Below are positions 1 through 64,000 of a DNA stretch of 64,000 nt, piece after piece. Position 1 is the first letter of the stretch. The number at the start of each line of letters is the position of its first letter. Location of the stretch: contig NZ_JARVCO010000010.1 of assembly GCF_034531395.1 (NCBI RefSeq), forward strand, positions 186,001 through 250,000, in the 5' to 3' direction. Below the pieces are notes generated by a model. The model had not been told where the DNA came from, made no database searches, and worked only from the letters and a program-made list of their open reading frames with translations. The position numbers and the translations under genes were made by a program. The stretch is from Pontiella agarivorans (lineage in GTDB: Bacteria > Verrucomicrobiota > Kiritimatiellia > Kiritimatiellales > Pontiellaceae).

Positions 1-197
1 AAGGGGTCGATTTTGACTCCATGGACGGTATGCCCTCGCATATTTTCATCATGACGCTGTCTCCGGAGAAGCGCACGGGACCGCATATTCAGTTTCTGGC
101 CGAAGTCAGCCGTGCCATCAGTCAGCCTGAAGAGCGGGAGAAACTGCTTCAGGCGAAAACGCACGGTGAGATGTACGAGCTGCTAACCGGAAAATAA
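1..197 (+). CDS. PTS EIIA type-2 (fructose/nitrogen-like) domain, C-terminal end only
   Basis: The reading frame is open from base 3 and stops with TAA at 195-197, so only about 64 C-terminal residues are present. They resemble the end of a type-2 EIIA domain: a hydrophobic strand (HIFIMTLSP), then the pattern PHIQFLAEVSRAIS and a final helix with AKTHGEMYELL. The phosphorylated His would lie upstream of the window. In related genomes such domains are often fused to, or encoded next to, Na+/H+ antiporters, and here the antiporter gene starts three bases after the stop, so the two are almost certainly cotranscribed. A regulatory rather than sugar-transport role is inferred from that linkage and from ptsP at 45.6 kb. 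Confidence 0.7.
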   Translation, partial: GVDFDSMDGMPSHIFIMTLSPEKRTGPHIQFLAEVSRAISQPEEREKLLQAKTHGEMYELLTGK

Positions 198-200
198 ATT

Positions 201-2024
201 ATGCTCAAGCGTCTTTCAGCGGCATTGCTCATCAGCTTTTCATTAATCGGTGCGGTCAGTGCGGCGGACGAGACGCAGCAGCCCCGGCAAACTCAAATGG
301 TGGAATTACAGGAGAATCCTGAATTGCACCGTTCGGTTTATCCTGCTTCGGCCGGGGAAGCTGAGCTGCACGAAATCGAAACGGAACTGGAAGAGCATTT
401 TGCGGCGGAGGCCGAACACGGCATCACCCACATGATGATGCATCTGATCATCCAGCTGGCGGTGATCATCATTTTTGCCAAAATCGGCGGTTTTCTGGCG
501 CAGAATTATCTCAACATGCCGTCCGTGCTGGGGGAACTTGCATCCGGTATGATTATCGGGCCGTATGCGATCGGCGGAATGCTTGATTTGCCGGTTTTAG
601 GACTTCTTTTTGTTGAAAATCATGGTTTTGCGGCCTCGGCGGAGCTTTATGGCATCGCCACACTGGCCTCCGTCATTCTGCTGTTTCTGGCCGGACTTGA
701 AACCGATATCGGGGCTTTCCTGCGCTATTCTGTGGTCGGTTCCATTGTGGGCCTTGGCGGGCTGATTGCAGCATTTGTTGTTGGAGATCTCGTGGCCGTT
801 GTGTGGCCGAATAACGGAATTGACAGTTTTATGCAGCCGGCTGCGCTGTTTCTGGGGGTCATTTCGGTGGCCACTTCAGTGGGAATCACGGCGCGAATTC
901 TGGCGGAAAAACAAAAGATGGCGTCCCCGGAAGGCGTGACGATTCTGGCCGGGGCGGTCTTTGATGATGTCTTCGGTATTATTACGCTTGCGATTGTTAT
1001 GGGCATGGCGAAAGCGGGTTCGGACGGCGGGCATGTGGCGTGGGGAAGTATCGGACTGATTGCGCTGAAAGCCGCCGGTTTTTTTGTGGTGTTCACCGGT
1101 TTGGGGCTGGCCTTCAGTCGCAAAATCACGGCGCTGATTAAGCGCTTCAGATCCAAAGAGATGATTGTAGCCATCTGTTTCGGGTTGGCCCTGCTGCTGG
1201 CGGGGCTGGCGGAAATGGCGGGGCTGGCGATGATCATCGGTGCATACATCATGGGGCTGGCTCTCTCCCGTACGGACCTGGCGAATGAAATCGAGCACCA
1301 TCTTCAAGGCGTATACAATATTCTCGTGCCGATCTTTTTCTGTGTAATGGGGATGATGGTCGATTTTTTCGCCATGAAGCCGGTGCTGTTTTTCGGTTCG
1401 GTTTATTCGCTTTTCGCGGTGTTTTCAAAAGTTTTCGGTTGCGGGATTCCGGCCTTGCTGACCCGCTTTAATTTACGGGGTTCGCTGCGCATCGGCCTGG
1501 GTATGCTGCCGCGCGGGGAAGTTGCACTTATTGTGGCGGGCATCGGCCTGGCCGGCGGGGTGATTGATCAGGGAATTTTCGGTGTGGCCATTATGATGAC
1601 GGTGGTTACGACCATGCTTGCACCGCCGTTGCTGGTGAAATCGTTCGAGGGAGGTTCCGGACTTCGGAAAGAGATGGAGGAGGGGCACGAAGATGTTGAA
1701 GTCATCGAACTCGAATTTCCGTCCCACGATATTGCCGAATTTCTAGTGAACCGCTTTGTCCGTGCGCTGCAGCACGAAGAGTTTTTTGTTCATCATCTGC
1801 ATACCGATGAACCGACCTACCGTGTGCTGAAAGACGATATCGCCTTCACGCTGGTGCAAGGAGTGAATCGAATCACCATCAACGTACCGCGTTCCAATCA
1901 GCATGTGGCCCGCATGATTCTGCTTGAAGAACTGCTTTCGCTGACCGATCTGCTCGAATCCACCAAGCAGATGAAATCGGTTGATGAAATGGGCACGGAC
2001 CTCATGAAGGGCCTGTTTTCTTAA
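201..2024 (+). CDS. Monovalent cation:proton antiporter (CPA2/KefB-like)
   Basis: A 607-residue inner-membrane protein. It begins with a signal-like hydrophobic stretch (residues 1-22, ending SAAD), followed by an acidic 50-residue segment and then about twelve membrane helices (roughly 80-480) typical of the Na_H_Exchanger fold. An LAGLETD-like motif near residue 165 and an FDDVFGIITLAI segment near 255 fit the CPA2 ion-binding core. After the membrane domain come about 100 soluble residues (IAEFLVNRF...SLTDLLEST) that do not look like a TrkA-N domain and may be a regulatory tail. The gene follows an EIIA-like gene by 3 bp, suggesting PTS control of ion transport. The ion specificity cannot be told from sequence. 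A hairpin terminator follows. Confidence 0.85.
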   Translation: MLKRLSAALLISFSLIGAVSAADETQQPRQTQMVELQENPELHRSVYPASAGEAELHEIETELEEHFAAEAEHGITHMMMHLIIQLAVIIIFAKIGGFLAQNYLNMPSVLGELASGMIIGPYAIGGMLDLPVLGLLFVENHGFAASAELYGIATLASVILLFLAGLETDIGAFLRYSVVGSIVGLGGLIAAFVVGDLVAVVWPNNGIDSFMQPAALFLGVISVATSVGITARILAEKQKMASPEGVTILAGAVFDDVFGIITLAIVMGMAKAGSDGGHVAWGSIGLIALKAAGFFVVFTGLGLAFSRKITALIKRFRSKEMIVAICFGLALLLAGLAEMAGLAMIIGAYIMGLALSRTDLANEIEHHLQGVYNILVPIFFCVMGMMVDFFAMKPVLFFGSVYSLFAVFSKVFGCGIPALLTRFNLRGSLRIGLGMLPRGEVALIVAGIGLAGGVIDQGIFGVAIMMTVVTTMLAPPLLVKSFEGGSGLRKEMEEGHEDVEVIELEFPSHDIAEFLVNRFVRALQHEEFFVHHLHTDEPTYRVLKDDIAFTLVQGVNRITINVPRSNQHVARMILLEELLSLTDLLESTKQMKSVDEMGTDLMKGLFS

Positions 2025-2035
2025 AACAGGAAATT

Positions 2036-2070
2036 AAAAAAGCTCCCGCGTTTTCGCCGGAGCTTTTTCG
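2036..2070. terminator. Intrinsic terminator, usable from both strands
   Basis: A perfect stem AAAAAGCTCC / GGAGCTTTTT surrounds a 13-base loop and provides a T-run on either strand. It lies between the antiporter gene and the convergent DUF2490 gene and can end both transcripts. Confidence 0.8.
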
Positions 2071-2105
2071 AAAGGTTTCCAAGGTTTTCTGTGGTCAGGA
2101 AACCG

Positions 2106-2759
2106 TTAAAAACTCTGAATGAGGGCCACATAGAGTTCGTTGGCGCTTTTCCATTCGTGGTTGCTGGAAGCGCGGGTAGCGACCCAGCGGTACGCGACGC
2201 GAACCTTTGTTTTGTCGGCCGGTTTAAAATAAACGCCGCCGGTCAGCCAGCTCTGGTTAATGTTATCTGCGTTAAAGCTGTAGAAGAATTCTTCTTCGAG
2301 GTAGGGCTTTACGCCGTAGATTCCCCACGGAAATTCGGCGCGGGTCTGGTTCCGGAAGCGGACATCGTCGTCACGGTCAAAATCATAATCGCGAAATTCG
2401 AACCGGCAGCGGTTGCGCAGTTTGATGTCGGCCACGCTGCCGAACCAGTGGCCCTGAATCATCGGACGGTTTTCACCTTCCCAGTCACCGGAAACACGGT
2501 ATTCGAGATAACGGTAGGCCGCGCCGATATTGAAATTTTTGTGGAATCTGTAATGTGCCCCGATATCCGCAAACCACATGTTGAAGGTGTCGAAATCATC
2601 ACCGAAGCGCAGGCGGGAATTGGAGAAGATCTGCCATTCCGGATTGATGTTATACAGCAGGATCAGCTCGCTGGTCGAAGCCCATGGCCGTTCTGCAACG
2701 GTGGTTGTTGATATGGATGCGAGTGACAACAGTGCGAATAGTGCAATTTTCTTAATCAT
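2106..2759 (-). CDS. DUF2490 family outer-membrane beta-barrel protein
   Basis: A 217-residue exported protein with a clear signal peptide (MIKKIALFALLSLASI...VAE). The mature part has alternating aromatic/charged strands (WQIFSNSRLRFGDD, ADIGAHYRF, YRVSGDWEGENRP, CRFEFRDYDF, VRVAYRW) and ends with Ser-Phe, a usual C-terminal residue for outer-membrane barrels. The arrangement fits DUF2490, a family of small barrels of unknown function. Its ATG overlaps the last 8 bases of the upstream DUF502 gene, so the two are translationally coupled. The substrate, if any, is unknown. Confidence 0.7.
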   Translation of the reverse strand: MIKKIALFALLSLASISTTTVAERPWASTSELILLYNINPEWQIFSNSRLRFGDDFDTFNMWFADIGAHYRFHKNFNIGAAYRYLEYRVSGDWEGENRPMIQGHWFGSVADIKLRNRCRFEFRDYDFDRDDDVRFRNQTRAEFPWGIYGVKPYLEEEFFYSFNADNINQSWLTGGVYFKPADKTKVRVAYRWVATRASSNHEWKSANELYVALIQSF

Positions 2760-3372
2760 GATCCTTTAATCCCCTGATTAGTTTTTCCGATCCCGCCCCA
2801 CACGAGATCACCGAGCGCATGGCATCCTCCACCGAAACATCGACGGGATGCACATACTTTTCATTCAAATGGTAAATAAAACCCGATGTCGGGTTCGGTC
2901 CCGTGGGCACAAACACCGTTACGGTTCCGTCATCATACCGGTCGGTGATGAAGGCTGTCACCTTGGTATCGTTTTCATAAATCCGCACCAGTGCCACCGA
3001 AGAAAATGAAGATTCCCTCTTCTGCAAAAGCTGGTTGATGGTTTCCTTGACCATTTTATAGCCGGGAGCCCGGTTCAGTACGCTGTTTTCGAGGCCGTTG
3101 AAAATCCATTGACCCAGTCGCGTACGCACAAACAGGCCCACAAAAAAACAGCTGAGAATGATCACGGAAATCACGATGGCTTTGGCGATCGCTTCATCGT
3201 AGCGGCTGGGAAGATCGATATATCGGATCACCAGATCCGTCAGCGGGCGAATGCCCTCGCTCACGATGTTGAAAAGCCAGCGAAACGCAAAAATAAGGAT
3301 AATCGTCGGAAGAATCACAATGACGCCGCCGATGACCGTGGTCCTTAAAAAGTTTTTCGTTCTGCCCAGCAT
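2752..3372 (-). CDS. DUF502 family integral membrane protein
   Basis: About 206 residues. Two N-terminal membrane helices (TTVIGGVIVILPTIILIFAF and KAIVISVIILSCFFVGLFV) flank a short loop, and a soluble C-terminal half carries the DUF502 signatures PGYKMVKETINQLLQ and VPTGPNPTSGFIYHL. An in-frame ATG exists 12 bases upstream, but GGAG lies 8 bases before the ATG at 3372, so I place the start there. DUF502 proteins are widespread in bacteria and plants (COV/LCV-like) and have no agreed biochemical function. The gene is coupled by overlap to the DUF2490 barrel gene, suggesting a shared envelope role. Confidence 0.75.
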   Translation of the reverse strand: MLGRTKNFLRTTVIGGVIVILPTIILIFAFRWLFNIVSEGIRPLTDLVIRYIDLPSRYDEAIAKAIVISVIILSCFFVGLFVRTRLGQWIFNGLENSVLNRAPGYKMVKETINQLLQKRESSFSSVALVRIYENDTKVTAFITDRYDDGTVTVFVPTGPNPTSGFIYHLNEKYVHPVDVSVEDAMRSVISCGAGSEKLIRGLKDHD

Positions 3373-3508
3373 GAATATCTCCATGTAAGCGGCGCAGTGT
3401 ATCTAAACCATTCGGGGCGAAAAGATAAAATTGTATCGATTGTGCTGAAAGTAAGCGATCTCACTTCTGTTTTGCGCTCATCGGAGGAATGGTGTCTATT
3501 GTCGTATC

Positions 3509-4297
3509 ATGAATATTTTACTGAATGAACGGAAACTCGAGGTGGATGAAAAAGCTACTCTGCTGGGGGTTAAAAATGCGATCAGGCCCGAGGCCGACGT
3601 GATAATCTATAACGGAGCGGCTGTTACAGCGGATGTGCCGCTGAACGAGGGAGATTCTGTAAACCTCATCCAGCGCGGCGAGGTTCCGCCGGCCGAGGAG
3701 CTCGAAGCGCTCATGGTTTCGCGTCACACGCCGGGCGTGCACGACAAAATTAAAAACGCCACGGTGGGCATTGCCGGGCTCGGCGGTCTCGGTTCCGCCA
3801 TTGCGGTGGCCCTTGCGCGGATCGGAGTCGGGAAACTGATTCTTGTCGATTTCGATGTGGTCGAGCCGAGCAATCTGAATCGCCAGCAGTATTTCATCGA
3901 CCAGCTTGGCAGGACAAAAACCGAGGCGCTCGAAGAAAACCTCAAACGGATCAATCCCTACGTCTCTTATGAAACGCACTGCGTGAAAGTGGTGCCCGCG
4001 AATATTCCGGAGTTGTTTGGTTCGGTCGATGTTATGGTCGAGGCCTTCGACCGTGCCGACCAGAAAGCCATGTTGATGCAGCATTTCAAAAGTGCGCCGC
4101 TTGTCGCCGCTTCCGGTATGGCCGGTTTCGGTCCGGGCGACACGATCGGGGTTCGGAAAATGGGGGATCGGATTTATATCGTTGGCGATCGGGAAACCGG
4201 GGCCGCACCGGGGTGCGGACTCATGGCTCCGCGGGTCGGAATCTGTGCACATATGCAGGCGAATACTGTTTTGAGAATTTTACTGGGAGAAGAATGA
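3509..4297 (+). CDS. thiF: ThiS-like domain fused to ThiF-type adenylyltransferase
   Basis: A 262-residue E1-like enzyme. Residues 1-65 look like a ThiS ubiquitin-fold domain (MNILLNERKLEVDE, IIYNGAAV, LNEGDSVNLIQRGE) but lack the terminal Gly-Gly needed for a sulfur carrier. From about residue 75 the ThiF domain starts with RHTPGVHDKI, then the ATP-binding GIAGLGGLGSAIA, VDFDVVEPSNLNRQQY and AFDRADQKAML. The family normally adenylates the C-terminus of ThiS during thiazole synthesis. This fused subfamily occurs in anaerobes. The cupin gene overlaps its stop by ATGA, so the pair is cotranscribed. No other thiamine gene is in the window, so a different ThiS-like partner remains possible. Confidence 0.8.
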   Translation: MNILLNERKLEVDEKATLLGVKNAIRPEADVIIYNGAAVTADVPLNEGDSVNLIQRGEVPPAEELEALMVSRHTPGVHDKIKNATVGIAGLGGLGSAIAVALARIGVGKLILVDFDVVEPSNLNRQQYFIDQLGRTKTEALEENLKRINPYVSYETHCVKVVPANIPELFGSVDVMVEAFDRADQKAMLMQHFKSAPLVAASGMAGFGPGDTIGVRKMGDRIYIVGDRETGAAPGCGLMAPRVGICAHMQANTVLRILLGEE

Positions 4298-4599
4298 ACC
4301 TGTTTGAAGATATTCCGGAAAACCTGCCTGAAGAACTTATGGAAGTTCTGGCGGAAAGTTCCAATGTGCGGATTGAACGGATTGTTTCCGACGGACACGC
4401 TTCGCCGTCGGACTTCTGGTATGATCAGGATCAGAATGAATGGGTGCTTTTGGTTTCGGGATCTGCCGTGCTGGAATTTGATGATCGGAAACTCGAAATG
4501 AATCCCGGTGATCACATACTCATACCCGCTCATGAAAAACACCGTGTAGCTTCAACTGCGCAAACCGGAAAAACGATCTGGCTGGCGGTGTTCTTCTGA
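4294..4599 (+). CDS. Small cupin-domain protein
   Basis: 101 residues starting at the ATG that overlaps the thiF stop codon (ATGA). The centre has a single cupin fold: GSAVLEFDDRKLEMNPGDHILIPAHEKHRV, matching the second cupin motif with G-D and P-x-H-x-x-H. The first motif is present only loosely (SDFWYDQDQNEWVLLVSG). Such small cupins bind a metal and often act as sensors or isomerases, but the substrate cannot be inferred. Overlap with thiF suggests a related pathway or simply coupled expression. Confidence 0.75.
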   Translation: MNLFEDIPENLPEELMEVLAESSNVRIERIVSDGHASPSDFWYDQDQNEWVLLVSGSAVLEFDDRKLEMNPGDHILIPAHEKHRVASTAQTGKTIWLAVFF

Positions 4600-4610
4600 A
4601 CACGCGGTAT

Positions 4611-6299
4611 TTATTGATTCTGTTTTTCGGATTCCGGAAAGGTTTCGCTGCCGTCGGCTCCAAAGGGAAAGGCACCGTTCGGCATCAGCTCGCGAAGCTC
4701 CGGAGTAACCCGTTCGGTAATATCTTCGTTCGTGGCATCCGGATGTTGATAGAGGTATTTATATAATGCGGTGCGGTCCGCCTCATTCAGGCCCAGGCTG
4801 TTGGCGAGTTCATTGGTTCGTTTGTAGGCGGCCTCTTCTTTCTTTCGGTTTTTCTGTTCTTCGATTTGGATAGCCAGCTCTTCCTGCTGCTCTATGGTCA
4901 GGTTTTCATTCAGCGAATCGATCACCTCTTCTACCTCATACCATTGGCGCGGGGCTTGAGTGTTTCCTGCATCCAGACCCATATGAACATTGTTTTCCGC
5001 CATTTTTTTTGTGTAGGTCTGAACATATTCTTCCTGCGCCGCCGAGAGGGGCTGTCCGGCTTTCTGCATGGTTTGCAGTGCAACGAAATTCACTAATCCT
5101 TCCCGGTCTGTTTTCAGAAGGTTTTTCAGGGCTTCAGAGGATGCCGTTACGGCATCCTGCAAGCGTTGCTTTTCTGTTGCGGCATGTTCGGCCAGAATTT
5201 CATCAAACCGTTCGACTGCTTCCGGATCGAGTGAAAGCCGGTGCCGGAGTTTTTTGGATGGATTTTCGATCTGTTTTGCCAACGCGGTCTGTACCATTTG
5301 ATTGCCCATCATGGGCAGGGCCATTTCCAGGATACCGGTGGCCTGTTCTGCCTGCCGGTAATAGACCGGATCAATGTCGAGTGATGCAGGCTCAGGTTCG
5401 GGAATAAACGCATCTGCGGTTTCTGCTTTTACGGTTTTCTGGATTGCTGCCGGCTCTGCCCTTGCAGGCTCGACCGCTGCGGGAGGAGCAGAAACGGAAG
5501 GATGATCAGTATGGGCTGTTTCTGTATGCCGGGAGGATAGGTAAACTCCGGTTCCGGTGATAGCCGTTGTCGCGACAACGGCTGAGATAAGTACGGTCTT
5601 TGTTTTCATGATGGTAATGACTGCTCCTGTTAGGGTTGAGGTTCCTGAAAGCGTGACTCCTGCACCGGCAAGAACGGAAGTTGAAATGGTTTTGGCCAAC
5701 TCTGCCGGTGCCGCGGCCATGGCATGCGTTGGAAGGGCTGCGGCCAGCGCCGCCGCCGTTGAGGAGATTCCGCGCAGGGCCATCTGGCGGTTCAGTCGCT
5801 CCAGCGCCCGGTTCAGCCGCATACGTGCGGCATCGGCCGTAATGCCGAGAACCGAGCCCACTTCGGCCAGACTTTTCTGCTGGAAGAATCGCAGCAGAAT
5901 GGCCTCACGCTCGGCGGCATTCAGTTGATCAATAGCTTCGTGGATCTCCGGCATCAGCCGGCTCCAATCCGGTTCACGGTCCTGCTGCATATTCATATCG
6001 TCCACATATCGTTGTTCGCGTGTTTGGCGGCGTGCTTCCGAGCGCTGGATTTTTTTGGAGAAATGACGGGCCGTCGCATGAATCCATCCGCCCAGTTGAA
6101 CAGAGTCCGACAGTTTTCCGGCTTTTTTAGACAGTTCCAGGAAGGTGAGCTGACAGGCATCTCCGGCCTGGTCTGCATTGCCCAGACAGGAAAGAGCGGC
6201 CGAATAGGCCAGATTGATGTAGCTTTCGACGATCTGCGCAAAGGCGGTCTGGTCGCCATGCTCTGCATACTGTTTCAATAATTCGATGTTTTCATTCAT
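4611..6299 (-). CDS. ECF-type sigma factor with membrane segment and long C-terminal domain
   Basis: 562 residues. The first 180 form a group IV sigma factor: region 2 (AFAQIVESYINLAYSAAL, DACQLTFLELSKKA) and region 4 (LNAAEREAILLRFFQQKSLAEVGSVLGI). Unlike ordinary ECF factors of about 190 residues it continues with an Ala-rich stretch and one clear membrane helix (TKTVLISAVVATTAITGTGVYL, near 232-255), then about 300 residues, Pro/Ala-rich at first and later charged and helical. The layout places the sigma domain in the cytoplasm and the tail outside, so the protein may be its own membrane tether or sensor, replacing a separate anti-sigma factor. No anti-sigma gene is adjacent. Similar fusions are known in planctomycetes and verrucomicrobia. 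Confidence 0.75.
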   Translation of the reverse strand: MNENIELLKQYAEHGDQTAFAQIVESYINLAYSAALSCLGNADQAGDACQLTFLELSKKAGKLSDSVQLGGWIHATARHFSKKIQRSEARRQTREQRYVDDMNMQQDREPDWSRLMPEIHEAIDQLNAAEREAILLRFFQQKSLAEVGSVLGITADAARMRLNRALERLNRQMALRGISSTAAALAAALPTHAMAAAPAELAKTISTSVLAGAGVTLSGTSTLTGAVITIMKTKTVLISAVVATTAITGTGVYLSSRHTETAHTDHPSVSAPPAAVEPARAEPAAIQKTVKAETADAFIPEPEPASLDIDPVYYRQAEQATGILEMALPMMGNQMVQTALAKQIENPSKKLRHRLSLDPEAVERFDEILAEHAATEKQRLQDAVTASSEALKNLLKTDREGLVNFVALQTMQKAGQPLSAAQEEYVQTYTKKMAENNVHMGLDAGNTQAPRQWYEVEEVIDSLNENLTIEQQEELAIQIEEQKNRKKEEAAYKRTNELANSLGLNEADRTALYKYLYQHPDATNEDITERVTPELRELMPNGAFPFGADGSETFPESEKQNQ

Positions 6300-6421
6300 T
6301 TGATTGATAATCCCCGCTCAAAGGTTAAACCGAACGAAAATTATTGAATATTTTTTGAGCGGCCGAAGTATGTTCATGTTTTTTACGTGTGTTTTGTGTA
6401 TTTCGTGGTTCAATCCGGAAC

Positions 6422-7129
6422 ATGATTCGAGCAACATATTCTATTGGAGCCTATAAACTCATTGTGGTGCAGGTGCTGTTGAGCTCCTACGAAACCTTCA
6501 ATTATCTGCTCTGCAGAGACGGACTGGCCATTCTGATCGACTGCGGGGAAGCGGCGCCGGTTTTCCAGGTTCTGGAAAAAGAAAACCTGCAGCTGACGGA
6601 TATTCTGATCACGCACAATCATGGTGACCACGTTGGCGGATGCCGTGCGGTGCAGGATCGATTGGGCGTGCTGTCGGTCAGCCCAGGTGTGGAAAGCCGG
6701 ACGTTTGAAATACTGGGAACCCCGTGCCGGTCGTTTGCCACGCCGGGACATCTGGATATCTGCAAAAGTTACTGTTTTCCAGACCTTGGAATCATTTTTG
6801 TCGGCGACACCATCATCGGCGGAGCTGTTGGACGCATGATGGACGGTGCGGCGGAGCCGTTTTTCCAATCGTTGGAAAAAATAAAACAGCTGCCCGATGA
6901 AACCATCGTGTTCGGCGGGCATGATTATCTGGAGGAAAATGCAGCGTTTGCGCTGTCGGTTAATCCGGAAAATGATGCGATGCGAGAGCGATTGGAGCTG
7001 TACGAAGCTGAACCGCTGGCCGCGGTTTTCCAGACGTTGGAAAATGAAAAAAAATCAAACCCGTTTCTTCAGGCGGAATCCGCAGAAGAATTTGCGGAAT
7101 TAAGGTTGAAGAAAGATCGGTTCGGCTAG
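6422..7129 (+). CDS. Metallo-beta-lactamase fold hydrolase, glyoxalase II-like
   Basis: About 235 residues starting at the ATG at 6422; an upstream in-frame ATG would add an unlikely tail. Metal ligands are visible in order: THNHGDHVGG, TPGH, FVGDT and FGGHDY, with the glyoxalase-II-like closing motif NPFLQ near the C-terminus. The usual GHTxGH after TPGH is degenerate (GHLDICKSY), so hydroxyacylglutathione may not be the true substrate. The gene is remarkable for carrying four perfect copies of the 15-bp palindrome, three read as F-Q-x-L-E (FQVLEK, FQSLEK, FQTLEN) and one as P-D-L-G. The same helix in typical family members has equal length, so these copies look substituted rather than inserted. 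Confidence 0.8.
   Translation: MIRATYSIGAYKLIVVQVLLSSYETFNYLLCRDGLAILIDCGEAAPVFQVLEKENLQLTDILITHNHGDHVGGCRAVQDRLGVLSVSPGVESRTFEILGTPCRSFATPGHLDICKSYCFPDLGIIFVGDTIIGGAVGRMMDGAAEPFFQSLEKIKQLPDETIVFGGHDYLEENAAFALSVNPENDAMRERLELYEAEPLAAVFQTLENEKKSNPFLQAESAEEFAELRLKKDRFG
6563..6577. repeat. Dispersed palindrome, copy 1
   Basis: TTCCAGGTTCTGGAA, perfect match to TTCCARNNNYTGGAA; encodes FQVLE in the glyoxalase-II-like gene. Confidence 0.9.
6777..6791. repeat. Dispersed palindrome, copy 2
   Basis: TTCCAGACCTTGGAA; encodes P-D-L-G in the same gene, second frame type. Identical on the other strand to the copy at 16617. Confidence 0.85.
6863..6877. repeat. Dispersed palindrome, copy 3
   Basis: TTCCAATCGTTGGAA; encodes FQSLE in the same gene. 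Confidence 0.9.
7028..7042. repeat. Dispersed palindrome, copy 4
   Basis: TTCCAGACGTTGGAA; encodes FQTLE in the same gene. Identical to the copy at 61777. Confidence 0.9.
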
Positions 7130-7169
7130 GGCCAGTCCGCCGGGCTGCGCTCGACGATCGCGCCCTGCC

Positions 7170-7919
7170 TTATAATCCGCGTTCTTTTTTGATGACGTCG
7201 TAGGCTTCGTTGACCTTGGCGAGCTGTTCGTGGGCATAGGTCATGAATTCTTCCGGCAGGCCTTTTGAGGCCAGTTTGTCGGGATGAAATTCCATACATT
7301 TCTGACGATAGATTTTTTTGATTTCCGCGTCGGAGGCATCGGGCGAAACATCGAGCACTTTGTAGGCGTTTTCAATGATATTGGCCTGAGCGGGGCGAGT
7401 GCCGCCCGCACCGCCGCCGAATCCGCCGTTGAGCATGGCATCGATAGTGCCGGGACGCAGGCGGAATGCGCGTTCGACCTGCAGCAGGATTTCGCGTTCG
7501 TTGGGATGAATGGCGCCGTCGGCCGCGGCTACGGCGTGAAGGGCCCCGATAAAGGTCATGGCGATCTGCGGGTTGAACTGAATGACGCCGGCGAGCTGGT
7601 TGATGTAATCCGCCGCCGTGTGCGGATCATCTTTTGCGCGGCGGAAAATTTCGATGGCCTGTTTACGGGTTTCGCCGGTGTAGCGGAACCGGGCCATAAT
7701 GGCTTCAACCGCATCGATCTCGTCCTGTGTAATTTTTCCGTCGGCCCGCGCCATTTTGGCCAGACAGCCGAAGAAGGCGACCTGGAAGGTCTGGGAGACC
7801 TGTTTCACTTTTCCGGCGCCTTTGTCGAACTGGTGGCCGATGCCAACGCCGACGACGGTGCCGAGCGGGCCGAGCAGTGAGCCGAGTACGCCGCCGATAA
7901 TTTTACCTGTCCATGCCAT
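7170..7919 (-). CDS. djlA: DjlA-like membrane co-chaperone (TerB domain plus J domain)
   Basis: 249 residues starting at an ATG with AGGA upstream. The glycine-rich N-terminal helix (AWTGKIIGGVLGSLLGPLG) ending in GHQFDKG is the DjlA membrane-anchor signature. It is followed by a TerB-like helical domain (FFGCLAKMARADGKITQDEIDAVE...DGAIHPNEREIL) and a C-terminal J domain of about 65 residues with the HPD tripeptide (MEFHPDKLASKGLPEEF). DjlA proteins stimulate the ATPase of DnaK at the inner membrane. No dnaK is in the window. The order of domains and the anchor make the assignment firm. Confidence 0.85.
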   Translation of the reverse strand: MAWTGKIIGGVLGSLLGPLGTVVGVGIGHQFDKGAGKVKQVSQTFQVAFFGCLAKMARADGKITQDEIDAVEAIMARFRYTGETRKQAIEIFRRAKDDPHTAADYINQLAGVIQFNPQIAMTFIGALHAVAAADGAIHPNEREILLQVERAFRLRPGTIDAMLNGGFGGGAGGTRPAQANIIENAYKVLDVSPDASDAEIKKIYRQKCMEFHPDKLASKGLPEEFMTYAHEQLAKVNEAYDVIKKERGL

Positions 7920-8053
7920 AGAAAAATCCTGTTCGTTGCAGCCGGCTGGAAACCGGCGGTACGTAACTCCGCCATTCTGGCGGCCTCGTAAAAAGAAGAT
8001 GCATCGTAGCGGTTTGGCTGGTTCTTTCAACGGCAATCCGTCAGCATGCTTCC

Positions 8054-8500
8054 ATGAATACATACGGATTTTCATTCAGCCGGCGGGGCATGGGCCGATG
8101 GGCTCTGATGGGGCTAGCCGCTCCTTTACTGTTTTTGATGGGGTGCTCAAGCCCCGAGATGCAGATTGTCGGAGGCGGGTTTCGCAACCTTACCGATTTT
8201 CCGATTAAGGATGTTGAGCTGCGGGTGATTGAAACTCATCAGGTGGTTTCCTGCAGTTACATTGCGGCCCGGGGCTTCTTTTCCACGCTCATTCCGGTGC
8301 GGGCGTATGAGCAGAACGAGGTGGAAGTCAGCTGGAACTATAACGGCAGCATTCTGAAATCCGGTCCTTTTAAGGTGGAGGTTCCCGATCCGGTTCCGAC
8401 AGAGCCGGTGGTGGCGGTAATCCGTTTTCATCCAACCGGTCGGGTTTCGGCAGTTTTTGTTCCGAAGTCGGCCATACCTCGCGAATATCTGGCCCGGTAG
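8054..8500 (+). CDS. Small lipoprotein of unknown function
   Basis: 148 residues. The N-terminus has a twin-Arg-like n-region (SRRGMGR), a hydrophobic core and the lipobox LMGC, with the lipidated Cys near residue 31. A second possible ATG lies at 8090, giving a shorter signal. The mature part is beta-rich ([57 protein letters not shown]), resembling a small immunoglobulin-like domain. No family is recognised. It runs in the same direction as the VF530-like gene 23 bases downstream. Confidence 0.6.
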
Positions 8501-8523
8501 TCCCGGACAGTGGAGAAGAAATC

Positions 8524-8745
8524 ATGAACGAACAACCGAATAATCCGCTGCACGGCATTACGCTGGAAAATCTGCTGAATCAGCTGGTTGATCACTATGG
8601 CTGGGAAGAGCTGGGGCAATTGATTGATATCCGTTGCTTTAACTGGGAGCCGAGTATTAAATCGAGCCTGAAGTTTCTGCGGAAAAATCAGTGGGCGCGG
8701 GATCAGGTGGAAGCCCTTTTTCTGGATACGGATTTCAAATCGTAG
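8524..8745 (+). CDS. VF530 family (DUF2132) small DNA-binding protein
   Basis: 73 residues matching VF530 almost end to end: [43 protein letters not shown] and [13 protein letters not shown]. The family, known from a Vibrio fischeri structure, folds like a small helical DNA-binding domain, but its role in the cell is not known. A GGAGAAGAA ribosome-binding region lies just upstream. The gene is complete and of normal length. Confidence 0.85.
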
Positions 8746-8796
8746 AAAAAGGGAGATGTACGCCGGCCGGCCGCTCAGCGGCCGAGTCTCGGGTTT

Positions 8797-9402
8797 TTAT
8801 TCCAATCCCTGGATATATGAGGTCAGGAGTTGGCCTTTGTGGTCGACGGCATCGGGATAGCGGCTTTTGATTTCCTCGAAAAGTTTTGCGGCCTTTTCAT
8901 TTTTCTCTTCCTTTTTATAGCGCATGCCGAGATAAAGCCGGGCATAAGCGCCAACGTTTACACCGTTTAAAAAGTAGCAGGTACCGTGTTCGGTGATGGC
9001 TTTTTCCAGCAGTTCAATCTGCTCCTTTCCGCGTTTGGCCTGGGCCATGCCGAGCACGGCGCAGCCGGTTCGGTTTGCCTGTGGATATTTTTCGATGAGC
9101 AGTTTAAAAGCTCTGGAAGCTTCTTCTGTGGTCCAGTCTTTGCTTCCGGTCTGATAAGCCTTTTCAATGAGGTTGAGATCAATGCGTTTCAGATATTCCG
9201 CATCGAGCAGCATGCGTTCGCGGGCGAGGGCTTTCTGCTGCGCCACAATATTTTTCACCCGTTCTTCTTCCAGCACCGGCGCGAGTTTTTCCTCGAGTTC
9301 GGCTACGCGGTTTTCCAGGGCGATTATCCGCTGGAGCAGGATGTTTTCATCGGCCACGACCGAGAGGGTGAGAAAAAAAAATAGAAAGAGGTTTTTTTTC
9401 AC
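8797..9402 (-). CDS. Exported coiled-coil/TPR-like protein
   Basis: About 201 residues from a GTG start at 9402 (KKNLFLFFFLTLSVVADE signal peptide); GGAAA six bases upstream supports it, whereas an upstream in-frame TTG would prolong the n-region. After the signal comes a coiled coil (LLQRIIALENRVAELEEKL) and then helical repeats with a TPR-like spacing (SRAFKLLIEKYPQA, GVNVGAYARLYLGMRYKKE, AAKLFEEIKSRYPDA). The layout resembles the periplasmic coordinator CpoB/YbgF, but no tol or pal gene is near, so I leave it unnamed. Its ribosome-binding site overlaps a copy of the 15-bp palindrome that also encodes the end of the upstream gene. Confidence 0.6.
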   Translation of the reverse strand: MKKNLFLFFFLTLSVVADENILLQRIIALENRVAELEEKLAPVLEEERVKNIVAQQKALARERMLLDAEYLKRIDLNLIEKAYQTGSKDWTTEEASRAFKLLIEKYPQANRTGCAVLGMAQAKRGKEQIELLEKAITEHGTCYFLNGVNVGAYARLYLGMRYKKEEKNEKAAKLFEEIKSRYPDAVDHKGQLLTSYIQGLE

Positions 9403-9403
9403 A

Positions 9404-9604
9404 TCAGTTTCCAAAGGTTGGAAGAGAGATCACGTTGGCTTGAACCAGGAAGTAAAGGGCGAACAGGAGTACCACACCGATGGCCGCAAGTTTCAGGAGA
9501 ACCTTGATCGCTTTGTTGAAGATAACCGTAACCGAAATGAATGCTGCGGCGGCCAGTATGATCCACACCATCGGACTCATCGTTTTCAGCGCTTCGATAT
9601 TCAT
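9404..9604 (-). CDS. Small two-helix membrane protein
   Basis: 66 residues with two hydrophobic helices (MVWIILAAAAFISVTVIF and VLLKLAAIGVVLLFALYFL) separated by a short basic turn (NKAIK), so a helical hairpin with both ends on the same side. It ends in LPTFGN, encoded by a perfect copy of the palindrome. Its start overlaps the stop of the DUF1971 gene (TAATG), and the coiled-coil gene starts two bases after its own stop, so the three genes form one operon. No family is recognised. Confidence 0.6.
   Translation of the reverse strand: MNIEALKTMSPMVWIILAAAAFISVTVIFNKAIKVLLKLAAIGVVLLFALYFLVQANVISLPTFGN
9409..9423. repeat. Dispersed palindrome, copy 5
   Basis: TTCCAAAGGTTGGAA; encodes LPTFGN at the end of the two-helix membrane protein and touches the next ribosome site. 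Confidence 0.9.
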
Positions 9605-9951
9605 TACAGAAAAGCCTCCCCAGGACGGTCGCCTTCTTTTTGATCGGTCGATGCTTTTTCCGGAACGACATAAAATTCGACCTTGAATTCCACCGGTCCG
9701 GTGATGACGACGTGGTGAAAACGCTCGGGATAAATCACAATGGGATGCTCCGGGTCGGCGGTCAGCACATTTTCAAGGTCGTCTTCCCAGACATAGTCCA
9801 GCGATCCGCTTTTGACCACGAGATAGCCCCATTTTCCTTTCGGGGTCAGATGCTTTTTCAGGATCCCCGGGACAACGGTGTCCTGATTCATCCATTTGGT
9901 TTCTCCGGCTTTTTCCGCCGAATCCGGTAACGCGGCATGCTGATCGTTCAT
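9604..9951 (-). CDS. DUF1971 (YeaR/TehB-like cupin) protein
   Basis: 115 residues fitting DUF1971: VVPGILKKHLTPKGKWGYLVVKSGSLDYVW, then HPIVIYPERFHHVVITGPVEFKVEFYVV. The double-stranded beta-helix core carries conserved His residues (KKHLT, RFHHV) that could bind metal. Family members include E. coli YeaR, induced by nitrate/NO, and the N-terminal part of some tellurite-resistance TehB proteins; the activity itself is not established. It is the first gene of a three-gene minus-strand operon. The nearby start of the divergent oxidoreductase leaves about 106 bp for promoters. Confidence 0.75.
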   Translation of the reverse strand: MNDQHAALPDSAEKAGETKWMNQDTVVPGILKKHLTPKGKWGYLVVKSGSLDYVWEDDLENVLTADPEHPIVIYPERFHHVVITGPVEFKVEFYVVPEKASTDQKEGDRPGEAFL

Positions 9952-10057
9952 GGCATTTCCTCGACTAATTGAGGTGCAGTGTAAAGTCTGCCCGTCCGAA
10001 TGTCTAATTTACGGTGACGAATCTTGCGAAGCAATTTCCGGGGGATATCATGTTCCT

Positions 10058-11074
10058 ATGAAAATGACGGATGAACGGAAGCAAAAGGGATTACGCTGGG
10101 GAATCATTGGCTGCGGCGATGTGACCGAAGTGAAAAGCGGACCGGCCTATCAGCAGACAGATGATTTTGAGCTGGTGGCGGTTATGCGTCGAAATCTTGA
10201 AAAAGCGCAGAATTATGCAAAACGCCATGGCGTGCCGAAGGTTTTTGCAGATGCGGAGGCCCTGATTTCTGATTCGGCGGTGGATGCGGTCTATATTGCC
10301 ACGCCTCCGGACAGCCACCGTGAATATGCACTGAAGGTGGCGGCGGCCGGCAAACCCTGTTGTATTGAAAAACCCATGGCACCGACGCATGCTGATTGTG
10401 TTGAAATCTGTGCGGCTTTTGAAACAGCAGGCGTGCCGCTTTTTACCGCTTTCTACCGTCGAACCCTGCCGCGTTTTGTACAGGTTAAGAAATGGCTGGA
10501 GGAGAACCGTATCGGTCCCCTGCGTCACGTAAGCTGGACCTGCTGTCTCCCTGCTTCGGAACTGGATCGGTCCGGCGAATACAACTGGCGGACGGATGCG
10601 ACCATTGCTCCGGCGGGGCATTTTGATGATCTGGCCTGCCACGGGCTCGACCTGCTGGCCTATTATCTCGGCGATTTTGAGACCGTGCAGGGGGTGAGCC
10701 TGAATCAGCAGGATTTGTATTCGGCGAAAGATGCCGTGGCGGCGAGCTGGGTGCATTCCACAGGGATTACCGGGACCGGCACTTGGAATTTCGGAAGTGC
10801 TGCTGATATGGAGCAGGTTGAAATTTTCGGTGAGAAAGGAACCATAACCTTTTCCGTATTCAAAGAAGCTCCGGTGCGCCTCACATGCGGAAACGAGGTT
10901 GAGGAACTGTTTATTGCGCATCCGCAACATGTGCAGCAACCTCACGTTGAAGCTCTGCGCGATGACCTGCTGAACGGTATTCCGCACCCGTCGGCCGGAA
11001 GGGCCGGGATACATGCCGCATGGGTGATGGATAAAATCCTGGGAAAAATTCAGTCCACAGGAATCTTCAATTGA
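10058..11074 (+). CDS. Gfo/Idh/MocA family NAD(P)-dependent oxidoreductase
   Basis: 338 residues counted from the ATG at 10058, which has GGGGGAT upstream; an open frame continues further 5' but would add an atypical Cys-rich tail. The N-terminal Rossmann fold shows WGIIGCGDVTEVKSGPAY, VDAVYIATPPDSHREYA and the conserved GKPCCIEKPMA (EKP). The C-terminal half has the HFDDLACHGLDLLAYYLGDF segment with the usual catalytic His. Family members oxidise or dehydrate sugars and inositols. No sugar-specific neighbour indicates the substrate. Confidence 0.85.
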   Translation: MKMTDERKQKGLRWGIIGCGDVTEVKSGPAYQQTDDFELVAVMRRNLEKAQNYAKRHGVPKVFADAEALISDSAVDAVYIATPPDSHREYALKVAAAGKPCCIEKPMAPTHADCVEICAAFETAGVPLFTAFYRRTLPRFVQVKKWLEENRIGPLRHVSWTCCLPASELDRSGEYNWRTDATIAPAGHFDDLACHGLDLLAYYLGDFETVQGVSLNQQDLYSAKDAVAASWVHSTGITGTGTWNFGSAADMEQVEIFGEKGTITFSVFKEAPVRLTCGNEVEELFIAHPQHVQQPHVEALRDDLLNGIPHPSAGRAGIHAAWVMDKILGKIQSTGIFN

Positions 11075-11101
11075 ACAGGCTTCGATCCCATGCTGAGGCC
11101 G

Positions 11102-11341
11102 TTAATCAGCATTCCGACGGCGTGTTTTTTGGTCAATTGCACGATTTGACACGAGCCGATTTCCAATGTTTGGAATTTGAAGATTTTTGGGGGCGGTTTT
11201 ACCGTTGGCTTTCATGTGGTGGATGGCGAATTCGGCGAGATTGTCGTCGGGGACGCCATGATCTCACATGGGTTTCATTTGTACAAAAAGGTCGGCGGTC
11301 TGTTCAAAGTTGTCGGGCATGAATGTATGCAAAACGGTCAT
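11102..11341 (-). pseudogene. Possible interrupted coding region with one in-frame TGA
   Basis: This covers the middle of a 575-base stretch (11075-11649) with no intact gene. On the minus strand one frame reads MTVLHTFMPDNFEQTADLF from 11341, meets TGA at 11264-11266, and then continues coherently (GVPDDNLAEFAIHHMKANG, later IPNIGN) to TAA at 11102. The amino-acid composition looks protein-like on both sides of the TGA, and a perfect palindrome at 11161 falls in the same P-x-x-G frame used in real genes. A nonsense mutation is the simplest reading; selenocysteine is less likely. The frame stays open upstream of 11341 for about 31 codons without an ATG. Confidence 0.3.
11161..11175. repeat. 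Dispersed palindrome, copy 6
   Basis: TTCCAATGTTTGGAA; in the gene-poor stretch, reading P-N-I-G in the interrupted frame. Confidence 0.9.
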
Positions 11342-11649
11342 GATATGCCGCGTAGGGCCTTTAAATTCCAATAGGTTAAGGCGTGTTTTACGCTGATTTC
11401 CGGAAACTTTTTTCCGAAAAGGACAGATATACTTTTTTCAGTGAATGGGCGCTGCGGGCGATTGGAGCATCTTCAGTTCCGACTTTTATTACTTCTTTTT
11501 TTGAAAGGGGTTAGGCTCATATGAAAGCAGGAAGAAACCACGGGAATCTTCTGAAGGGTAAAAAAACGATCAACTAATGTGGGATTTGGTGTGCTCTTTG
11601 CTTGAATTTTGTCTAAATAATTAGGCATTCCAGTAGATAAGGAGGTTGA

Positions 11650-14088
11650 ATGAAAACATCTATCTTCGCAGGTTTGGCCCTGCTGTATTCTGTTGTTCCC
11701 GCGGCTTATTCTGAAGTGGATTTCTGGGAAGTGACGAAAGCGGAGCTTTATAATCAGGGGGCGGATCACACGGTTCCGGATTCCGCGGTCAACTGGGTAC
11801 TGTATGCCGGTGTCGAGACGGTAGATCCCGGCGATGCAACTTCGATTGTGCTGGAGGGCGGGAATATTTCCGGATCGTATGCGTTTGAGCAGGATGGAGC
11901 ATATTGGGAACTGCTGGTGGAATATCCTTCGGCGGCGGCGATGGATGCCGAACTGCCGGGCGAAGATGACTATCGCCTGATTCTCACCGGTGCGGGCGGG
12001 TCGGTTACCCAGGAATTTTCATTCGGTGAGAATAATTTCCCGGAAATTCCGTTTCTGATCGGGGAAGGTTTTTCTCAGGCGGCGGAGCTGGATCGGGCTG
12101 ATCCGCTGGAATTGTACTGGAATGAGCCGGGATTCGGGACTGCGATGACGGTGCAGATCAATGAAGGTTCGCTGCTCGAAGGCGATGAGTTTTTTTATGA
12201 AGAGGTGGCTGAAAACCATATCGGAAGCTGGGATCTGGGACAGGGTCTTACGAATGAATTCTATACCGGCGCGGTTGAATTTGTCAGCGGAACCAACTAT
12301 TTCGGCAGCGGTTTTTCGGCAGATGGCGAAATTACGTTTAATCGGCTGACCCAGTTTCCTGTGCAGTGGGTGAATCATGCGGTACAGGGGGATGATTTTA
12401 ACGATAATACGGTCGATACCGGAACGTGGCAGCAGCTGTTTGCCGATCCGGGACAATTGCTGAGCGAAACAAACGGGCAGCTGGAATGGGACAGCGATTC
12501 CGGTTCCGATGGTACCGTTGTCTGGAAATGGAATGCAGGCAATCTGAGCACGACTCAGGACTGGGCGGTGGCCCTGGACGTCAACTGCTTGGTGGATTCC
12601 GCATCGATGACCAATCGTGAATTCTGGTTCGGTCTGGCGCTGCTGGCTGACGGCGGGGTTGATGGCTTGATGACCATGGAGTATCTGCTGGATGAGTGGG
12701 GTGCTGAGGTGAAAACCTATGTGACCACGAACGAGACGGATGTTATTGAGGCGGAAGAGAATCATGATTTTGAAAAACTTTCGTTCAAACTCTCGTATGA
12801 TTCCAAAGCGGGTGTGCTGAGCAGTGCATACAGTTCCGGCGGGGATTATATTGTACAGACGAATGTATCAATTGATGCCTTTTCTTCAGTAGTCAGCGAT
12901 GATTTCTCCCCTGCGATTTTCTTCGGCGGAGAAGATATTCCGGAAATTGCGGGACAGGTTTTTGTGGATAATTTCCGCATTTATGAAGGCCAGACACTGA
13001 GCAACCATGTGGAACGGGTGGAGATTGGATATACCAAGGCTTTCGGCACTCCGGGTGCGCTGGATGATGAGCAGATTTACGACATTGAGGTGCTGACCGG
13101 GTACGGCGTTACTTCGGTCCGTCTGGAAAGTTCGGCCGGTGATGTGGTGGAGGAATTCGAGCAGGAGTTTGCAGATGCCGGCGCGGTTGAGTGGGACTTT
13201 GAAGCGTCGGATCCGATGAGCGAACCCTATAATTCGGCCCGGGACGGTGAGTGGCTGGTTACGTTCGGATTGAATAACGGGACTTTTGTTTCAACCTATA
13301 TTCCGTTTTTACAGCAGAATTTCGCGCCGATTCCGGACATCGGAACGGCACCTGAATTTACGGTTCCGGTAGATCTGCACGGATCGGTTACCGCGGCGTC
13401 GGCAATTGATGTGGAATGGAGTGAGCCGAATTCCAACGCGGTATTGATGGGTCTTGAAGTCGCGACCGAAGACGATGATGAGGAATTCCTTTATTATGAT
13501 TCGCTGGATGATGCGGTCGGGCTTGCTCCGCCTTCGGCCGGGCCGTTCAGTACCCGTGCGCAGAATTCCGTTCCGCTTGAGGAAGGTGAAAACGAGCTGC
13601 TGATTTATAACGGCTGGGTGCGCACCGGTTTCAATGAGGACAACGTGGCTTTTGTGGTCGGAAAATATGCAGAATCGATGGCGGTTGTTATTCGGGCGGA
13701 TGCTTCCGATGCCGATGCAGACCTGTTGCCGGATGCCTGGGAAATTCAGTATTTCGGTTCGACGAATGCTCTCAACGGCGGTCCCTATGAGGATCATGAC
13801 GGAGATGCTTCGGGAAATCTGGATGAATATATTGCCGGGACCAATCCAACGAATGAGGCCTCGTTTTTCAAAATTACGCAGACCGAGGCGGATCCTTATT
13901 CCTTAACCATTCAGTGGCCTTCTGTAGAGGGCCGGGAATATGAGGTATACTGGAAACCGAGCCTGACCAACAGCAGCGTGGAATCGCTCGGCACCGTTCA
14001 GGGGCCGCAGTCGGAATTTACCGATTGGTCGAAAATCTATGATGAACCGCAGGGTTTTTATCTGATTCATGTCCGGCTGGCGGAATAA
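11650..14088 (+). CDS. Large exported beta-rich protein with LPDxWE tail
   Basis: 812 residues with a signal peptide (MKTSIFAGLALLYSVVPAAYS) and a strong AAGGAGG ribosome site. The body is acidic, poor in Cys and made of repeated beta-rich segments; a stretch near residues 245-440 (DDFNDNTVDTGTWQQLFADP...VDNFRIYEG) resembles a concanavalin-like/LamG carbohydrate-binding domain. Around residue 680 the motif DASDADADLLPDAWEIQYFG, followed by DHDGDASGNLDEYIAGTNP, forms a calcium-binding-like repeat typical of secreted proteins of Verrucomicrobia and Kiritimatiellota. The C-terminal 60 residues look like another beta domain. Function is unknown. It heads a run of three exported-protein genes. Confidence 0.7.
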   Translation: MKTSIFAGLALLYSVVPAAYSEVDFWEVTKAELYNQGADHTVPDSAVNWVLYAGVETVDPGDATSIVLEGGNISGSYAFEQDGAYWELLVEYPSAAAMDAELPGEDDYRLILTGAGGSVTQEFSFGENNFPEIPFLIGEGFSQAAELDRADPLELYWNEPGFGTAMTVQINEGSLLEGDEFFYEEVAENHIGSWDLGQGLTNEFYTGAVEFVSGTNYFGSGFSADGEITFNRLTQFPVQWVNHAVQGDDFNDNTVDTGTWQQLFADPGQLLSETNGQLEWDSDSGSDGTVVWKWNAGNLSTTQDWAVALDVNCLVDSASMTNREFWFGLALLADGGVDGLMTMEYLLDEWGAEVKTYVTTNETDVIEAEENHDFEKLSFKLSYDSKAGVLSSAYSSGGDYIVQTNVSIDAFSSVVSDDFSPAIFFGGEDIPEIAGQVFVDNFRIYEGQTLSNHVERVEIGYTKAFGTPGALDDEQIYDIEVLTGYGVTSVRLESSAGDVVEEFEQEFADAGAVEWDFEASDPMSEPYNSARDGEWLVTFGLNNGTFVSTYIPFLQQNFAPIPDIGTAPEFTVPVDLHGSVTAASAIDVEWSEPNSNAVLMGLEVATEDDDEEFLYYDSLDDAVGLAPPSAGPFSTRAQNSVPLEEGENELLIYNGWVRTGFNEDNVAFVVGKYAESMAVVIRADASDADADLLPDAWEIQYFGSTNALNGGPYEDHDGDASGNLDEYIAGTNPTNEASFFKITQTEADPYSLTIQWPSVEGREYEVYWKPSLTNSSVESLGTVQGPQSEFTDWSKIYDEPQGFYLIHVRLAE

Positions 14089-14092
14089 TCGG

Positions 14093-15529
14093 ATGAAGTT
14101 TCGGTTTTATTCCCGCCTGGGAGCCGCCCTTCTGTTTCTGGCAGGGGCAACGGTCTGTATGGATACTGCCCGGGCCGAGCTAACCGGGTTCAAGGGACGC
14201 TTCCGAAAGGAGGGGCTGGAAGCAGGTCTTGTCGACTCCGATGGGGAAAACTGCGGGAAAGCCGTCTTTAAATTCACCGATTTCCGTTACAGCTTTTTTG
14301 TGCTCATGGGCGAGCCGTGCGAGGTTTTTCAGTTTAATCATGAATTCCGATTCCTGAAATTCCAGTGCCCGATGAACGGGCATACGATCTATATTGAACC
14401 GGCAGACGGGACGGAGGCGGTCTATGAGCCGTCGTATGCGACAGGCCATCACGGTACGCTGAAACTGCCGTTGCAGGATTTCCTTCGGCTGAAGGTGACG
14501 GATTTTGTGTTTACGCTGAATTTTATCGATGCGGAACAGCCGCTTCTCATCACCCGGAATTTTCCGGGGTACATTAAAGCACAGCGGAAAGGTTCGTTTG
14601 ACGTCCCGGGATCGCCCAACTGGGATTCGTGGGGGAATTTGCCTGTATTTTTGCGGATACCGGGAAAGGAATTTATCGAGGCCGATCATGCCAGGGCGGC
14701 TTTTGCGCGGCAGGTGATTAAGCATAAAAATTCAACGGTCGTTGAAGGAACGTTTAACTGGGATCGAAGCCTTGAGCTGAAGGATTTTGAGTTCAGCTAC
14801 AGTGAGCTGGTTTCCATCTGCGCAAAGCACGGCCTGCTGGATGTGCTCTATGAAAAGGATGCGCCGGAGGTGAAATTCCAGGCTTTAATCCGAAGTTTTG
14901 CGCAAGGGGCGGAATCGCCCGAGCGGCAGCTGAAAACCTATGAGGCAGTCAGGCAGGTGCTGACCGCAGCCGGTGCGCCGGCGTCTACCCTTGAAATGGT
15001 CGGGCAACTGAACCGGGAGTGGTTCAACGCCTACATCAGTGGCCGTGCTCCGATGAGTTTTGACGGCGACAGCTATGCGCAGCCGGAAAAGATGAATAAG
15101 CTGCTGACGATGTACGAAGATAAAAATGAGAAATGGCTGCCCTACTCGGATTTGTCGTTTGATTTCAGCCTGCAGATGAAGGCCTCGTTCAGAATGACCG
15201 CCTACCTGTATTACCGGCAGGGGCTGACGTTGCAGACCAGTTCCTATTCGAAACTGCCGGATGAGGAAAAACGGCGGCGGAAGGAAAAGGCCGCAGAAGA
15301 ACGGCGCCGATTGAAAGCCGATTACCCCCCGCCGGAGCCTTACATCAGCAAGGAATACACCGTAACGATTCCGTATCAGGCGATGGGGGATAAAGAATCC
15401 GCCGTCAAAAATGACGAGACGCTGAATAAAGAAATAGATGAAATTCGCAAACGCTGGCAGCAGCGCCCTAAACCCGAAGGCTGGAACTGGGAATGGATTG
15501 TGAATGTTGAGTGGATGTTTTCGGAATAA
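14093..15529 (+). CDS. Exported protein of unknown function
   Basis: 478 residues starting at the ATG at 14093, four bases after the previous stop; the signal peptide is KFRFYSRLGAALLFLAGATV followed by an A-R-A cleavage site. The mature part has a beta-rich first half with several aromatic strands and a helical second half with a charged segment EEKRRRKEKAAEERRR near residue 400. I recognise no family. Tight spacing with the genes on both sides suggests one operon for surface or periplasmic proteins. Confidence 0.6.
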   Translation: MKFRFYSRLGAALLFLAGATVCMDTARAELTGFKGRFRKEGLEAGLVDSDGENCGKAVFKFTDFRYSFFVLMGEPCEVFQFNHEFRFLKFQCPMNGHTIYIEPADGTEAVYEPSYATGHHGTLKLPLQDFLRLKVTDFVFTLNFIDAEQPLLITRNFPGYIKAQRKGSFDVPGSPNWDSWGNLPVFLRIPGKEFIEADHARAAFARQVIKHKNSTVVEGTFNWDRSLELKDFEFSYSELVSICAKHGLLDVLYEKDAPEVKFQALIRSFAQGAESPERQLKTYEAVRQVLTAAGAPASTLEMVGQLNREWFNAYISGRAPMSFDGDSYAQPEKMNKLLTMYEDKNEKWLPYSDLSFDFSLQMKASFRMTAYLYYRQGLTLQTSSYSKLPDEEKRRRKEKAAEERRRLKADYPPPEPYISKEYTVTIPYQAMGDKESAVKNDETLNKEIDEIRKRWQQRPKPEGWNWEWIVNVEWMFSE

Positions 15530-15554
15530 GGACGGGATGTTGAGGAGGAATGAA

Positions 15555-16589
15555 ATGTTACAGAACAGTATGAAGAAGAGCCTCGTTTGCGCTGGTGGAA
15601 TGACGCTGTTGCTGGTTGCCGGGTGCACCACAAAAACCGTGGATCCGTGGAGTGAATGGCGGGAGAGCAGCAGGGCGCAGGTTTCACTTCAGCCGGAAGA
15701 GGGATATCCGGTGGAAATCCGTGCGCTGGGGATTGAGGAAAACTGGAAAACCTCGGAACGCCCGAAACCGATATTGGTCTCGGAACTTGCGGTCCAGTGC
15801 ATCGTTGAAGAGGATGTGCGTTTCAGGCGGTCGCGCACCCACACCACCAAAAAACACATTCCTCTGGTCGGAAAACCCAGCACCGGAAATATCATTTCCT
15901 TCTATCTGGATATCGCCGTGAATATCGTTACGTATCCGCTGAGATGGAAATCATATGAATATAATTCCACGGACTATGATAACGAAAATGAAGAGAAGAT
16001 TGAGCGCGAGACCGACGTACGCTGGATCAGTGCTGGCGATCTTCCCGTGGAGGAGCGTCCGTATGTTAATCTGCCGGACCTGAAAAAGAATGCTGCGCAA
16101 AGCTATAATAGCATGCGCTGGAATCTTTCCTCTTATGAGGAGGATCTGCTGCAGCTTTCAGCCTTGAATGTGGAAATCCGTCGACTGCTTTCCGAGGATC
16201 AGTGGGCCGTGGTGGCAACGAATACTGTGGAATTAAAAGCATATCAGCAAGCCATGACCGCTTACCGGAAACATCAGGAGCAGCTTGCCGTTGCCGAAGC
16301 AGAGCGTAAGGCGGAGCGCAGCCGGAAGATTGCCGGGTGGATCAGTCATGCGCGTGAAGAGCAGGAGGCCATCAGCCGCTTTGAGGAAAACGGGGAGTAT
16401 AAAAAGGCGCTGGATGCTGTGTCGGATCTGTTGCGTTTTCTGAACCGGGACACCGGGTACGATTTTGAGATGGCGACATTGATCTACGAGGAAACCGGAA
16501 TCACGGAATCCGAGCTGAAAGCACGTCGGCTCGAGCTGGCCGGTCTGGCCGGTGACCTCGATCTTTTGATGAAACTCCAGAGCGAATAA
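15555..16589 (+). CDS. Lipoprotein of unknown function
   Basis: 344 residues starting at the ATG at 15555 with GAGGAGG seven bases upstream. The lipobox LLVAGC follows a short signal (MKKSLVCAGGMTLLLVAGC). The central part contains a basic/aromatic patch (RRSRTHTTKKHIPLVGK) and one weakly hydrophobic stretch (ISFYLDIAVNIVTYPLRW). The last third is a long charged helix, probably coiled coil (HQEQLAVAEAERKAERSRKI). No family is recognised. It is the last gene of the exported-protein run and is followed immediately by a terminator built on the dispersed palindrome. Confidence 0.6.
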   Translation: MLQNSMKKSLVCAGGMTLLLVAGCTTKTVDPWSEWRESSRAQVSLQPEEGYPVEIRALGIEENWKTSERPKPILVSELAVQCIVEEDVRFRRSRTHTTKKHIPLVGKPSTGNIISFYLDIAVNIVTYPLRWKSYEYNSTDYDNENEEKIERETDVRWISAGDLPVEERPYVNLPDLKKNAAQSYNSMRWNLSSYEEDLLQLSALNVEIRRLLSEDQWAVVATNTVELKAYQQAMTAYRKHQEQLAVAEAERKAERSRKIAGWISHAREEQEAISRFEENGEYKKALDAVSDLLRFLNRDTGYDFEMATLIYEETGITESELKARRLELAGLAGDLDLLMKLQSE

Positions 16590-16610
16590 TCTGTATCCGG
16601 TTCGGATACG

Positions 16611-16646
16611 CGCGTTTTCCAAGGTCTGGAAAACGCGTTTTTTTTT
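16611..16646 (+). terminator. Intrinsic terminator whose stem is the dispersed palindrome
   Basis: CGCGTTTTCCA / TGGAAAACGCG forms an 11-bp stem with a 5-base loop followed by nine T residues. The 15-bp palindrome at 16617-16631 forms the upper stem. It ends the transcript of the lipoprotein gene; on the other strand no T-run follows, so it is directional. Confidence 0.85.
16617..16631. repeat. Dispersed palindrome, copy 7
   Basis: TTCCAAGGTCTGGAA; forms the upper stem of a terminator. Confidence 0.9.
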
Positions 16647-18009
16647 ATCTTTGTTTCGGCCGCGAGCGCGCGACGAGCTTGATGTAGATCGGGGCGCCTT
16701 CCAACCCGAAGGCTTCGCGGAACTGGTTTTGCAGATAAGCCAGCCAGTTGGAGCGGGCGTTGGCTGGATCGTTCACGAAGACCTTGAAATAGATCGGGTT
16801 GGTTCCCGACTGTGTGGCATAAAAAATCTTGAGGCGTTTACCTTTGGCGATCGGCGGGGGATATTTGGCTACAGCCTGTTCGATTACCCGGTTGAGCACG
16901 CCGGTGGTGATTTCCGTGCGGGTCATGGCGGCGACATAGTCGATGGCTTCGACGGAGCGTTTGATGTTGTAGCCGCTTTTAGCGGAAACAAACAGCACCG
17001 GAGCAAAGCCCATAAACGGCAGTGCTTCGCGCAATGCCGGAAGATATTGGGTCTGCGTGATGTCCTGGTCCGCTTCTTCGGCGAGGTCCCATTTGTTGCA
17101 GAGAATCAGACAGCCTTTTTGGGCATCGATGATTTTAGCCGCTACTTTTTTATCCCGGCTGGTTGGCCCGGTTTCGGCATCAAGCACCATAATCACTACA
17201 TCGGCCCGCTCAATGGCTTTATCTGTCCGGAGGTTGGAAAACCAGTCAACTGCGCCTTTACCGCGCGTATCTTTCTGTACGCCGGCCGTGTCAATCAGTT
17301 CATAGTGCCGGGCGCTTTCGCCTTTTCCGATGGTGAAAGGAACTTCGATACTATCGCGTGTTGTGCCTGGAATATCCGAGACGATCACGCGTTCGTCTTT
17401 GAGCAGCCGGTTGATATAAGATGATTTTCCCGCATTCGGGCGGCCCACCACCGCGACCCGCAGGGGATTCTTTTCGGTGGGATTTTTTTCCTGCGGTAGT
17501 TTTGGAATAAGCTCTTCCAGAAGAGGGCCGATGCCGCGGTTCTGAATGGCGGAAACCGCAAAAGTCGGAAAGCCGAGTTGGTCGAAATCGCAGATATTTT
17601 CCTCGCGTTCCGGATTGTCGGTTTTATTGGCTGCGAGCAAAACAGGCAGTCCGCTTTCATGAAGGATGCGCCCGACCTCTTCGTCGAGCGGAGTCAGTCC
17701 GGCGGTGATGTCAGTGACAAAGATAATGAACGACGCATCGGCAATGGCGATTTTCGCCTGCTCTTCCGTTCCGGCCACAATCCGGTCCTCGGAAACCTGT
17801 TTGTCGAAATGGCCCAGTCCGCCGGTATCAATCAGCTCAAACCGCTCGCCGTTCCAGTTGGCCTCGCAGGCCACTCGGTCGCGCGTGACGCCGACCTCTT
17901 CGTGCACGATGGATACCCGTCGTCCGATCAACCGGTTGAACAGTGCTGATTTTCCAACATTCGGCCGGCCTACAATTGCCACAACTCTTTTGCTTTTCGT
18001 CTCTTCCAT
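16645..18009 (-). CDS. der: Ribosome-associated GTPase Der (EngA)
   Basis: 454 residues counted from the ATG at 18009; the frame is open a further 13 codons but those do not match the family. Two tandem GTPase domains are visible: first VAIVGRPNVGKSALFNRLIG with DTGG and NKTD, then VAVVGRPNAGKSSYINRLL with DTAG and NKWD, followed by a C-terminal KH-like domain (RLKIFYATQSGTNPIYFKVFVN). The double G domain is unique to Der, which is essential for assembly of the large ribosomal subunit. Length and motifs are normal. Its stop codon abuts the T-run of the opposing terminator. Confidence 0.95.
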   Translation of the reverse strand: MEETKSKRVVAIVGRPNVGKSALFNRLIGRRVSIVHEEVGVTRDRVACEANWNGERFELIDTGGLGHFDKQVSEDRIVAGTEEQAKIAIADASFIIFVTDITAGLTPLDEEVGRILHESGLPVLLAANKTDNPEREENICDFDQLGFPTFAVSAIQNRGIGPLLEELIPKLPQEKNPTEKNPLRVAVVGRPNAGKSSYINRLLKDERVIVSDIPGTTRDSIEVPFTIGKGESARHYELIDTAGVQKDTRGKGAVDWFSNLRTDKAIERADVVIMVLDAETGPTSRDKKVAAKIIDAQKGCLILCNKWDLAEEADQDITQTQYLPALREALPFMGFAPVLFVSAKSGYNIKRSVEAIDYVAAMTRTEITTGVLNRVIEQAVAKYPPPIAKGKRLKIFYATQSGTNPIYFKVFVNDPANARSNWLAYLQNQFREAFGLEGAPIYIKLVARSRPKQR

Positions 18010-18133
18010 AGCGCGAAGGGTGATACGTGAATCCGCTTCAGCGGTCAACGGGAAAGGGAAAAAGAATGGATTAATAAAGACGATAAGAAACGGATGGTTA
18101 ACCCCGTCAGTGACGGTTCTGTATCCGGATATT

Positions 18134-20206
18134 TCATTGATTCATGCGGATGGGGGTGACCCAGGGCGGGACGGGACAGTCGAGGGTGACGGCGATGGCG
18201 CGGAAAAGTTCGACTTCTGAAACCGTAATTTCGTGGTCGTGCATCATGCAGGCAAGGGCGGCGGCGAGAAGTTCCTTTTTTACCTGGCTGGAGGATTCAT
18301 TGAATTTGTTCAGCGCGGCATCAAGCCGGTCCCAGGTGCATTCCTCGGAATTTTTGAACTGCAGTTCGGTTTTCGGTTTCTGTATGACGGCTGCTCCGGC
18401 GAGAAAAGCGTCGGAAGCATCGGTTTCCGAGGGGTGGCATTTTCGGGCGAGGGCGGAAAGGACTGTCGAGGCTTCGGCGGCGAGGCCGCGGATGGCGTAA
18501 TAATTGACGATCGGCCTCTTGGGTGTTTTTCCAAATACGGGATCGAGGTGATGTTTCAGTACGTGCTGGAGGGAAAATTCGAAAAGATCCGTTTTCTGAT
18601 CGGCTGCGGCCAGCGCATCGACCACCTGCATAAATGCATCGTACTGATGTTCAGAAAGAAATCGCAAGGCGGGAATGGTGAGGTCCACGATCGGCAGGCG
18701 CAGGGCGGGATCTATTGTTCCAAGGCTTGGAAGTGCATTTTCCAGCGACTGGAAAACTTCAGGTTCGGCCATGTGTTCAATAATGTTCATCTGTGTGTTG
18801 AGAATTTCTTTGCGCGGATCGAGGAGAAGAAAATAAACGAGCATGCGTGCTCCGTAGGGAGTTGAAGCAGCTTCCCGCACCTGATCCGGGATGGAGGCGA
18901 TGAGCATTTTGGCGGTTTCCACATGCTTTTCCATGGGTCGGCCGACTGATTCGAGCAGCTGGTGACCGTTGATCGGTTCGGGCGTGCGGGCTGTTTTGCG
19001 GGAAGCAGGCGGGCCGCCCGCGGTGCGGGGTGTGTCGCTGGCGGACGGACTGCCCTGCTGCCCGGAAGCACCTGTCCGGTTGTATCGATTCTGTGAAAGA
19101 TCCGAAGATCCGTATATTTCGGAGATAGGCTGTGCCTGATCAACCGGGCGCGGAGCGCCTTCACTTTGGGCGAGCACCGTCGCGATGGAGTCGAGCGTGA
19201 CCGCTTCATATTTTCCATTGAAGCCGGGTTCCAGCCATTGGATCCGCTGCTTGAGCGGCGGGTGGGTCGAGAACAGACTGCGGACGCCGCTGCCGAAAAA
19301 CATATGACTGGCCTGTCCGGCCTGTGGACAGTTGATGCGGGAGCCATGGGCGAGACCGCCGATCTTTTTCAGAGCCGATGCGAGGCCGCCGGGATTCCGT
19401 GTAAACTGAACGGCCGAGGCATCGGCCAGTCGCTCGCGGTGCCGGGAGATGGAGGCTTTGATCATATTCCCGAAAAAATAGCCGGTGAAACCGACCGCCA
19501 ATAGAATCAGTGCGGCAGCCAGAATGGGGAAGGCCAGTTTCGCGCCGTTGCGCGAACGGCCGATATCGCCACTGAAATGCAGCAGCACCCGCCCGGTGAG
19601 GCCGATGATCAGCAGCCCGTGCAGAAAACCGATCAGCTGAATATTCAGGGCCATATCCTTATTGAGAATATGGCTGAATTCGTGAGCAATCACGCCCTGC
19701 AGTTCATCGCGGGTGAGGCCGGTCATGGTACCGTAGGTTACCGCAACGACGGCATCGTTGGTGCCAAAACCGGCGGCGAAGGCATTGATGCCTTTTTCGC
19801 GCGGCATCACATAAACCGGCGGAACGGGAACGCCGGAGGCAATCGCCATCTCCTCCACCACATTACGCAGGCGGCGTTCATAAAAGTCTTCGGTCGAAGG
19901 TAGAATCTCGCGCCCGCCGAGCAGGGTGGCGACCGATGAGCCGCCGCCGCGCCGAAGTTCCGCAATTTTCAGGGCGGCTCCGCCGAGTACCACCATCAGC
20001 GTGACACCGCATACGCCGATAAAGAGTTCCGGATACCACCCCTGAAAATCCGGTGGGACGGTGGCCTGTGCGACTTTGTAGAAGTGCCAGAAGACGACCG
20101 GCAGGAAATAGACGAGCAGAATGCTTCCGGCCACTGCAATGGAAAACTGTGCAATCAGCAGCAGCGTGCTGCGCCGGGCCTGATCCTGTCGGGCAAAGAA
20201 ATCCAT
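18134..20206 (-). CDS. M48 family membrane metallopeptidase with long cytosolic tail
   Basis: 690 residues. Two N-terminal membrane helices precede a zinc peptidase domain with GVIAHEFSHILNKDM (HExxH near residue 174) and ERLADASAVQFTRNP as third ligand region; another membrane pair follows the active site, as in HtpX. The remaining 350 residues are unusual for HtpX (normally about 290 residues total): a Pro/Ser-rich linker and a helical domain ending with ALACMMHDHEITVSEVELFRAIA, TerB-like in flavour. It lies 3 bp after lemA, the classic LemA-M48 pair. Two palindrome copies 7 bp apart encode FQSLENALPSLG in the tail. Confidence 0.85.
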   Translation of the reverse strand: MDFFARQDQARRSTLLLIAQFSIAVAGSILLVYFLPVVFWHFYKVAQATVPPDFQGWYPELFIGVCGVTLMVVLGGAALKIAELRRGGGSSVATLLGGREILPSTEDFYERRLRNVVEEMAIASGVPVPPVYVMPREKGINAFAAGFGTNDAVVAVTYGTMTGLTRDELQGVIAHEFSHILNKDMALNIQLIGFLHGLLIIGLTGRVLLHFSGDIGRSRNGAKLAFPILAAALILLAVGFTGYFFGNMIKASISRHRERLADASAVQFTRNPGGLASALKKIGGLAHGSRINCPQAGQASHMFFGSGVRSLFSTHPPLKQRIQWLEPGFNGKYEAVTLDSIATVLAQSEGAPRPVDQAQPISEIYGSSDLSQNRYNRTGASGQQGSPSASDTPRTAGGPPASRKTARTPEPINGHQLLESVGRPMEKHVETAKMLIASIPDQVREAASTPYGARMLVYFLLLDPRKEILNTQMNIIEHMAEPEVFQSLENALPSLGTIDPALRLPIVDLTIPALRFLSEHQYDAFMQVVDALAAADQKTDLFEFSLQHVLKHHLDPVFGKTPKRPIVNYYAIRGLAAEASTVLSALARKCHPSETDASDAFLAGAAVIQKPKTELQFKNSEECTWDRLDAALNKFNESSSQVKKELLAAALACMMHDHEITVSEVELFRAIAVTLDCPVPPWVTPIRMNQ
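18718..18732. repeat. Dispersed palindrome, copy 8
   Basis: TTCCAAGGCTTGGAA; encodes LPSLGT in the M48 peptidase tail. Confidence 0.9.
18740..18754. repeat. Dispersed palindrome, copy 9
   Basis: TTCCAGCGACTGGAA; encodes FQSLEN, 7 bp from copy 8 and in the other frame type. Confidence 0.9.
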
Positions 20207-20209
20207 CGA

Positions 20210-20800
20210 TTAATCAAAGCTGACTTTCGGTGCTTCTTTGACGGCTTCGTCTTCGACTTCAAAAAGTACAGCCGGTGCAAAGTTAAACATGCCGGCGATG
20301 ATGTTGGAGGGGAAGACTTCGCGTTTTGTATTGTAGACCGTGACGGCGTCGTTATAGGCCTGCCGCGCGAAAGAAATTTTATTTTCGGTGGAGGTCAGCT
20401 CCTCAGTCAGCTGCATCATGTTCTGATTGGCCTTGAGATCCGGATAGGCTTCGGAGAGTGCGAACAGTTTGCCCAGCGCTCCGGTCAGCATGCCTTCCGC
20501 GCCGAGCAGTCCGGCCATCGCTCCGGCATCGCCCGGATTTGCGGCGGCGGCTTTGCCTGCAGAGGCGGCCTGGTTGCGCGCCTGAATGACGGCTTCGAGG
20601 GTTTCGCGCTCGTGCTCCATATAACCTTTGGCGGTTTCAACGAGATTGGGAATCAGGTCGTAGCGGCGTTTCAGCTGCACATCGATCTGGGCAAAAGCGT
20701 TTTTAAAGCGGTTACGCAGGACCACGAGACCGTTGTACATCCCGACGGTCCACAGTATCAGCACCACGATAAGTCCGAGCAGTACGAGTAAAGCAATCAT
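20210..20800 (-). CDS. lemA: LemA family protein
   Basis: 196 residues with an N-terminal membrane helix (ALLVLLGLIVVLILWTVGMYNGLVVLRN) and the LemA core FAQIDVQLKRRYDLIPNLVE, then the helical bundle with YPDLKANQNMMQLTEELTSTENKI and ARQAYNDAVTVYNTKRE. LemA proteins are membrane-anchored helical bundles that are very often encoded with M48 peptidases, as here; the biochemical role is unclear. A GGAGAGG site precedes the ATG. The pair forms a two-gene operon. Confidence 0.9.
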   Translation of the reverse strand: MIALLVLLGLIVVLILWTVGMYNGLVVLRNRFKNAFAQIDVQLKRRYDLIPNLVETAKGYMEHERETLEAVIQARNQAASAGKAAAANPGDAGAMAGLLGAEGMLTGALGKLFALSEAYPDLKANQNMMQLTEELTSTENKISFARQAYNDAVTVYNTKREVFPSNIIAGMFNFAPAVLFEVEDEAVKEAPKVSFD

Positions 20801-20958
20801 GTCCTCTCCTTGGTTAACGTGACGGCATAGTAGGTAAAGCGCCGCACGATTTCACTTATAAAAGCGAAAGTGATTTGTAATTCATTTGCTTATATCAAAT
20901 GCTGCATTGAACTTATGAAAATGGCTTGTTCCTCTTTTTTCACTGAATGATCCGCTGC

Positions 20959-21090
20959 TTACGGAATCCGACAGATCAGGAAATTATTCAGCGTCGGAAA
21001 CGGGTCGTAGAGCCTTCTAAAATAAAAATCTCTCCGATAACCGGTTTGTTTCGGGTCGATTTTTAAGATCCCGTAGTAGGCTTCAGGCAT
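20959..21090 (-). CDS. Possible 43-residue small protein
   Basis: A short frame of 43 residues (MPEAYYGILKIDPKQTGYRR then FYFRRLYDPFPTLNNFL), aromatic and basic, starts at an ATG with GGAGG six bases upstream, the ideal spacing. It lies in the 353-base gap between lemA and HU, right behind the HU terminator, so it could be read by leakage through that terminator. Without homologues it may be a decayed fragment. The rest of the gap (20801-20958) is AT-rich and shows nothing else I can name. Confidence 0.35.
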   Translation of the reverse strand: MPEAYYGILKIDPKQTGYRRDFYFRRLYDPFPTLNNFLICRIP

Positions 21091-21101
21091 GATATGCCTC
21101 C

Positions 21102-21131
21102 ACAAAAAAAGGAGCCGCACGGGCTCCTTTC
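21102..21131 (-). terminator. Intrinsic terminator of the HU gene
   Basis: On the minus strand AAAGGAGCCC, a 4-base loop region and GGCTCCTTTTTTT form a stable stem followed by a T-run, 24 bases after the HU stop. Confidence 0.8.
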
Positions 21132-21153
21132 AACTTTTTCCGTACCGCGCCGG

Positions 21154-21450
21154 TTATTTCTTTTTCGGCGGAACGATTCCGTCCTGACAGGCTTTGAGGG
21201 TTTTAATTTTTACGACGGTTTTGGCAGCGATTTTGATCGTTTCACCGGTGGCCGGATTACGGCCTTTACGTGCTTTGCGGCGGGTTTTAGTGATTTTTCC
21301 AATGCCCGGAATGGTGAATCCATCTTTGGATTTTCCACCTTTATAGGCCTGAGTGACAAGCGATTCGAGTGCGGCTTTGGCCTGAACCTTGGTGATGCCG
21401 GCGTCGTCGGCCATTTTAGCGATGATGTCACTTTTAGTTGCTGCTGCCAT
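21154..21450 (-). CDS. hup: HU-type histone-like DNA-binding protein
   Basis: 98 residues covering the whole HU fold: KSDIIAKMADDAGITKVQAKAALESLV (helices), GFTIPGIGKITKTRRKARKG (beta arm base) and GRNPATGETIKIAAKTVVKIK, the conserved DNA-binding arm with the intercalating Pro. A short basic tail (PPKKK) ends the protein. AGGAG precedes the ATG. A possible promoter lies upstream on the minus strand near 21525-21560 (TTGCAG, 18-base spacer, TATACC). It bends and compacts DNA. Nothing odd in length. Confidence 0.93.
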   Translation of the reverse strand: MAAATKSDIIAKMADDAGITKVQAKAALESLVTQAYKGGKSKDGFTIPGIGKITKTRRKARKGRNPATGETIKIAAKTVVKIKTLKACQDGIVPPKKK

Positions 21451-21689
21451 TTAATTACTCCTTTTATGATGTGTGGCTTTCTAGCGGATGTCGTCTCCGC
21501 CCTTCGGAGGAGTAAGCATCCTTGCGCAAAGGTATAGAAGATTCGTTCGCCCTTCTGCAAGGGCATAAGTGCTTTGAAAGGAAGTTTTTCTGCTTTTCTG
21601 TTTCAGAATCTTCAATGCGGGCGGGGCAATCGGCATATACATCCTGCGAAAGGCTAATAAAATCAGGTGCCGACGGATGGAAGTGCTGT

Positions 21690-21720
21690 AAAAAAAAAGA
21701 GCATCCCGGAAAGGACGCTC
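21690..21720 (-). terminator. Intrinsic terminator of the first PII gene
   Basis: On the minus strand GAGCGTCC and GGATGCTC pair (one G-U) around a 6-base loop and run into nine T residues. A perfect dispersed palindrome at 21729-21743 sits between the gene's stop codon and this hairpin. Confidence 0.8.
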
Positions 21721-21728
21721 TTTTTTAT

Positions 21729-21743
21729 TTCCAATGATTGGAA
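21729..21743. repeat. Dispersed palindrome, copy 10
   Basis: TTCCAATGATTGGAA; between the first PII gene and its terminator. Confidence 0.9.
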
Positions 21744-21745
21744 GG

Positions 21746-22090
21746 TTAAATGGCTTCGTTTCCGCGCTCGCCGGTGCGAATGCGGACGCACTCTTCCAGG
21801 GGGGTAATGAAGATTTTGCCGTCGCCGACTCTTCCGCCTTCACCGTGACGTGCGGATTTAAGGATGGCATCAATGGCCGGTTCCACAAAATCCAGGTTTA
21901 CGGCAATTTTAATTTCCACCTTGGGGATCAGATTCGGGGCGACGGGGTGCCCGCGGTAGATCTCGGTGCTTTCCTGACGGCCGTGGCCGTCAACGCGGGT
22001 GACGGTGATGCGCCCGATTTCGGCGGCGGTGAGCGCCTCGCGGACTTCGTCGAGTTTATCTTCCTGTATAATGGCTGTAATCAATTTCAT
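21746..22090 (-). CDS. glnB: PII nitrogen signal-transduction protein (cassette 1)
   Basis: 114 residues with all PII landmarks: MKLITAIIQEDKLDEVREAL, the T-loop with RQESTEIYRGH including the Tyr that is uridylylated in proteobacteria, and the C-terminal signature DGKIFITPLEECVRIRTGE. PII binds ATP/ADP and 2-oxoglutarate and blocks ammonium channels. It lies directly downstream of amt on the same strand (73 bp), so it is probably a GlnK-type partner of that channel. A hairpin in the gap may lower its expression relative to amt. Confidence 0.92.
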   Translation of the reverse strand: MKLITAIIQEDKLDEVREALTAAEIGRITVTRVDGHGRQESTEIYRGHPVAPNLIPKVEIKIAVNLDFVEPAIDAILKSARHGEGGRVGDGKIFITPLEECVRIRTGERGNEAI

Positions 22091-22122
22091 GCGTGAAAAT
22101 TCCTTTAATTGGGCCGAAGGTC

Positions 22123-22150
22123 AAAAAGTCGCAGGTCGACAGACTTTTTA
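22123..22150 (-). terminator. Hairpin between amt and PII gene, possible attenuator
   Basis: AAAAAGTC and GACTTTTT pair around a short loop and give a T-run on the minus strand, inside the 73-base gap of the amt-PII cassette. It could act as a partial terminator that sets the ratio of the two products. Confidence 0.5.
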
Positions 22151-22163
22151 ACCGGGGACCGTT

Positions 22164-23468
22164 TTATGAGTTGAGGTTCACCATACCGTAGCCGCGTTCG
22201 GAGTGGAGGCTGTGATCCATGCCGGCGCATTCTTCGTCTTCGCTCATTTTAAAGCCGAATACTTTGTCAACGAATACGACGAGGATGAAGGTCATAATGC
22301 CGGCATAGGCGAGGGAGACGAGGCAGCCTTCGATCTGGACCCAGAGCTGATGGGCCATGGAACCATCAATCGTGCCGGGACGCAGAACAAAGGTGAGGCC
22401 GATGGCTCCCCAGAGGGCGGCGACGCCGTGGATGCCGAAGACGTCGAGCGTGTCGTCATAGCCGAGTTTGTTTTTCATCTCAATGGCAAGGTAGCAGAGG
22501 ACCGAAGAGACGAGGCCAAGCACCAGCGCACCCCAGGGTTGCACGGCTCCGGCGGCGGGGGTGATGGCCACGAGACCCGCGAGTACGCCGGAAACAAAGC
22601 CGAGCGTGGAAACTTTCTTATGCAGAATGCCTTCGAGGATCATCCAGGAGAGAGCTCCTGCGGCAGCGGCCACCTGCGTGACGGTGAGCGCCTGGGCGGT
22701 GACGAGGCCGGAGGCGACGGAGGAGCCGGCATTGAAGCCGAACCAGCCGACCCACAGCAGGCCGGCACCCATCATCGTCATGACGAGGTTGTTGGGGTGC
22801 ATGGCGGTTTTGGGATAGCCGCGGCGCGGGCCGAGGTAGAACGCGCAGACGAGGGCGGCCGCGCCGGCGGAAATATGAATAACCGTGCCGCCGGCAAAGT
22901 CGATGGCGCCTTTTTGAAAGAGGAAGCCGTCTTCGGCCCAGACCCAGTGGCAGAGCGGATTGTAAATCAGCAGGCTCCACAGCGCGATAAAGATGCAGTA
23001 GCCGCGGAATTTGACGCGCTCCGCAAAGGCCCCGGCAATCAGCGCCGGAGTGATGATGGCGAATTTGCCCTGGAACATGGCGAAGACATATTCCGGGATG
23101 CCGCAGTCCATGATGGTCTCATCGATCCCCTTGAGCAGAAAATAGTCGGAGTTCCAGCCGCACCAGCCACCGAGGATGCCGGAGCCGAAGCTCATGGCAT
23201 AGCCGCAAATCATCCAGAGTACACCGACAATCGCCATGGCGGCGAAAGAGTGCATCATGGTGCCGAGTACATTTTTAGTACGCACAAGGCCGCCGTAGAA
23301 CATGGCCAGGCCGGGAACCATCAGCAGCACCAGGCCGGTAGAGGTTAACATCCAGGCTGTGGTTCCGGTATCCACTTCGGGTGATCCATCGGCCGCGCAT
23401 ACGGTACCGGTCGAGCACAGCAAGGCCATGAAGACCGCCGCAAGGGCCGTCCGTTTAGATTTCTGCAT
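22164..23468 (-). CDS. amt: Ammonium transporter (cassette 1)
   Basis: 434 residues: a signal peptide (ending GTVCAADG) and eleven expected membrane helices. Amt signatures are clear: TTAWMLTSTGLVLLMVPGLAMFYGG, the GGTVIHISAGAAALV segment with the first pore His, and DDTLDVFGIHGVAALWGAIG with the second pore His. The cytosolic C-terminus is short and basic/acidic as usual for PII-regulated channels. A sigma-54 promoter lies upstream and a PII gene downstream, the standard nitrogen-limitation cassette. It is more divergent from the second Amt (48.3 kb) than simple recent duplication would give. Confidence 0.93.
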   Translation of the reverse strand: MQKSKRTALAAVFMALLCSTGTVCAADGSPEVDTGTTAWMLTSTGLVLLMVPGLAMFYGGLVRTKNVLGTMMHSFAAMAIVGVLWMICGYAMSFGSGILGGWCGWNSDYFLLKGIDETIMDCGIPEYVFAMFQGKFAIITPALIAGAFAERVKFRGYCIFIALWSLLIYNPLCHWVWAEDGFLFQKGAIDFAGGTVIHISAGAAALVCAFYLGPRRGYPKTAMHPNNLVMTMMGAGLLWVGWFGFNAGSSVASGLVTAQALTVTQVAAAAGALSWMILEGILHKKVSTLGFVSGVLAGLVAITPAAGAVQPWGALVLGLVSSVLCYLAIEMKNKLGYDDTLDVFGIHGVAALWGAIGLTFVLRPGTIDGSMAHQLWVQIEGCLVSLAYAGIMTFILVVFVDKVFGFKMSEDEECAGMDHSLHSERGYGMVNLNS

Positions 23469-23563
23469 TCTCTCTCTCCTGTTGATGATATGGTTGATTC
23501 CACCGGTTCTGCGGGGTTCTCAGGTCCGCCCGGATTGGAATCAATAAAAAGCGGAGCTTTCGT

Positions 23564-23579
23564 TGCACGATTTATGCCA
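23564..23579 (-). promoter_or_regulatory. Sigma-54 (-24/-12) promoter for amt cassette 1
   Basis: On the minus strand TGGCATAAATCGTGCA has the invariant GG, a 10-base spacer and GC, and matches TGGCA and TGCA of the consensus. It lies 96 bp upstream of the amt start. The rest of the 387-base gap (23469-23855) shows no gene; activator sites cannot be assigned. Confidence 0.7.
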
Positions 23580-23855
23580 CGGCAGTGGGGGTACGGCGCA
23601 ACATGCATAGAGCAAGTGGGTTACAACGGTTTGGATTGGATTTTAAAACAAAGGGATGCCCGATTAAATGACAGTTGTGTTCTGCGAGCTACATATATGT
23701 TGGCTTCCGGGGAAGGCGAACCGGCGGGGTTTTGGCCTTTCCTCAGGCTGGAAAAGAGCCCGCCGCGGGGCGGTCGATTTGAGGTGAAATGGATATTTGC
23801 AAAGAAAACGGTTGATTTTCCGCCCGTTCCCGCTATCTTCTTCGCTCTTTCAGTT

Positions 23856-23933
23856 GGTGATTGTAGCTCAGTCGGTTAGAGCGCCTGGTTGTGGCCCAGG
23901 AGGTCGCGGGTTCGAATCCCGTCTTTCACCCCA
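23856..23933 (+). tRNA. tRNA-His (GTG anticodon)
   Basis: A full cloverleaf can be drawn: D arm TAGCTCAGTCGGTTAGAGC, anticodon stem CCTGG/CCAGG with loop TTGTGGC (anticodon GTG), variable AGGTC, T arm GCGGG-TTCGAAT-CCCGT, and an encoded CCA. The extra 5' G (position -1) opposite discriminator C fits His identity. The acceptor stem has two adjacent T-T oppositions (5:68 and 6:67), which is unusual. A terminator-like hairpin follows. Confidence 0.92.
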
Positions 23934-23940
23934 GTTTTTC

Positions 23941-23973
23941 CAGGCTCCTTTACAGACGTAAGGGAGCTTTTTC
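23941..23973 (+). terminator. Intrinsic terminator after tRNA-His
   Basis: AGGCTCCTT pairs with AAGGGAGCTT (one bulged G) around a 9-base loop and is followed by TTTTTCTTT. It separates the tRNA from the methyltransferase gene. Confidence 0.65.
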
Positions 23974-23989
23974 TTTAGGTTCATCATCT

Positions 23990-24652
23990 GTGAACGATCT
24001 GCGTAAAAATCAATTCAGTTGCCCGTTGTGCGAAAACCCGGACGGTGAACGGTACTATGAAGACGGTGCGCGGCTGTATGTGCGGTGTGGTCAGTGTGCG
24101 CTTATTTTTGTTCCGGAATCGTTCTGGCTGAGTGCGGCGGAGGAGAAAGCGGAATATGACCGGCATGAAAACGGGGTTGACGATCCGGGGTATCGTAAAT
24201 TTCTTTCGCGGCTGGTGATTCCAATGCTTGGAAAACTGGCACCGGGGCAGCACGGGCTGGATTTCGGGTGCGGGCCGGGGCCGGCACTTTCGATGATGAT
24301 GCAGGAGGCGGGACATCGAATGACGGTTTATGATCCGTTCTACGCGGATAGCCCCGAGGTCTTGGAAGCGACCTATGATTTTATCTGTACGACGGAAGTG
24401 GTAGAGCATCTGTGCGATCCGCGGAGGGAATTTACCACGCTGTTTTCCTGTCTGAAGCCCGGCGGCTGGCTGGGCATTATGACCAAGCTGACGCGGGATG
24501 ACCGCAATGCTTTTGCGAACTGGCACTATATCCGCGATCGCACCCACATCTGTTTTTATCACCGGACGACATTTGAATATCTCGCAATGTCTTTCGGAGT
24601 CTCGGTCCGGTTTATGGGACCGGACGTGATTCTGATGCAGAAGCCGGTCTGA
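23990..24652 (+). CDS. Class I SAM-dependent methyltransferase with N-terminal zinc ribbon
   Basis: About 220 residues from a GTG at 23990; the open frame reaches back into the tRNA but that part cannot be coding. The N-terminus has two CxxC pairs (CPLCENPDG, RCGQCALIF), a zinc ribbon. The Rossmann part shows HGLDFGCGPGPALSMM (SAM-binding motif I), ICTTEVVEHLCDP (motif for class I methyltransferases) and LKPGGWLGIMTKL. The substrate is unknown. A perfect palindrome encodes the segment IPMLGK just before motif I. The stop codon is inside a hairpin shared with the convergent gene. Confidence 0.8.
   Translation: MNDLRKNQFSCPLCENPDGERYYEDGARLYVRCGQCALIFVPESFWLSAAEEKAEYDRHENGVDDPGYRKFLSRLVIPMLGKLAPGQHGLDFGCGPGPALSMMMQEAGHRMTVYDPFYADSPEVLEATYDFICTTEVVEHLCDPRREFTTLFSCLKPGGWLGIMTKLTRDDRNAFANWHYIRDRTHICFYHRTTFEYLAMSFGVSVRFMGPDVILMQKPV
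24219..24233. repeat. Dispersed palindrome, copy 11
   Basis: TTCCAATGCTTGGAA; encodes IPMLGK in the zinc-ribbon methyltransferase. Confidence 0.9.
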
Positions 24653-24671
24653 AAACGGTATGCCGTTTCAG
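24649..24671. other. Hairpin between convergent genes
   Basis: CTGAAAACGG and CCGTTTCAG pair (one bulged A) across the methyltransferase stop codon. No T-run follows, so it may be a weak or factor-assisted terminator. Confidence 0.4.
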
Positions 24672-24678
24672 AGGCAGA

Positions 24679-24882
24679 TCAATTGGGATTGTTGAATTCA
24701 TCCTGCCAGATCCAGACGCGCTTGGTGCTTTTCACTTTTTCATCGGAGTTGGAACCGAATTTGTTCCCTGCTGCGGCGTTGGCACCGCGGTTTTTCGGGG
24801 AGTCGTAATAGGATCGGGTTACACAGCCGGAAAGGCCAAGGGTAAAGGCGGACAGGAAGCACAGGATAATCAGTTTTTTCAT
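24679..24882 (-). CDS. Small lipoprotein
   Basis: 67 residues starting at MKKLIILCFLSAFTLGLSGC, a textbook lipoprotein signal with lipobox LSGC (Cys at 20). The frame is open further upstream but those residues do not look like a real N-terminus. The mature 47 residues are polar (SYYDSPKNRGANAAAGNKFG) and end VWIWQDEFNNPN. No family is recognised. The gap to the divergent gene at 25060 holds a perfect palindrome at 24992. Confidence 0.6.
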   Translation of the reverse strand: MKKLIILCFLSAFTLGLSGCVTRSYYDSPKNRGANAAAGNKFGSNSDEKVKSTKRVWIWQDEFNNPN

Positions 24883-24991
24883 TTCAGTTCCTTGTTTAAA
24901 ATGTCGGGTTGCGGTGTGCATTTTGTGTTTTTGCCGGGATGATACAGGATAAATGCCCGCAGTTAACCTTTTCTGTCTGAGGTGCTTGATT

Positions 24992-25006
24992 TTCCAGACA
25001 CTGGAA
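24992..25006. repeat. Dispersed palindrome, copy 12
   Basis: TTCCAGACACTGGAA; in the divergent promoter gap between two small genes. Confidence 0.9.
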
Positions 25007-25059
25007 AAAAATGAAAGCCGATTTTCAAACGGTCTTCTTTTGGTTATCTTGTCGCGCTT

Positions 25060-25386
25060 ATGGAACAGGATCCGAAAAACCAACTTGATTTTAACTTTGC
25101 CGCCGACGATTTGCTCGAATTTCCCCGGGATCTCGGTGAGGAGGGCTGGTTCCAGTTTAACAATGAAAAAAAAGCGGCGTTCCAACGGGTGGAAAAAAAG
25201 TTCGGCATTGTGCTGAATAAAAAAGTCCGGTTACGCTTACGCGGCTGGGACGAAGAGTTCACCGGTCGCCTTGTGCTCGATGCCCTCACGCTCCCGTCAC
25301 CGTGCGCTGAAACTGTGGCGTTGCGTCTCGGGAATCAGACTTTCGAAAACACGGATATTGAATCGCTGCAGGTGATCGAGGATTAG
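25060..25386 (+). CDS. Hypothetical 108-residue cytosolic protein
   Basis: An acidic protein with no signal or membrane segment. The N-terminal half (DFNFAADDLLEFPRDLGEEG) looks helical; the C-terminal half (VLNKKVRLRLRGWDEEFTGR, then VALRLGNQTFENTDIESLQV) looks like a small beta-barrel. I recognise no family. A one-mismatch palindrome at 25180 encodes FQRVEK, the same peptide type produced by perfect copies elsewhere. Confidence 0.55.
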   Translation: MEQDPKNQLDFNFAADDLLEFPRDLGEEGWFQFNNEKKAAFQRVEKKFGIVLNKKVRLRLRGWDEEFTGRLVLDALTLPSPCAETVALRLGNQTFENTDIESLQVIED

Positions 25387-25448
25387 AAACCGGGTATTCC
25401 CGCGGAAGAGCACCGAAAAGATCGGCACATCGCTATTTTCTTCCGAGG

Positions 25449-26750
25449 CTATTCAGCCCGTCTGAGGCGGGTAATAAACATGCCGTCGCCGGGGCACTCC
25501 CAAGGCCATATCTGTAACTGACCGTCGGTCTGTTCGCCGGTCAGCGGGTTGAGGAACGGCTCAGGTTTGAAATCGTCGTGTTGATCTAGAAAGTTCATAA
25601 CGACTTCTTCGGTTTCCGGGCGGGTAAAGGTGCAGACGGCATAAATCAGCAGTCCGCCGGGCTTAACACACCACTTGACATTGTTCAGGATTTTGAGCTG
25701 GCGGGTTGCGCATTGGATCACATCGCGGCGTGAGCTGCGCCAGCGGGCATCCGGATTGCGGTTCCAGGTTCCCCAGCCGGAGCAGGGGGCATCCACCAGT
25801 ACGCCGTCGAAGAGTTTCGTAAACGGTTCGTCGGTCGTGGCATTGAACGGTTGTGTGCGTATGCCTCTGATCCCATATTTACGGGCCCGTTTTTTCAGTT
25901 CTTTCAGGGCGGGAATGCGGACATCGGTGGAGAGAATTTTTCCGTCTCTCATCAGGTCGGCCAGATGGAGGGATTTACCGCCGGCTCCGGCGCAGCAATC
26001 CCACCAGTCGCTGCCCTCCTTCGGATCGGCAATCAGGCCGACGCATTGTGATGCCAGGTCCTGTACAACGAACTGGCCGGAATAATCGCCCAGCAGATGC
26101 TGGAGACTGATGCCGGGATCGACGGAAACGGCGGCTTCAACCTTATCGTGCATTCCGCTGGACACGCCTTTTTCGGCGAGTGCGGTGGTAATGGTTTCTG
26201 CATCGGACCGCGTCCGGATCCAGGCGGGAGGGCGCTGCTGGAAGGAGCGGATACAGGCTTCTGCTTTTTGGGGGTCAACCACGCTGCCGAACTCCGGGAG
26301 CACCAGATCGTTCAGTTCCAAAGGTTGGAAATCCTCCAGATCGGCCAGGAGAGCGTTAAGTCGTTCGCACTTTTGTTCCGGGGTCAGTCCGCCCATGCAT
26401 TCCACCGGGAAGGGAAGGTTCAGCCGTTTTTCCAAATAGTGGAAACTCTGGGAAAGTGCTGTAGACTCGAGGGCATTGCCCAGCAGGCAGGCTTCGGAGG
26501 GATTGAGTCCGATTTTATGTACGGTCCAGCCATACCAGCGGAAATAAGAAAAGACGGCTTGCGCCAGAAACCGACGGTCGCGCGAGCCGAGTTCGCGTCG
26601 CGAGCGCAGGAAACTCTGCAACAGTAAATCGGCGGGCCGACCTTCGTCTATCACGAGTGTTGAAAAGCCGGGCAGAATCTCTTCAAGAAGTTCTGCGTGA
26701 CGCCGGACTACCTTTTCCGGAAGGGGTTTTTGCTGGGAATCTTTATCCAT
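25449..26750 (-). CDS. RsmB/NOP2-family RNA cytosine-C5 methyltransferase
   Basis: 433 residues counted from the ATG at 26750; the frame extends 5' by 69 codons that overlap the divergent gene's start and are unlikely to be used. The C-terminal catalytic domain carries WWDCCAGAGGKSLHLADL (SAM motif), DAPCSGWGTW with one active-site Cys, and VCTFTRPETEEVV with the second Cys, the NOL1/NOP2/Sun pattern. The N-terminal part is helical as in RsmB. The target (16S rRNA C967 or another site) cannot be decided. One perfect palindrome encodes FQPLEL and a one-mismatch copy encodes FHYLEK. Confidence 0.85.
   Translation of the reverse strand: MDKDSQQKPLPEKVVRRHAELLEEILPGFSTLVIDEGRPADLLLQSFLRSRRELGSRDRRFLAQAVFSYFRWYGWTVHKIGLNPSEACLLGNALESTALSQSFHYLEKRLNLPFPVECMGGLTPEQKCERLNALLADLEDFQPLELNDLVLPEFGSVVDPQKAEACIRSFQQRPPAWIRTRSDAETITTALAEKGVSSGMHDKVEAAVSVDPGISLQHLLGDYSGQFVVQDLASQCVGLIADPKEGSDWWDCCAGAGGKSLHLADLMRDGKILSTDVRIPALKELKKRARKYGIRGIRTQPFNATTDEPFTKLFDGVLVDAPCSGWGTWNRNPDARWRSSRRDVIQCATRQLKILNNVKWCVKPGGLLIYAVCTFTRPETEEVVMNFLDQHDDFKPEPFLNPLTGEQTDGQLQIWPWECPGDGMFITRLRRAE
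26326..26340. repeat. Dispersed palindrome, copy 13
   Basis: TTCCAAAGGTTGGAA; encodes FQPLE in the RsmB-like gene; same 15-mer as copy 5. Confidence 0.9.
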
Positions 26751-26823
26751 AAAGTCGCATTTGGGGGTTGAGCCTGTAAAAATTGAACGGTATGAAGTGC
26801 ACCAATTCTTTAGGAGGATGTAA

Positions 26824-27984
26824 ATGTCAAAGGAACTTGGATATGTTTTGGTTACTCCGTACACATTACGTAAGTCACGTACTGGCGGGGTGTTGGGTCG
26901 CCTGATGAGCAGGACGGGCCTGGATCTGGTTGCGGCACGGATGATCGGTCCGAGCACCGAACTGGTTAAACGGTACGCGGATCTGATCCGCAGCGAGGAT
27001 GAAGTCTGGCCCGAAATTCGCGAAGTACTTTCGGATTATATCGAACGCGAAATGGTTCCGATGGAAGACGGTCACGTGCATCGTGTACTGATGCTGTTGT
27101 TCGAAGGTGAAAATGCCGTACAGAAACTGCGCGATGCCATCGGCGGATTTGAAGATTCCATCGAAAGCGCGGATACGATCCGCGGTACGTTCGGCGACTA
27201 TATTAAGGACCACGAAGGAAATGTGACGTATTTCGAGCCGGCGGTCCTCGCGGCTCCGACCGTTGAAATTGCGAAGAAGACCATTGGCCTCTGGGCGGAG
27301 TTTTCCGAAGAAGACGGCGGAATTCTGGATAACACCATTCGTATGGCCGACGAAAAAGATGCCGAGCAGGCACTGGTTATCATTAAACCGGATAACTTTA
27401 CGTTCCCGAGCTCGCGTCCGGGTAACATCATGGACATTTTCTCCCGCACCGGATTGCGTCTGATCGGCACCCGGGTGCAGAAAATGAGTCTGGCACAGGC
27501 ACAGGAGTTTTACGGTCCGGTTCAGAACGTTCTGCGTGAAAAACTGGGCGGCCGTGCTGTGAATAAAGCCTGCGAAGTACTCAAAAATGAGTTTGAATTT
27601 GAAATGCCGGACGAGGTGCGTGAAGCGCTCGAAGGCACACTGGGGCCGGCATACGGCGACAATCAGTTCTACAGTATCATGCAGTACATGACCGGTCTTT
27701 GGGCTCCGGATGTGGATGCAGATGCCATCGGCGATGAAGGGGTTGCGCGAAGTATGGTGCTGGTTTATGCCGGTGATAATGCCATTGAGAAAATCCGCGG
27801 AATTCTCGGTCCGACAGATCCCAGCAAGGCGGAGCCGGGTTCGGTCCGTAAGGAATACGGCACCGACATTATGGTCAACGCCGCGCACGCTTCCGATTCG
27901 CCGGAAAATGCACAGCGTGAAATCGGCATTTTGAAAGTGGCCGAAGACACCATTGCGCGCTGGTATAACCAATATTATGCGTAA
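26824..27984 (+). CDS. Tandem nucleoside-diphosphate-kinase-like protein
   Basis: 386 residues, over twice the usual 140-150 of NDK. The second half (from about 200) has the family landmarks: ALVIIKPDNF, FSRTGLRLIGTRVQKMS, a long insert, and VRKEYGTDIMVNAAHASDSP with the catalytic His near 355. The first half repeats the pattern (YVLVTPYTLRKSR, MSRTGLDLVAARMIG, TIRGTFGDYIKD) but has no His-x-SD motif, so it is probably a non-catalytic or regulatory copy. The usual role is phosphate transfer between nucleoside di- and triphosphates. AGGAGG precedes the ATG. No palindrome copy occurs in this gene. Confidence 0.8.
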   Translation: MSKELGYVLVTPYTLRKSRTGGVLGRLMSRTGLDLVAARMIGPSTELVKRYADLIRSEDEVWPEIREVLSDYIEREMVPMEDGHVHRVLMLLFEGENAVQKLRDAIGGFEDSIESADTIRGTFGDYIKDHEGNVTYFEPAVLAAPTVEIAKKTIGLWAEFSEEDGGILDNTIRMADEKDAEQALVIIKPDNFTFPSSRPGNIMDIFSRTGLRLIGTRVQKMSLAQAQEFYGPVQNVLREKLGGRAVNKACEVLKNEFEFEMPDEVREALEGTLGPAYGDNQFYSIMQYMTGLWAPDVDADAIGDEGVARSMVLVYAGDNAIEKIRGILGPTDPSKAEPGSVRKEYGTDIMVNAAHASDSPENAQREIGILKVAEDTIARWYNQYYA

Positions 27985-27997
27985 TGCATGAAAATGT

Positions 27998-28023
27998 AAG
28001 CCGGGCACAGCGGTGCCCGGCTT
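27998..28023 (+). other. Strong hairpin between the NDK-like gene and the aminotransferase
   Basis: AAGCCGGGCA and TGCCCGGCTT form a perfect 10-bp stem with a 6-base loop. Only a weak T-rich tail (CATTGT) follows, so it may attenuate rather than end transcription before the aminotransferase gene. Confidence 0.6.
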
Positions 28024-28060
28024 CATTGTATCCATCACTCACCATTACGGAGGAAAGAAC

Positions 28061-29257
28061 ATGTGGAAAGAAATTGAAGCCGCTCCGGCAGATGCAATTC
28101 TCGGACTGACCGAGGCGTTCAAAAAGGATAAAAATCCCGGCAAGGTCAATCTCGGCGTCGGCGTTTTTAAAGATGATGCGGGGACTACCCCGATCCTGAA
28201 CTGCATCAAGACGGCAGAGAAAAAGCTGGTCGAGACGGAAACCACAAAGGGCTATCTTCCAATTCCCGGAAATCCGGCCTATGGTGCGGGCGTCCAGAAA
28301 CTGCTGTTCGGTGCGGACAGCGAAGTGATCCGCTCTAATCGGGCGGCCACGCTGCATACCCCCGGCGGAACCGGTGCGCTGCGCACCGGGGCCGACCTGC
28401 TGAAAAAATTTAAACCGGCGGCGAAAGTCTGGGTCAGCACACCCACCTGGGCCAACCATAAAGGGATCTTCACTGCTGCCGGCTACGAAATTGCCGATTA
28501 TCCGTACTACAATGCAGAAACCAAAGGCGTGAAATACGATGAGCTGATTGAAACTCTGGAAGGTGTTCCGGCCGGTGATGTCGTGTTGATGCATGTCTGC
28601 TGTCATAATCCGACCGGAGTTGATCTTGTGGGTGAGCAGTGGGATAAGGTGGTCGAGATTGCCAAAGCCAAAGGCTGGACGCCGTTCCTCGACTTTGCTT
28701 ATCAGGGGTTTGGCGACAGCATTGAAGAAGACCGCGCGGCAGTTGAAAAGTTTGCCGCTGCCGGAATCGATTTTGTGGTGGCGAGTTCATTCTCGAAAAA
28801 CTTCGGTTTGTATAATGAACGAACCGGCGCATTCACCATCGTGACGCCTTCTGCGGAAGAAACGGCTGTTGCGCTCAGCCATGCGAAGCTGACTGTACGG
28901 GTGAACTATTCCAATCCGCCGGCGCACGGAGGACTGGCGGCGCTGACCGTGCTGGCCGATGATGCGCTTTATGAACAGTGGATCGACGAAGTGGCCGGTA
29001 TGCGCGACCGAATCAAGGCCATGCGTGCAAAGCTGGTCGACGGTCTCGTGGCACGCGGTGTTGAGCAGGATTTCTCTTACATCAAGGAACAGCGCGGCAT
29101 GTTCTCTTTCAGTGGACTCTCGGATGACATTGTGGAGTGGCTGAAAGTGAACAAGTCGATCTATATCGTGAAAGGCGGCCGCATCAATGTGGCGGGCCTG
29201 ACCTCGAAAAATATCGACTATGTCTGCGATGCGATTGCTGAAGCGCTGAAGGCGTAA
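28061..29257 (+). CDS. Class I aromatic/aspartate aminotransferase
   Basis: 398 residues starting at an ATG with GGAGGAAAG upstream. The fold-type I PLP signatures of the AspC/TyrB subgroup are clear: NLGVGVFKDDAGTTPIL, HTPGGTGALR, CCHNPTGVDL (the Asn that contacts PLP), DFAYQGF with Asp/Tyr, and SSFSKNFGLYNERTGA with the PLP-binding Lys near residue 246. Substrates are most likely aspartate and/or aromatic amino acids with 2-oxoglutarate. Length is normal. A terminator follows at once. Confidence 0.9.
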   Translation: MWKEIEAAPADAILGLTEAFKKDKNPGKVNLGVGVFKDDAGTTPILNCIKTAEKKLVETETTKGYLPIPGNPAYGAGVQKLLFGADSEVIRSNRAATLHTPGGTGALRTGADLLKKFKPAAKVWVSTPTWANHKGIFTAAGYEIADYPYYNAETKGVKYDELIETLEGVPAGDVVLMHVCCHNPTGVDLVGEQWDKVVEIAKAKGWTPFLDFAYQGFGDSIEEDRAAVEKFAAAGIDFVVASSFSKNFGLYNERTGAFTIVTPSAEETAVALSHAKLTVRVNYSNPPAHGGLAALTVLADDALYEQWIDEVAGMRDRIKAMRAKLVDGLVARGVEQDFSYIKEQRGMFSFSGLSDDIVEWLKVNKSIYIVKGGRINVAGLTSKNIDYVCDAIAEALKA

Positions 29258-29283
29258 GTCACTTTTTCATTCAGGACATGCAG

Positions 29284-29311
29284 AGCCCGGCCTCATCCGC
29301 CGGGCTTTTTT
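29284..29311 (+). terminator. Intrinsic terminator of the aminotransferase gene
   Basis: AGCCCGGC and GCCGGGCT pair around a 7-base loop and run into six T residues, between convergent genes. Confidence 0.85.
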
Positions 29312-29314
29312 GGT

Positions 29315-31075
29315 TCAGTGCTGGAGCTGCTGCATTTCGTAGAAAAGGCCGCGGCGGTCGAGCAGTTCCTGATAGGTGCCGGTTTCGGCTATGCGGCCGT
29401 CTTGCATGACAACGATGCGGTCGGCCTGCCGAATGGTGGAGAGGCGGTGGGCGACAATGAAGGTGGTACGGTTCTGTACGGCGCGGTCGATGGCTTCCTG
29501 GACCAGTTTTTCGGAAACGACATCGAGGGCGGAGGTGGCTTCGTCCAGAATCAGGATTTTTGGATTCCGGATCAATGCCCGGGCGATGGCAATGCGCTGG
29601 CGCTGGCCGCCGGAGAGGCGGGCCCCGTCTTCGCCGATTCGGGATTCGAGGCCTTCGGGAAGTTCTTCGATGAATGCGGTGAGGTTTGCGGCCGCGAGCA
29701 CTTCGTTTAGTTTCCGGTCGGAGACCTTGTTCAGTCCATAGGTGATGTTTTCGCGGATGGAGCCGGAGAAGAGTACGGTTTCCTGCGGAACCACGGAGAT
29801 AAACCGGCGGACGGTGCGCATATCGAGTTCGGCCATATCGGTGCCATCGAAGAGAATACGTCCGGCGGAAGGACGCAGAAACCCGATGAGAAGCTGGATG
29901 AGTGTGGATTTCCCGGCTCCGGATGCGCCGACCAGCGCAATGCATTCGCCGGCGGAGACGGGCAGGGAGAATTCGGACACGCTGTGGTGGTCGCTGTTTT
30001 CGTAGGTGAAATGAACCTGATCAAATTCCACACGCCCGTCGAGTGCGGTCAGTGCTTTACGGCCGGTGTCCTGTTCAATGTCGGGACATTCGAGCACTTC
30101 ACCGATGGAACGGATGGATTCCATTCCTTTGGCGATTTGGGGGATCATACCGAGCAGTTGACTGACGGCGGTAACCAGCATGGCAAACAGGCTTTGGAAA
30201 AGAATGATCTCACCAGCGGAAATCCGGCCTTTTGTGCAGAGCCAGCTGAGTACCGCGAGGGCTACAATGAGCGAGAGATGGAAGGCGGCCCAGGAAGAGG
30301 AGCCAAAAAAAGCATTGATGAAATCCAGCTTGAGGCCCTCGCGGCTGACCGCGCTGAAGGTGGAGCGGGAGCGGCTGATGGCGGTATCTTCCAGCCCGTG
30401 TGCACGGGCAATGGGGATCATGTTGAGCATTTCAACCGTTTCGGAGGACATCTGTTCAAGTTCCGAGCGGTAGGAGGTGTTCTGCCGGTTGATGCGCCGG
30501 CGGAAGAGCGCGGTGATGCCGACGGAAACCGGCACCATGAGCAGATAGAACAGCAACAGCTGCGGAGCACGGATGGCGGTCAGGATGACCGCGAAAAGAA
30601 ACCCGACGATGATCGACATACCGATTTCGCCCAGCATCATGCAGAGCGTTTGAATCTGTTCCGCATCGCGCAGGACTTTGGCCTGCAGCCGGCCGGATTC
30701 GGTGCGGCTGTGAAATGGAATAGAGAGGTGCTGAAGCCGTTCCGCCACTGCGCCGCGAATTCTGTTTTCCATTTCGCGCACCGCTTTCCCCAGCAGATAG
30801 ATGTAGGCCGTGTGGGAAAATATATTCTGAAAAACCGACAGAGCCATCAGGCCGAACCAGAGCGGCAGGCGGTCGACCTGTCCATCGCTTTCGGTAAATG
30901 TATTGATGATTTCGGTTATAAAAACCGGCAACAGGCAGACCGGAAGATATTTAAAGCCGAACAGCACCGCGATAGCGAGATAGTGGTACCAGCGGCGGTT
31001 CAGCAGATAAAACATCGTTTTCAGCGGTCGGCTGCTGTGATAAGCATATTCAAGCGGTCTGGGCGTCGGGTTCAT
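29315..31075 (-). CDS. ABC exporter, fused permease and ATPase (MsbA/multidrug type)
   Basis: 586 residues with six membrane helices (about 30-310) and a C-terminal ATPase carrying Walker A GASGAGKST, the Q-loop VPQETVLFSG, signature LSGGQRQRIAIARAL, Walker B ILILDEATSALD and the H-loop VAHRLSTI. Such half-transporters form homodimers that export lipids, peptides or drugs. Neighbours give no hint of substrate. All catalytic motifs are intact. Confidence 0.9.
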   Translation of the reverse strand: MNPTPRPLEYAYHSSRPLKTMFYLLNRRWYHYLAIAVLFGFKYLPVCLLPVFITEIINTFTESDGQVDRLPLWFGLMALSVFQNIFSHTAYIYLLGKAVREMENRIRGAVAERLQHLSIPFHSRTESGRLQAKVLRDAEQIQTLCMMLGEIGMSIIVGFLFAVILTAIRAPQLLLFYLLMVPVSVGITALFRRRINRQNTSYRSELEQMSSETVEMLNMIPIARAHGLEDTAISRSRSTFSAVSREGLKLDFINAFFGSSSWAAFHLSLIVALAVLSWLCTKGRISAGEIILFQSLFAMLVTAVSQLLGMIPQIAKGMESIRSIGEVLECPDIEQDTGRKALTALDGRVEFDQVHFTYENSDHHSVSEFSLPVSAGECIALVGASGAGKSTLIQLLIGFLRPSAGRILFDGTDMAELDMRTVRRFISVVPQETVLFSGSIRENITYGLNKVSDRKLNEVLAAANLTAFIEELPEGLESRIGEDGARLSGGQRQRIAIARALIRNPKILILDEATSALDVVSEKLVQEAIDRAVQNRTTFIVAHRLSTIRQADRIVVMQDGRIAETGTYQELLDRRGLFYEMQQLQH

Positions 31076-31180
31076 GGGCGGGTGTTATACGTTCTCAATA
31101 GAAGGTTTTGGAGCAGTTTTTAGAGGAATCTGGTTCCGCCCTGCCGGAAATGAAGGGGAGTCTGCCGGTCCGTTTTTGAT

Positions 31181-31199
31181 ATTTAGATGAAGTCTAAAT
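31181..31199. promoter_or_regulatory. Perfect inverted repeat upstream of the Rrf2 gene
   Basis: ATTTAGATGAAGTCTAAAT has 7-base arms and a 5-base centre. It lies 58 bp before the Rrf2 start, in the position expected for an autoregulatory operator of that gene and its operon. Confidence 0.6.
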
Positions 31200-31256
31200 G
31201 GATCATCCGGCCCGGTTTCGGTAAACAGGTACGCCATTGCTTATTCAGGAAAAGAT

Positions 31257-31682
31257 ATGGCAGATATCATAAAAATTTCGGATGCAACGGCGCTGGCGAT
31301 GCATTCACTGGTTCACCTGGCGCTTCAGCCCGACTGCATTTCCACCACGGCCAAAATTGCCGATGTGTTCGAGGCTTCGCGTCATCATTTGGCCAAAGTG
31401 CACCAGAAACTGACGAAGGCCGGTTATGTGAACTCGAGTCGCGGCCCTGCCGGCGGGGTTTCACTGGCCCGGGATCCGGCGGCGATTACGTTGCTGGAGA
31501 TCTACGAACTGATGGAGGGGGAAATGCTTTGCAAGCCATGTCTCTTCGGAAAGTCGAGATGTCCGCGCAATGACTGCGTGCTGGGGGCGCTTCTGCCGGG
31601 GCTGGCGCGGCAGGTTCATGATTACTTTCAAAAAACAACGGTTGCGCAGCTGGCGCAGGAATCTAACTGGGGAACTGACTGA
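31257..31682 (+). CDS. Rrf2 family transcriptional regulator
   Basis: 141 residues with the Rrf2 winged helix (ATALAMHSLVHLAL, HHLAKVHQKLTKAGYVNSSRGPAGG) and a Cys-rich segment CKPCLFGKSRCPRNDC that could bind an iron-sulfur cluster sensitive to O2 or NO. Its stop is followed directly by the ATG of fprA, so it is the first gene of the FprA-rubredoxin operon and probably controls it through the inverted repeat upstream. Relatives include NsrR and IscR, but the Cys spacing is not identical to either. Confidence 0.85.
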   Translation: MADIIKISDATALAMHSLVHLALQPDCISTTAKIADVFEASRHHLAKVHQKLTKAGYVNSSRGPAGGVSLARDPAAITLLEIYELMEGEMLCKPCLFGKSRCPRNDCVLGALLPGLARQVHDYFQKTTVAQLAQESNWGTD

Positions 31683-32873
31683 ATGAATACCGAACTACGC
31701 AAAGGGATCAACTGGGTGGGCTACATCGATTGGACGGTCCGTGACTTCCACGGCTATAAAACCGAAAGCGGATCCACCTATAACGCCTATCTGATTGAAG
31801 ATGAATATAATGCCGTGATCGATGGCGTGAAGGGGCCTTATGCTCAGTACCAGATTAACCGCATTGCGGCGCGGGTGGATCTGGAGAGCATCAAATATGT
31901 GGTCTGCAACCATGCCGAACCGGACCACTCCGGAGGCCTTCCGGATCTGATGAAGGCCTGCCCGAATGCCGTGATGGTCTGCAACGCCAAATGTAAAGAT
32001 GCGCTGGAAAAACATTATGATACCTCGGCGTGGACCTGGCAGACGGTGGATGACGGCGATACGATTTCGCTGGGGAAACGCTCTCTGACGTTTATCAACA
32101 CCCCGATGGTGCACTGGCCGGAATCCATGTTCACGTTTGTTCCTGAAGAAAAGCTGCTCTTTTCAATGGATGCTTTCGGCCAGCATTTTGCCACAGCCTT
32201 CCGGTTTGACGATGAAGAGCCGCTGGATGTGATCATGCATGAGGCGAAGGCCTACTATGCCAATATCGTGATGCTCTACGGACGGCCGATTGCCCAGACG
32301 CTGGATAAGGCGGCGGAGCTGGACATTGAAATGATTGCCCCGAGCCATGGTGTCATCTGGCGCAGCCATATCAAGGAAGTGCTCGAAGCCTACCGGCAGT
32401 GGGTGGTCTGCAAGCCGGAGCCGAAGGTGATTGTGCTCTATGCCACGATGTGGGGCGCCACCCGCCAGATGGCGGAAGCGATTCTTGAAGGGGTGCAGGA
32501 ACATGAAGTGGAGGCCCGTTTTTATTCTGTAGATGCCACGCACTCCACCACTATTGCCACGGAGGTGCTCGATTGTGCGGCGGTGGCAATCGGATCTTCG
32601 ACGCTGAATAATACACTGATGCCCAATATGGCCGGTCTGCTCTGCTATCTGGGCGGCCTGCGGCCAACCGGAAAAAAAGGCTTTGCCTTCGGTTCATACG
32701 GCTGGTCCAAACGCGGCGGCGCGACCGAGGTGGAAGATCGAATGAAGGATATGAAAATCGAACTCATGCGCGAGCCGATCCGCTCTCAGTATGTGCCCAC
32801 CCCCGAACTCCTTGAAAAATGTCGTGAAGCGGGGCGCGAATTAGGCAAATATGCCGAGCAATATAAAGATTAA
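31683..32873 (+). CDS. fprA: A-type flavoprotein (flavodiiron O2/NO reductase)
   Basis: 396 residues. The N-terminal metallo-beta-lactamase domain carries the diiron ligands in HAEPDHSGG, MVHWPESMF, FSMDAFGQH and SHGVIW; the C-terminal flavodoxin domain (from about 255) starts VIVLYATMWGATRQMAEAI, the FMN phosphate loop. These proteins reduce O2 to water or NO to N2O using electrons from rubredoxin in anaerobes. Two rubredoxin-type genes follow directly, which supports the role. No flavin reductase or NADH:rubredoxin reductase is fused or adjacent. Confidence 0.93.
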   Translation: MNTELRKGINWVGYIDWTVRDFHGYKTESGSTYNAYLIEDEYNAVIDGVKGPYAQYQINRIAARVDLESIKYVVCNHAEPDHSGGLPDLMKACPNAVMVCNAKCKDALEKHYDTSAWTWQTVDDGDTISLGKRSLTFINTPMVHWPESMFTFVPEEKLLFSMDAFGQHFATAFRFDDEEPLDVIMHEAKAYYANIVMLYGRPIAQTLDKAAELDIEMIAPSHGVIWRSHIKEVLEAYRQWVVCKPEPKVIVLYATMWGATRQMAEAILEGVQEHEVEARFYSVDATHSTTIATEVLDCAAVAIGSSTLNNTLMPNMAGLLCYLGGLRPTGKKGFAFGSYGWSKRGGATEVEDRMKDMKIELMREPIRSQYVPTPELLEKCREAGRELGKYAEQYKD

Positions 32874-32883
32874 GGAGTTCACC

Positions 32884-32994
32884 ATGAAATGGGTATGTAC
32901 GGTATGCGGACACGTTCACGAAGGCGATGAGCCGCCGGAAACCTGTCCGCTCTGCCATGTTCCGAAAGACCTTTTCGAAAAGAAAGAGGACTAG
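32884..32994 (+). CDS. 36-residue rubredoxin-like zinc/iron protein
   Basis: A very short gene: MKWVCTVCGHVHEGDEPPET then CPLCHVPKDLFEKKED. It has the two CxxC pairs of a rubredoxin knuckle (CTVC, CPLC) with the compact spacing seen in the C-terminal domain of rubrerythrin rather than in rubredoxin (about 53 residues). Starting 10 bases after fprA with AAGGAG upstream, it is clearly translated with the operon. It probably binds one iron and carries electrons, or serves as a detached rubrerythrin-type domain. Confidence 0.8.
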   Translation: MKWVCTVCGHVHEGDEPPETCPLCHVPKDLFEKKED

Positions 32995-33002
32995 GTGCCG
33001 TC

Positions 33003-33058
33003 GGCCGCAAGGTTGAATTTCTCACGAAAATCACCTTGCGGCCTGTCGAAAAGACAGG
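33003..33058 (+). other. Two overlapping hairpins between the rubredoxin genes
   Basis: GGCCGCAAGGT and ACCTTGCGGCC form a perfect 11-bp stem (33003-33043); immediately after, CCTGTC-GAAAA-GACAGG forms a second (33042-33058) sharing two bases. Neither has a T-run. They may protect or process the mRNA or tune expression of the downstream rubredoxin. Confidence 0.6.
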
Positions 33059-33096
33059 GATATTCAAACCGATTTTTTGAACCAAGGAGTATAGGC

Positions 33097-33261
33097 ATGA
33101 AGAAATATATCTGTGATGTATGTGGGTGGATCTATGATCCGGAAGTCGGTGATCCGGACAGCGGAATTGCACCGGGCACGCAGTTTGAAGATATTCCGGA
33201 CGACTGGGAATGCCCGGAATGCGGCGTCGGTAAAGACGACTTTTCCGTTATCGAAGACTGA
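33097..33261 (+). CDS. Rubredoxin
   Basis: 54 residues: [20 protein letters not shown], then the conserved [23 protein letters not shown]. Both CxxCG iron-binding knuckles and all core aromatic residues are present. The start at 33097 has AAGGAG upstream. It is the likely electron donor of the flavodiiron protein encoded in the same operon. A terminator follows. Confidence 0.95.
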
Positions 33262-33283
33262 GCGGTCTGATCCTGAACTCGAT

Positions 33284-33315
33284 AACCGTCCTGAGATACG
33301 CAGGGCGGTTTTTTC
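33284..33315 (+). terminator. Intrinsic terminator of the fprA-rubredoxin operon
   Basis: AACCGTCCTG and CAGGGCGGTT pair (one G-U) around a 7-base loop followed by a T-run. Confidence 0.85.
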
Positions 33316-33354
33316 TTGCACCCATCGCTGGAAATATAGTCAAACTCAGGCCGT

Positions 33355-33693
33355 ATGAATGGATTGAAACACATTCTGGTTGTGATCGCGCTGCTGTTTT
33401 CGGCATTGCCGTGTATTCATGCGGAAGATCAGGCGTGTCAACCGCATGAAAAAGACGCATCGCAGCAACTGTTCCCGTTTCATGTCTGCGGCTGCCATCA
33501 CTGTGATGAGCTGGCCTGTTCAGAAGAACTCGACGCTGAGACGAGCACGGTATCCGTTACGGTGGCGGTTGAGCCGCTGCCGCAGGCGGTCATTCTTTAC
33601 GTTTTCACCGAAACGAAACCGGTCCTTCGGCGGGCCACCTCCCCGGTATACAGTGCACTTACGGCACTGAAAATCGTTCATCTCCTGATTTGA
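33355..33693 (+). CDS. Exported Cys/His-rich small protein, possible metal binder
   Basis: 112 residues with a signal peptide (ILVVIALLFSALPCIHAED). The mature N-terminal part is rich in potential metal ligands (HEKDASQQLFPFHVCGCHHC and DELAC), resembling the small periplasmic proteins often encoded before heavy-metal efflux systems. The C-terminal part is ordinary. The next gene is a TolC-like channel, which supports a link to metal export, but no CzcA/CzcB gene is present. Confidence 0.55.
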   Translation: MNGLKHILVVIALLFSALPCIHAEDQACQPHEKDASQQLFPFHVCGCHHCDELACSEELDAETSTVSVTVAVEPLPQAVILYVFTETKPVLRRATSPVYSALTALKIVHLLI

Positions 33694-33761
33694 GATTTTC
33701 CAGAGCGTACGTACGCCGCAGGCGTATTCCCTTTGGAACGATTTTAAATCAGGAGAACATC

Positions 33762-34973
33762 ATGAAACACCTTATTTTGCTGTTGAGCGGCGTGGCGGCC
33801 GTCGGGTTCGCTGAGCCCGGGCAGCCGTCCTTATCCCTGGATCAGGCGCTGGAAATGGCGCGGATTCATTCGCCGAAGCTGAAGGCCGCACGCCTACAGA
33901 CGCAGGCCGCCGGCGAAGCGGTTAACGCTTCCGGCCGGTGGAAAAATCCCGAACTCGATTTCGAGGCCGAAGGCATCGGCGGCGACCTCGACGGCTTTGA
34001 CGACACCGAATATACGCTGGCGCTGCGTCAGACCTTTGAGCGCGGGGGCAAACGGAAACACGGCCGCGCGGCGGCGGAACAGGCGGCGGTTGCGGCTTTT
34101 CAGGCCGAAGCGGCGAATGAGCTGGCGCTGCTGGCCGAGGTCCGGCAGGCCTTTATTGAAGCCGCGGCGTTGCAGGAAACGGCCAAGGTCCGGGCTGAAC
34201 AGGAAAAGCTGGCGGCTGAATTCGTCGAGGTGGCGAAGGAGCGCTTTGACGCCGGCGGGGCCTCGGAGCTGGAGCTGCTGGAGGCGGAGCTGAGTCAGGA
34301 CGAAACGGCGATGGAACGCATGGATAATGCGGGTGAGCTGAAGACCGCGCGGATCCGGCTGGCATCGCTGATCGGTATTCCCGTGGTCGAAACGGGGCGG
34401 TTGACGGCGGACTATTATACCCTTCCAGTCCCTGGAATCCGCGCCGTGACTGAAGCCCACCCGCTGCTTCGGCAGCGGGCCGCGGAAGTGGATGTTCTGC
34501 GCGCGGAGGCGGCGCTGGCGGGAGCGGCTGATGCCGCGGATATCACGCTGGGCGCGGGGGTTCGGTATCAGGCGCTGGACGACGAGAACACCTTTGTGTT
34601 CGGCGCCTCGATTCCGCTTAATTTTGTGCGGAGCGGCAAGGCGGCGCAGTCCGCGGCGCTGACCCGGGCCGAGGCGCTGGCGGCGGAGGGCGCAGAGCTG
34701 CGGCGCCGGCTTCAGCAGGAGCTTTCGGTTCTGCTCTCGGCCTACACCAATGCCCGGCAGGATGCTGAAATGACCCGCGACCGGCTGATCCCCAAGGCGG
34801 AACGCGCCTATGAACTGAGCAAGGCCGGCTATGACGTCGGCCGCTTTTCGTGGATCGAGCGGATCGCCACGCAGCAGCATCTGGCTGAAATCCGCATCCG
34901 CTATATCGAGGCCTTGAGGGAGGCGCATCTGGCGCTGGCCGAAATTTCCCGTTTCATGCAGGAGGACATTTAA
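33762..34973 (+). CDS. TolC/CzcC family outer-membrane efflux protein
   Basis: 403 residues starting at the ATG at 33762 with AGGAG upstream; signal peptide KHLILLLSGVAAVGFA. The sequence shows the two OEP repeats: SLDQALEMARIHSPKLKAAR near the start, the characteristic YTLALRQTFERGGKR motif of CzcC-type channels, and long Ala/Glu-rich coiled coils (ELALLAEVRQAFIEAAALQE). It should be a trimeric outer-membrane exit duct. The usual partners, a membrane fusion protein and an RND pump, are missing; a lipoprotein gene follows instead. A perfect palindrome encodes LPVPGI in a loop. Confidence 0.85.
   Translation: MKHLILLLSGVAAVGFAEPGQPSLSLDQALEMARIHSPKLKAARLQTQAAGEAVNASGRWKNPELDFEAEGIGGDLDGFDDTEYTLALRQTFERGGKRKHGRAAAEQAAVAAFQAEAANELALLAEVRQAFIEAAALQETAKVRAEQEKLAAEFVEVAKERFDAGGASELELLEAELSQDETAMERMDNAGELKTARIRLASLIGIPVVETGRLTADYYTLPVPGIRAVTEAHPLLRQRAAEVDVLRAEAALAGAADAADITLGAGVRYQALDDENTFVFGASIPLNFVRSGKAAQSAALTRAEALAAEGAELRRRLQQELSVLLSAYTNARQDAEMTRDRLIPKAERAYELSKAGYDVGRFSWIERIATQQHLAEIRIRYIEALREAHLALAEISRFMQEDI
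34433..34447. repeat. Dispersed palindrome, copy 14
   Basis: TTCCAGTCCCTGGAA; encodes LPVPGI in the TolC-like channel. Confidence 0.85.
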
Positions 34974-34974
34974 A

Positions 34975-35364
34975 ATGAAAAGATTAATTACAATGACCGC
35001 GGCCGGGTTGCTCGTGCTGGCCGGATGCTCAACGTTCGGCCCGGGACAGGCCGGTGTGGAAATCCAATCGAGCAAAGACGTCCTGATCACGAATGTTCAT
35101 ATCGATCAGATGGAAGGCGGTGTGATGGTTCATGGGTCGCTGCGGCCGAAGAATAATTCCGTGACGCGGGTCGGGCACGTGGACGTTGAATTTATCCGGG
35201 CCGACGGCGAGGTGCTGCAGATGGTGAAGGCGGATACGAATACGGATCAGTTTTCGCGCAAGAGCGCCCGGCGCCCGACCTTCAGCGCCACCGCGGAAAT
35301 CGAGGGCTTCGCATCGGTCCGGCTGGAGCACCATCCCGATACCCTGCAGCAATGCGACCTCTAA
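34975..35364 (+). CDS. Small lipoprotein downstream of tolC-like gene
   Basis: 129 residues: signal MKRLITMTAAGLLVLAGC with lipobox LAGC, then a beta-rich domain (VEIQSSKDVLITNVHIDQM, GGVMVHGSLRPKNNS, HVDVEFIRADGEVL) of immunoglobulin-like appearance, resembling periplasmic transthyretin-type lipoproteins. It starts one base after the channel stop codon, so it is in the same operon. Its last four bases overlap the end of the convergent gene. Confidence 0.6.
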   Translation: MKRLITMTAAGLLVLAGCSTFGPGQAGVEIQSSKDVLITNVHIDQMEGGVMVHGSLRPKNNSVTRVGHVDVEFIRADGEVLQMVKADTNTDQFSRKSARRPTFSATAEIEGFASVRLEHHPDTLQQCDL

Positions 35365-35702
35365 ACGTCCAGGACCTGGAAAACCGCTTCGGCGGTTGTC
35401 CGGTTGATCGAGACGAGCACGGTGACGTGCTCGTTCTGCTCGCTCTCGACGGTGGGGTCGCCGGCGCACGCGCAGCCCGGCGTTAAGGATTCATAAAAGA
35501 GCCCCGCCTTCACCCGGATAAAATCTGCGTCGGCCGATTGGCGGATGATCATCACCTCGACGGAGTCTGTAAGCGAAAAACTGCCAGCGGCCAGCCCCTG
35601 CTGCAGGGGCAGGGCATTTCCAAGGGTTGGAAGTTCGGCCTTGAAGACCGCTTCAAATTCCGGGGTGCCCCAGGCGTTGCGTGATTGTTCCAAACGGGTC
35701 AT
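35361..35702 (-). CDS. Conserved hypothetical protein with GCxCAGDPT motif
   Basis: 113 residues without signal or membrane segment. It contains a Cys-containing loop PGCACAGDPT and flanking beta strands (VEVMIIRQSADADFIRVKAG, EHVTVLVSINR), a pattern I have seen in uncharacterised small proteins of proteobacteria. One perfect palindrome encodes LPTLGN; a one-mismatch copy encodes the last residues FQVLDV. Its start overlaps the end of the DHFR-like gene by 4 bases (ATGA), so the two are cotranscribed. Confidence 0.5.
   Translation of the reverse strand: MTRLEQSRNAWGTPEFEAVFKAELPTLGNALPLQQGLAAGSFSLTDSVEVMIIRQSADADFIRVKAGLFYESLTPGCACAGDPTVESEQNEHVTVLVSINRTTAEAVFQVLDV
35628..35642. repeat. Dispersed palindrome, copy 15
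   Basis: TTCCAAGGGTTGGAA; encodes LPTLGN in the small hypothetical gene. Confidence 0.9.
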
Positions 35703-36229
35703 CGGCTGCGCCGGTAGTGGGTTTTAACAATGCCGTTTTTGAAGGCCTCGTTTTTCACGAGGTCGAAGCGTTTCGCCTCGTCGAGTTTTCCAAACAGTGG
35801 AAGGCCTGCGCCGAGCACGACCGGGATGCGGGAAAGGATCAGCTCATCCACGAGGTCCTCGCGCATAAAGCTCTGAACGGTCTGCCCGCCGTCGATGTAG
35901 AGATTTTTAAACCACCGGTCGTTGAGGTCGTTCACAATGGCGCGAAGATCGCCGCTCACCAGTTCCACTTTGCCTTCGAGATGTTCCGGAATCCCGGTGA
36001 GGGTGGAGGAGAGCACAAAAACCGGTTTGGGATAGGGCCAGGTTCCGAAGGTCAGCACCTTTTCAAACGTATGGCGGCCCATCACCAGCGCATCGATTTT
36101 CTTCATGAATCTGCCGAACCCGAAGTCGGACTTTCCAGGGTTTGGAAAATTCATAAGCCAGTCCAGCTCCCCGTCCGGCCCGGCAATATAGCCGTCCAGA
36201 CTGGTCGCGATGTAAACGAAGTTGGCCAT
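35699..36229 (-). CDS. Dihydrofolate-reductase-like (RibD C-terminal family) protein
   Basis: 176 residues: NFVYIATSLDGYIAGPDGELDWL at the start, then DALVMGRHTFEKVL and KNLYIDGGQTVQSF with VVLGAGLPLFGK, the pattern of the YyaP/RibD_C group within the DHFR fold. Such proteins bind NADPH; the substrate of this subgroup is generally unknown. A perfect palindrome encodes FPNPGK and a near copy encodes LPLFGK. Confidence 0.8.
   Translation of the reverse strand: MANFVYIATSLDGYIAGPDGELDWLMNFPNPGKSDFGFGRFMKKIDALVMGRHTFEKVLTFGTWPYPKPVFVLSSTLTGIPEHLEGKVELVSGDLRAIVNDLNDRWFKNLYIDGGQTVQSFMREDLVDELILSRIPVVLGAGLPLFGKLDEAKRFDLVKNEAFKNGIVKTHYRRSR
36133..36147. repeat. Dispersed palindrome, copy 16
   Basis: TTCCAGGGTTTGGAA; encodes FPNPGK in the DHFR-like gene. 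Confidence 0.9.
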
Positions 36230-36246
36230 GCGTGCGCTCTTTTTTT

Positions 36247-36297
36247 GACGGGATGAACAGGAGCTTCAGCCTTTAATCTGAATCCCGTTCATCCCGT
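36247..36297. repeat. Long-arm inverted repeat, GACRGGATKAACAGG family
   Basis: ACGGGATGAAC and GTTCATCCCGT form perfect 11-bp arms with a 28-base loop in the gap between two minus-strand genes. Its left arm GACGGGATGAACAGG matches 13 of 15 bases of the arm at 58871. Confidence 0.65.
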
Positions 36298-36305
36298 GGT
36301 CCGGT

Positions 36306-38078
36306 TTAAAACAGTTTCTTGAATTTATCCTTCAGATCCTTGGCTTCGTCGGAATCGAGGGCTTTGTCGAGCTGCTTTGCGGCTTCCTTTTTGACTTCTT
36401 CCTTGGCCTTGGCTTTGGCGGCATCGAGGGCGGCGTCTTTCAGGTTGTCGTCGAGTTCGACCTTCACCTTCGGCAGGGCGAGCGAGCCGTAGAGTCTGCC
36501 GGGCACGTCGATGTTTTTCAGATTGTTGACGATGTCGTTATTGGTTTTGAGCTCACGCACGGTGAGGGTGAACGGCACATCGAGGGTTTTAGAGGAGAAG
36601 GTGCCGCCGGCTGAAATATCGGCGAGGCCTTTTTCTAGCTTCAGGTCATCGCCGGTTTTGACCGCTTTGGCCAGATCGACGTTCTTGAAGCTCGCGGAGA
36701 TTTCGTGCGGGGCCGCCGGATCTTCAAAATGCAGGACGGTTTTGAGGGCCGGTTCTTCGGAGTCCATGGGAATCATGGCGATCGAGGTGGGCACACCGTT
36801 GAGCTCCGGATGGCTGGAGAGTTCCGAACCCTCGATTTTATGCGCGGGATAGCTGTCGGAAAATTCGACCTGATCGATTTCGAGGCTGCGGATGGTCCAC
36901 TCGGGGCGGTCGGTTACGAGGTCGGCGCGCGCTTTGAGATAGCCCACTCTTTTGGCATCGGCCAGTGCGCGGTCCTTGGACGGTTCCGGCTTTTCGCCTT
37001 TGGCCTCGGCTTCCGCATTTTCCTGGCGTTTCTCGAGGTAGTCCTGAATTTTGCGGCCATACTCTTTATATTTGGCCGCCTGAGCCAGATAGTCGTCGAG
37101 GGATTTTCCGTCTTCGGCATCCGGTTTTTCTTCTTCCGCGGCGTCCGCTTCGTCTTTCACCTTCTCAAACACCTTGCCGGGCGATGCACGCTCGACGTCG
37201 GTTTTCAGCACGGAGCCGGCGAGCCGGTCGACGGTGTAGGTGCGGCGGAGCAGGTCGCTCACGCTGAGGTCGGCTGAAAGCTGTTCAATCTGAACGAGGT
37301 TATGCGTGGGCTTGTCGGGATCGGTGACCTGGAGATTGACCACCTCCAGCTTGCCGCTGCCCATGGAAAAGTGTGCGTCCTCCACATTGACCTCGGCCCC
37401 GGTGCCGGAGGAAATGGCCGTTTCGAGGCCTTTTTTCAGGAGGCTGTCGACCAGCAGGAATTCCAGCAGCAGGCCGATCACCAGCACCACAGCCACGAGG
37501 ATGATGCCGGACTTCCGGACCAGCGTGGATTCTTTGGCCAGAACATCGGCCGTGGAGATTTTCTGTTTACCGAAGGCGAGCCACATCAGGAATCGGGAAA
37601 ACCTGTTGCCGACGGCTTTACCGACTTTTTCGTGCTCGCCGGCTTTCACCATCTGCTCGCGGACCTTGGTGACGGTGCCGGCCATAAATTTGCCGAAGAG
37701 CAGGCCGATAATGATGGAGAAAGGCAGGGACCCGATCATGGCGTAGACATCCAGATCCATCAGTGCCGTCACCGGCGCATTGGCCAGTTTGGCAAACAGG
37801 CCTTCGAGGCCGACCTTGTGGATAAGGAAAAAGCCGGTGTGGAAGGTGACCACGGAGATCAGCAGCGAGAGGATTTTACCGAGGGCCACCCCCAGCATCG
37901 CGAAACCGATGTTCGCATTCAGCAGCAGGGTAATCAGGATCATCAGCCCCAGCGTCAGGCCGGCGACCGGATTGAATCCGATCAGCACCCCGCAGAGTGT
38001 GCCCAGAAAGATCTCTCTGCTGCCCGCTCCGCCGCGCAGCATTTTTCCAATTTTACGTATAATCTTAAAAGGTAACAT
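36306..38078 (-). CDS. Membrane protein joining TIGR03546-like and TIGR03545-like parts
   Basis: 590 residues from the ATG at 38078 (GGAGAGG upstream). The first 170 residues (PFKIIRKIGKMLRGGAGSRE, LCGVLIGFNPVAGLTLGLMI) form several membrane helices of the DUF2062/TIGR03546 type. A further helix near 195-220 (SGIILVAVVLVIGLLLEFLLV) leads into an AsmA-like extracytoplasmic part with many Asp/Glu/Lys residues (VNVEDAHFSMGSGKLEVVNL), matching what I know of TIGR03545. In spirochetes these two are separate neighbouring genes; here they are one protein. A role in envelope lipid transport is only an inference from the AsmA likeness. Confidence 0.65.
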   Translation of the reverse strand: MLPFKIIRKIGKMLRGGAGSREIFLGTLCGVLIGFNPVAGLTLGLMILITLLLNANIGFAMLGVALGKILSLLISVVTFHTGFFLIHKVGLEGLFAKLANAPVTALMDLDVYAMIGSLPFSIIIGLLFGKFMAGTVTKVREQMVKAGEHEKVGKAVGNRFSRFLMWLAFGKQKISTADVLAKESTLVRKSGIILVAVVLVIGLLLEFLLVDSLLKKGLETAISSGTGAEVNVEDAHFSMGSGKLEVVNLQVTDPDKPTHNLVQIEQLSADLSVSDLLRRTYTVDRLAGSVLKTDVERASPGKVFEKVKDEADAAEEEKPDAEDGKSLDDYLAQAAKYKEYGRKIQDYLEKRQENAEAEAKGEKPEPSKDRALADAKRVGYLKARADLVTDRPEWTIRSLEIDQVEFSDSYPAHKIEGSELSSHPELNGVPTSIAMIPMDSEEPALKTVLHFEDPAAPHEISASFKNVDLAKAVKTGDDLKLEKGLADISAGGTFSSKTLDVPFTLTVRELKTNNDIVNNLKNIDVPGRLYGSLALPKVKVELDDNLKDAALDAAKAKAKEEVKKEAAKQLDKALDSDEAKDLKDKFKKLF

Positions 38079-38137
38079 CGCTACATCCTCTCCTTGAAGT
38101 TTTGAACGGTCAGGATAATTCTTTACCTGCACTCCGG

Positions 38138-38176
38138 TCAATTGGTTTCGATGACGATGCCGTTGAACAGATGGTG
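38138..38176 (-). pseudogene. Residual C-terminus of a lost paralogue
   Basis: On the minus strand this reads HHLFNGIVIETN and TGA, nearly identical to the end of the upstream gene (HMFKGIVIETE). It is downstream of that gene and in a different frame, with no start. It looks like the 3' end of a tandem copy whose body was deleted. Confidence 0.55.
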
Positions 38177-38232
38177 GGGGGCGATGTGTTGTGCGGAGGG
38201 TGCAGGCAGCGGGCCGGGGACCCGGTCTGCGG

Positions 38233-39231
38233 TTATTCGGTTTCGATAACGATGCCTTTAAACATGTGGCGGGCGGTGGTGATGTTGGAAAGGTCGGGGT
38301 TGATTTTGCCGTCGGCGCCTGAGATATGCCCGTGTCCGGTGAGTTCGGCGAGTACCACGGATGCTTCCGGGTTCAGTTCGGCGGTATAGATCAGCGAGGG
38401 CTGGCCGTTGGGGTTTTTCAGGTAAACGGGATCATCCGTGATGTTTTCTTTATTGAAGTACTCGTTGTCATCAAAGGATTTGTTCACTTCAACCCGCAGT
38501 TTCAGGTTCTGCTTTTCGGGATATCTGGAATGCAGCGAAAAACTGGTGAGCGGGGTGGCGGCGGAGAGGCCGTCGACCACGGCGGAGCCGGCATCGGGCA
38601 TAAACAGGCCATCGGCCGATTTTATCCCGCGGGCATGGCTCCAGGCCGGCAGAGCTCCGGGCCGCCGGTTTTTGCCGCCGCTGTAGTTTCCGGTGGCTGA
38701 TTTCCCGGAAACGTAAAGCGTTTCGAGATAGCTTCCGTCGGCATCCTCCAGCCAGACGGCGATCTGCGGAATGGAGGTGATCACCCGGCCGTCGGGCGCT
38801 GTTCTTTTCGTCATATATTCCGGTCCGGCCCGGAAGTCGATGGTGATGGCCCGGCCGGCGGCTTCCGACTTGGTGGTGATGACATATTCGGTTTTCTTGC
38901 GGATTTCATCCTGCTGACGCAGTGTTTTTCCGAAGCCTACAATCTGTTTAAAGGGGAAGAGGGAATAGGCGATCCCGACCATATAAACGGCGACCACGCC
39001 CAGCAGCACCGGCAGCAGAAATCGGGTTTTCTTTTTGGTGGCGTAGTTTTTCAGGGGTTTGAAGTTGTTGAAAATATGAAAGAGCGCCAGCACCAGAAAT
39101 GAAAAACTGAAGATCACGTGGAAGGCGGAGAGGCGCTGGTTATATTTCCATAGGTAGCTCAATACGCCGGTGACGGCCATTCCGATAAACATCAGTGCGA
39201 TAAACAGCGATACCAGCGCTCTTGATTTCAT
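38233..39231 (-). CDS. Membrane protein with DUF4405-like and DUF2271-like parts
   Basis: 332 residues. The N-terminal 115 residues carry four membrane helices with His residues (SAFHVIFSFSFLVLALFHIFN), like the heme-binding DUF4405 domain. The rest is exported and matches the DUF2271 pattern: SIPQIAVWLEDADGSYLETL, PGALPAWSHARG and VYLKNPNGQPSLIYTAE. DUF2271 proteins often accompany ApbE-type flavin transfer systems and redox membrane complexes. No such partner is in the window. A short duplicate of its C-terminus follows downstream. Confidence 0.65.
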   Translation of the reverse strand: MKSRALVSLFIALMFIGMAVTGVLSYLWKYNQRLSAFHVIFSFSFLVLALFHIFNNFKPLKNYATKKKTRFLLPVLLGVVAVYMVGIAYSLFPFKQIVGFGKTLRQQDEIRKKTEYVITTKSEAAGRAITIDFRAGPEYMTKRTAPDGRVITSIPQIAVWLEDADGSYLETLYVSGKSATGNYSGGKNRRPGALPAWSHARGIKSADGLFMPDAGSAVVDGLSAATPLTSFSLHSRYPEKQNLKLRVEVNKSFDDNEYFNKENITDDPVYLKNPNGQPSLIYTAELNPEASVVLAELTGHGHISGADGKINPDLSNITTARHMFKGIVIETE

Positions 39232-39374
39232 ATAACCTCTTCCTTTTACGGTGCCGAACAGCAGTTGCGTCTGGCTGCGATTTATAAACGCATTCAGACG
39301 CAGGGTTATTTTATTCGTTCGAAATTAAAGCCGGATATTGTTCCGCTCGCGGGATTAAGGCTTGTTGGCATAAC

Positions 39375-39500
39375 TCAGGTAACGGTTCCGGTTGGGGGCG
39401 TTACCTCCCTCTCCGCCATGGCGCGCAGTGCCGGCATTTTTTTCCGGGCGAGCTGCTGTTCGGCTTCTCCGAGTGCCCGCACTACGCGCTCTGTCAGTGC
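39375..39500 (-). pseudogene. Possible coding remnant downstream of the permease
   Basis: In the 272-base gap (39232-39503) one minus-strand frame reads ALTERVVRALGEAEQQLARK then MPALRAMAEREV and stops at 39375. It looks like a helical protein fragment but has no convincing start or ribosome site. It may be what is left of a deleted gene in a rearranged stretch. Confidence 0.25.
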
Positions 39501-39503
39501 TGA

Positions 39504-40799
39504 TTAATGCGGTATACTCACGAACAGGTTAATGGCGGAGAGCAGCCCGACGACCCACATAACCGGTGAGATCTTTTTGAAGTCGCCGCAGCAGACGGCA
39601 ATCAGAATATAGGAAAGAAATCCGACGGTCAGTCCGGTGGCGATGCTGAAAGTCAGCGGCATCAGGATCATGGTCAGGAAGGAAGGCACGGCCACCTTCA
39701 GGTCGGAAAAATCGATTTCCCTGATGTTACGGAACATATAAACGCCGACGATGATCAGGGCCGGAGCTGTTGCAAAGGCCGGGACAATTCCAATGACCGG
39801 AGCCAGGAAAAGGGCCAGCAGGAACAGGGCTCCGGTCACAACAGATGCGAGGCCCGTGCGTGCTCCGTCACCGATACCGGAAGCGGATTCGATGTAGGTT
39901 GTTGTGGTGGAGGTGCCGAGCAGAGAGCCGGCAATGGTTGCCACGGCGTCGGCTTCGAGCACTTTATCGATTTTCTGAATGGTGCCGTCGGGTTCGACAT
40001 AGCCCGCTTCGTAGGAGCAGGCCACGATGGTGCCGATGGAGTCGAACAGGTCGACAAACATGAAGGAGAAAATGGCCCCGATGAGACCCCATTGCAGGGC
40101 GGCCAGGATGTCGAGTTTAAAGGCGATCGGCGCTATGCTTGGCGGGGTGGAAACCAGCTTTTCGGGAAGGCTGACTTCGCCGAACAGGGCACCGACCACG
40201 GTTGCAAAGACGATGCCGATCAGAATGCCGCCTTTGATTTTCCGGGCTTCGAGTACGGTAATGAGCAGCAACGCAACCAGGCCGATCAGCACCGGTTTGG
40301 TCAGCGGGCCGATGGAAACCAGCGTGGCCGGGTTATCGACAATCAGCCCGAGATTTTTCATGCCGATAAAAGTGATGAACAGGCCGATGCCGGCTGCGGT
40401 TGCGATCCGCAGCCCAACCGGAATAGCGGTGACCACTTTTTCCCGGATTCCGACCACGGTCAGAACGAGGAAGGCGATGCCGGAAATAAAGACCACGCCG
40501 AGCGCGGTCTGCCAATCCAGCCCCTGGCCCATCACCAGTGTGTAGGTAAAAAAGGCGTTGAGCCCCATTCCCGGGGCCATGGCAAACGGAACGTTTGCCC
40601 AGAGGCCGACGAGAAAGGTGCCGAGCGCCGCCGCCAGACAGGTGACGGTGATCAGGGCGGGTTTATCCATGCCGGCTGCACTCAGAATCATAGGATTCAC
40701 GAAGATGATGTAGGCCATGGTCAGGAAGGTGGTTACCCCCCCGATGATTTCGGTTTTTGCATCCGTACCGTGTTCTTTGAGTTTAAAAAAGCCGGTCAT
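39504..40799 (-). CDS. NCS2 family purine permease (AzgA/GhxP-like)
   Basis: 431 residues, about 13 membrane helices. It matches the AzgA branch of NCS2: TEIIGGVTTFLTMAYIIFVN at the start, NVPFAMAPGMGLNAFFTYT, MFVDLFDSIGT and GTSTTTTYIESASGI. Such proteins import adenine, guanine or hypoxanthine with protons. The adjacent Tsx-like porin gene in the same orientation (19 bp upstream) supports a nucleobase/nucleoside uptake pair across both membranes. Confidence 0.9.
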   Translation of the reverse strand: MTGFFKLKEHGTDAKTEIIGGVTTFLTMAYIIFVNPMILSAAGMDKPALITVTCLAAALGTFLVGLWANVPFAMAPGMGLNAFFTYTLVMGQGLDWQTALGVVFISGIAFLVLTVVGIREKVVTAIPVGLRIATAAGIGLFITFIGMKNLGLIVDNPATLVSIGPLTKPVLIGLVALLLITVLEARKIKGGILIGIVFATVVGALFGEVSLPEKLVSTPPSIAPIAFKLDILAALQWGLIGAIFSFMFVDLFDSIGTIVACSYEAGYVEPDGTIQKIDKVLEADAVATIAGSLLGTSTTTTYIESASGIGDGARTGLASVVTGALFLLALFLAPVIGIVPAFATAPALIIVGVYMFRNIREIDFSDLKVAVPSFLTMILMPLTFSIATGLTVGFLSYILIAVCCGDFKKISPVMWVVGLLSAINLFVSIPH

Positions 40800-40818
40800 G
40801 GTGTTCTCCCGTTAGGAA

Positions 40819-41574
40819 TTAGAAGTGCGATTTCACGAGCAGGCTGATGGCGCTTTGGTCGGAATTGAATCCATATTTATTGGACCAGTAGTCGTATTCA
40901 ACACCTACGTTCAGACGGTTCGGGTTCCAATCCCAAATGGTACCGACATCAAACTTGATCTGCGGGCAGAAGTGCAGGTTGCTGTTATAGGCGCCATCGT
41001 CATTAATAACCCAGTCCATGAAGCCGTCGCAGATGAACGAGGACTTGCCAACCGGAGTGGAATATTTCCAGACGGCAGTCAGCTGTACGGATTCGCCGTT
41101 GTCGCCTTTAAGGTCGAAGCGCTGGTAAAGGTTGAGCTGAAAATAGTCAAAGGCAGGGACGTCGAGGTCGACACCGGCACCCACAAGCATGTTATGCCCA
41201 TATTTATCTCCGTTAACCCTGCGACCGTATTCATAGCAGGTAGCGACATACCAATCTTTAATAAATGAAACGGAGAGGTCTTCGCCGGTCATTTTGTTGA
41301 AACTGAAGCGCGGCGCAATTTCACCATAGTAGGACGCTTCATCTCCGAAAAAAGTTTCGTCGCCGTTGAAATAGATAAAGTCATTGAACCAGAAAAAGTC
41401 GCCGTATTTCCAGCCGTTGGCATGTTCGATGGTCAGCGTGGTCTGGTCATCCGGATCCGCTTCAAAGCCGGTACCTTCCAGTACCGTCAGACTGGTATCG
41501 GTCCATTGAATAAAATCCCCGCCGAAAGCGAGGGATGTTGTGCATGCCAATATGGCAAACAGTGTGCGTTTCAT
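40819..41574 (-). CDS. Tsx-like nucleoside-specific outer-membrane channel
   Basis: 251 residues with signal peptide KRTLFAILACTTSLAFGGD. The mature part alternates aromatic strands (FIQWTDTSLTVLEGTGFEAD, WFNDFIYFNGDETFF, YQRFDLKGDNGES) and ends in ...LLVKSHF with a terminal Phe, as in outer-membrane barrels. It resembles the Tsx family, a 12-strand barrel that lets nucleosides through. It is the first gene of a two-gene unit with the purine permease. The AT-rich upstream stretch (41575-41763) contains no purine riboswitch core that I can recognise. Confidence 0.75.
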   Translation of the reverse strand: MKRTLFAILACTTSLAFGGDFIQWTDTSLTVLEGTGFEADPDDQTTLTIEHANGWKYGDFFWFNDFIYFNGDETFFGDEASYYGEIAPRFSFNKMTGEDLSVSFIKDWYVATCYEYGRRVNGDKYGHNMLVGAGVDLDVPAFDYFQLNLYQRFDLKGDNGESVQLTAVWKYSTPVGKSSFICDGFMDWVINDDGAYNSNLHFCPQIKFDVGTIWDWNPNRLNVGVEYDYWSNKYGFNSDQSAISLLVKSHF

Positions 41575-41808
41575 GTACTTGCCCCTTAGTTTGTAGCGGC
41601 CAAATATAAAATTTTATGCCGCATAGTTCAGTTAACGCGGCTAAACATATGCTCATCATAAGGCTCCGCCAAAGCACATAGTAAAAAATATTATCAGGGG
41701 ATAATAGCATAGGAATTTGCGTGATTTTGTAACTTATTAAATTACTGTCATACTTTAATAAAAATGTGTGTGCACGGGTTTTGCGAACGGGTCAATCAGG
41801 GGGATGCT

Positions 41809-42003
41809 ATGAAGCGGCGGGCTAAAGAATCTTGTTTTGGATTACAGGTTTATACCTTGAAAAGACGGGGTATCAGGGGAGAGGATCAAGATACGGTCGG
41901 GGAGTGGATGGAGAACGCGACGGAGATTGGTAACAGTCTGGGTTCCAATGGAGTCGCTATGTTTTACGCGGGGAATAAAAATCCGAATTTCCGGAACGGA
42001 TAA
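41809..42003 (+). CDS. Doubtful small open frame
   Basis: 64 residues (MKRRAKESCFGLQVYTLKRR...GNKNPNFRNG) with GGGGG eight bases before the ATG. It sits between the Tsx leader and the terminator of the next gene and partly overlaps that terminator. Composition is not convincing and I recognise nothing in it. The rest of the 555-base gap 41575-42129 holds the Tsx promoter/leader and this terminator. Confidence 0.2.
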   Translation: MKRRAKESCFGLQVYTLKRRGIRGEDQDTVGEWMENATEIGNSLGSNGVAMFYAGNKNPNFRNG

Positions 42004-42050
42004 AAAAGCCCTTAAGTTCCTCTTCCGGCACAGGAACGCTCCGAAAGGGC
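42002..42050 (-). terminator. Intrinsic terminator of the E1-KASIII gene
   Basis: On the minus strand GCCCTT...AAGGGC enclose an inner stem GTTCCT...AGGAAC and run into TTTTTT, about 80 bases after the stop of the 1111-residue protein. Confidence 0.75.
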
Positions 42051-42129
42051 ATTCTGGGCTCTTGATGCGCCAGCCTGTGCTCATGCGCGAAACCATCCGT
42101 TTAATCCGGCTCTTCCGACGCAGGAGAAG

Positions 42130-45100
42130 CTAGGCCTTTTCCACTACGGCCGCACCGAAGGTGAAACCGCCGCCAAAAGCGGTCAGGCCGACCTTGGCAT
42201 CTTTTCCAAGGGTTGGAGCCAGTTCGCATAGGGCAATCGGAATCGTATTCGACGAGGTGTTGCCATATTTCCGGATGTGGTTGAACATTTTTTCCGGCGG
42301 GAATTTGATCGTTTTCCGGATGGCTTCGATGATGCGCTCGTTCGCCTGATGCGGCACGACTTTATCGAGAGCTTCCAGTGGAATGCCGCGTTCCTGGCAG
42401 GCGCTGTCGAGCACATCGATCATTTTGCGCACAGCCAGTTTAAAGACGGTGAGACCTTCCATTTCAATGACTTCGCCGCTGCCCATGTTCGGCACATAAA
42501 GCACTTTCTGATCCACGCCGGTGGCGGAGAGGAACGGGCGGTTGAGTTTCACCTCAATATTGCCGGGGCGTTTTTCGCAGCTTACCAGCGAAGCGGTGGC
42601 GGCATCGCCGAAAAGGGCCATGGTTTTCTGATCATCCATATTGACCATCGGCGAAAGGGTTTCGGCGGTAATGACGATCACCTTTTTATCCGGTGCATTG
42701 GTCAGGAAATCAAAAGCGGATTGCAGGCCATACATGTAGCCCGAGCAGGCGGCATTCACATCGTGCGCCTGCATCAGCACTTCTCCTTTTGCCGGGCTGA
42801 GTGCATGCAGCACCTGACAGGCGAGTGACGGCGTCATGGTTTTTGGGGTGCCGGTGGAGCAAATGATGGCACCGATATCGGAAAGGGTAAGATGTTCCGT
42901 TTCCAGCAGCTGGCGGGTGGCACTCACCGCGAGGCTGAGGACATCTTCGTCGCCGTCGATCCAGTAGCGTTCTTCAATGCCGGTCCGTTTACGGATAGCA
43001 TCGGAATCCCATTCGTGACGGCCCTGCAGCAGTTCTTCGTTTGTGATGTGACGGGAACCGAACACTTTGGTGATATTTGAAATATAAATGGTTTTTTGTT
43101 CGCGGGCTGGATGAACCGGGGCCGCATTCACGGTGGCCGAACCTGTACGTCGCCGTTCCATCACCGGTGTGCCCGGATCTTCTTTGGTGACCGGCTTGAG
43201 CTGGGCCGCTTCATCCGAGGCGATACGCAGCATCGGTGTTCCGACGGTCAGGGTATCGCCTTCTTGAACGAGCACTTCTGAGATTTTACCGGAAACCGGT
43301 GCGGAGATATCCATAGAGGCTTTGTCGGCCTCGACCGAAGCAATCAGGTCGCCTTCTTTGATTTCTTCGCCTGTTGTAACCAGCAGGTCGGCCACGGTGA
43401 TGGTTTCATCGGATGGACTGGAGCCGATGGCTTTTACGGTAATGATGCCGGCTTCATCTTCAATGGGTTTATTCCAGTGAATATCGATTTCGAGCATTTC
43501 ACAGCATTTTTCGAGCGTGCGTTTGAAGGACGGCAACACCTCGATCTGGCAGGCGAAATCATAGGGAATATAGGTATCGGGGCGGGTGACGCGGGCCACC
43601 TGAACATCGGCACCGGCTTTTTCCGCAATTTCGGCGGCGACTTCGGCGCCCATACCCGAGGTTTTATTGTCTTCGTGAACAACGACCAGTTTTCCGGTTT
43701 TTCTGGCGGAAGCGAGAACGGTTTCTTCGTCCCACGGGAAGATCGTGCGCAGGTCAATCACTTCGGCATTGATACCGACTTCTTTTAATGCTTCGGCAGT
43801 GCGTTCGATCACCGGCATGGAGCCGCCCCAGCTCACGAGCGTGATATCCTGACCGACGCGGGTTACACGGGCTTTCCCGATGGGAACATAGTGTTCATCG
43901 ATGTCGACCGACGTTGTGTTCGAGCGGTCGTTAATCAGACTCTTCGGGAAAAGGAAAACGGACGGTCGTCCGGATTCAGCAATGGCATTCAGCAGTCCGG
44001 CGGCATCGGCGGCGGTGGAGGGCATAAAGACATCCACACCGGGTATGTGAGCGCAGATCGATTCCATGGTCTGGGCATGATACGGGCCGAGGCCCGGACG
44101 GTATCCGCCGGAAATGGACATGATCAGAACGGGAGATTCCCATTGGCCGTTGGTGCGCCAGTACATGGCTCCGATTTCGGAAAGAATGTGGTTATAGGCC
44201 ACCGGCATAAAGTCGGCAAACTGCATGAAAGCCACTGGTTTTCCGCCCGCAAGGGCCTGTCCGGTGGAAACGCCGAGAATCGTGTTTTCCGCCAGCGCCG
44301 CATTGTTTACCTGCTGCGGAAAGTTCTGGGAAAGGCCGCGGGTCAGTCCGAAGACATCGCCTTTCGGATCTTCAATGTCCTGCCCGAGCAGGGTGGTTTT
44401 CCGATCCTTGGAAAGTCGGTTTTTCAGCGCTTCGCGCATGGCTTCGAGCATGCTGAGAGTTCGGTTTTCTTCAGTTCCGCGATATTCATTCCGCGGTTCC
44501 GGAAGCGGTTTTTTGGCGGAAAATTCGGCCTTGGGCGCGGTTCCGCCGCGTGCGGTGTGGAAAGCGGCATCCACCTGGGCCTTCACATCGTCTTCAACGG
44601 CTTTGACGGTTGCGGCATCCGCCCCGTTGGCCAGCAGGTAGTCGCGGAGTCCGGCACAGGGATCGGCATTTTCCATGGCGGCCTGAAGTTCGGCCTCTGA
44701 GCGGTAAACGGATTGATCGTCGGCGTTCGTGTGGCTTTCAAGCCGTTCAACGTTCAGAACGACAATCTGCGGGCCGCGGGTTTGCCGTAGATTGGAAACG
44801 ACGCTGCCGAATTTTTCATATGTGGTAATGGCGTCGGCGCCGTCGATCCGCTGAATCGGAAGGCCGAGGAACGAATCAGATTCTCCGTCGGGCAGGGAAT
44901 AGAAGGTGTTGCCTTTGGTCGGAGTGGAGAGGGCAAAGCGGTTGTCTTCAATCAGAAAGAGCACCGGCAGATTGGCCCGGACGGCTTCTGCGACGGCTTC
45001 ATAGAAGTCGCCCTGCTGGGTGGCCCCGTCACCGACGGAAACAAGTACAAAGGGGTTGTCCGCGTCGTTTTTGATGACGGATGCGGCTCCGACCGCCTGC

Positions 45101-45465
45101 AGGACATTGCTGCCGACGAGCGTCGGGGTGCTCATGATATTCAACGCGGGATCGCTGGGAAATGCGGGCATGCGGCGGCCGGCGGCATTGGATTCCGCTT
45201 TCGAGAAGAGACCGTAAAAGACGGTTTCATACGAAACCCCGCGGGCGTAAGCCAGTGCACGATCGCGATAGTGCAGGTGCAGCCAGTCGCTTTCGATCAT
45301 GTGCGGTGCCAGTGCGGCGGAGGCCTCGTGACCGGAGGAGGGGATGTAAAAAAAGACTTCGCCCCGCTGGGCGGCAGCGGACTGAAGTTGGTCCGTATAG
45401 CGGGAGGCCACCATTGGGCGATAGAGTTTGAGCAGTTGTTCGACAGAGGGTGTGTTCTTTTTCAT
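42130..45465 (-). CDS. Four-part fusion: keto-acid dehydrogenase E1 alpha, E1 beta, lipoyl domain, FabH-type synthase
   Basis: 1111 residues with four domains in order. About 1-310: E1 alpha with TPP motif VGDGATQQGDFYEA and IEDNRFALST. About 335-660: E1 beta (ENRTLSMLEAMREAL, LAENTILGVSTGQALAGGKP, VISWGG-like LVSWGGSMPVI). About 675-750: a lipoyl domain with the attachment Lys in VEADKASMD. About 790-1111: a beta-ketoacyl-ACP synthase III with Cys in VNAACSGYMYGL, His in VVPHQANERI and Asn in KYGNTSSNTIPIAL. All active-site residues are present. No E2 acyltransferase domain exists in the protein or nearby. It probably converts branched-chain or other 2-oxo acids into acyl primers for fatty-acid-like chains. 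A one-mismatch palindrome encodes APTLGK. Confidence 0.9.
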   Translation of the reverse strand: MKKNTPSVEQLLKLYRPMVASRYTDQLQSAAAQRGEVFFYIPSSGHEASAALAPHMIESDWLHLHYRDRALAYARGVSYETVFYGLFSKAESNAAGRRMPAFPSDPALNIMSTPTLVGSNVLQAVGAASVIKNDADNPFVLVSVGDGATQQGDFYEAVAEAVRANLPVLFLIEDNRFALSTPTKGNTFYSLPDGESDSFLGLPIQRIDGADAITTYEKFGSVVSNLRQTRGPQIVVLNVERLESHTNADDQSVYRSEAELQAAMENADPCAGLRDYLLANGADAATVKAVEDDVKAQVDAAFHTARGGTAPKAEFSAKKPLPEPRNEYRGTEENRTLSMLEAMREALKNRLSKDRKTTLLGQDIEDPKGDVFGLTRGLSQNFPQQVNNAALAENTILGVSTGQALAGGKPVAFMQFADFMPVAYNHILSEIGAMYWRTNGQWESPVLIMSISGGYRPGLGPYHAQTMESICAHIPGVDVFMPSTAADAAGLLNAIAESGRPSVFLFPKSLINDRSNTTSVDIDEHYVPIGKARVTRVGQDITLVSWGGSMPVIERTAEALKEVGINAEVIDLRTIFPWDEETVLASARKTGKLVVVHEDNKTSGMGAEVAAEIAEKAGADVQVARVTRPDTYIPYDFACQIEVLPSFKRTLEKCCEMLEIDIHWNKPIEDEAGIITVKAIGSSPSDETITVADLLVTTGEEIKEGDLIASVEADKASMDISAPVSGKISEVLVQEGDTLTVGTPMLRIASDEAAQLKPVTKEDPGTPVMERRRTGSATVNAAPVHPAREQKTIYISNITKVFGSRHITNEELLQGRHEWDSDAIRKRTGIEERYWIDGDEDVLSLAVSATRQLLETEHLTLSDIGAIICSTGTPKTMTPSLACQVLHALSPAKGEVLMQAHDVNAACSGYMYGLQSAFDFLTNAPDKKVIVITAETLSPMVNMDDQKTMALFGDAATASLVSCEKRPGNIEVKLNRPFLSATGVDQKVLYVPNMGSGEVIEMEGLTVFKLAVRKMIDVLDSACQERGIPLEALDKVVPHQANERIIEAIRKTIKFPPEKMFNHIRKYGNTSSNTIPIALCELAPTLGKDAKVGLTAFGGGFTFGAAVVEKA

Positions 45466-45596
45466 GGCTTTTCCAATTGAAGGAAAATATTACGAAAGGG
45501 TCCGGGTGTGGGCGAGGGCTAAATTGCATTATCTCTAAACTTTGACTATCGGCATTCTGCCGGATATGTTCCCTTTTTAAGAAATAATTTAAGCCT

Positions 45597-47876
45597 ATGA
45601 TGAAAAAGAGAAATGTAGATCTGGTTTGCGACATTGCGGAGTTGATATCGCTGGCTGAAGGGGGGCGTGACCGCCGGGAGCTGTTGCAGCAGGTGGTGAC
45701 GTCTGTGGCGTCGCATATGCAGGCGGACGTCTGTTCGATCTATATTTATGACGAAGAGGACAAGGAGCTCACATTGCGGGCGACCCAGGGACTCGACGAG
45801 CGGGCCATCGGCGCGGTGAAGTTGAAGCTGGGTGAGGGGATTACGGGCCGGGCGGTTCGGGAACTTCGTCCGATTTGTGTCGGAACCGCTTCCCGGAGTG
45901 ATTCCTACAAATTTTTCCCCGGTATACACGAAGAGGACTATGAGGCCTTTCTGGCGGTTCCGATTCTGCGCGGTTTGCGCCGTATCGGTGCGTTGGTGGT
46001 GCAGGCGGATGAGGCCAACTATTTCACACCGAATGATGTAAAGGCCCTCCGGGCGATTGCCGCTCAGTTGGCAACGATGATTGAAAACGTGCAGTTGTTG
46101 AGTGAAGCGCGCTTGGAAGCTGCTGCATCGGAAACGGCTGCGCCGAAAAAGGTGATTAGTGAATCGTTGATTAAAGGGCGGTCGGCGAGCACAGGAACGG
46201 CGCGCGGGAAAGCCTTTACACTGGATTCGGCAAATAGTGAATCGTGTGTTCTTCCTGATCCCGATGCAAAACCGCATTCACTGGAGGATTTTGAGCGGGC
46301 GGTTGAAAAAACGGCGGAACAGATCGATCGGCTTCAGCGTCAGACCAGTGAGGAATTGGCCGATGTGGCTGTGCTCATTTTCAGCGCCCATCTGCTCATT
46401 CTGGAAGATGATCAGTTTTCCGGACGGATTAAGGGTTTGATTGAAGAGGGCTGTGAGGCTGTTAAGGCCATTGCCACTGTGGTCGATGAATATGTGGAAG
46501 TTTTTTCAAAGAGCAAAATGCCGCTTATCCGCGAAAAAGTGCTCGATGTTAAGGATCTGGGCAATCGTCTTACGCGAAATCTTCTGAATGAAGAAGCTGA
46601 TACGGCAGATTATCAGGGACAGATCATCATTGCACATGAGCTGCTGCCGTCGGATATCCTGAAACTTTCGGCCGAAAATGTTGAAGGATTCATTGTCAGC
46701 AGCGGGGTGACCTCGCACAACGCCATTATTTCGCGGTCGCTGGGTATTCCGATGGTGGCTATCAGCCGGGAGCAGGCGGATGCTATTCCGGATGGCGAAG
46801 AGATGCTGATGGATGCGGAGCAGGGCATTATTTATCTGCATCCGGGTCCGGAGGTTTATGATAAATACCGCGATCTTGATCAGGCCTGGCGGGTGCTGCA
46901 CGACGCGGCGGATATGAAGGAGGAAACGCGGACCCGATGTGGTCAGCGGATCAGTATTTTTGCCAACATTAATTTGTTGAGCGACCTCAAGCCTGCCCGT
47001 GAATTCAAGGCTGAGGGGGTAGGGCTTTATCGATCCGAATTCCCGTTCATTGTCCGGAATGACTTTCCTACAGAAGAAGAGCAATATGTGATTTATAAAA
47101 AGCTCGTTGATCAGATGGAGGGTCGGATGGTTACGTTCCGGACTCTGGATATCGGCGGCGATAAAATGCTCTCCTACTATTCAAACGTCAATGAAGCCAA
47201 TCCGTTTCTGGGTATGCGGGCGATCCGTTTCTCGCTAGAGAATAAAGACATATTTTCTCAGCAGCTTCGGGCTTTTCTGCGGGCCGGCGCCGATGCCGAC
47301 ACGCGCATTATGTTTCCGCTGGTCTCTTCTGTGGACGACTTTATTGCCGCACGTGATATTGCCTATGAGTGTATGAGCAGTCTCGATGCCGAGGGTATTG
47401 CTTTTAATCCGGACACGAAGTTTGGTGTCATGATGGAGCTGCCTTCTGCCGTCGAGGTGGTGGATGAACTCGCGCAGGAAGCGGATTTTCTTTCGATTGG
47501 TTCAAACGACCTGATTCAGTATATGCTGGCGGTTGACCGGACCAACGAGATGGTTTCCAGCCTGTATCTCGCTCACCATCCGGCCATTCTGCGCGCGATC
47601 AACCGCATTGTGAGGGCCGGATTGAAGTATGAAAAAGATGTTTCCATTTGCGGCGACCTGTCGGCGGATCCGCGTATGCTGCCTTTCCTGTTGGGTGTCG
47701 GACTGAAAAAGTTCAGCATCGACAGTGTGAATGCGCCGACGCTCCAGCGTCTGGTGAATGAGCTCAATATGGAAGAAGCTGAAAAAATTGCCCGCACGAT
47801 GCTGGCTTTGGGGCGGATCAGCGAGGTTGAGGCCTTTTTGCTTGAGCGCAATCTTGCGCCCGAATGCGAGGCCTGA
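45597..47876 (+). CDS. ptsP: GAF-containing PEP-protein phosphotransferase (PtsP, EI-Ntr type)
   Basis: 759 residues. A GAF domain (about 1-165: QADVCSIYIYDEEDKELTL) precedes a complete PTS enzyme I: HPr-interaction helices, the phosphohistidine swivel VSSGVTSHNAIISRSLGIP (His near 375), and the PEP-binding barrel with LYRSEFPF, RTLDIGGDK, FGVMMELPSAV and the Cys motif CGDLSADP. EI-Ntr signals through HPr-like and EIIA proteins to ion transport and nitrogen metabolism rather than moving sugars. The EIIA-antiporter pair at the window's start and the amt-PII cassette just downstream fit this, though linkage is only inferred. Confidence 0.9.
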   Translation: MMKKRNVDLVCDIAELISLAEGGRDRRELLQQVVTSVASHMQADVCSIYIYDEEDKELTLRATQGLDERAIGAVKLKLGEGITGRAVRELRPICVGTASRSDSYKFFPGIHEEDYEAFLAVPILRGLRRIGALVVQADEANYFTPNDVKALRAIAAQLATMIENVQLLSEARLEAAASETAAPKKVISESLIKGRSASTGTARGKAFTLDSANSESCVLPDPDAKPHSLEDFERAVEKTAEQIDRLQRQTSEELADVAVLIFSAHLLILEDDQFSGRIKGLIEEGCEAVKAIATVVDEYVEVFSKSKMPLIREKVLDVKDLGNRLTRNLLNEEADTADYQGQIIIAHELLPSDILKLSAENVEGFIVSSGVTSHNAIISRSLGIPMVAISREQADAIPDGEEMLMDAEQGIIYLHPGPEVYDKYRDLDQAWRVLHDAADMKEETRTRCGQRISIFANINLLSDLKPAREFKAEGVGLYRSEFPFIVRNDFPTEEEQYVIYKKLVDQMEGRMVTFRTLDIGGDKMLSYYSNVNEANPFLGMRAIRFSLENKDIFSQQLRAFLRAGADADTRIMFPLVSSVDDFIAARDIAYECMSSLDAEGIAFNPDTKFGVMMELPSAVEVVDELAQEADFLSIGSNDLIQYMLAVDRTNEMVSSLYLAHHPAILRAINRIVRAGLKYEKDVSICGDLSADPRMLPFLLGVGLKKFSIDSVNAPTLQRLVNELNMEEAEKIARTMLALGRISEVEAFLLERNLAPECEA

Positions 47877-48200
47877 TTCGGCCCGGTTTTGCGCAGATGG
47901 TGCACCCCCTTCCGCTTATGATAGGCCCGGCCGGGTGAGGCGGCGGTATATGCGGGCCATTTCGCTCTGTTTTCCAATCGTTGGACAACCGAAGAAAGAG
48001 CGACCGCTGCCGGACTTTTCCATTGTTAATTCAAAATTGTTCGAATCAATCAGGGAAAGTTTTTTGCATGCACATTGATCGACATATATGTATCAAAATA
48101 AATATATGCAACATATCTGTTTTAATTAGTGATGTGTATATATTCAAAGGGTAATTTGTTATCCATTTGTATTCAGTTGTTTATGTGAACGTAATTTCAG

Positions 48201-48216
48201 TGGCATACCTTATGCA
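48201..48216 (+). promoter_or_regulatory. Sigma-54 (-24/-12) promoter for amt cassette 2
   Basis: TGGCATACCTTATGCA has GG, a 10-base spacer and GC, matching TGGCA and TGCA, 66 bp before the amt start. The rest of the gap 47877-48266 is AT-rich, with a one-mismatch palindrome at 47972 and no gene. Confidence 0.7.
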
Positions 48217-48266
48217 AAAGAGGAGCTTCGGTCGTGATGGCCGTTGGTAATATTTGAAATCAATTA

Positions 48267-49628
48267 ATGATGAGGATGCTGAAAATGTTAAAACTGAAAA
48301 AATACGCGATGTTTGCTCTCGCGCTCTGTGCTTTGGCGGCCGTGCCCGTCATGGCTGATGAGGTGGCGGAAGTGACGGCGGCGGACGCCTTTGCGGCTGC
48401 TGATAATGCCCTTTTCACAGCGAACAATGTCTGGATGATGGTGGCCACATTCCTTGTGTTCATTATGCATCTGGGCTTCGCCATGGTCGAAACCGGCCTG
48501 ACCCGGGCGAAAAACTCGGTGAATATTCTGTTCAAAAACACTGCGATTCCCGCGATTGGTCTGCTGACTTACGCGTTGATCGGTTTTAACCTGATGTATC
48601 CGGGTTTTGCGGAAGATTCCGCCGGTATTTTCGGGTTTGCCGGATTTGGTATTTCTTCCCCCGAAGGGGCGGCCGGTCTGATTGACTATGCGGGGGGCGG
48701 ATACGCGTACTGGACCGACTTCCTGTTCCAGGGCATGTTTGCCGCAACAGCAGCCACCATTGTTTCCGGTGCGGTTGCCGGTCGTGTTAAACTCGGCCCG
48801 TTCCTGATTTTTTCGACTATTTATGTCGGCCTTGTTTATCCGTGGGTCGGTTCCTGGAAATGGGGCGGCGGCTGGCTGGACGGCATTGGATTCTATGATT
48901 TCGCCGGCTCGACACTGGTTCACTCTGTGGGTGGATGGGGCGCACTGGCCGGTATTATTCTGCTCGGACCGCGTCTGGGTAAATATGTGAATGGAAAAGT
49001 GAAGGCCATTCAGGGGCACAATATGCCGCTGCTGACCATCGGTGTATTCCTGCTGTGGCTCGGCTGGTTCGGGTTTAACGGCGGTTCGGTACTGTCGGCT
49101 GATCCGGGCCTCGTGTCCTACGTGCTCGTCACGACCTCACTTGCCGCAGCCGCCGGTATTATCGGCTCCATGGCAGCTTCCTGGACGTTGCAGAAACATC
49201 CGGACCTCACGATGGTTCTTAACGGCTGTCTGGCCGGTCTTGTGGGAATCACGGCGGGTGCGGATGTGCTTTCTGTTCCGTGGGCTGTTGTAGTTGGTCT
49301 GGTGTGCGGAGCGGTTGCTGTTGTTTCTGTCATGGTGTTTGACCGCTTCAAGTTGGATGACCCGGTCGGTGCCACCACCGTCCATCTGGTTTGCGGTATT
49401 CTCGGTACGCTGTTTGTGGCTCTCAGCCCTGAACATACCATTGTTCCGCAGCTGATCGGTATCGTGTCCTACGCTGTGGTCTGCTTCCCGGCGGCCTTTA
49501 TACTGTTCCTGATTCTCAAGGTTACTGTCGGTATCCGCGTGAGCAAGGAAGAGGAAATGAAAGGGCTCGACCTTGGCGAGCACGGAATGGAAGCTTATCA
49601 TGGGTTCCAGTTCTTCACGAACGTCTAA
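48267..49628 (+). CDS. amt: Ammonium transporter (cassette 2)
   Basis: 453 residues; signal peptide ending VPVMADE (a downstream ATG at 48285 is a possible alternative start). Amt features: FVMHLGFAMVETGLTRAKN-like segment, GSTLVHSVGGWGALAGIILL with the first pore His, and DDPVGATTVHLVCGILGTLF with the second pore His. It differs from the Amt at 22.2 kb in the N-terminal third and belongs to a branch with the MVETG motif, so the two are old paralogues or separate acquisitions. A PII gene follows 17 bp downstream. Confidence 0.93.
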   Translation: MMRMLKMLKLKKYAMFALALCALAAVPVMADEVAEVTAADAFAAADNALFTANNVWMMVATFLVFIMHLGFAMVETGLTRAKNSVNILFKNTAIPAIGLLTYALIGFNLMYPGFAEDSAGIFGFAGFGISSPEGAAGLIDYAGGGYAYWTDFLFQGMFAATAATIVSGAVAGRVKLGPFLIFSTIYVGLVYPWVGSWKWGGGWLDGIGFYDFAGSTLVHSVGGWGALAGIILLGPRLGKYVNGKVKAIQGHNMPLLTIGVFLLWLGWFGFNGGSVLSADPGLVSYVLVTTSLAAAAGIIGSMAASWTLQKHPDLTMVLNGCLAGLVGITAGADVLSVPWAVVVGLVCGAVAVVSVMVFDRFKLDDPVGATTVHLVCGILGTLFVALSPEHTIVPQLIGIVSYAVVCFPAAFILFLILKVTVGIRVSKEEEMKGLDLGEHGMEAYHGFQFFTNV

Positions 49629-49645
49629 TCTGAAAGGATACAGTC

Positions 49646-49987
49646 ATGAAATTACTTATTGCATATATTCAGCCTGAAGCACTCAACGATGTGAAGCAGT
49701 CGCTTTACGACGCGGAGGTCTACAAAATGTCCGTAACCAACGCGATGGGTTGCGGTCAGCAGAAGGGCTATCACGAAACCTACCGCGGCGCGGACATCGA
49801 AGTGAACCTGCTCAAGAAGGTCCGCATCGAAATCGCCGTGAATGATGAATTTGTTGAATCCACCACCGATGCGATCATCAAAGGTGCGCGTACCGGGAAT
49901 ATCGGCGACGGAAAGATTTTCGTCCTCGACCTTCCGGAGTGCATTCGAATCCGCACCGGAGAGAAAGGCCCGGAGGCCGTGGGTTAG
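49646..49987 (+). CDS. glnK: PII nitrogen signal-transduction protein (cassette 2)
   Basis: 113 residues: [21 protein letters not shown]-loop [17 protein letters not shown] with the modifiable Tyr, and [20 protein letters not shown]. Its first strand and T-loop differ from the PII at 21.7 kb, so each Amt has its own dedicated PII. Cotranscribed with amt under the sigma-54 promoter. The terminator lies 25-80 bases downstream. Confidence 0.92.
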
Positions 49988-50009
49988 ACCTGATTCTCTC
50001 TCCTCCCAG

Positions 50010-50066
50010 TGCCCTGAGTGGGGCACAAAGTGCCCGACCGTCGAGAGACGGGCGGGTATTTTTTTG
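50010..50066 (+). terminator. Double hairpin terminator after amt cassette 2
   Basis: A first hairpin GTGCCC/GGGCAC (50010-50026) is followed by CCCGACCGTC-GAGA-GACGGGCGGG (one mismatch) and a run TATTTTTTT. Confidence 0.8.
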
Positions 50067-50086
50067 GGGCATCACAGCTGCGGCCC

Positions 50087-52354
50087 TTATTCAGGTACGA
50101 CGCGATAGAATCCTGTGGATGCCGCCGTTTCTGAGTCCTCAACCTGAGCGTTACTGCCATCGCCCCAGATCGACTCGAGGTTGAACCACGAACCGTCTTT
50201 CAGATTGGCGGATTTCTGCAGCTGGTAAGATGTATTACTCGTGGTCTGAACGCTGAAGGAATAGGTGCCGGATCCGGAATCGTAGGCTGGCGGAATGCTG
50301 ATCGGTGGATAAACCACCGGTTCGTCGGGCGGACTGAGGGTGAAGTTGACCTCTTCAACCGTTGAGCCGGCTGTGACCGTTACGGCCGCCGCCACGGACT
50401 GGGTGTCTGCATTCGGGAACCACTGCGGCGGGATGGACGAGAACGAACCGGGGTTCCAGCGCAGGGTGTAGACGCCGGGCGGAATGCTCGGTGCGGTATA
50501 GTTGTCGGTCCAGCTCCAGATGTTTTCGGTGAAGAGCAGCGTGCCGGACGAGGCATCGTAAAACTCCAGCTCACCGCTGGCACCATGTCCCATCATGTCG
50601 CCGCCGAACTGCGCCACATGCCCTTTGATCATGCCGGTGTCCGGATTGTTCACGACCTGCAGCAGGCAGCCGTCGGATAAGGTTACTCCTCCAACGGTTG
50701 CGCTGCTTGAAAACATATAGGTTCCGGGGATAGCATCAGCTCCGATAGTGAAGTCATACGTATGGCTGCTGTTATCGCCGTTCAAATAGCTGTTGTGGGT
50801 TGCCACGCCGAGGTCGCCGATGCTGTAGGAATAGCCCGACATCGGGCCGGACGCGAGAAAGTAGAGCTGGTTGGTTTCCGTCGGATCGTTGCTCATCGGC
50901 GAGAATGAACAGGAGTGGGAGACCACGGCGGGATCGGCGGGCAGGGCGACCTGTACCGCGAAGGGATATTCACTGCCGTCCGGCAGGGCGGCCCGCACGG
51001 TGGTGCTGCCGTTAGCATGGGGCAGAAAATAGAGGCTGCCCCAGGGCGACGTTTCCTGAAACACCTCGATCAGCATCGGATTATCCGAGCTCCAGACCGG
51101 CCGCGGCACTTCATAGCTGATGTCGCCTCCGAGCGTGTCCGTAATAGTGGTCTGCATCGATGCCGGTGCACCCGAGGTAAAGGTATAACCGTCGAGTGAG
51201 ACATCGCTGAAGTCGACTGCCGTGAGGGTGTCGACCGCCCGGATGTCGATGCTGAATTCGGCGGTTCGGTCGGTACTGGCGCCGTCCTGTCCGAGCACCG
51301 TAAAGGTGTGGACGCCCGGAGTGAGCCCGGTTGTGTCGAACGTCAGCAGCGAACCGCCGTCGGCCATCACCGGGTTGGGCGAAAGGACGGATCGTGCGGC
51401 TTGATTGGTTACGCTCAGCTGAATACCGGCGGCGGTCGAAAAACCGTTGCGGAAGGGGGTATGAATCCCGACCTGTACGGACTGTCCGGCCGTGGCGATG
51501 GTGCTGGCGGGCGAAACGTCCACCGTATAGTAGGGGCTGGTGACGGACAGTGTGCGCTTTTCGCAGGTACGCGTCCCGGCGGAATCGATCATGACGTTGC
51601 CCCCGGTGCATGCGGTGCCGATCAGGACGGTCACCTGATCCGGGGTCCACGATTGCACGGTCACCCCGTTGGTGGATCCGCCGATCAGGACTTCTCCGGC
51701 GGCGGATCCGAAACCGTGGCCGGTAATCGTCAGCGTTCCGCCGTGGGCGAGAGCGGCCGGCGTGATGCTGCCGAGCTGAGGTATCGGGCCGGGGGTCAGG
51801 GAGGATGAACTCAGACTGATGTTGTCCGCGCTGCTCCACGTATCATCAAGCAGGTCGATGGCCAGCTCGACGAGCCGGGCGGAGTCGGCCGGAAACGTAT
51901 AGGATGTGCTGATTGTGGCCATCCCGCCTTCGGCAATGGCCGAATTGTCCGGATTGAGCGCAAGGGCCCGCTGCCGGGCTCCGCTGCTGTCGATGTATTC
52001 CAGATAGACCGCAACGGAGTTGCCGGGATTCTGAAACCAGTCGCTCCCCAGGTCGATCGACAGATCCACCGTCTGGCTTGCGATGCCGTCGACATTGAGG
52101 GGCTGGCTGATGACGGTTCCTCGATAGCCGAATACGGATGCGGGACTCAGACTGACGGTTCCGTCGGGATGCTCATAAGGTATCCAGGAGCCGAGTGCAT
52201 CTTCGACGTTCCAGTTTTCCATTACGTTGTTGAAGTCGCCGTTATTGAGGAGTTCTGCTGTATGAGCGATCGTGGTCATAGCGACTGCTGCGGCGATAAC
52301 CGCAGTGTTGATGTATTGCTTCCGGAGTGTCGATTGAGCATCGTGAGCTTTCAT
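50087..52354 (-). CDS. Large exported protein with IPT/TIG domain
   Basis: About 755 residues from the ATG at 52354. A signal-type segment (YINTAVIAAAVAMTTIAHTAE) leads to a beta-sandwich similar to carbohydrate-binding modules (NNGDFNNVMENWNVEDALGS), then an IPT/TIG domain (GSITPAALAHGGTLTITGHG, GSAAGEVLIGG), further immunoglobulin-like parts, and a tail (SYQLQKSANLKDGSWFNLES, TGFYRVV) common in secreted verrucomicrobial proteins. Probably cell-surface or secreted; the ligand is unknown. No palindrome copy occurs in it, unlike most neighbours, which may point to a more recent origin. Confidence 0.65.
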   Translation of the reverse strand: MKAHDAQSTLRKQYINTAVIAAAVAMTTIAHTAELLNNGDFNNVMENWNVEDALGSWIPYEHPDGTVSLSPASVFGYRGTVISQPLNVDGIASQTVDLSIDLGSDWFQNPGNSVAVYLEYIDSSGARQRALALNPDNSAIAEGGMATISTSYTFPADSARLVELAIDLLDDTWSSADNISLSSSSLTPGPIPQLGSITPAALAHGGTLTITGHGFGSAAGEVLIGGSTNGVTVQSWTPDQVTVLIGTACTGGNVMIDSAGTRTCEKRTLSVTSPYYTVDVSPASTIATAGQSVQVGIHTPFRNGFSTAAGIQLSVTNQAARSVLSPNPVMADGGSLLTFDTTGLTPGVHTFTVLGQDGASTDRTAEFSIDIRAVDTLTAVDFSDVSLDGYTFTSGAPASMQTTITDTLGGDISYEVPRPVWSSDNPMLIEVFQETSPWGSLYFLPHANGSTTVRAALPDGSEYPFAVQVALPADPAVVSHSCSFSPMSNDPTETNQLYFLASGPMSGYSYSIGDLGVATHNSYLNGDNSSHTYDFTIGADAIPGTYMFSSSATVGGVTLSDGCLLQVVNNPDTGMIKGHVAQFGGDMMGHGASGELEFYDASSGTLLFTENIWSWTDNYTAPSIPPGVYTLRWNPGSFSSIPPQWFPNADTQSVAAAVTVTAGSTVEEVNFTLSPPDEPVVYPPISIPPAYDSGSGTYSFSVQTTSNTSYQLQKSANLKDGSWFNLESIWGDGSNAQVEDSETAASTGFYRVVPE

Positions 52355-52463
52355 GACTTCCACCCTTCCTTGTTAGTTGCATTGAGCTCGAACAAGTATG
52401 ACCCCACATCTTATCTTTGCCTGCAGGCACTATTCTAGAAGGGTGGTGTATGGGGTCAATCAA

Positions 52464-52487
52464 ATACCCTTAAAATAGTACGGGTAT
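52464..52487. promoter_or_regulatory. Inverted repeat ATACCC-N12-GGGTAT
   Basis: 6-base arms with an AT-rich 12-base centre lie between the end of ilvY and the start of the IPT protein gene, about 110 bp before the latter. It could be an operator or part of the promoter region. Confidence 0.35.
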
Positions 52488-52501
52488 ATGGAAGGTGCTG
52501 T

Positions 52502-53371
52502 TCAGGGCTGAAGGGATTCCGCCAGCTCCCACATGGCGCGGACGGCGGGGTATTTCAGGTTGCGTTTGCTCGAAACCAGGCCGACCACGTAAGGCTTCAG
52601 ATTCGGAGCATTCCGGAGAATGGAAACTTCATCGCGAAAAGGACTGCGCTCCAGAGCCAGTTTCGGAACCACGCCGATGCCGGTGCCGAGGCGGACCATG
52701 GCAATCAGCGCCTCGTTGCCTGAAACCTCCAGTGCAATATTGGGGGTAAGGCCGTTCGACCGGAACCATTCATCCAGCCGGTTACGCGCCGTCCCTGCCT
52801 GCGGAATCACCAGCGGTTCCTGTCCCCGGAACTTTCCAACCTTTGGAAATGCCGGGGTTCCGGGCTGAATGAAAACGAGCGGGGTTTCGGCCAGCGGCCT
52901 GAATTCCAGGCGCTGGAGTTTACGGTCGGGCCGTGCGGCGACGGCGAGATCAATTTCTCCGCTGTGCACCTGTTCGATCGCCCGTTCGGCCGCACCGGTT
53001 CGCAGGCCGAGATGAACATCCGGAAATTTTGCGCGGTAGGCTTCCAGCAGTTCCGGCAGCAGGCTGTAGACCGCGGTGATTGAGGCGTAGATGGAAATTG
53101 TTCCGGAAACGGATTCTTCCCGCGTCAGACCCTCGCGGAAATGGGTCCAGTCGTGTACCGCTTTCCGCGCATAATTAAGTAATTGGTTGCCGGCCTCCGT
53201 CAGTGCCACGCGGCGGTTGTCGCGCAGAAAGAGCGGCTGCCCGACCTCCTCTTCCAGACGCTGGATCGTGCGCGTCAGCGCCGACGGGCTGAGGTTGCAC
53301 GCCTGGCTTGCCCGCCCGAAATGCAGCAGTTCTGCTGTCCGTATAAATGTTTCCAGTGCCTGAATATCCAT
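52502..53371 (-). CDS. ilvY: LysR-type regulator IlvY
   Basis: 289 residues from the ATG at 53371. The N-terminal winged helix ([41 protein letters not shown]) and the effector domain ([41 protein letters not shown]) match LysR proteins; the length and the divergent position next to ilvC identify it as IlvY, which activates ilvC in response to acetolactate/acetohydroxybutyrate. A perfect palindrome encodes FPKVGK within the effector domain. Two near matches to the palindrome elsewhere in this gene fall on residues conserved in all LysR proteins and are probably coincidence. Confidence 0.85.
52834..52848. repeat. Dispersed palindrome, copy 17
   Basis: TTCCAACCTTTGGAA; encodes FPKVGK in ilvY; reverse complement of copies 5 and 13. 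Confidence 0.9.
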
Positions 53372-53553
53372 GTGCGTGGGGATTGGGCCGGGAAGCGTCA
53401 TTTCCAACCTTTGGAAAAGTACACTTTTATTCTTTAGGGCTCATCTTCCTGTGTTTCATTTTTCGCAATATAGTATTCACAATAATTCAATTTACGCAAC
53501 ATATAGATTCCGATAGGTTGCGCTCGATTTTAAACAACCAAGGAGATCAGACC
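53372..53553. promoter_or_regulatory. ilvY-ilvC divergent control region
   Basis: 182 bp. It holds a perfect palindrome (53402) and two direct repeats, CGCAATATAG at 53464 and CGCAACATATAG at 53495, whose starts are 31 bp apart, about three helical turns, as expected for tandem LysR sites. AAGGAG precedes the ilvC start. Confidence 0.45.
53402..53416. repeat. Dispersed palindrome, copy 18
   Basis: TTCCAACCTTTGGAA; in the ilvY-ilvC control region, identical to copy 17. Confidence 0.9.
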
Positions 53554-55026
53554 ATGGGTCAGAATTATTTCAACTCACTCAGCATGAAGCAGAAGCTCGA
53601 AGAGATCGGCACCTGCCGTTTTATGGATGCATCCGAATTCGCCAACGGCATCGATGCCGCTAAAGGTAAGAAAATCGTCATCGTCGGCTGTGGTGCACAG
53701 GGACTCAACCAGGGTTTGAATATGCGCGACAGCGGGCTCGACGTGTCTTACACGCTTCGTGCGGCGGCGATCGAAGAAAAGCGTCAGTCTTTCCTCAATG
53801 CTTCGGAAAACGGTTTCAAAGTCGGCACCTACGAAGAAATGCTGCCGAGCGCCGACATCGTGATGAATCTGGCGCCCGATAAACAGCACACCAATGTCTG
53901 CGAAACGGTTATCCCGCTGATGAAGGAAGGGGCCACGTTCTGCTACGCTCACGGATTCAACATTGTTGAAGAAGGCATGCAGATCCGTAAAGACCTGACG
54001 GTCATCATGGTTGCCCCGAAATCGCCGGGTTCTGAAGTGCGCGAAGAATACAAGCGCGGTTTCGGCGTTCCGACCCTCATCGCCTGTCACGTAGCCAACG
54101 ACCCGCAGGGCGACGGCATGGAAACCGCAAAAGCGCTGGCTGTTGCGCAGGGCGGTCACCACGCCGGTGTGCTCGAATCCAATTTTGTGGCCGAAGTGAA
54201 ATCCGACCTCATGGGCGAACAGACCATTCTCTGCGGTCTCCTGCAGGCCGGCTCTATCCTCTGCTACAACAAGATGATCGAAAAAGGAATCGAAGCGGGT
54301 TATGCCTCCAAGCTGATTCAGTACGGCTGGGAAACCATTACCGAAGGGCTGAAACAGGGCGGCATAACCAACATGATGGACCGTCTGTCCAACCCGGCGA
54401 AAATCAAAGCCTTCGATCTGGCCGACGACCTGAAACTGATCATGCGTCCGCTTTTTGAAAAGCATATGGACGACATCATCACCGGCGAATTTTCCCGCAC
54501 CATGATGGAAGACTGGGCCAACGATGACATCAACCTGCTGACCTGGCGTAAAGAAACCGGTGAAACCGCATTTGAAAAAACACCGGCCGGCGATGTTGAA
54601 ATTTCCGAGCAGGAATACTACGACAACGGCATCCTGATGGTGGCCATGGTGAAAGCCGGTGTTGAACTGGCCTTCGAAGCGATGGTTGAAGTCGGTATCA
54701 AACCGGAATCGGCCTACTACGAATCGCTGCACGAAACCCCGCTCATCGCGAACACGATTGCGCGTAAGAAGCTGTTCGAAATGAACCGCGTGATTTCCGA
54801 TACCGCTGAATACGGCTGCTACCTGTTCTCCCATGCGTGCGTTCCGCTGCTGCAGGACTTCATGAAGGGCATCGAAACCGACGTCATCGGTAAAGGGCTC
54901 GACCTGAAAGACAATGCGGTCGACAACAAGACCCTCGTTGCAATCAATGCAGAGATCCGCTACCACGAAGTGGAAATTGTCGGTGAAGAACTGCGCGCCG
55001 CTATGGGCAATATGAAGTCGCTCTAA
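53554..55026 (+). CDS. ilvC: Ketol-acid reductoisomerase, class II
   Basis: 490 residues, the long class II form (class I has about 330). Starts [19 protein letters not shown]; the NADPH-binding [20 protein letters not shown] and both C-terminal knotted domains are present ([59 protein letters not shown]). It catalyses the second step of valine, leucine and isoleucine synthesis. The sequence is strikingly close to the E. coli protein from memory, so horizontal origin with ilvY is possible. It supplies precursors of branched 2-oxo acids. Confidence 0.96.
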
Positions 55027-55044
55027 TGTGACGACCATAAGGAG

Positions 55045-55130
55045 GGTCATCGTCCTCGATGACCGTGGATGCTGAGCACAGTGTCCCTCCAAATGTAAGA
55101 CGCCTCTTCCGAACCGGAGGGGCGTTTTTG
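55045..55130 (+). terminator. Hairpins and terminator after ilvC
   Basis: GGTCATCG-TCCT-CGATGACC forms a perfect 8-bp hairpin (55045-55064); further on ACGCCTCTTCCG and CGGAGGGGCGT pair and run into TTTTTG (55100-55130). Confidence 0.8.
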
Positions 55131-55216
55131 TTATCTCTAGATGGCGGCTCGCTTGGTGACTGACATTCCCTGATTCAGGGATTCCTGTTCGGGTTGGTTT
55201 TACCTAAAGTGGGACC

Positions 55217-57907
55217 ATGGTTAAACGCAGACGCGCCCGGGCTGATGGAATGGACTTCACTGAGCTGAAGTTCCGCCATAGTTGGCGCCCCTATCAAAAG
55301 CGCGTGCTGGATGCGATGAATCATCATTTGAGCGATCAACGGCTGCATGTTGTGGCCGCCCCCGGCGCGGGCAAAACCGTATTGGGGCTCGAGACGTTCC
55401 GCCGTCTCGGGAAGCGTACCTTCATTCTGGCACCCACGCGCATTATTCGGGACCAATGGTTATTGCGATTGAAGGACTTCTGCGAAACGGATGATCCTTT
55501 GAGCCTCGACTGGGTCAGCAACCGGTTGGACGCCCCGGGCGTATTGACCTCCATTACCTATCAGGCGCTGCACGCCAAATCGCGCACGGAGGAAGCCGGT
55601 TCGGAAGAGCCTGCCGAAGAACCTTCCGAGCGAGTGGATGCCGCCTTTGTGATCGAAACCTTTAAACAGCATCAGGTGAAGGTCATCATTCTGGACGAAG
55701 CTCATCATCTACGCGCCGAATGGTGGAAGGTGCTCGACCAGGTATGCCGCGAAATTCCCGATCTGGTGTTGGTGGCGCTCACTGCAACACCGCCCTACGA
55801 CTCGCAGGGTAAGGAGTGGCGACGCTATGAAGAGCTTTGCGGCCCGATTGATGAGGAGATTTCCGTTCCGGAACTGATCAAGGCAAAAACGCTCTGCCCG
55901 CATCAGGATTATATCTGGGCCGTGGAGGTGAGCCCCACGGAACGGCAGCGGATTAAGGCTTACGATACCCAGGTTAGAAAATTACTGCAGCATTTGATCG
56001 AGGATGACGCCTTCTGCTCCGCCACGTTCGCTCATCCGTGGCTGGATGACACCCCTGATCTAAAGGAGATCTATGCCGATCCCAAAGCAGCGCTGGCCCT
56101 GCTGGTTTTCCTGAAGCACAAAACCGGTGAGGGCTCGGCGGCACTTTGCGATGTTCTGGATCTCTCCGTCAAAGAAATCCCCGGCCTGACACGCGGTTGG
56201 TGGCAGACGTTGCTTGAGCACCTGCTGTTTGATAAATCGGTAAAATGGAACGAGGAGGCCGTCGCCTATTTTTCCGAACTGAAAAAGCGGCTGCGGTCGC
56301 TGGAGCTATTGCGAAAAAACGAGCTCTCGATTCTCCGGTCGCGGCGGCTCTCCCGCTCTCTGGCCTTGAGCGGGCATAAGGTGGATGGATGCCGGTCGAT
56401 TCATAAGCTCGAGCTGAAACAACGGGGGGATGCCCTGCGTCAGGTCATTTTAACCGACTACATTCGCGACGAAGCACTGAATGCCGCGGACGCTTTGGGC
56501 ACCACCACCCTCGGTGCCTGGCCTGTATTCCGCGAGCTCTGTTCCGTATCTCCGGTGGCCGACTCCATCGCGCTGCTGACTGGACGGCTGAGTATCCTGC
56601 ACGAAAGCCTGGCTGCTCCGCTCCGGCAGTCCGAAGCAGGCGAAAAGCTATCCTGCGAACCGTTCGTGCCCCTGCCGGGATACGTCAAAGTCGGTGGCCC
56701 GCTGAATCTGTTAACCAATGCATTCACCGCGCTGCTGATCAGCGGCGACATCAAGACGTTGGTCGGCACCGGCGCACTGCTCGGGGAAGGCTGGGATGCC
56801 CCTGTCGTGAACTCGCTCATCCTGGCCAGCTCGGTGGGCACCTACATGCTCACCAACCAGATGCGGGGCCGCGCCATCCGGCTCGACCATGCCCATCCCG
56901 ATAAGGTGAGCAGTATCTGGCATCTGGTGGCGCTCGATCTGAAAAGCCAAAGCGGCTATTCCGATCTCAACGATCTAAGCCGGCGGTTTGATACCTTTGT
57001 GGGCCTTTCAGAATCGGACTTAACAATTGAGAGCGGCTTCAAACGCATGAACGCCACCGGGTTCGACACCCTTCAGTACGGCATGCAGAACGTGGCTTGT
57101 TTTGCCAATAACCGGCAGATGCTCCGGCGCTATCTCCGGATCAACGAGGTGGCCGGCCGGTGGAAGGCGGCACTCGCCGTGGATGCGCGCGCCCGGGTGA
57201 TTCCTTCCGTCGAAACCGATCCGCTTCCGCAGCTCCGGCAATTCCATCTACGCCATACCCTCGGGCACCTGATCTATCGTTTGCTAACCGTCCTCTCCTC
57301 TTTCTTTTGCTGGAGCGCCGTATTGGCTCGTCACCGGTTATCGGTATTTTTCGCCTGCCTGGGCATTGCTTCGGTCTGGATGCTGTGCACTCGTCTCAAA
57401 GAAACCTTTATGGCTCTTCGCATTGGGCTGCGCTATCTGCCGGTCGATGGCGCGCTGCGTCAAATCGGGAAGGCCCTCTGCCGGTCCCTGTGCGAAGCAG
57501 GGCTGATCGAAACCGGCTTCCGGCGGTTGCACGTCCGCTCCGTCCAGGCAGCTGACCACACCTACTATCTCTGCTTAAGCGGCGGCACCTACTACGAGTC
57601 ATCCCTCTTTGCCGACAGCCTGGCCGAATTGCTCGGACCCATTGACAACCCGCGCTACCTCGTCATGCGGGAAGGCACCTTCCTCGGCTTCCGGCGCGCG
57701 GATTACCATGCCGTACCCGCCCGCCTTGCGGTAAAAAAAGAGCTGGCGGAAATTTTTTATCGGAACTGGGCCCGTTATGTCGGCCCCTCCGACCTGATCT
57801 ACACCCGCAGCAAAGAAGGCCGAACCGAATTGCTCCATGCAAAAACCCATACCTTCACCCACGCCTTCCGGGAGGAAACCCGCCGTCTCGACCGGTGGCA
57901 GGCCTGA
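55217..57907 (+). CDS. Membrane-anchored SF2 helicase (DEAD/DEAH type)
   Basis: 896 residues. The N-terminal half is a superfamily 2 helicase: WRPYQKRVLDAM, Walker A VVAAPGAGKT, motif Ia LAPTRIIRDQW, DEAH box VIILDEAHHL, SAT-like LTATPP, and in the second RecA domain VGTGALLGEGWDAP and the arginine-finger motif QMRGRAIR. A helical insert separates them. Near residues 690-745 two hydrophobic helices (LIYRLLTVLSSFFCWSAVLA and SVFFACLGIASVWMLCTRL) anchor it in the membrane, and a 170-residue C-terminal domain follows. This layout does not match known housekeeping helicases and suggests a defence or DNA-transport role. No nuclease or methylase gene is adjacent. No palindrome occurs in its 2.7 kb. 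Confidence 0.8.
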   Translation: MVKRRRARADGMDFTELKFRHSWRPYQKRVLDAMNHHLSDQRLHVVAAPGAGKTVLGLETFRRLGKRTFILAPTRIIRDQWLLRLKDFCETDDPLSLDWVSNRLDAPGVLTSITYQALHAKSRTEEAGSEEPAEEPSERVDAAFVIETFKQHQVKVIILDEAHHLRAEWWKVLDQVCREIPDLVLVALTATPPYDSQGKEWRRYEELCGPIDEEISVPELIKAKTLCPHQDYIWAVEVSPTERQRIKAYDTQVRKLLQHLIEDDAFCSATFAHPWLDDTPDLKEIYADPKAALALLVFLKHKTGEGSAALCDVLDLSVKEIPGLTRGWWQTLLEHLLFDKSVKWNEEAVAYFSELKKRLRSLELLRKNELSILRSRRLSRSLALSGHKVDGCRSIHKLELKQRGDALRQVILTDYIRDEALNAADALGTTTLGAWPVFRELCSVSPVADSIALLTGRLSILHESLAAPLRQSEAGEKLSCEPFVPLPGYVKVGGPLNLLTNAFTALLISGDIKTLVGTGALLGEGWDAPVVNSLILASSVGTYMLTNQMRGRAIRLDHAHPDKVSSIWHLVALDLKSQSGYSDLNDLSRRFDTFVGLSESDLTIESGFKRMNATGFDTLQYGMQNVACFANNRQMLRRYLRINEVAGRWKAALAVDARARVIPSVETDPLPQLRQFHLRHTLGHLIYRLLTVLSSFFCWSAVLARHRLSVFFACLGIASVWMLCTRLKETFMALRIGLRYLPVDGALRQIGKALCRSLCEAGLIETGFRRLHVRSVQAADHTYYLCLSGGTYYESSLFADSLAELLGPIDNPRYLVMREGTFLGFRRADYHAVPARLAVKKELAEIFYRNWARYVGPSDLIYTRSKEGRTELLHAKTHTFTHAFREETRRLDRWQA

Positions 57908-57981
57908 AGAGCATCCTGGATCCATCAGGTCCCTCTTCAAAGTCATTGACATCAATCTTACAATTCCGCTCCATACGGACT

Positions 57982-58329
57982 ATGAAAATTTATACCTACA
58001 AAAAGTGCAGCACCTGTCGTAAAGCCACGAAATGGCTGGCGGAACAAAACATCGATTTTGAAGAAATTCCGATCCGCGAAACGCCGCCGAGCGTGGAGGA
58101 ACTCCGGCAGATGCTGGAACAGGTCGGCGATCTGAAAAAACTGTTCAATACCTCGGGCATGGATTACCGATCGCTCGGAATGAAGGATAAACTGCCGACG
58201 ATGAGCACGGAAGAAGCGTTGGAACTGCTCGCCTCCAATGGAAACCTGATCAAGCGTCCGTTCCTGCTGGCCGGGGATCAAGGGACGACCGGTTTTAAAG
58301 AAGATGTTTGGGAGGCGCTGCTGAAATAG
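57982..58329 (+). CDS. ArsC/Spx-like thioredoxin-fold protein
   Basis: 115 residues from MKIYTYKKCSTCRKATKWL; the CSTC active site, the conserved basic PFLLAGDQ region (IKRPFLL) and the length fit the ArsC/YffB/Spx group. E. coli YffB reduces glutathione conjugates weakly, ArsC reduces arsenate; a single case cannot be decided. A partner ars operon is not present. A terminator flanked by two palindromes follows. Confidence 0.8.
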   Translation: MKIYTYKKCSTCRKATKWLAEQNIDFEEIPIRETPPSVEELRQMLEQVGDLKKLFNTSGMDYRSLGMKDKLPTMSTEEALELLASNGNLIKRPFLLAGDQGTTGFKEDVWEALLK

Positions 58330-58336
58330 CTCAAAC

Positions 58337-58351
58337 TTCCAGCCTCTGGAA
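58337..58351. repeat. Dispersed palindrome, copy 19
   Basis: TTCCAGCCTCTGGAA; between the ArsC-like stop and its terminator. Confidence 0.9.
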
Positions 58352-58359
58352 ATATCTGC

Positions 58360-58390
58360 CGCCTCTCCCGAAAAGGAGGGGCGTTTTTGT
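58360..58390 (+). terminator. Intrinsic terminator flanked by palindrome copies
   Basis: CGCCTCTCC-CGAAAA-GGAGGGGCG (one G-U) runs into TTTTT. Perfect palindrome copies lie on both sides (58337 and 58398). The remainder of the gap 58330-58640 is AT-rich and holds a possible promoter. Confidence 0.8.
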
Positions 58391-58397
58391 TTGGATG

Positions 58398-58412
58398 TTC
58401 CAAAGGCTGGAA
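58398..58412. repeat. Dispersed palindrome, copy 20
   Basis: TTCCAAAGGCTGGAA; just beyond the same terminator. Confidence 0.9.
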
Positions 58413-58569
58413 ATTTTTGTCAGCGTTTTTGTTTTTTGCACAGCGGCAAGGGGTTGCACGTTCAGTCATTCGGTCATTCGACAGGGTCCGACAATTATTT
58501 CCGAAACGGCTGTTTGGTTCGGTTTTTGTAAGTTCTTGTGAATCAGTTGATTTGCCATCTTTTTCGAGG

Positions 58570-58585
58570 TGGCACACCTTGTGAT
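58570..58585 (+). promoter_or_regulatory. Weak sigma-54-like box upstream of the Nif11-like gene
   Basis: TGGCACACCTTGTGAT matches TGGCAC fully but has GA instead of the conserved GC at -12, so it is only a candidate. Confidence 0.25.
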
Positions 58586-58640
58586 ATAGGAGGGTCACCT
58601 TTTAAGAGGACGTGTAACTGAAATCCAAGGAGAAAGACCC

Positions 58641-58862
58641 ATGGCAAAAAAAGAAGCAGAACGTCTGCTCATCGATGGCGGTGAAAGTCGCAAAATGCGG
58701 TTGAAATACGATACGCTGGAACCGAAATCCGCTTTTGTGGCGGAAGCGAACACAGACGGATATGATTTTACGGAAGCTGAGTTCGATGAAGTGCTGCGCG
58801 AATCCGGCGATGATTTTGAATCATTCGGGAATCCGCGCAAGCGTGCCATTTGGTGGTATTAG
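58641..58862 (+). CDS. Nif11-like small protein
   Basis: 73 residues (MAKKEAERLLIDGGESRKMR, then GYDFTEAEFDEVLRESGDD and a terminal RKRAIWWY). The helical pattern with GY-x-FT-x-x-E is the Nif11 leader-like fold. Nif11-type proteins are often precursors of modified peptides, but there is no GG cleavage site, Cys-rich core or modifying enzyme nearby; a free-standing variant is more likely. AAGGAGAAAG precedes the ATG. Confidence 0.6.
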   Translation: MAKKEAERLLIDGGESRKMRLKYDTLEPKSAFVAEANTDGYDFTEAEFDEVLRESGDDFESFGNPRKRAIWWY

Positions 58863-58870
58863 TTTATTTG

Positions 58871-58909
58871 GACAGGATTAACAGGATGCTGTGCATCTTG
58901 TTAATTCTG
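58871..58909. repeat. 16-bp stem-loop, GACRGGATKAACAGG family
   Basis: CAGGATTAACAGGATG pairs with CATCTTGTTAATTCTG (two G-U) around a 5-base loop, between convergent genes. The arm GACAGGATTAACAGG resembles that of the hairpin at 36247. Confidence 0.65.
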
Positions 58910-58921
58910 CTAAACAGATTG

Positions 58922-59389
58922 CTAAAGGCTTTGGAGAAATTCCAGCACTTTGGCCGGATGGGCTTCGGCTTTGGTTACCTTTTTCCAGTGTTTGACGATT
59001 TTTCCTTTTTCATCAACGATTACGGTGGAGCGGATGCAGCCGATCGATTTTTTTCCGTAGAGCACCTTTTCGCCCCAGGCCCCGTATTTTTCCATCATTT
59101 CTGATTCCGGATCAGAAAGCAGGGTGAAGGGCAGATCAAATTTTTCAATAAACTTGTCGTGTGAGGCGAGGCTGTCTTTACTGACGCCGAGAACGACCGT
59201 ATTCAAATCGCCGATTTCCTGATTTAAATCCCGGAATCCGCACGATTCCTTGGTGCATCCGGGGGTGTTGTCGCGCGGGTAGAAATAGATGACCACGCGT
59301 TTTCCGAGATAATCTTCAAGTGAATGTTTGTTTCCGTCGCTGCCTTCCAGTGTGAAGGCCGGCGCTTTTTTACCTTCGAGTGAATTCAT
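58922..59389 (-). CDS. bcp: Thioredoxin-dependent peroxiredoxin (BCP type)
   Basis: 155 residues. PRDNTPGCTKESCGFRDL contains the peroxidatic Cys and a second Cys four residues later, as in the bacterioferritin comigratory protein/PrxQ group; LGVSKDSLASHDKFIEKF and DPESEMMEKYGAWGEK complete the fold. It reduces hydroperoxides using thioredoxin. Complete and normal length. Confidence 0.93.
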   Translation of the reverse strand: MNSLEGKKAPAFTLEGSDGNKHSLEDYLGKRVVIYFYPRDNTPGCTKESCGFRDLNQEIGDLNTVVLGVSKDSLASHDKFIEKFDLPFTLLSDPESEMMEKYGAWGEKVLYGKKSIGCIRSTVIVDEKGKIVKHWKKVTKAEAHPAKVLEFLQSL

Positions 59390-59619
59390 ACTCTTTCCTT
59401 TCGATTAAAAACTGGCCGTGAGTATAGGAGCGGAACGGTGCTATTGAAACCGGTAAGTTGGTTTTTCGGTGGAGAAACCGGCCTTTTTTATTCTACCGTG
59501 ATATTCATACTGTATCCCGTCGGTATGTTGAATGAGGTTCTTACACGAATTGGAAACTGGGCATTATCTGGGGATTCTGGGCAGAGGGGGAAAAGAACCG
59601 GCGTCGCTGTACCGAGGTT

Positions 59620-59841
59620 TTACCGAAGCCGTTTGAACAGGTGCTCGAGGCCGTTGGCTTTGATGACGTAGACGGTTTCGAGCTGTTTCCCGAGTTTGCC
59701 GGCGGGAAAGCCCTTCTGCTTAAACCAGACGACATAGGGTTCGGGGAGATCGATTAGAAGGCGGCCTTTATATTTTCCGAACGGCATGCGGGCTTCGGCG
59801 AGTTCGAGAAAGGCTTCGGGATCGGGGGTCAGTTCTTCCAT
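59620..59841 (-). CDS. DUF3820 family small protein
   Basis: 73 residues with the family core MPFGKYKGRLLIDLPEPYVVWF and a C-terminal helix (LETVYVIKANGLEHLFKRL). DUF3820 proteins are small, conserved and of unknown function; one was linked to virulence regulation in Pseudomonas. The 230-base gap before bcp contains only a weak hairpin at 59460-59479. Confidence 0.75.
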   Translation of the reverse strand: MEELTPDPEAFLELAEARMPFGKYKGRLLIDLPEPYVVWFKQKGFPAGKLGKQLETVYVIKANGLEHLFKRLR

Positions 59842-59890
59842 GGCGGCCGACGATTACCGTTTGAGGGGTAATTGTAAAATGTTTTCCACT

Positions 59891-61045
59891 TCATGGCTTC
59901 AGATTCAGTTCATTGAGCATCAGCTGATGAATATGCTGAATTTTTGTGACGGATTCGGGAATCGGCCGGTTGGAGGCAAGCGCTGCTTTGGAATCCGCGT
60001 CGGCGGGATCAAAGCCGTGCATACCGGCGCAGGGCTTAATCCCCATGAAACCCGGGGCAATCTGTGTTCCGGAATTCATCAGAAAAATCAGCTCGCCGTA
60101 TTGGCCGTCTTCAAAAAAAACGCCGTGCTGTTTCAGTTCGTCGTCCGATAAAATCCGGCCTTGCGGGTGGTTTTCCAGACCTTTGAAAATTGTTGTGCGC
60201 GCGTTTTCATGCTTAAACCAGAAACGGGCCATTGTGGAATCGTAAAAGGCGCAGTAGTCGGTATTCCACTGAAGTTCCAGGGATTGAATATCCGCCATGA
60301 GATCGTATGAACCGGTGACGTTGTGCATGCCGTGATCGGTGAAAATATACCAGGTGATTTCTTCATAGTTTTTTTCGGCTGCGGCGAACAGTTTCCGGAA
60401 TTCGGCGTCATACCAGGCCATCAGTTTTCCAATGTCCGGATGGTTGTTCCCCTTGGCGTGCATCAGGCCGTCGAGCTTGCCGAAGGAGCAGTAGGCGAAA
60501 TCAATGCTGCGGTTTTCGATGTGCTGCCGGAGGTGCTCCAGGCGCTGCTCGTCGGGAAGATCGCTGTCGTGGACATAGTAGGGAATGCCCTGCCGGCTCA
60601 TTCGGTCAAAAACAGAAGTGCCGCGGGGCAGTCCGTCCGGTTCCCAGATGCGTTTCTGTTCGGCATAGTTGAAGAGGGGGAGCTGGTTGAAGGGGACGGC
60701 GAAGAGCTGAAAATAGCCGGTGAAACCGCACCTCTTTTTGACCCATCGGCTGAGGCGGCCCCGGACACGGCCGCGATTAAAAATAAAACCGGGCAGGAAG
60801 CCCATCGGCTTTGTCCATTTAAACGGGGAATGTTCGGGATCGTAGTAGTAGGACGACCAGAGCCCGTGTTCGGACGGCGTGAGGCCGGAGATGATTGAAG
60901 GGTCGCAGGCGGAGGAGTAGCCGAGTATGGTTTCAAGCGGTTTTGCGGCGGCTGTCAAATCGTGAAGAAATTCCGGGTGGCGCTGCCGGACTTCCCAGCC
61001 GAAGGCATCAATGAAAAGAAAGAGGCTGAGTTTTTTCTTTTTCAC
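59891..61045 (-). CDS. Alkaline-phosphatase-superfamily hydrolase (NPP/phosphodiesterase-like)
   Basis: 384 residues from a GTG that overlaps the upstream stop (TAGTG). The N-terminus LSLFLFIDAFGWEV carries the metal-binding Asp of the superfamily; SACDPSIISGLTPSEHGLW includes the nucleophile region, YIFTDHGMHNV and CAGMHGFDP the remaining metal ligands. It resembles phosphodiesterases/pyrophosphatases and phosphoglycerol-type hydrolases. Two degenerate palindromes encode FKGLEN and IQSLEL. Coupled to the nucleotidyltransferase-like gene. Confidence 0.75.
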   Translation of the reverse strand: MKKKKLSLFLFIDAFGWEVRQRHPEFLHDLTAAAKPLETILGYSSACDPSIISGLTPSEHGLWSSYYYDPEHSPFKWTKPMGFLPGFIFNRGRVRGRLSRWVKKRCGFTGYFQLFAVPFNQLPLFNYAEQKRIWEPDGLPRGTSVFDRMSRQGIPYYVHDSDLPDEQRLEHLRQHIENRSIDFAYCSFGKLDGLMHAKGNNHPDIGKLMAWYDAEFRKLFAAAEKNYEEITWYIFTDHGMHNVTGSYDLMADIQSLELQWNTDYCAFYDSTMARFWFKHENARTTIFKGLENHPQGRILSDDELKQHGVFFEDGQYGELIFLMNSGTQIAPGFMGIKPCAGMHGFDPADADSKAALASNRPIPESVTKIQHIHQLMLNELNLKP

Positions 61046-62022
61046 TATGAGAATCTCCGTTGGAGCTCATAGAAGCGTTCGTGCGACATCGTGGATTGAT
61101 CCTGCAGCAGTTCGGTGAGGGCGTCGTAGAGCGCTTCGCGCGGGTGGCGCATTGAAAAGCGTTTATTCCATACGGCATTGAGGGCAATTGCTTTGGGAAT
61201 GGAGCATTCGCGCATATCGTACTGTCTTCGGTACCAGGGGAGAAAGCGGCAGAAAACGTCGATGGTTTTTTTGACCTGTTCTTCGATGTCCAGTGTCTGG
61301 AGGGCGTGATAGTCGCCCCATTCCTTGAGGTCGATGGCGCACATGTAGCCGGCAATGATGAAATCGCGGTCGGGGGGATTCCCAATCTTGGAAATCCGGG
61401 TTTTCTTTGTTTCATAAGAGATGTCGTAGGATCCGGCGGCGAGCAGAGCGCAGTCGCCGAAGGCGAGGAGGACTTTGCTGATAAATTTGATAAACCGAAC
61501 CCGTTCTTCTTCGGTGAACGGTTTGGCCGTGGCCAGTCTGCGCTTGATGTCGAGCAGCAGTTTTCCGCGATTCATCAACAGGCGGGAACCTTCGGAAAGC
61601 GGGATGGCCTGGTGGCGGTAATTCGGCATGGCATCGAGAATCGTGTCTTCGCCCCAGATTACCATGTGGCTGTACTTCATTTCATAATTGAGCAGGGAAA
61701 ACTCGCAGCCGGGGAGGCGGTGGCGTGCATAGGGGCAGAGATCGACGCGCAGGCCGATGGCCTCTGTAAGTTCCTGTTCCAGACGTTGGAAGCGGGCTTT
61801 CACGACGTTGTTCACGGTGCTGACAATGACGATCATATCGTAATCGTTGAACGGTTCCTGCGATCCGTCGGCTTTGATGAAGGGGGTGCCTTCGCCGCGA
61901 CCGTAGCCGCCGAGCAGAATGCCGGCATCGCAATGAGGCGCGACAGCACTGCGGATCTGCTCGAGATCGTCATCGATCCGGGCATCGAGTTCTTCTGAGC
62001 CTTTGATGGTGTATTTGGCCAT
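61045..62022 (-). CDS. Nucleotidyltransferase-fold protein
   Basis: About 325 residues from the ATG at 62022 (a GTG nine bases upstream is also possible). GILLGGYGRGEGTPF followed by FNDYDMIVIV is the GG-(x)-R...D-x-D-like pattern of the polymerase-beta nucleotidyltransferase fold, with a longer C-terminal helical domain. The substrate, whether nucleotide, sugar or tRNA, is unknown. A perfect palindrome encodes FQRLEQ and a one-mismatch copy encodes SKIGNP; a weaker copy encodes LQTLDI. Overlap with the phosphatase gene means they act together. Confidence 0.7.
   Translation of the reverse strand: MAKYTIKGSEELDARIDDDLEQIRSAVAPHCDAGILLGGYGRGEGTPFIKADGSQEPFNDYDMIVIVSTVNNVVKARFQRLEQELTEAIGLRVDLCPYARHRLPGCEFSLLNYEMKYSHMVIWGEDTILDAMPNYRHQAIPLSEGSRLLMNRGKLLLDIKRRLATAKPFTEEERVRFIKFISKVLLAFGDCALLAAGSYDISYETKKTRISKIGNPPDRDFIIAGYMCAIDLKEWGDYHALQTLDIEEQVKKTIDVFCRFLPWYRRQYDMRECSIPKAIALNAVWNKRFSMRHPREALYDALTELLQDQSTMSHERFYELQRRFS
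61777..61791. repeat. Dispersed palindrome, copy 21
   Basis: TTCCAGACGTTGGAA; encodes FQRLEQ in the nucleotidyltransferase-like gene. Confidence 0.9.
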
Positions 62023-62176
62023 GGAATTCACTCTGACGTAAATAAGCGGTTACTGTGAATGAAAAGGGTGCACAGTTCAAGGTTGAGGAAGCCTGGGTAT
62101 TGCATCGCGGGACTTTCAGGAGTTGAGATCTATTTCGGGATAGACTTGGCATAAGATGTATTCCTATAGTCAAAGT

Positions 62177-63865
62177 ATGAATATTATTGGCATCAATTAT
62201 TTCTATCATGATTCCACGGCCTGCATTGTGGTTGACGGCAAACTGGTGACGGCTATTGAAGAGGAGCGGCTGACGCGACAGAAGCACACGGATGAATTTC
62301 CGGTGCAGGCGATTGAGCGGTGCATGAAAATTGCCGGACTCGAGGATAAGGATATTGATGCGGTGGCCGTTTCAATTAAACCCTCGATGCACTGGCAGAA
62401 AAAAGCGGCCTATGCATTGGGGATTGGAAAAGGGATCAAGCCGTTTCTCGGACACGAAGTCGGGACTTCGCGCTATCGCCAGGATCAGTTCTGGAGCTGG
62501 TATCTGAGTTGCTGGCCGCGTGGGTCAAAACAGCCGCCGATTCACTGGGTGTCGCACCATCTGGCGCATATTGCCGGCAGTTTTTATGTTTCGCCGTATG
62601 AAGAAGCGGCCCTGCTGTCGATCGACGGTTCCGGCGAGTGGGCGACGTCGTTTGTCGGCTATGGCAAAGGCACTCAGGTTGAACAGTATAACGAAAGTTA
62701 TTTCCCGAATTCATTCGGTTCCTTCTATGAAGCGGCGACCGAATTCTGCGGCTTCCGCCCGAACTATGACGAGGGCAAGACGATGGGACTGGCCCCGTTT
62801 GGTGATCCCGAGGTTTTTAAAGACAAGGTGTCCGAGATTATTTCGATCGGTGAAGACGGATCGATTACGGTGGATACCTCGATGTTTAATTTTCAGTACT
62901 GGCGGCGGCCGTACTGCAATCGTAAATTCTATGAAACCTTCGGTGCGCCGCGTCGTCACGGCGAAGAATTTCAGAAACACCATGAAGATGTGGCTGCGGC
63001 CTTTCAGCATGTGCTTGAGGAATCGGCGCTGAAAATCTGCCGGGATTTGAAAAAGAAGACGGGTGCAAAGCATCTGGTGATTGCGGGCGGGGTTTCGCTG
63101 AACAGTGTGATGAATGGTCGGATTGTCCGGGAATCAGGATTTGAGGATCTTTATGTCATGCCTGCGGCCGGCGATAACGGCACGGCCATCGGCGCGGCGT
63201 TTTATGTCTGGAACGGGATTCACGGAAAAGAACGCAGCTTTGTGCATATGAATCCGTATGTCGGAACGAGCTACACGGACGAGGAATATCAGGCGATTAT
63301 TAAAGAGTGCAAGCTGAATGCCGAATACCATGAGCATATTGAAGAAGTGACGGCCGGGCTGCTGGCGGAAGGACATATCGTCGGCTGGTATCAGGGGGCG
63401 ATGGAGATCGGGCCGAGGGCGCTGGGCAACCGGAGTATTCTGGCGGATCCTTCAAAACCGGATATGAAAGATAAGATCAATGCCGATGTGAAGCACCGCG
63501 AAGCCTATCGTCCGTTTGCTCCGTCGGTGCCGGTGGAACATGCAAAGGATTATTTCGATATCGAGGTTGAAGCGCCGTTTATGCTGAAAGTGTGCGATGT
63601 TTTTCCGGATAAACGCGATTGTGTTCCGGCGATTACCCATGTGGACGGCAGTGCCCGGGTTCAGACGGTTCGTGAAGAGACGAATCCGCGTTATCATAAA
63701 CTGATGATGGAGCTGGGGAAAATCACCGGTGTCCCGGTGGTGCTGAATACGAGTTTTAATGTGATGGGTGAACCGATCGTTGAATCGCCGATGGATGCGA
63801 TCCGCTGCTTCTTCTCCACCGGCCTGGATAAGCTGGTGATCGGAAACTATCTGATCGGGAAATAA
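62177..63865 (+). CDS. NodU/CmcH-type carbamoyltransferase
   Basis: 562 residues from the ATG at 62177. The N-terminal YrdC-like/ASKHA part has INYFYHDSTACIVVDGKLV, HHLAHIAGSFYVSPYEEAAL and LSIDGSGEW; the C-terminal domain has the CmcH pattern MEIGPRALGNRSILADP and VVLNTSFNVMGEPIVESP. These enzymes put a carbamoyl group from carbamoyl phosphate on hydroxyls of antibiotics or polysaccharides. Together with an incomplete gene behind it, it may belong to a surface-polysaccharide or small-molecule pathway. Confidence 0.88.
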   Translation: MNIIGINYFYHDSTACIVVDGKLVTAIEEERLTRQKHTDEFPVQAIERCMKIAGLEDKDIDAVAVSIKPSMHWQKKAAYALGIGKGIKPFLGHEVGTSRYRQDQFWSWYLSCWPRGSKQPPIHWVSHHLAHIAGSFYVSPYEEAALLSIDGSGEWATSFVGYGKGTQVEQYNESYFPNSFGSFYEAATEFCGFRPNYDEGKTMGLAPFGDPEVFKDKVSEIISIGEDGSITVDTSMFNFQYWRRPYCNRKFYETFGAPRRHGEEFQKHHEDVAAAFQHVLEESALKICRDLKKKTGAKHLVIAGGVSLNSVMNGRIVRESGFEDLYVMPAAGDNGTAIGAAFYVWNGIHGKERSFVHMNPYVGTSYTDEEYQAIIKECKLNAEYHEHIEEVTAGLLAEGHIVGWYQGAMEIGPRALGNRSILADPSKPDMKDKINADVKHREAYRPFAPSVPVEHAKDYFDIEVEAPFMLKVCDVFPDKRDCVPAITHVDGSARVQTVREETNPRYHKLMMELGKITGVPVVLNTSFNVMGEPIVESPMDAIRCFFSTGLDKLVIGNYLIGK

Positions 63866-63867
63866 GT

Positions 63868-64000
63868 GTGGAACCGCCAGGATCAAATCCCAGTTATATG
63901 CAGAAACTCTATAAGCGGCTGGATAAACATCCACGGCTGAAGAAGTTCTATGAACAGGCCGTCGAGGCCCAGGTTTTTTATCAGAGCAAAATTTTCCGTC
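63868..64000 (+). CDS. Start of a basic hypothetical protein (cut by window end)
   Basis: 44 residues visible from a GTG at 63868 (or an ATG at 63898): MQKLYKRLDKHPRLKKFYEQ followed by AVEAQVFYQSKIF. It follows the carbamoyltransferase by two bases, so the two are coupled. No family is recognised. Confidence 0.5.
   Translation, partial: MEPPGSNPSYMQKLYKRLDKHPRLKKFYEQAVEAQVFYQSKIFR

Follow-up and report, generated by a model that had tools for sequence, protein, structure and literature searches.

The question raised by this locus is whether a single protein that joins a 2-oxoacid dehydrogenase E1, a lipoyl domain, and a beta-ketoacyl-ACP synthase III (KASIII) can start a fatty acid by passing an acyl group from its own lipoyl arm to the KASIII cysteine. 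In the textbook scheme, the start of branched fatty acids requires a dehydrogenase complex and FabH, with free acyl-CoA between the two. The gene lies in the window, the 64,000-nucleotide stretch of DNA from the marine bacterium Pontiella agarivorans that was analyzed.

Architecture, distribution and relatives of the fusion

The gene is a single uninterrupted open reading frame with an ATG start that encodes 1111 residues (Table 1). All Pfam matches on the protein exceed their cut-offs, and NCBIfam identifies residues 792-1109 as beta-ketoacyl-ACP synthase 3 (NF006829), also above cut-off; the score of this domain against the fabH model TIGR00747 is 224.9, which is below the cut-off of 292.1. 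A Pfam search of the whole protein found no match to the E2 catalytic domain (2-oxoacid_dh) or to the E3_binding domain (PF02817). The preliminary description had listed E1 alpha, E1 beta, a lipoyl lysine, and a KASIII with its Cys-His-Asn set in 1111 residues, without an E2 catalytic domain; the architecture is confirmed by Pfam, NCBIfam, and residue conservation, and the absence of the E2 domain by Pfam. AlphaFold2 gave no confident model, with a pLDDT of 36.6 for the full protein (5 sequences) and 35.5 for the KASIII domain (4 sequences), which is probably due to the shallow alignment.

Table 1. Positions of the fusion gene, its domains and the related single-chain loci. Positions are those of the window unless a locus is named.
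Feature	Residues	Position	Strand	Basis or remarks
Whole gene, E1-alpha/E1-beta/lipoyl/KASIII	1-1111	42130..45465	-	Pfam, NCBIfam, and recurrence
E1-alpha (E1_dh, PF00676)	16-308	44542..45420	-	TPP motif GDG145-147...N175; loop SHTNADDQSVYR (His245)
E1-beta pyrimidine-binding (Transket_pyr, PF02779)	337-511	43933..44457	-	Glu393, His463
Transketolase_C (PF02780)	530-636	43558..43878	-	Pfam
Lipoyl domain (Biotin_lipoyl, PF00364)	690-748	43222..43398	-	Lys715 (VEADKASMD) at 43321-43323
Variable linker, lipoyl to KASIII	749-790	43096..43221	-	No E3-binding domain; selection relaxed at 761-790
KASIII domain	791-1111	42133..43095	-	Cys907/His1039/Asn1069 correspond to E. coli FabH C112/H244/N274
KASIII Pfam halves	ACP_syn_III 902-969; ACP_syn_III_C 1023-1109		-	Pfam
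KASIII residues relative to E. coli FabH	Trp819/Ala823/Gln946; Thr878; Arg1044		-	Replace T28/W32/R151; replaces F87; R249 kept
Single-chain E1-lipoyl-E2 loci in other families		L059:1690-4782, L065:1496-4531, L066:1251-4280, L067:1334-4444, L069:1044-4109

The catalytic residues of the fusion are highly conserved. E1-beta Glu393 and His463, the E1-alpha loop His245...Asp-Asp...Tyr-Arg, and the lipoyl Lys715 are kept in 47 of 47 fusions, as is the TPP motif apart from Asp146, which is present in 45 of the 47 and is Glu in the other 2. The Cys-His-Asn set of KASIII is observed in all 49 distinct fused domains. Conservation on this scale, in 47-49 fusions, predicts from sequence that all three activities (E1, lipoyl, and KASIII) should be live.

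The domain-architecture survey that the preliminary description had proposed was carried out, and the fusion recurs in the host order, in a sample of the phylum, and in a few Gammaproteobacteria. The fusion is present in 41 of the 43 genomes of the order, full-length in 32 and broken at contig ends in 9; completeness is 72% and 84% for the two genomes that lack it. About 36 of the 388 genomes in the phylum sample carry it (34 full-length and 2 split over contigs), and among 346 genomes of the class a match at E 1e-100 or better occurs in 60. A fusion whose contig stops where KASIII begins was found in a 'Thiotrichales' metagenome assembly, and in the class of Gammaproteobacteria-like genomes reached from this assembly two more carry it, one with a fusion of 1116 residues and an identical domain set (G531) and one with 886 residues from a contig end (G453). 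Comparison of the window gene with a 92% identical relative (L006) gave changes at codon positions 1/2/3 of 34/11/121 in E1-alpha, 14/4/106 in E1-beta, 5/1/31 in the lipoyl domain, and 6/9/90 in KASIII. Third-position changes prevail in all four domains, KASIII is among the most conserved, and selection is relaxed solely in residues 761-790 of the linker, so that every domain is, as judged by codon position, under purifying selection. The recurrence across genomes together with the third-position excess identifies one protein under selection and not an artifact. A frameshift or assembly error that merged separate genes, which the preliminary description had named as a possible refutation, is ruled out by the 32 full-length copies in the order and by further copies in the phylum and in Gammaproteobacteria, is contradicted by purifying selection across the junctions, and has nothing found in its favor.

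Other families of the phylum encode single-chain proteins of about 1010-1080 residues (L059-L069) that consist of E1-alpha, E1-beta, lipoyl, and E2 catalytic domains; those at the five loci of Table 1 measure about 1010-1036 residues and lack a Pfam E3-binding domain. Matches of this type occur in about 27 sampled phylum genomes, and the KAS fusion occurs in none of them. The E1 tree splits the two architectures with full support and places the gammaproteobacterial fusions inside the KAS-fusion side. On the evidence of this tree and of the layout shared with the E1-lipoyl-E2 chains, KASIII is assigned by sequence comparison to the place that the E2 catalytic domain takes in those chains. The fused KASIII domains form one group that is separate from standalone FabH, with support of 100/99. 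One genome, G735, encodes an E1-lipoyl protein that lacks KASIII and is placed within the KAS-fusion side of the E1 tree, which suggests that its KASIII was lost later. At this locus (L082:9626-14228) the E1-lipoyl gene is followed by genes for a SET-domain protein, a WelO5-like halogenase/oxygenase, and a homoserine acetyltransferase-like alpha/beta hydrolase, and the locus is possibly a small biosynthetic cluster with a lipoyl acyl donor.

Host genes, host lipids and the E1 substrate

The gene inventory of the host shows that the fusion is the sole E1-alpha-type gene in the genome. A search for a separate E2, which had been named as a check, found only AceF, which directly follows AceE and best matches acetyltransferase models. 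Genes for E3 and LipA are present, with E3 located apart from the fusion. Ferredoxin-dependent 2-oxoacid oxidoreductases of the POR/KOR/IOR type are also encoded, and these could be the main alternative source of isobutyryl-CoA. A third KASIII-like match in the host (L003:1438-2592, 384 residues, contig C12) looks by eye like a type III polyketide synthase.

The neighbors of the fusion in the window are a Tsx-like channel, a xanthine/uracil permease, and a PtsP-like protein. There are no conserved neighbors around the fusion in relatives L070-L084, and therefore operon context gives no functional clue; such an absence is as for a stand-alone gene of core metabolism. A scan for promoters and terminators gave a signal near chance level. 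The PtsP-like gene (GAF and PEP-utilizing enzyme domains, 45597-47876) is divergent from the fusion, and ammonium transporter and PII-like genes come after it. Further along the window, positions 50087-52363 encode a secreted-looking protein of 758 residues with no Pfam match at 1e-5.

The fatty acids published for the host strain, P. agarivorans NLcol2, are C18:0, i-C12:0, i-C18:0, and i-C14:0, with lesser C16:0, i-C16:0, C20:0, and i-C20:0 (PMC10880615). The cells were grown on galactose with N2, and therefore the isobutyryl primer must stem from the organism's own valine pathway. The same even-iso pattern is published for P. desulfatans, P. sulfatireligans, and Tichowtungia aerotolerans (PMC7356697, PMC10880615), which by inference correspond to the fusion-bearing genomes G002, G028, and G029. 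Odd iso and anteiso acids, which would be expected from a broad branched-chain 2-oxoacid dehydrogenase (BCKDH), are not among the acids of these species in the accessible portions of these reports. Iso-even fatty acids are valine derivatives built on an isobutyryl primer (PMC5857589), and an even-numbered iso series marks the use of isobutyryl, derived from 2-oxoisovalerate, as primer. As a counterpoint, Kiritimatiella glycovorans, in which the presence of the fusion is undetermined, makes abundant i-C14:0 too. The fatty acid profile of the host had been proposed as a check, and all of its published branched acids, as far as the source was available, are even-numbered iso and point to isobutyryl. 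The earlier suggestion that the protein primes branched-chain acids is supported by these acids and by a host genome in which the fusion is the only alpha/beta E1 and AceF the only E2, and which has its own FabH of the acetyl type.

The substrate of E1 remains an inference, and there are no experimental data on its 2-oxo acid preference. An unlikely reading that keeps some standing is that E1 uses pyruvate or another 2-oxo acid, that KASIII gives acetoacetyl-ACP or a specialized lipid, and that iso-even acids are made via the ferredoxin-dependent oxidoreductases and FabH. The best NCBIfam E1 models for the fusion are PDH-type, although their scores are far under cut-off, and the genes for the oxidoreductases are at hand. 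However, acetyl-CoA is already handled by FabH (of the F87/W32/R151 type) and PDH activity is supplied by AceEF, Thr replaces Phe87 in the pocket of the fused KASIII, and even-iso acids are made by every cultured species matched, by inference, to a fusion-bearing genome.

The donor site of the fused KASIII

In E. coli FabH the CoA adenine stacks between Trp32 and Arg151 and is hydrogen bonded to Thr28 (PMC4606726). Residue numbers here follow the E. coli FabH sequence and were verified against PDB 1hn9. All 21 standalone FabHs examined from the lineages of the fusions, among them the host's own FabH from the plsX-fabH-fabD-fabG-fabF cluster, have an intact Thr28/Trp32/Arg151 clamp, as against 0 of the 49 fused domains. 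The fused domains lack 43 of the 125 residues that are conserved in standalone FabH (about one third), and with this background the chance probability of losing all three clamp residues is ~0.04. Additionally, 40 of the 49 feature a Trp at position 28, one helical turn from position 32, which could partly replace Trp32. Given this chance probability and the position-28 Trp, the clamp loss argues for a non-CoA donor without proving one. ACP-docking Arg249 is retained in 49/49, Asn247 in 48/49, Gly209 is kept, and Arg36 is mostly kept; Asn247, Gly209, and Arg249 are retained, as malonyl-ACP would require. Phe87, which lines the acyl pocket of E. coli FabH, is replaced by Thr in 48/49.

These residues bear on a CoA-dependent route, in which AceF in trans or another acyltransferase would move the lipoyl-bound acyl group to CoA and the fused KASIII would use the nearby acyl-CoA, so that the fusion raises the local concentration only. 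AceF is encoded in the host, and the position-28 Trp might bind adenine. The pantetheine channel (N247, G209, and mostly R36) is also kept, but it is required for malonyl-ACP in any case. This route is considered improbable since T28, W32, and R151 are lost from every fused domain yet are invariant in the lineages' own FabH, an E2 catalytic domain is neither fused nor encoded beside the gene, and AceF adjoins AceE and best fits acetyltransferase models.

Some KASIII-like enzymes use no CoA donors, and the clamp loss alone is compatible with any non-CoA donor. The fused KASIII could take acyl-ACP instead of acyl-lipoyl, which is a counterpoint to direct transfer from the lipoyl arm. The version in which KASIII is loaded from acyl-ACP or another carrier, with a lipoyl domain that is a mere vestige or works for some other system, is very doubtful, as Lys715 is invariant, the lipoyl domain is under purifying selection, LipA is encoded in the host, and an E1 lacking an acceptor arm would be pointless. 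The proposal of the preliminary description that the lipoyl arm primes the KASIII cysteine is strengthened by a lost clamp with catalytic and docking residues kept, and its two central points, direct transfer and the bypass of CoA, stay inferences.

Proposed route and known systems

The reading that the evidence favors on balance, with confidence that stops well short of certainty, is that the fusion is self-contained and starts iso-even fatty acids independently of CoA, with a lipoyl thioester passed to the KASIII cysteine within one chain. There is no enzyme assay for the substrate, the lipoyl-to-Cys transfer, the CoA independence, or the condensation reaction, and all four are inferred. The E1 part would decarboxylate 2-oxoisovalerate and reductively acylate its own lipoyl-Lys715. 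The S-isobutyryl-dihydrolipoyl arm would then swing to the fused KASIII, where thioester exchange would place isobutyryl on Cys907, and condensation with malonyl-ACP would form 4-methyl-3-oxopentanoyl-ACP. Type II synthesis would elongate this product to i-C12, i-C14, i-C16, and i-C18, and the cell's E3 would reoxidize the dihydrolipoyl group in trans. The route would bypass both free acyl-CoA and the acyl transfer by E2, and straight chains would be begun by the separate FabH from acetyl-CoA. The predicted net reaction is 2-oxoisovalerate + malonyl-ACP + NAD+ -> 4-methyl-3-oxopentanoyl-ACP + 2 CO2 + NADH.

If this is true, the dehydrogenase, acyl-CoA, and FabH steps are merged in one chain, CoA is removed from the route, and a condensing enzyme receives its acyl group from the lipoyl arm. 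The iso-even acids so made would be the branched lipids in the membranes of Pontiella and related bacteria. The fusion would also account for the unusual even-only iso profile of cultured Pontiella and Tichowtungia and provide a gene marker for it, and those who engineer starters for branched lipids would have in it a module that is ready to use. A search of the open literature found no description of a lipoyl-KASIII enzyme or of a CoA-free start of this kind, which agrees, within that literature, with the preliminary description, whose author knew of no such enzyme. All the parts come from known families; their combination, and with it the implied CoA-free start, did not turn up in the open literature searched.

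In the biosynthesis of naphthyridinomycin, the PDH-like loading enzymes NapB and NapD use an E1-like enzyme and a lipoyl arm to load a carrier protein, and not CoA, with a C2 unit. That system differs from the fusion in that it belongs to secondary metabolism, transfers a hydroxyacyl unit, has an ACP as acceptor, and features no KASIII fusion. Like the BCKDH complex (E1 alpha/beta, E2, and E3), the fusion has a TPP-dependent E1 with all catalytic residues, a lipoyl lysine, and a need for E3; unlike it, the fusion is a single chain without an E2 acyltransferase or E3-binding domain, and the acyl group is presumably not released to CoA. The fused KASIII is of the same family as FabH, which starts fatty acid synthesis, and shares its Cys-His-Asn set and Arg249 ACP docking. 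It differs from FabH in its place behind E1 and a lipoyl domain, in the loss of the clamp from all 49 domains, in the Phe87 to Thr replacement, and in forming its own group in the tree. The single-chain E1-lipoyl-E2 proteins (L059-L069) have the same E1-lipoyl layout on one polypeptide, whereas they form a separate group in the E1 tree and terminate in an E2 catalytic domain, and are therefore expected to make acyl-CoA.
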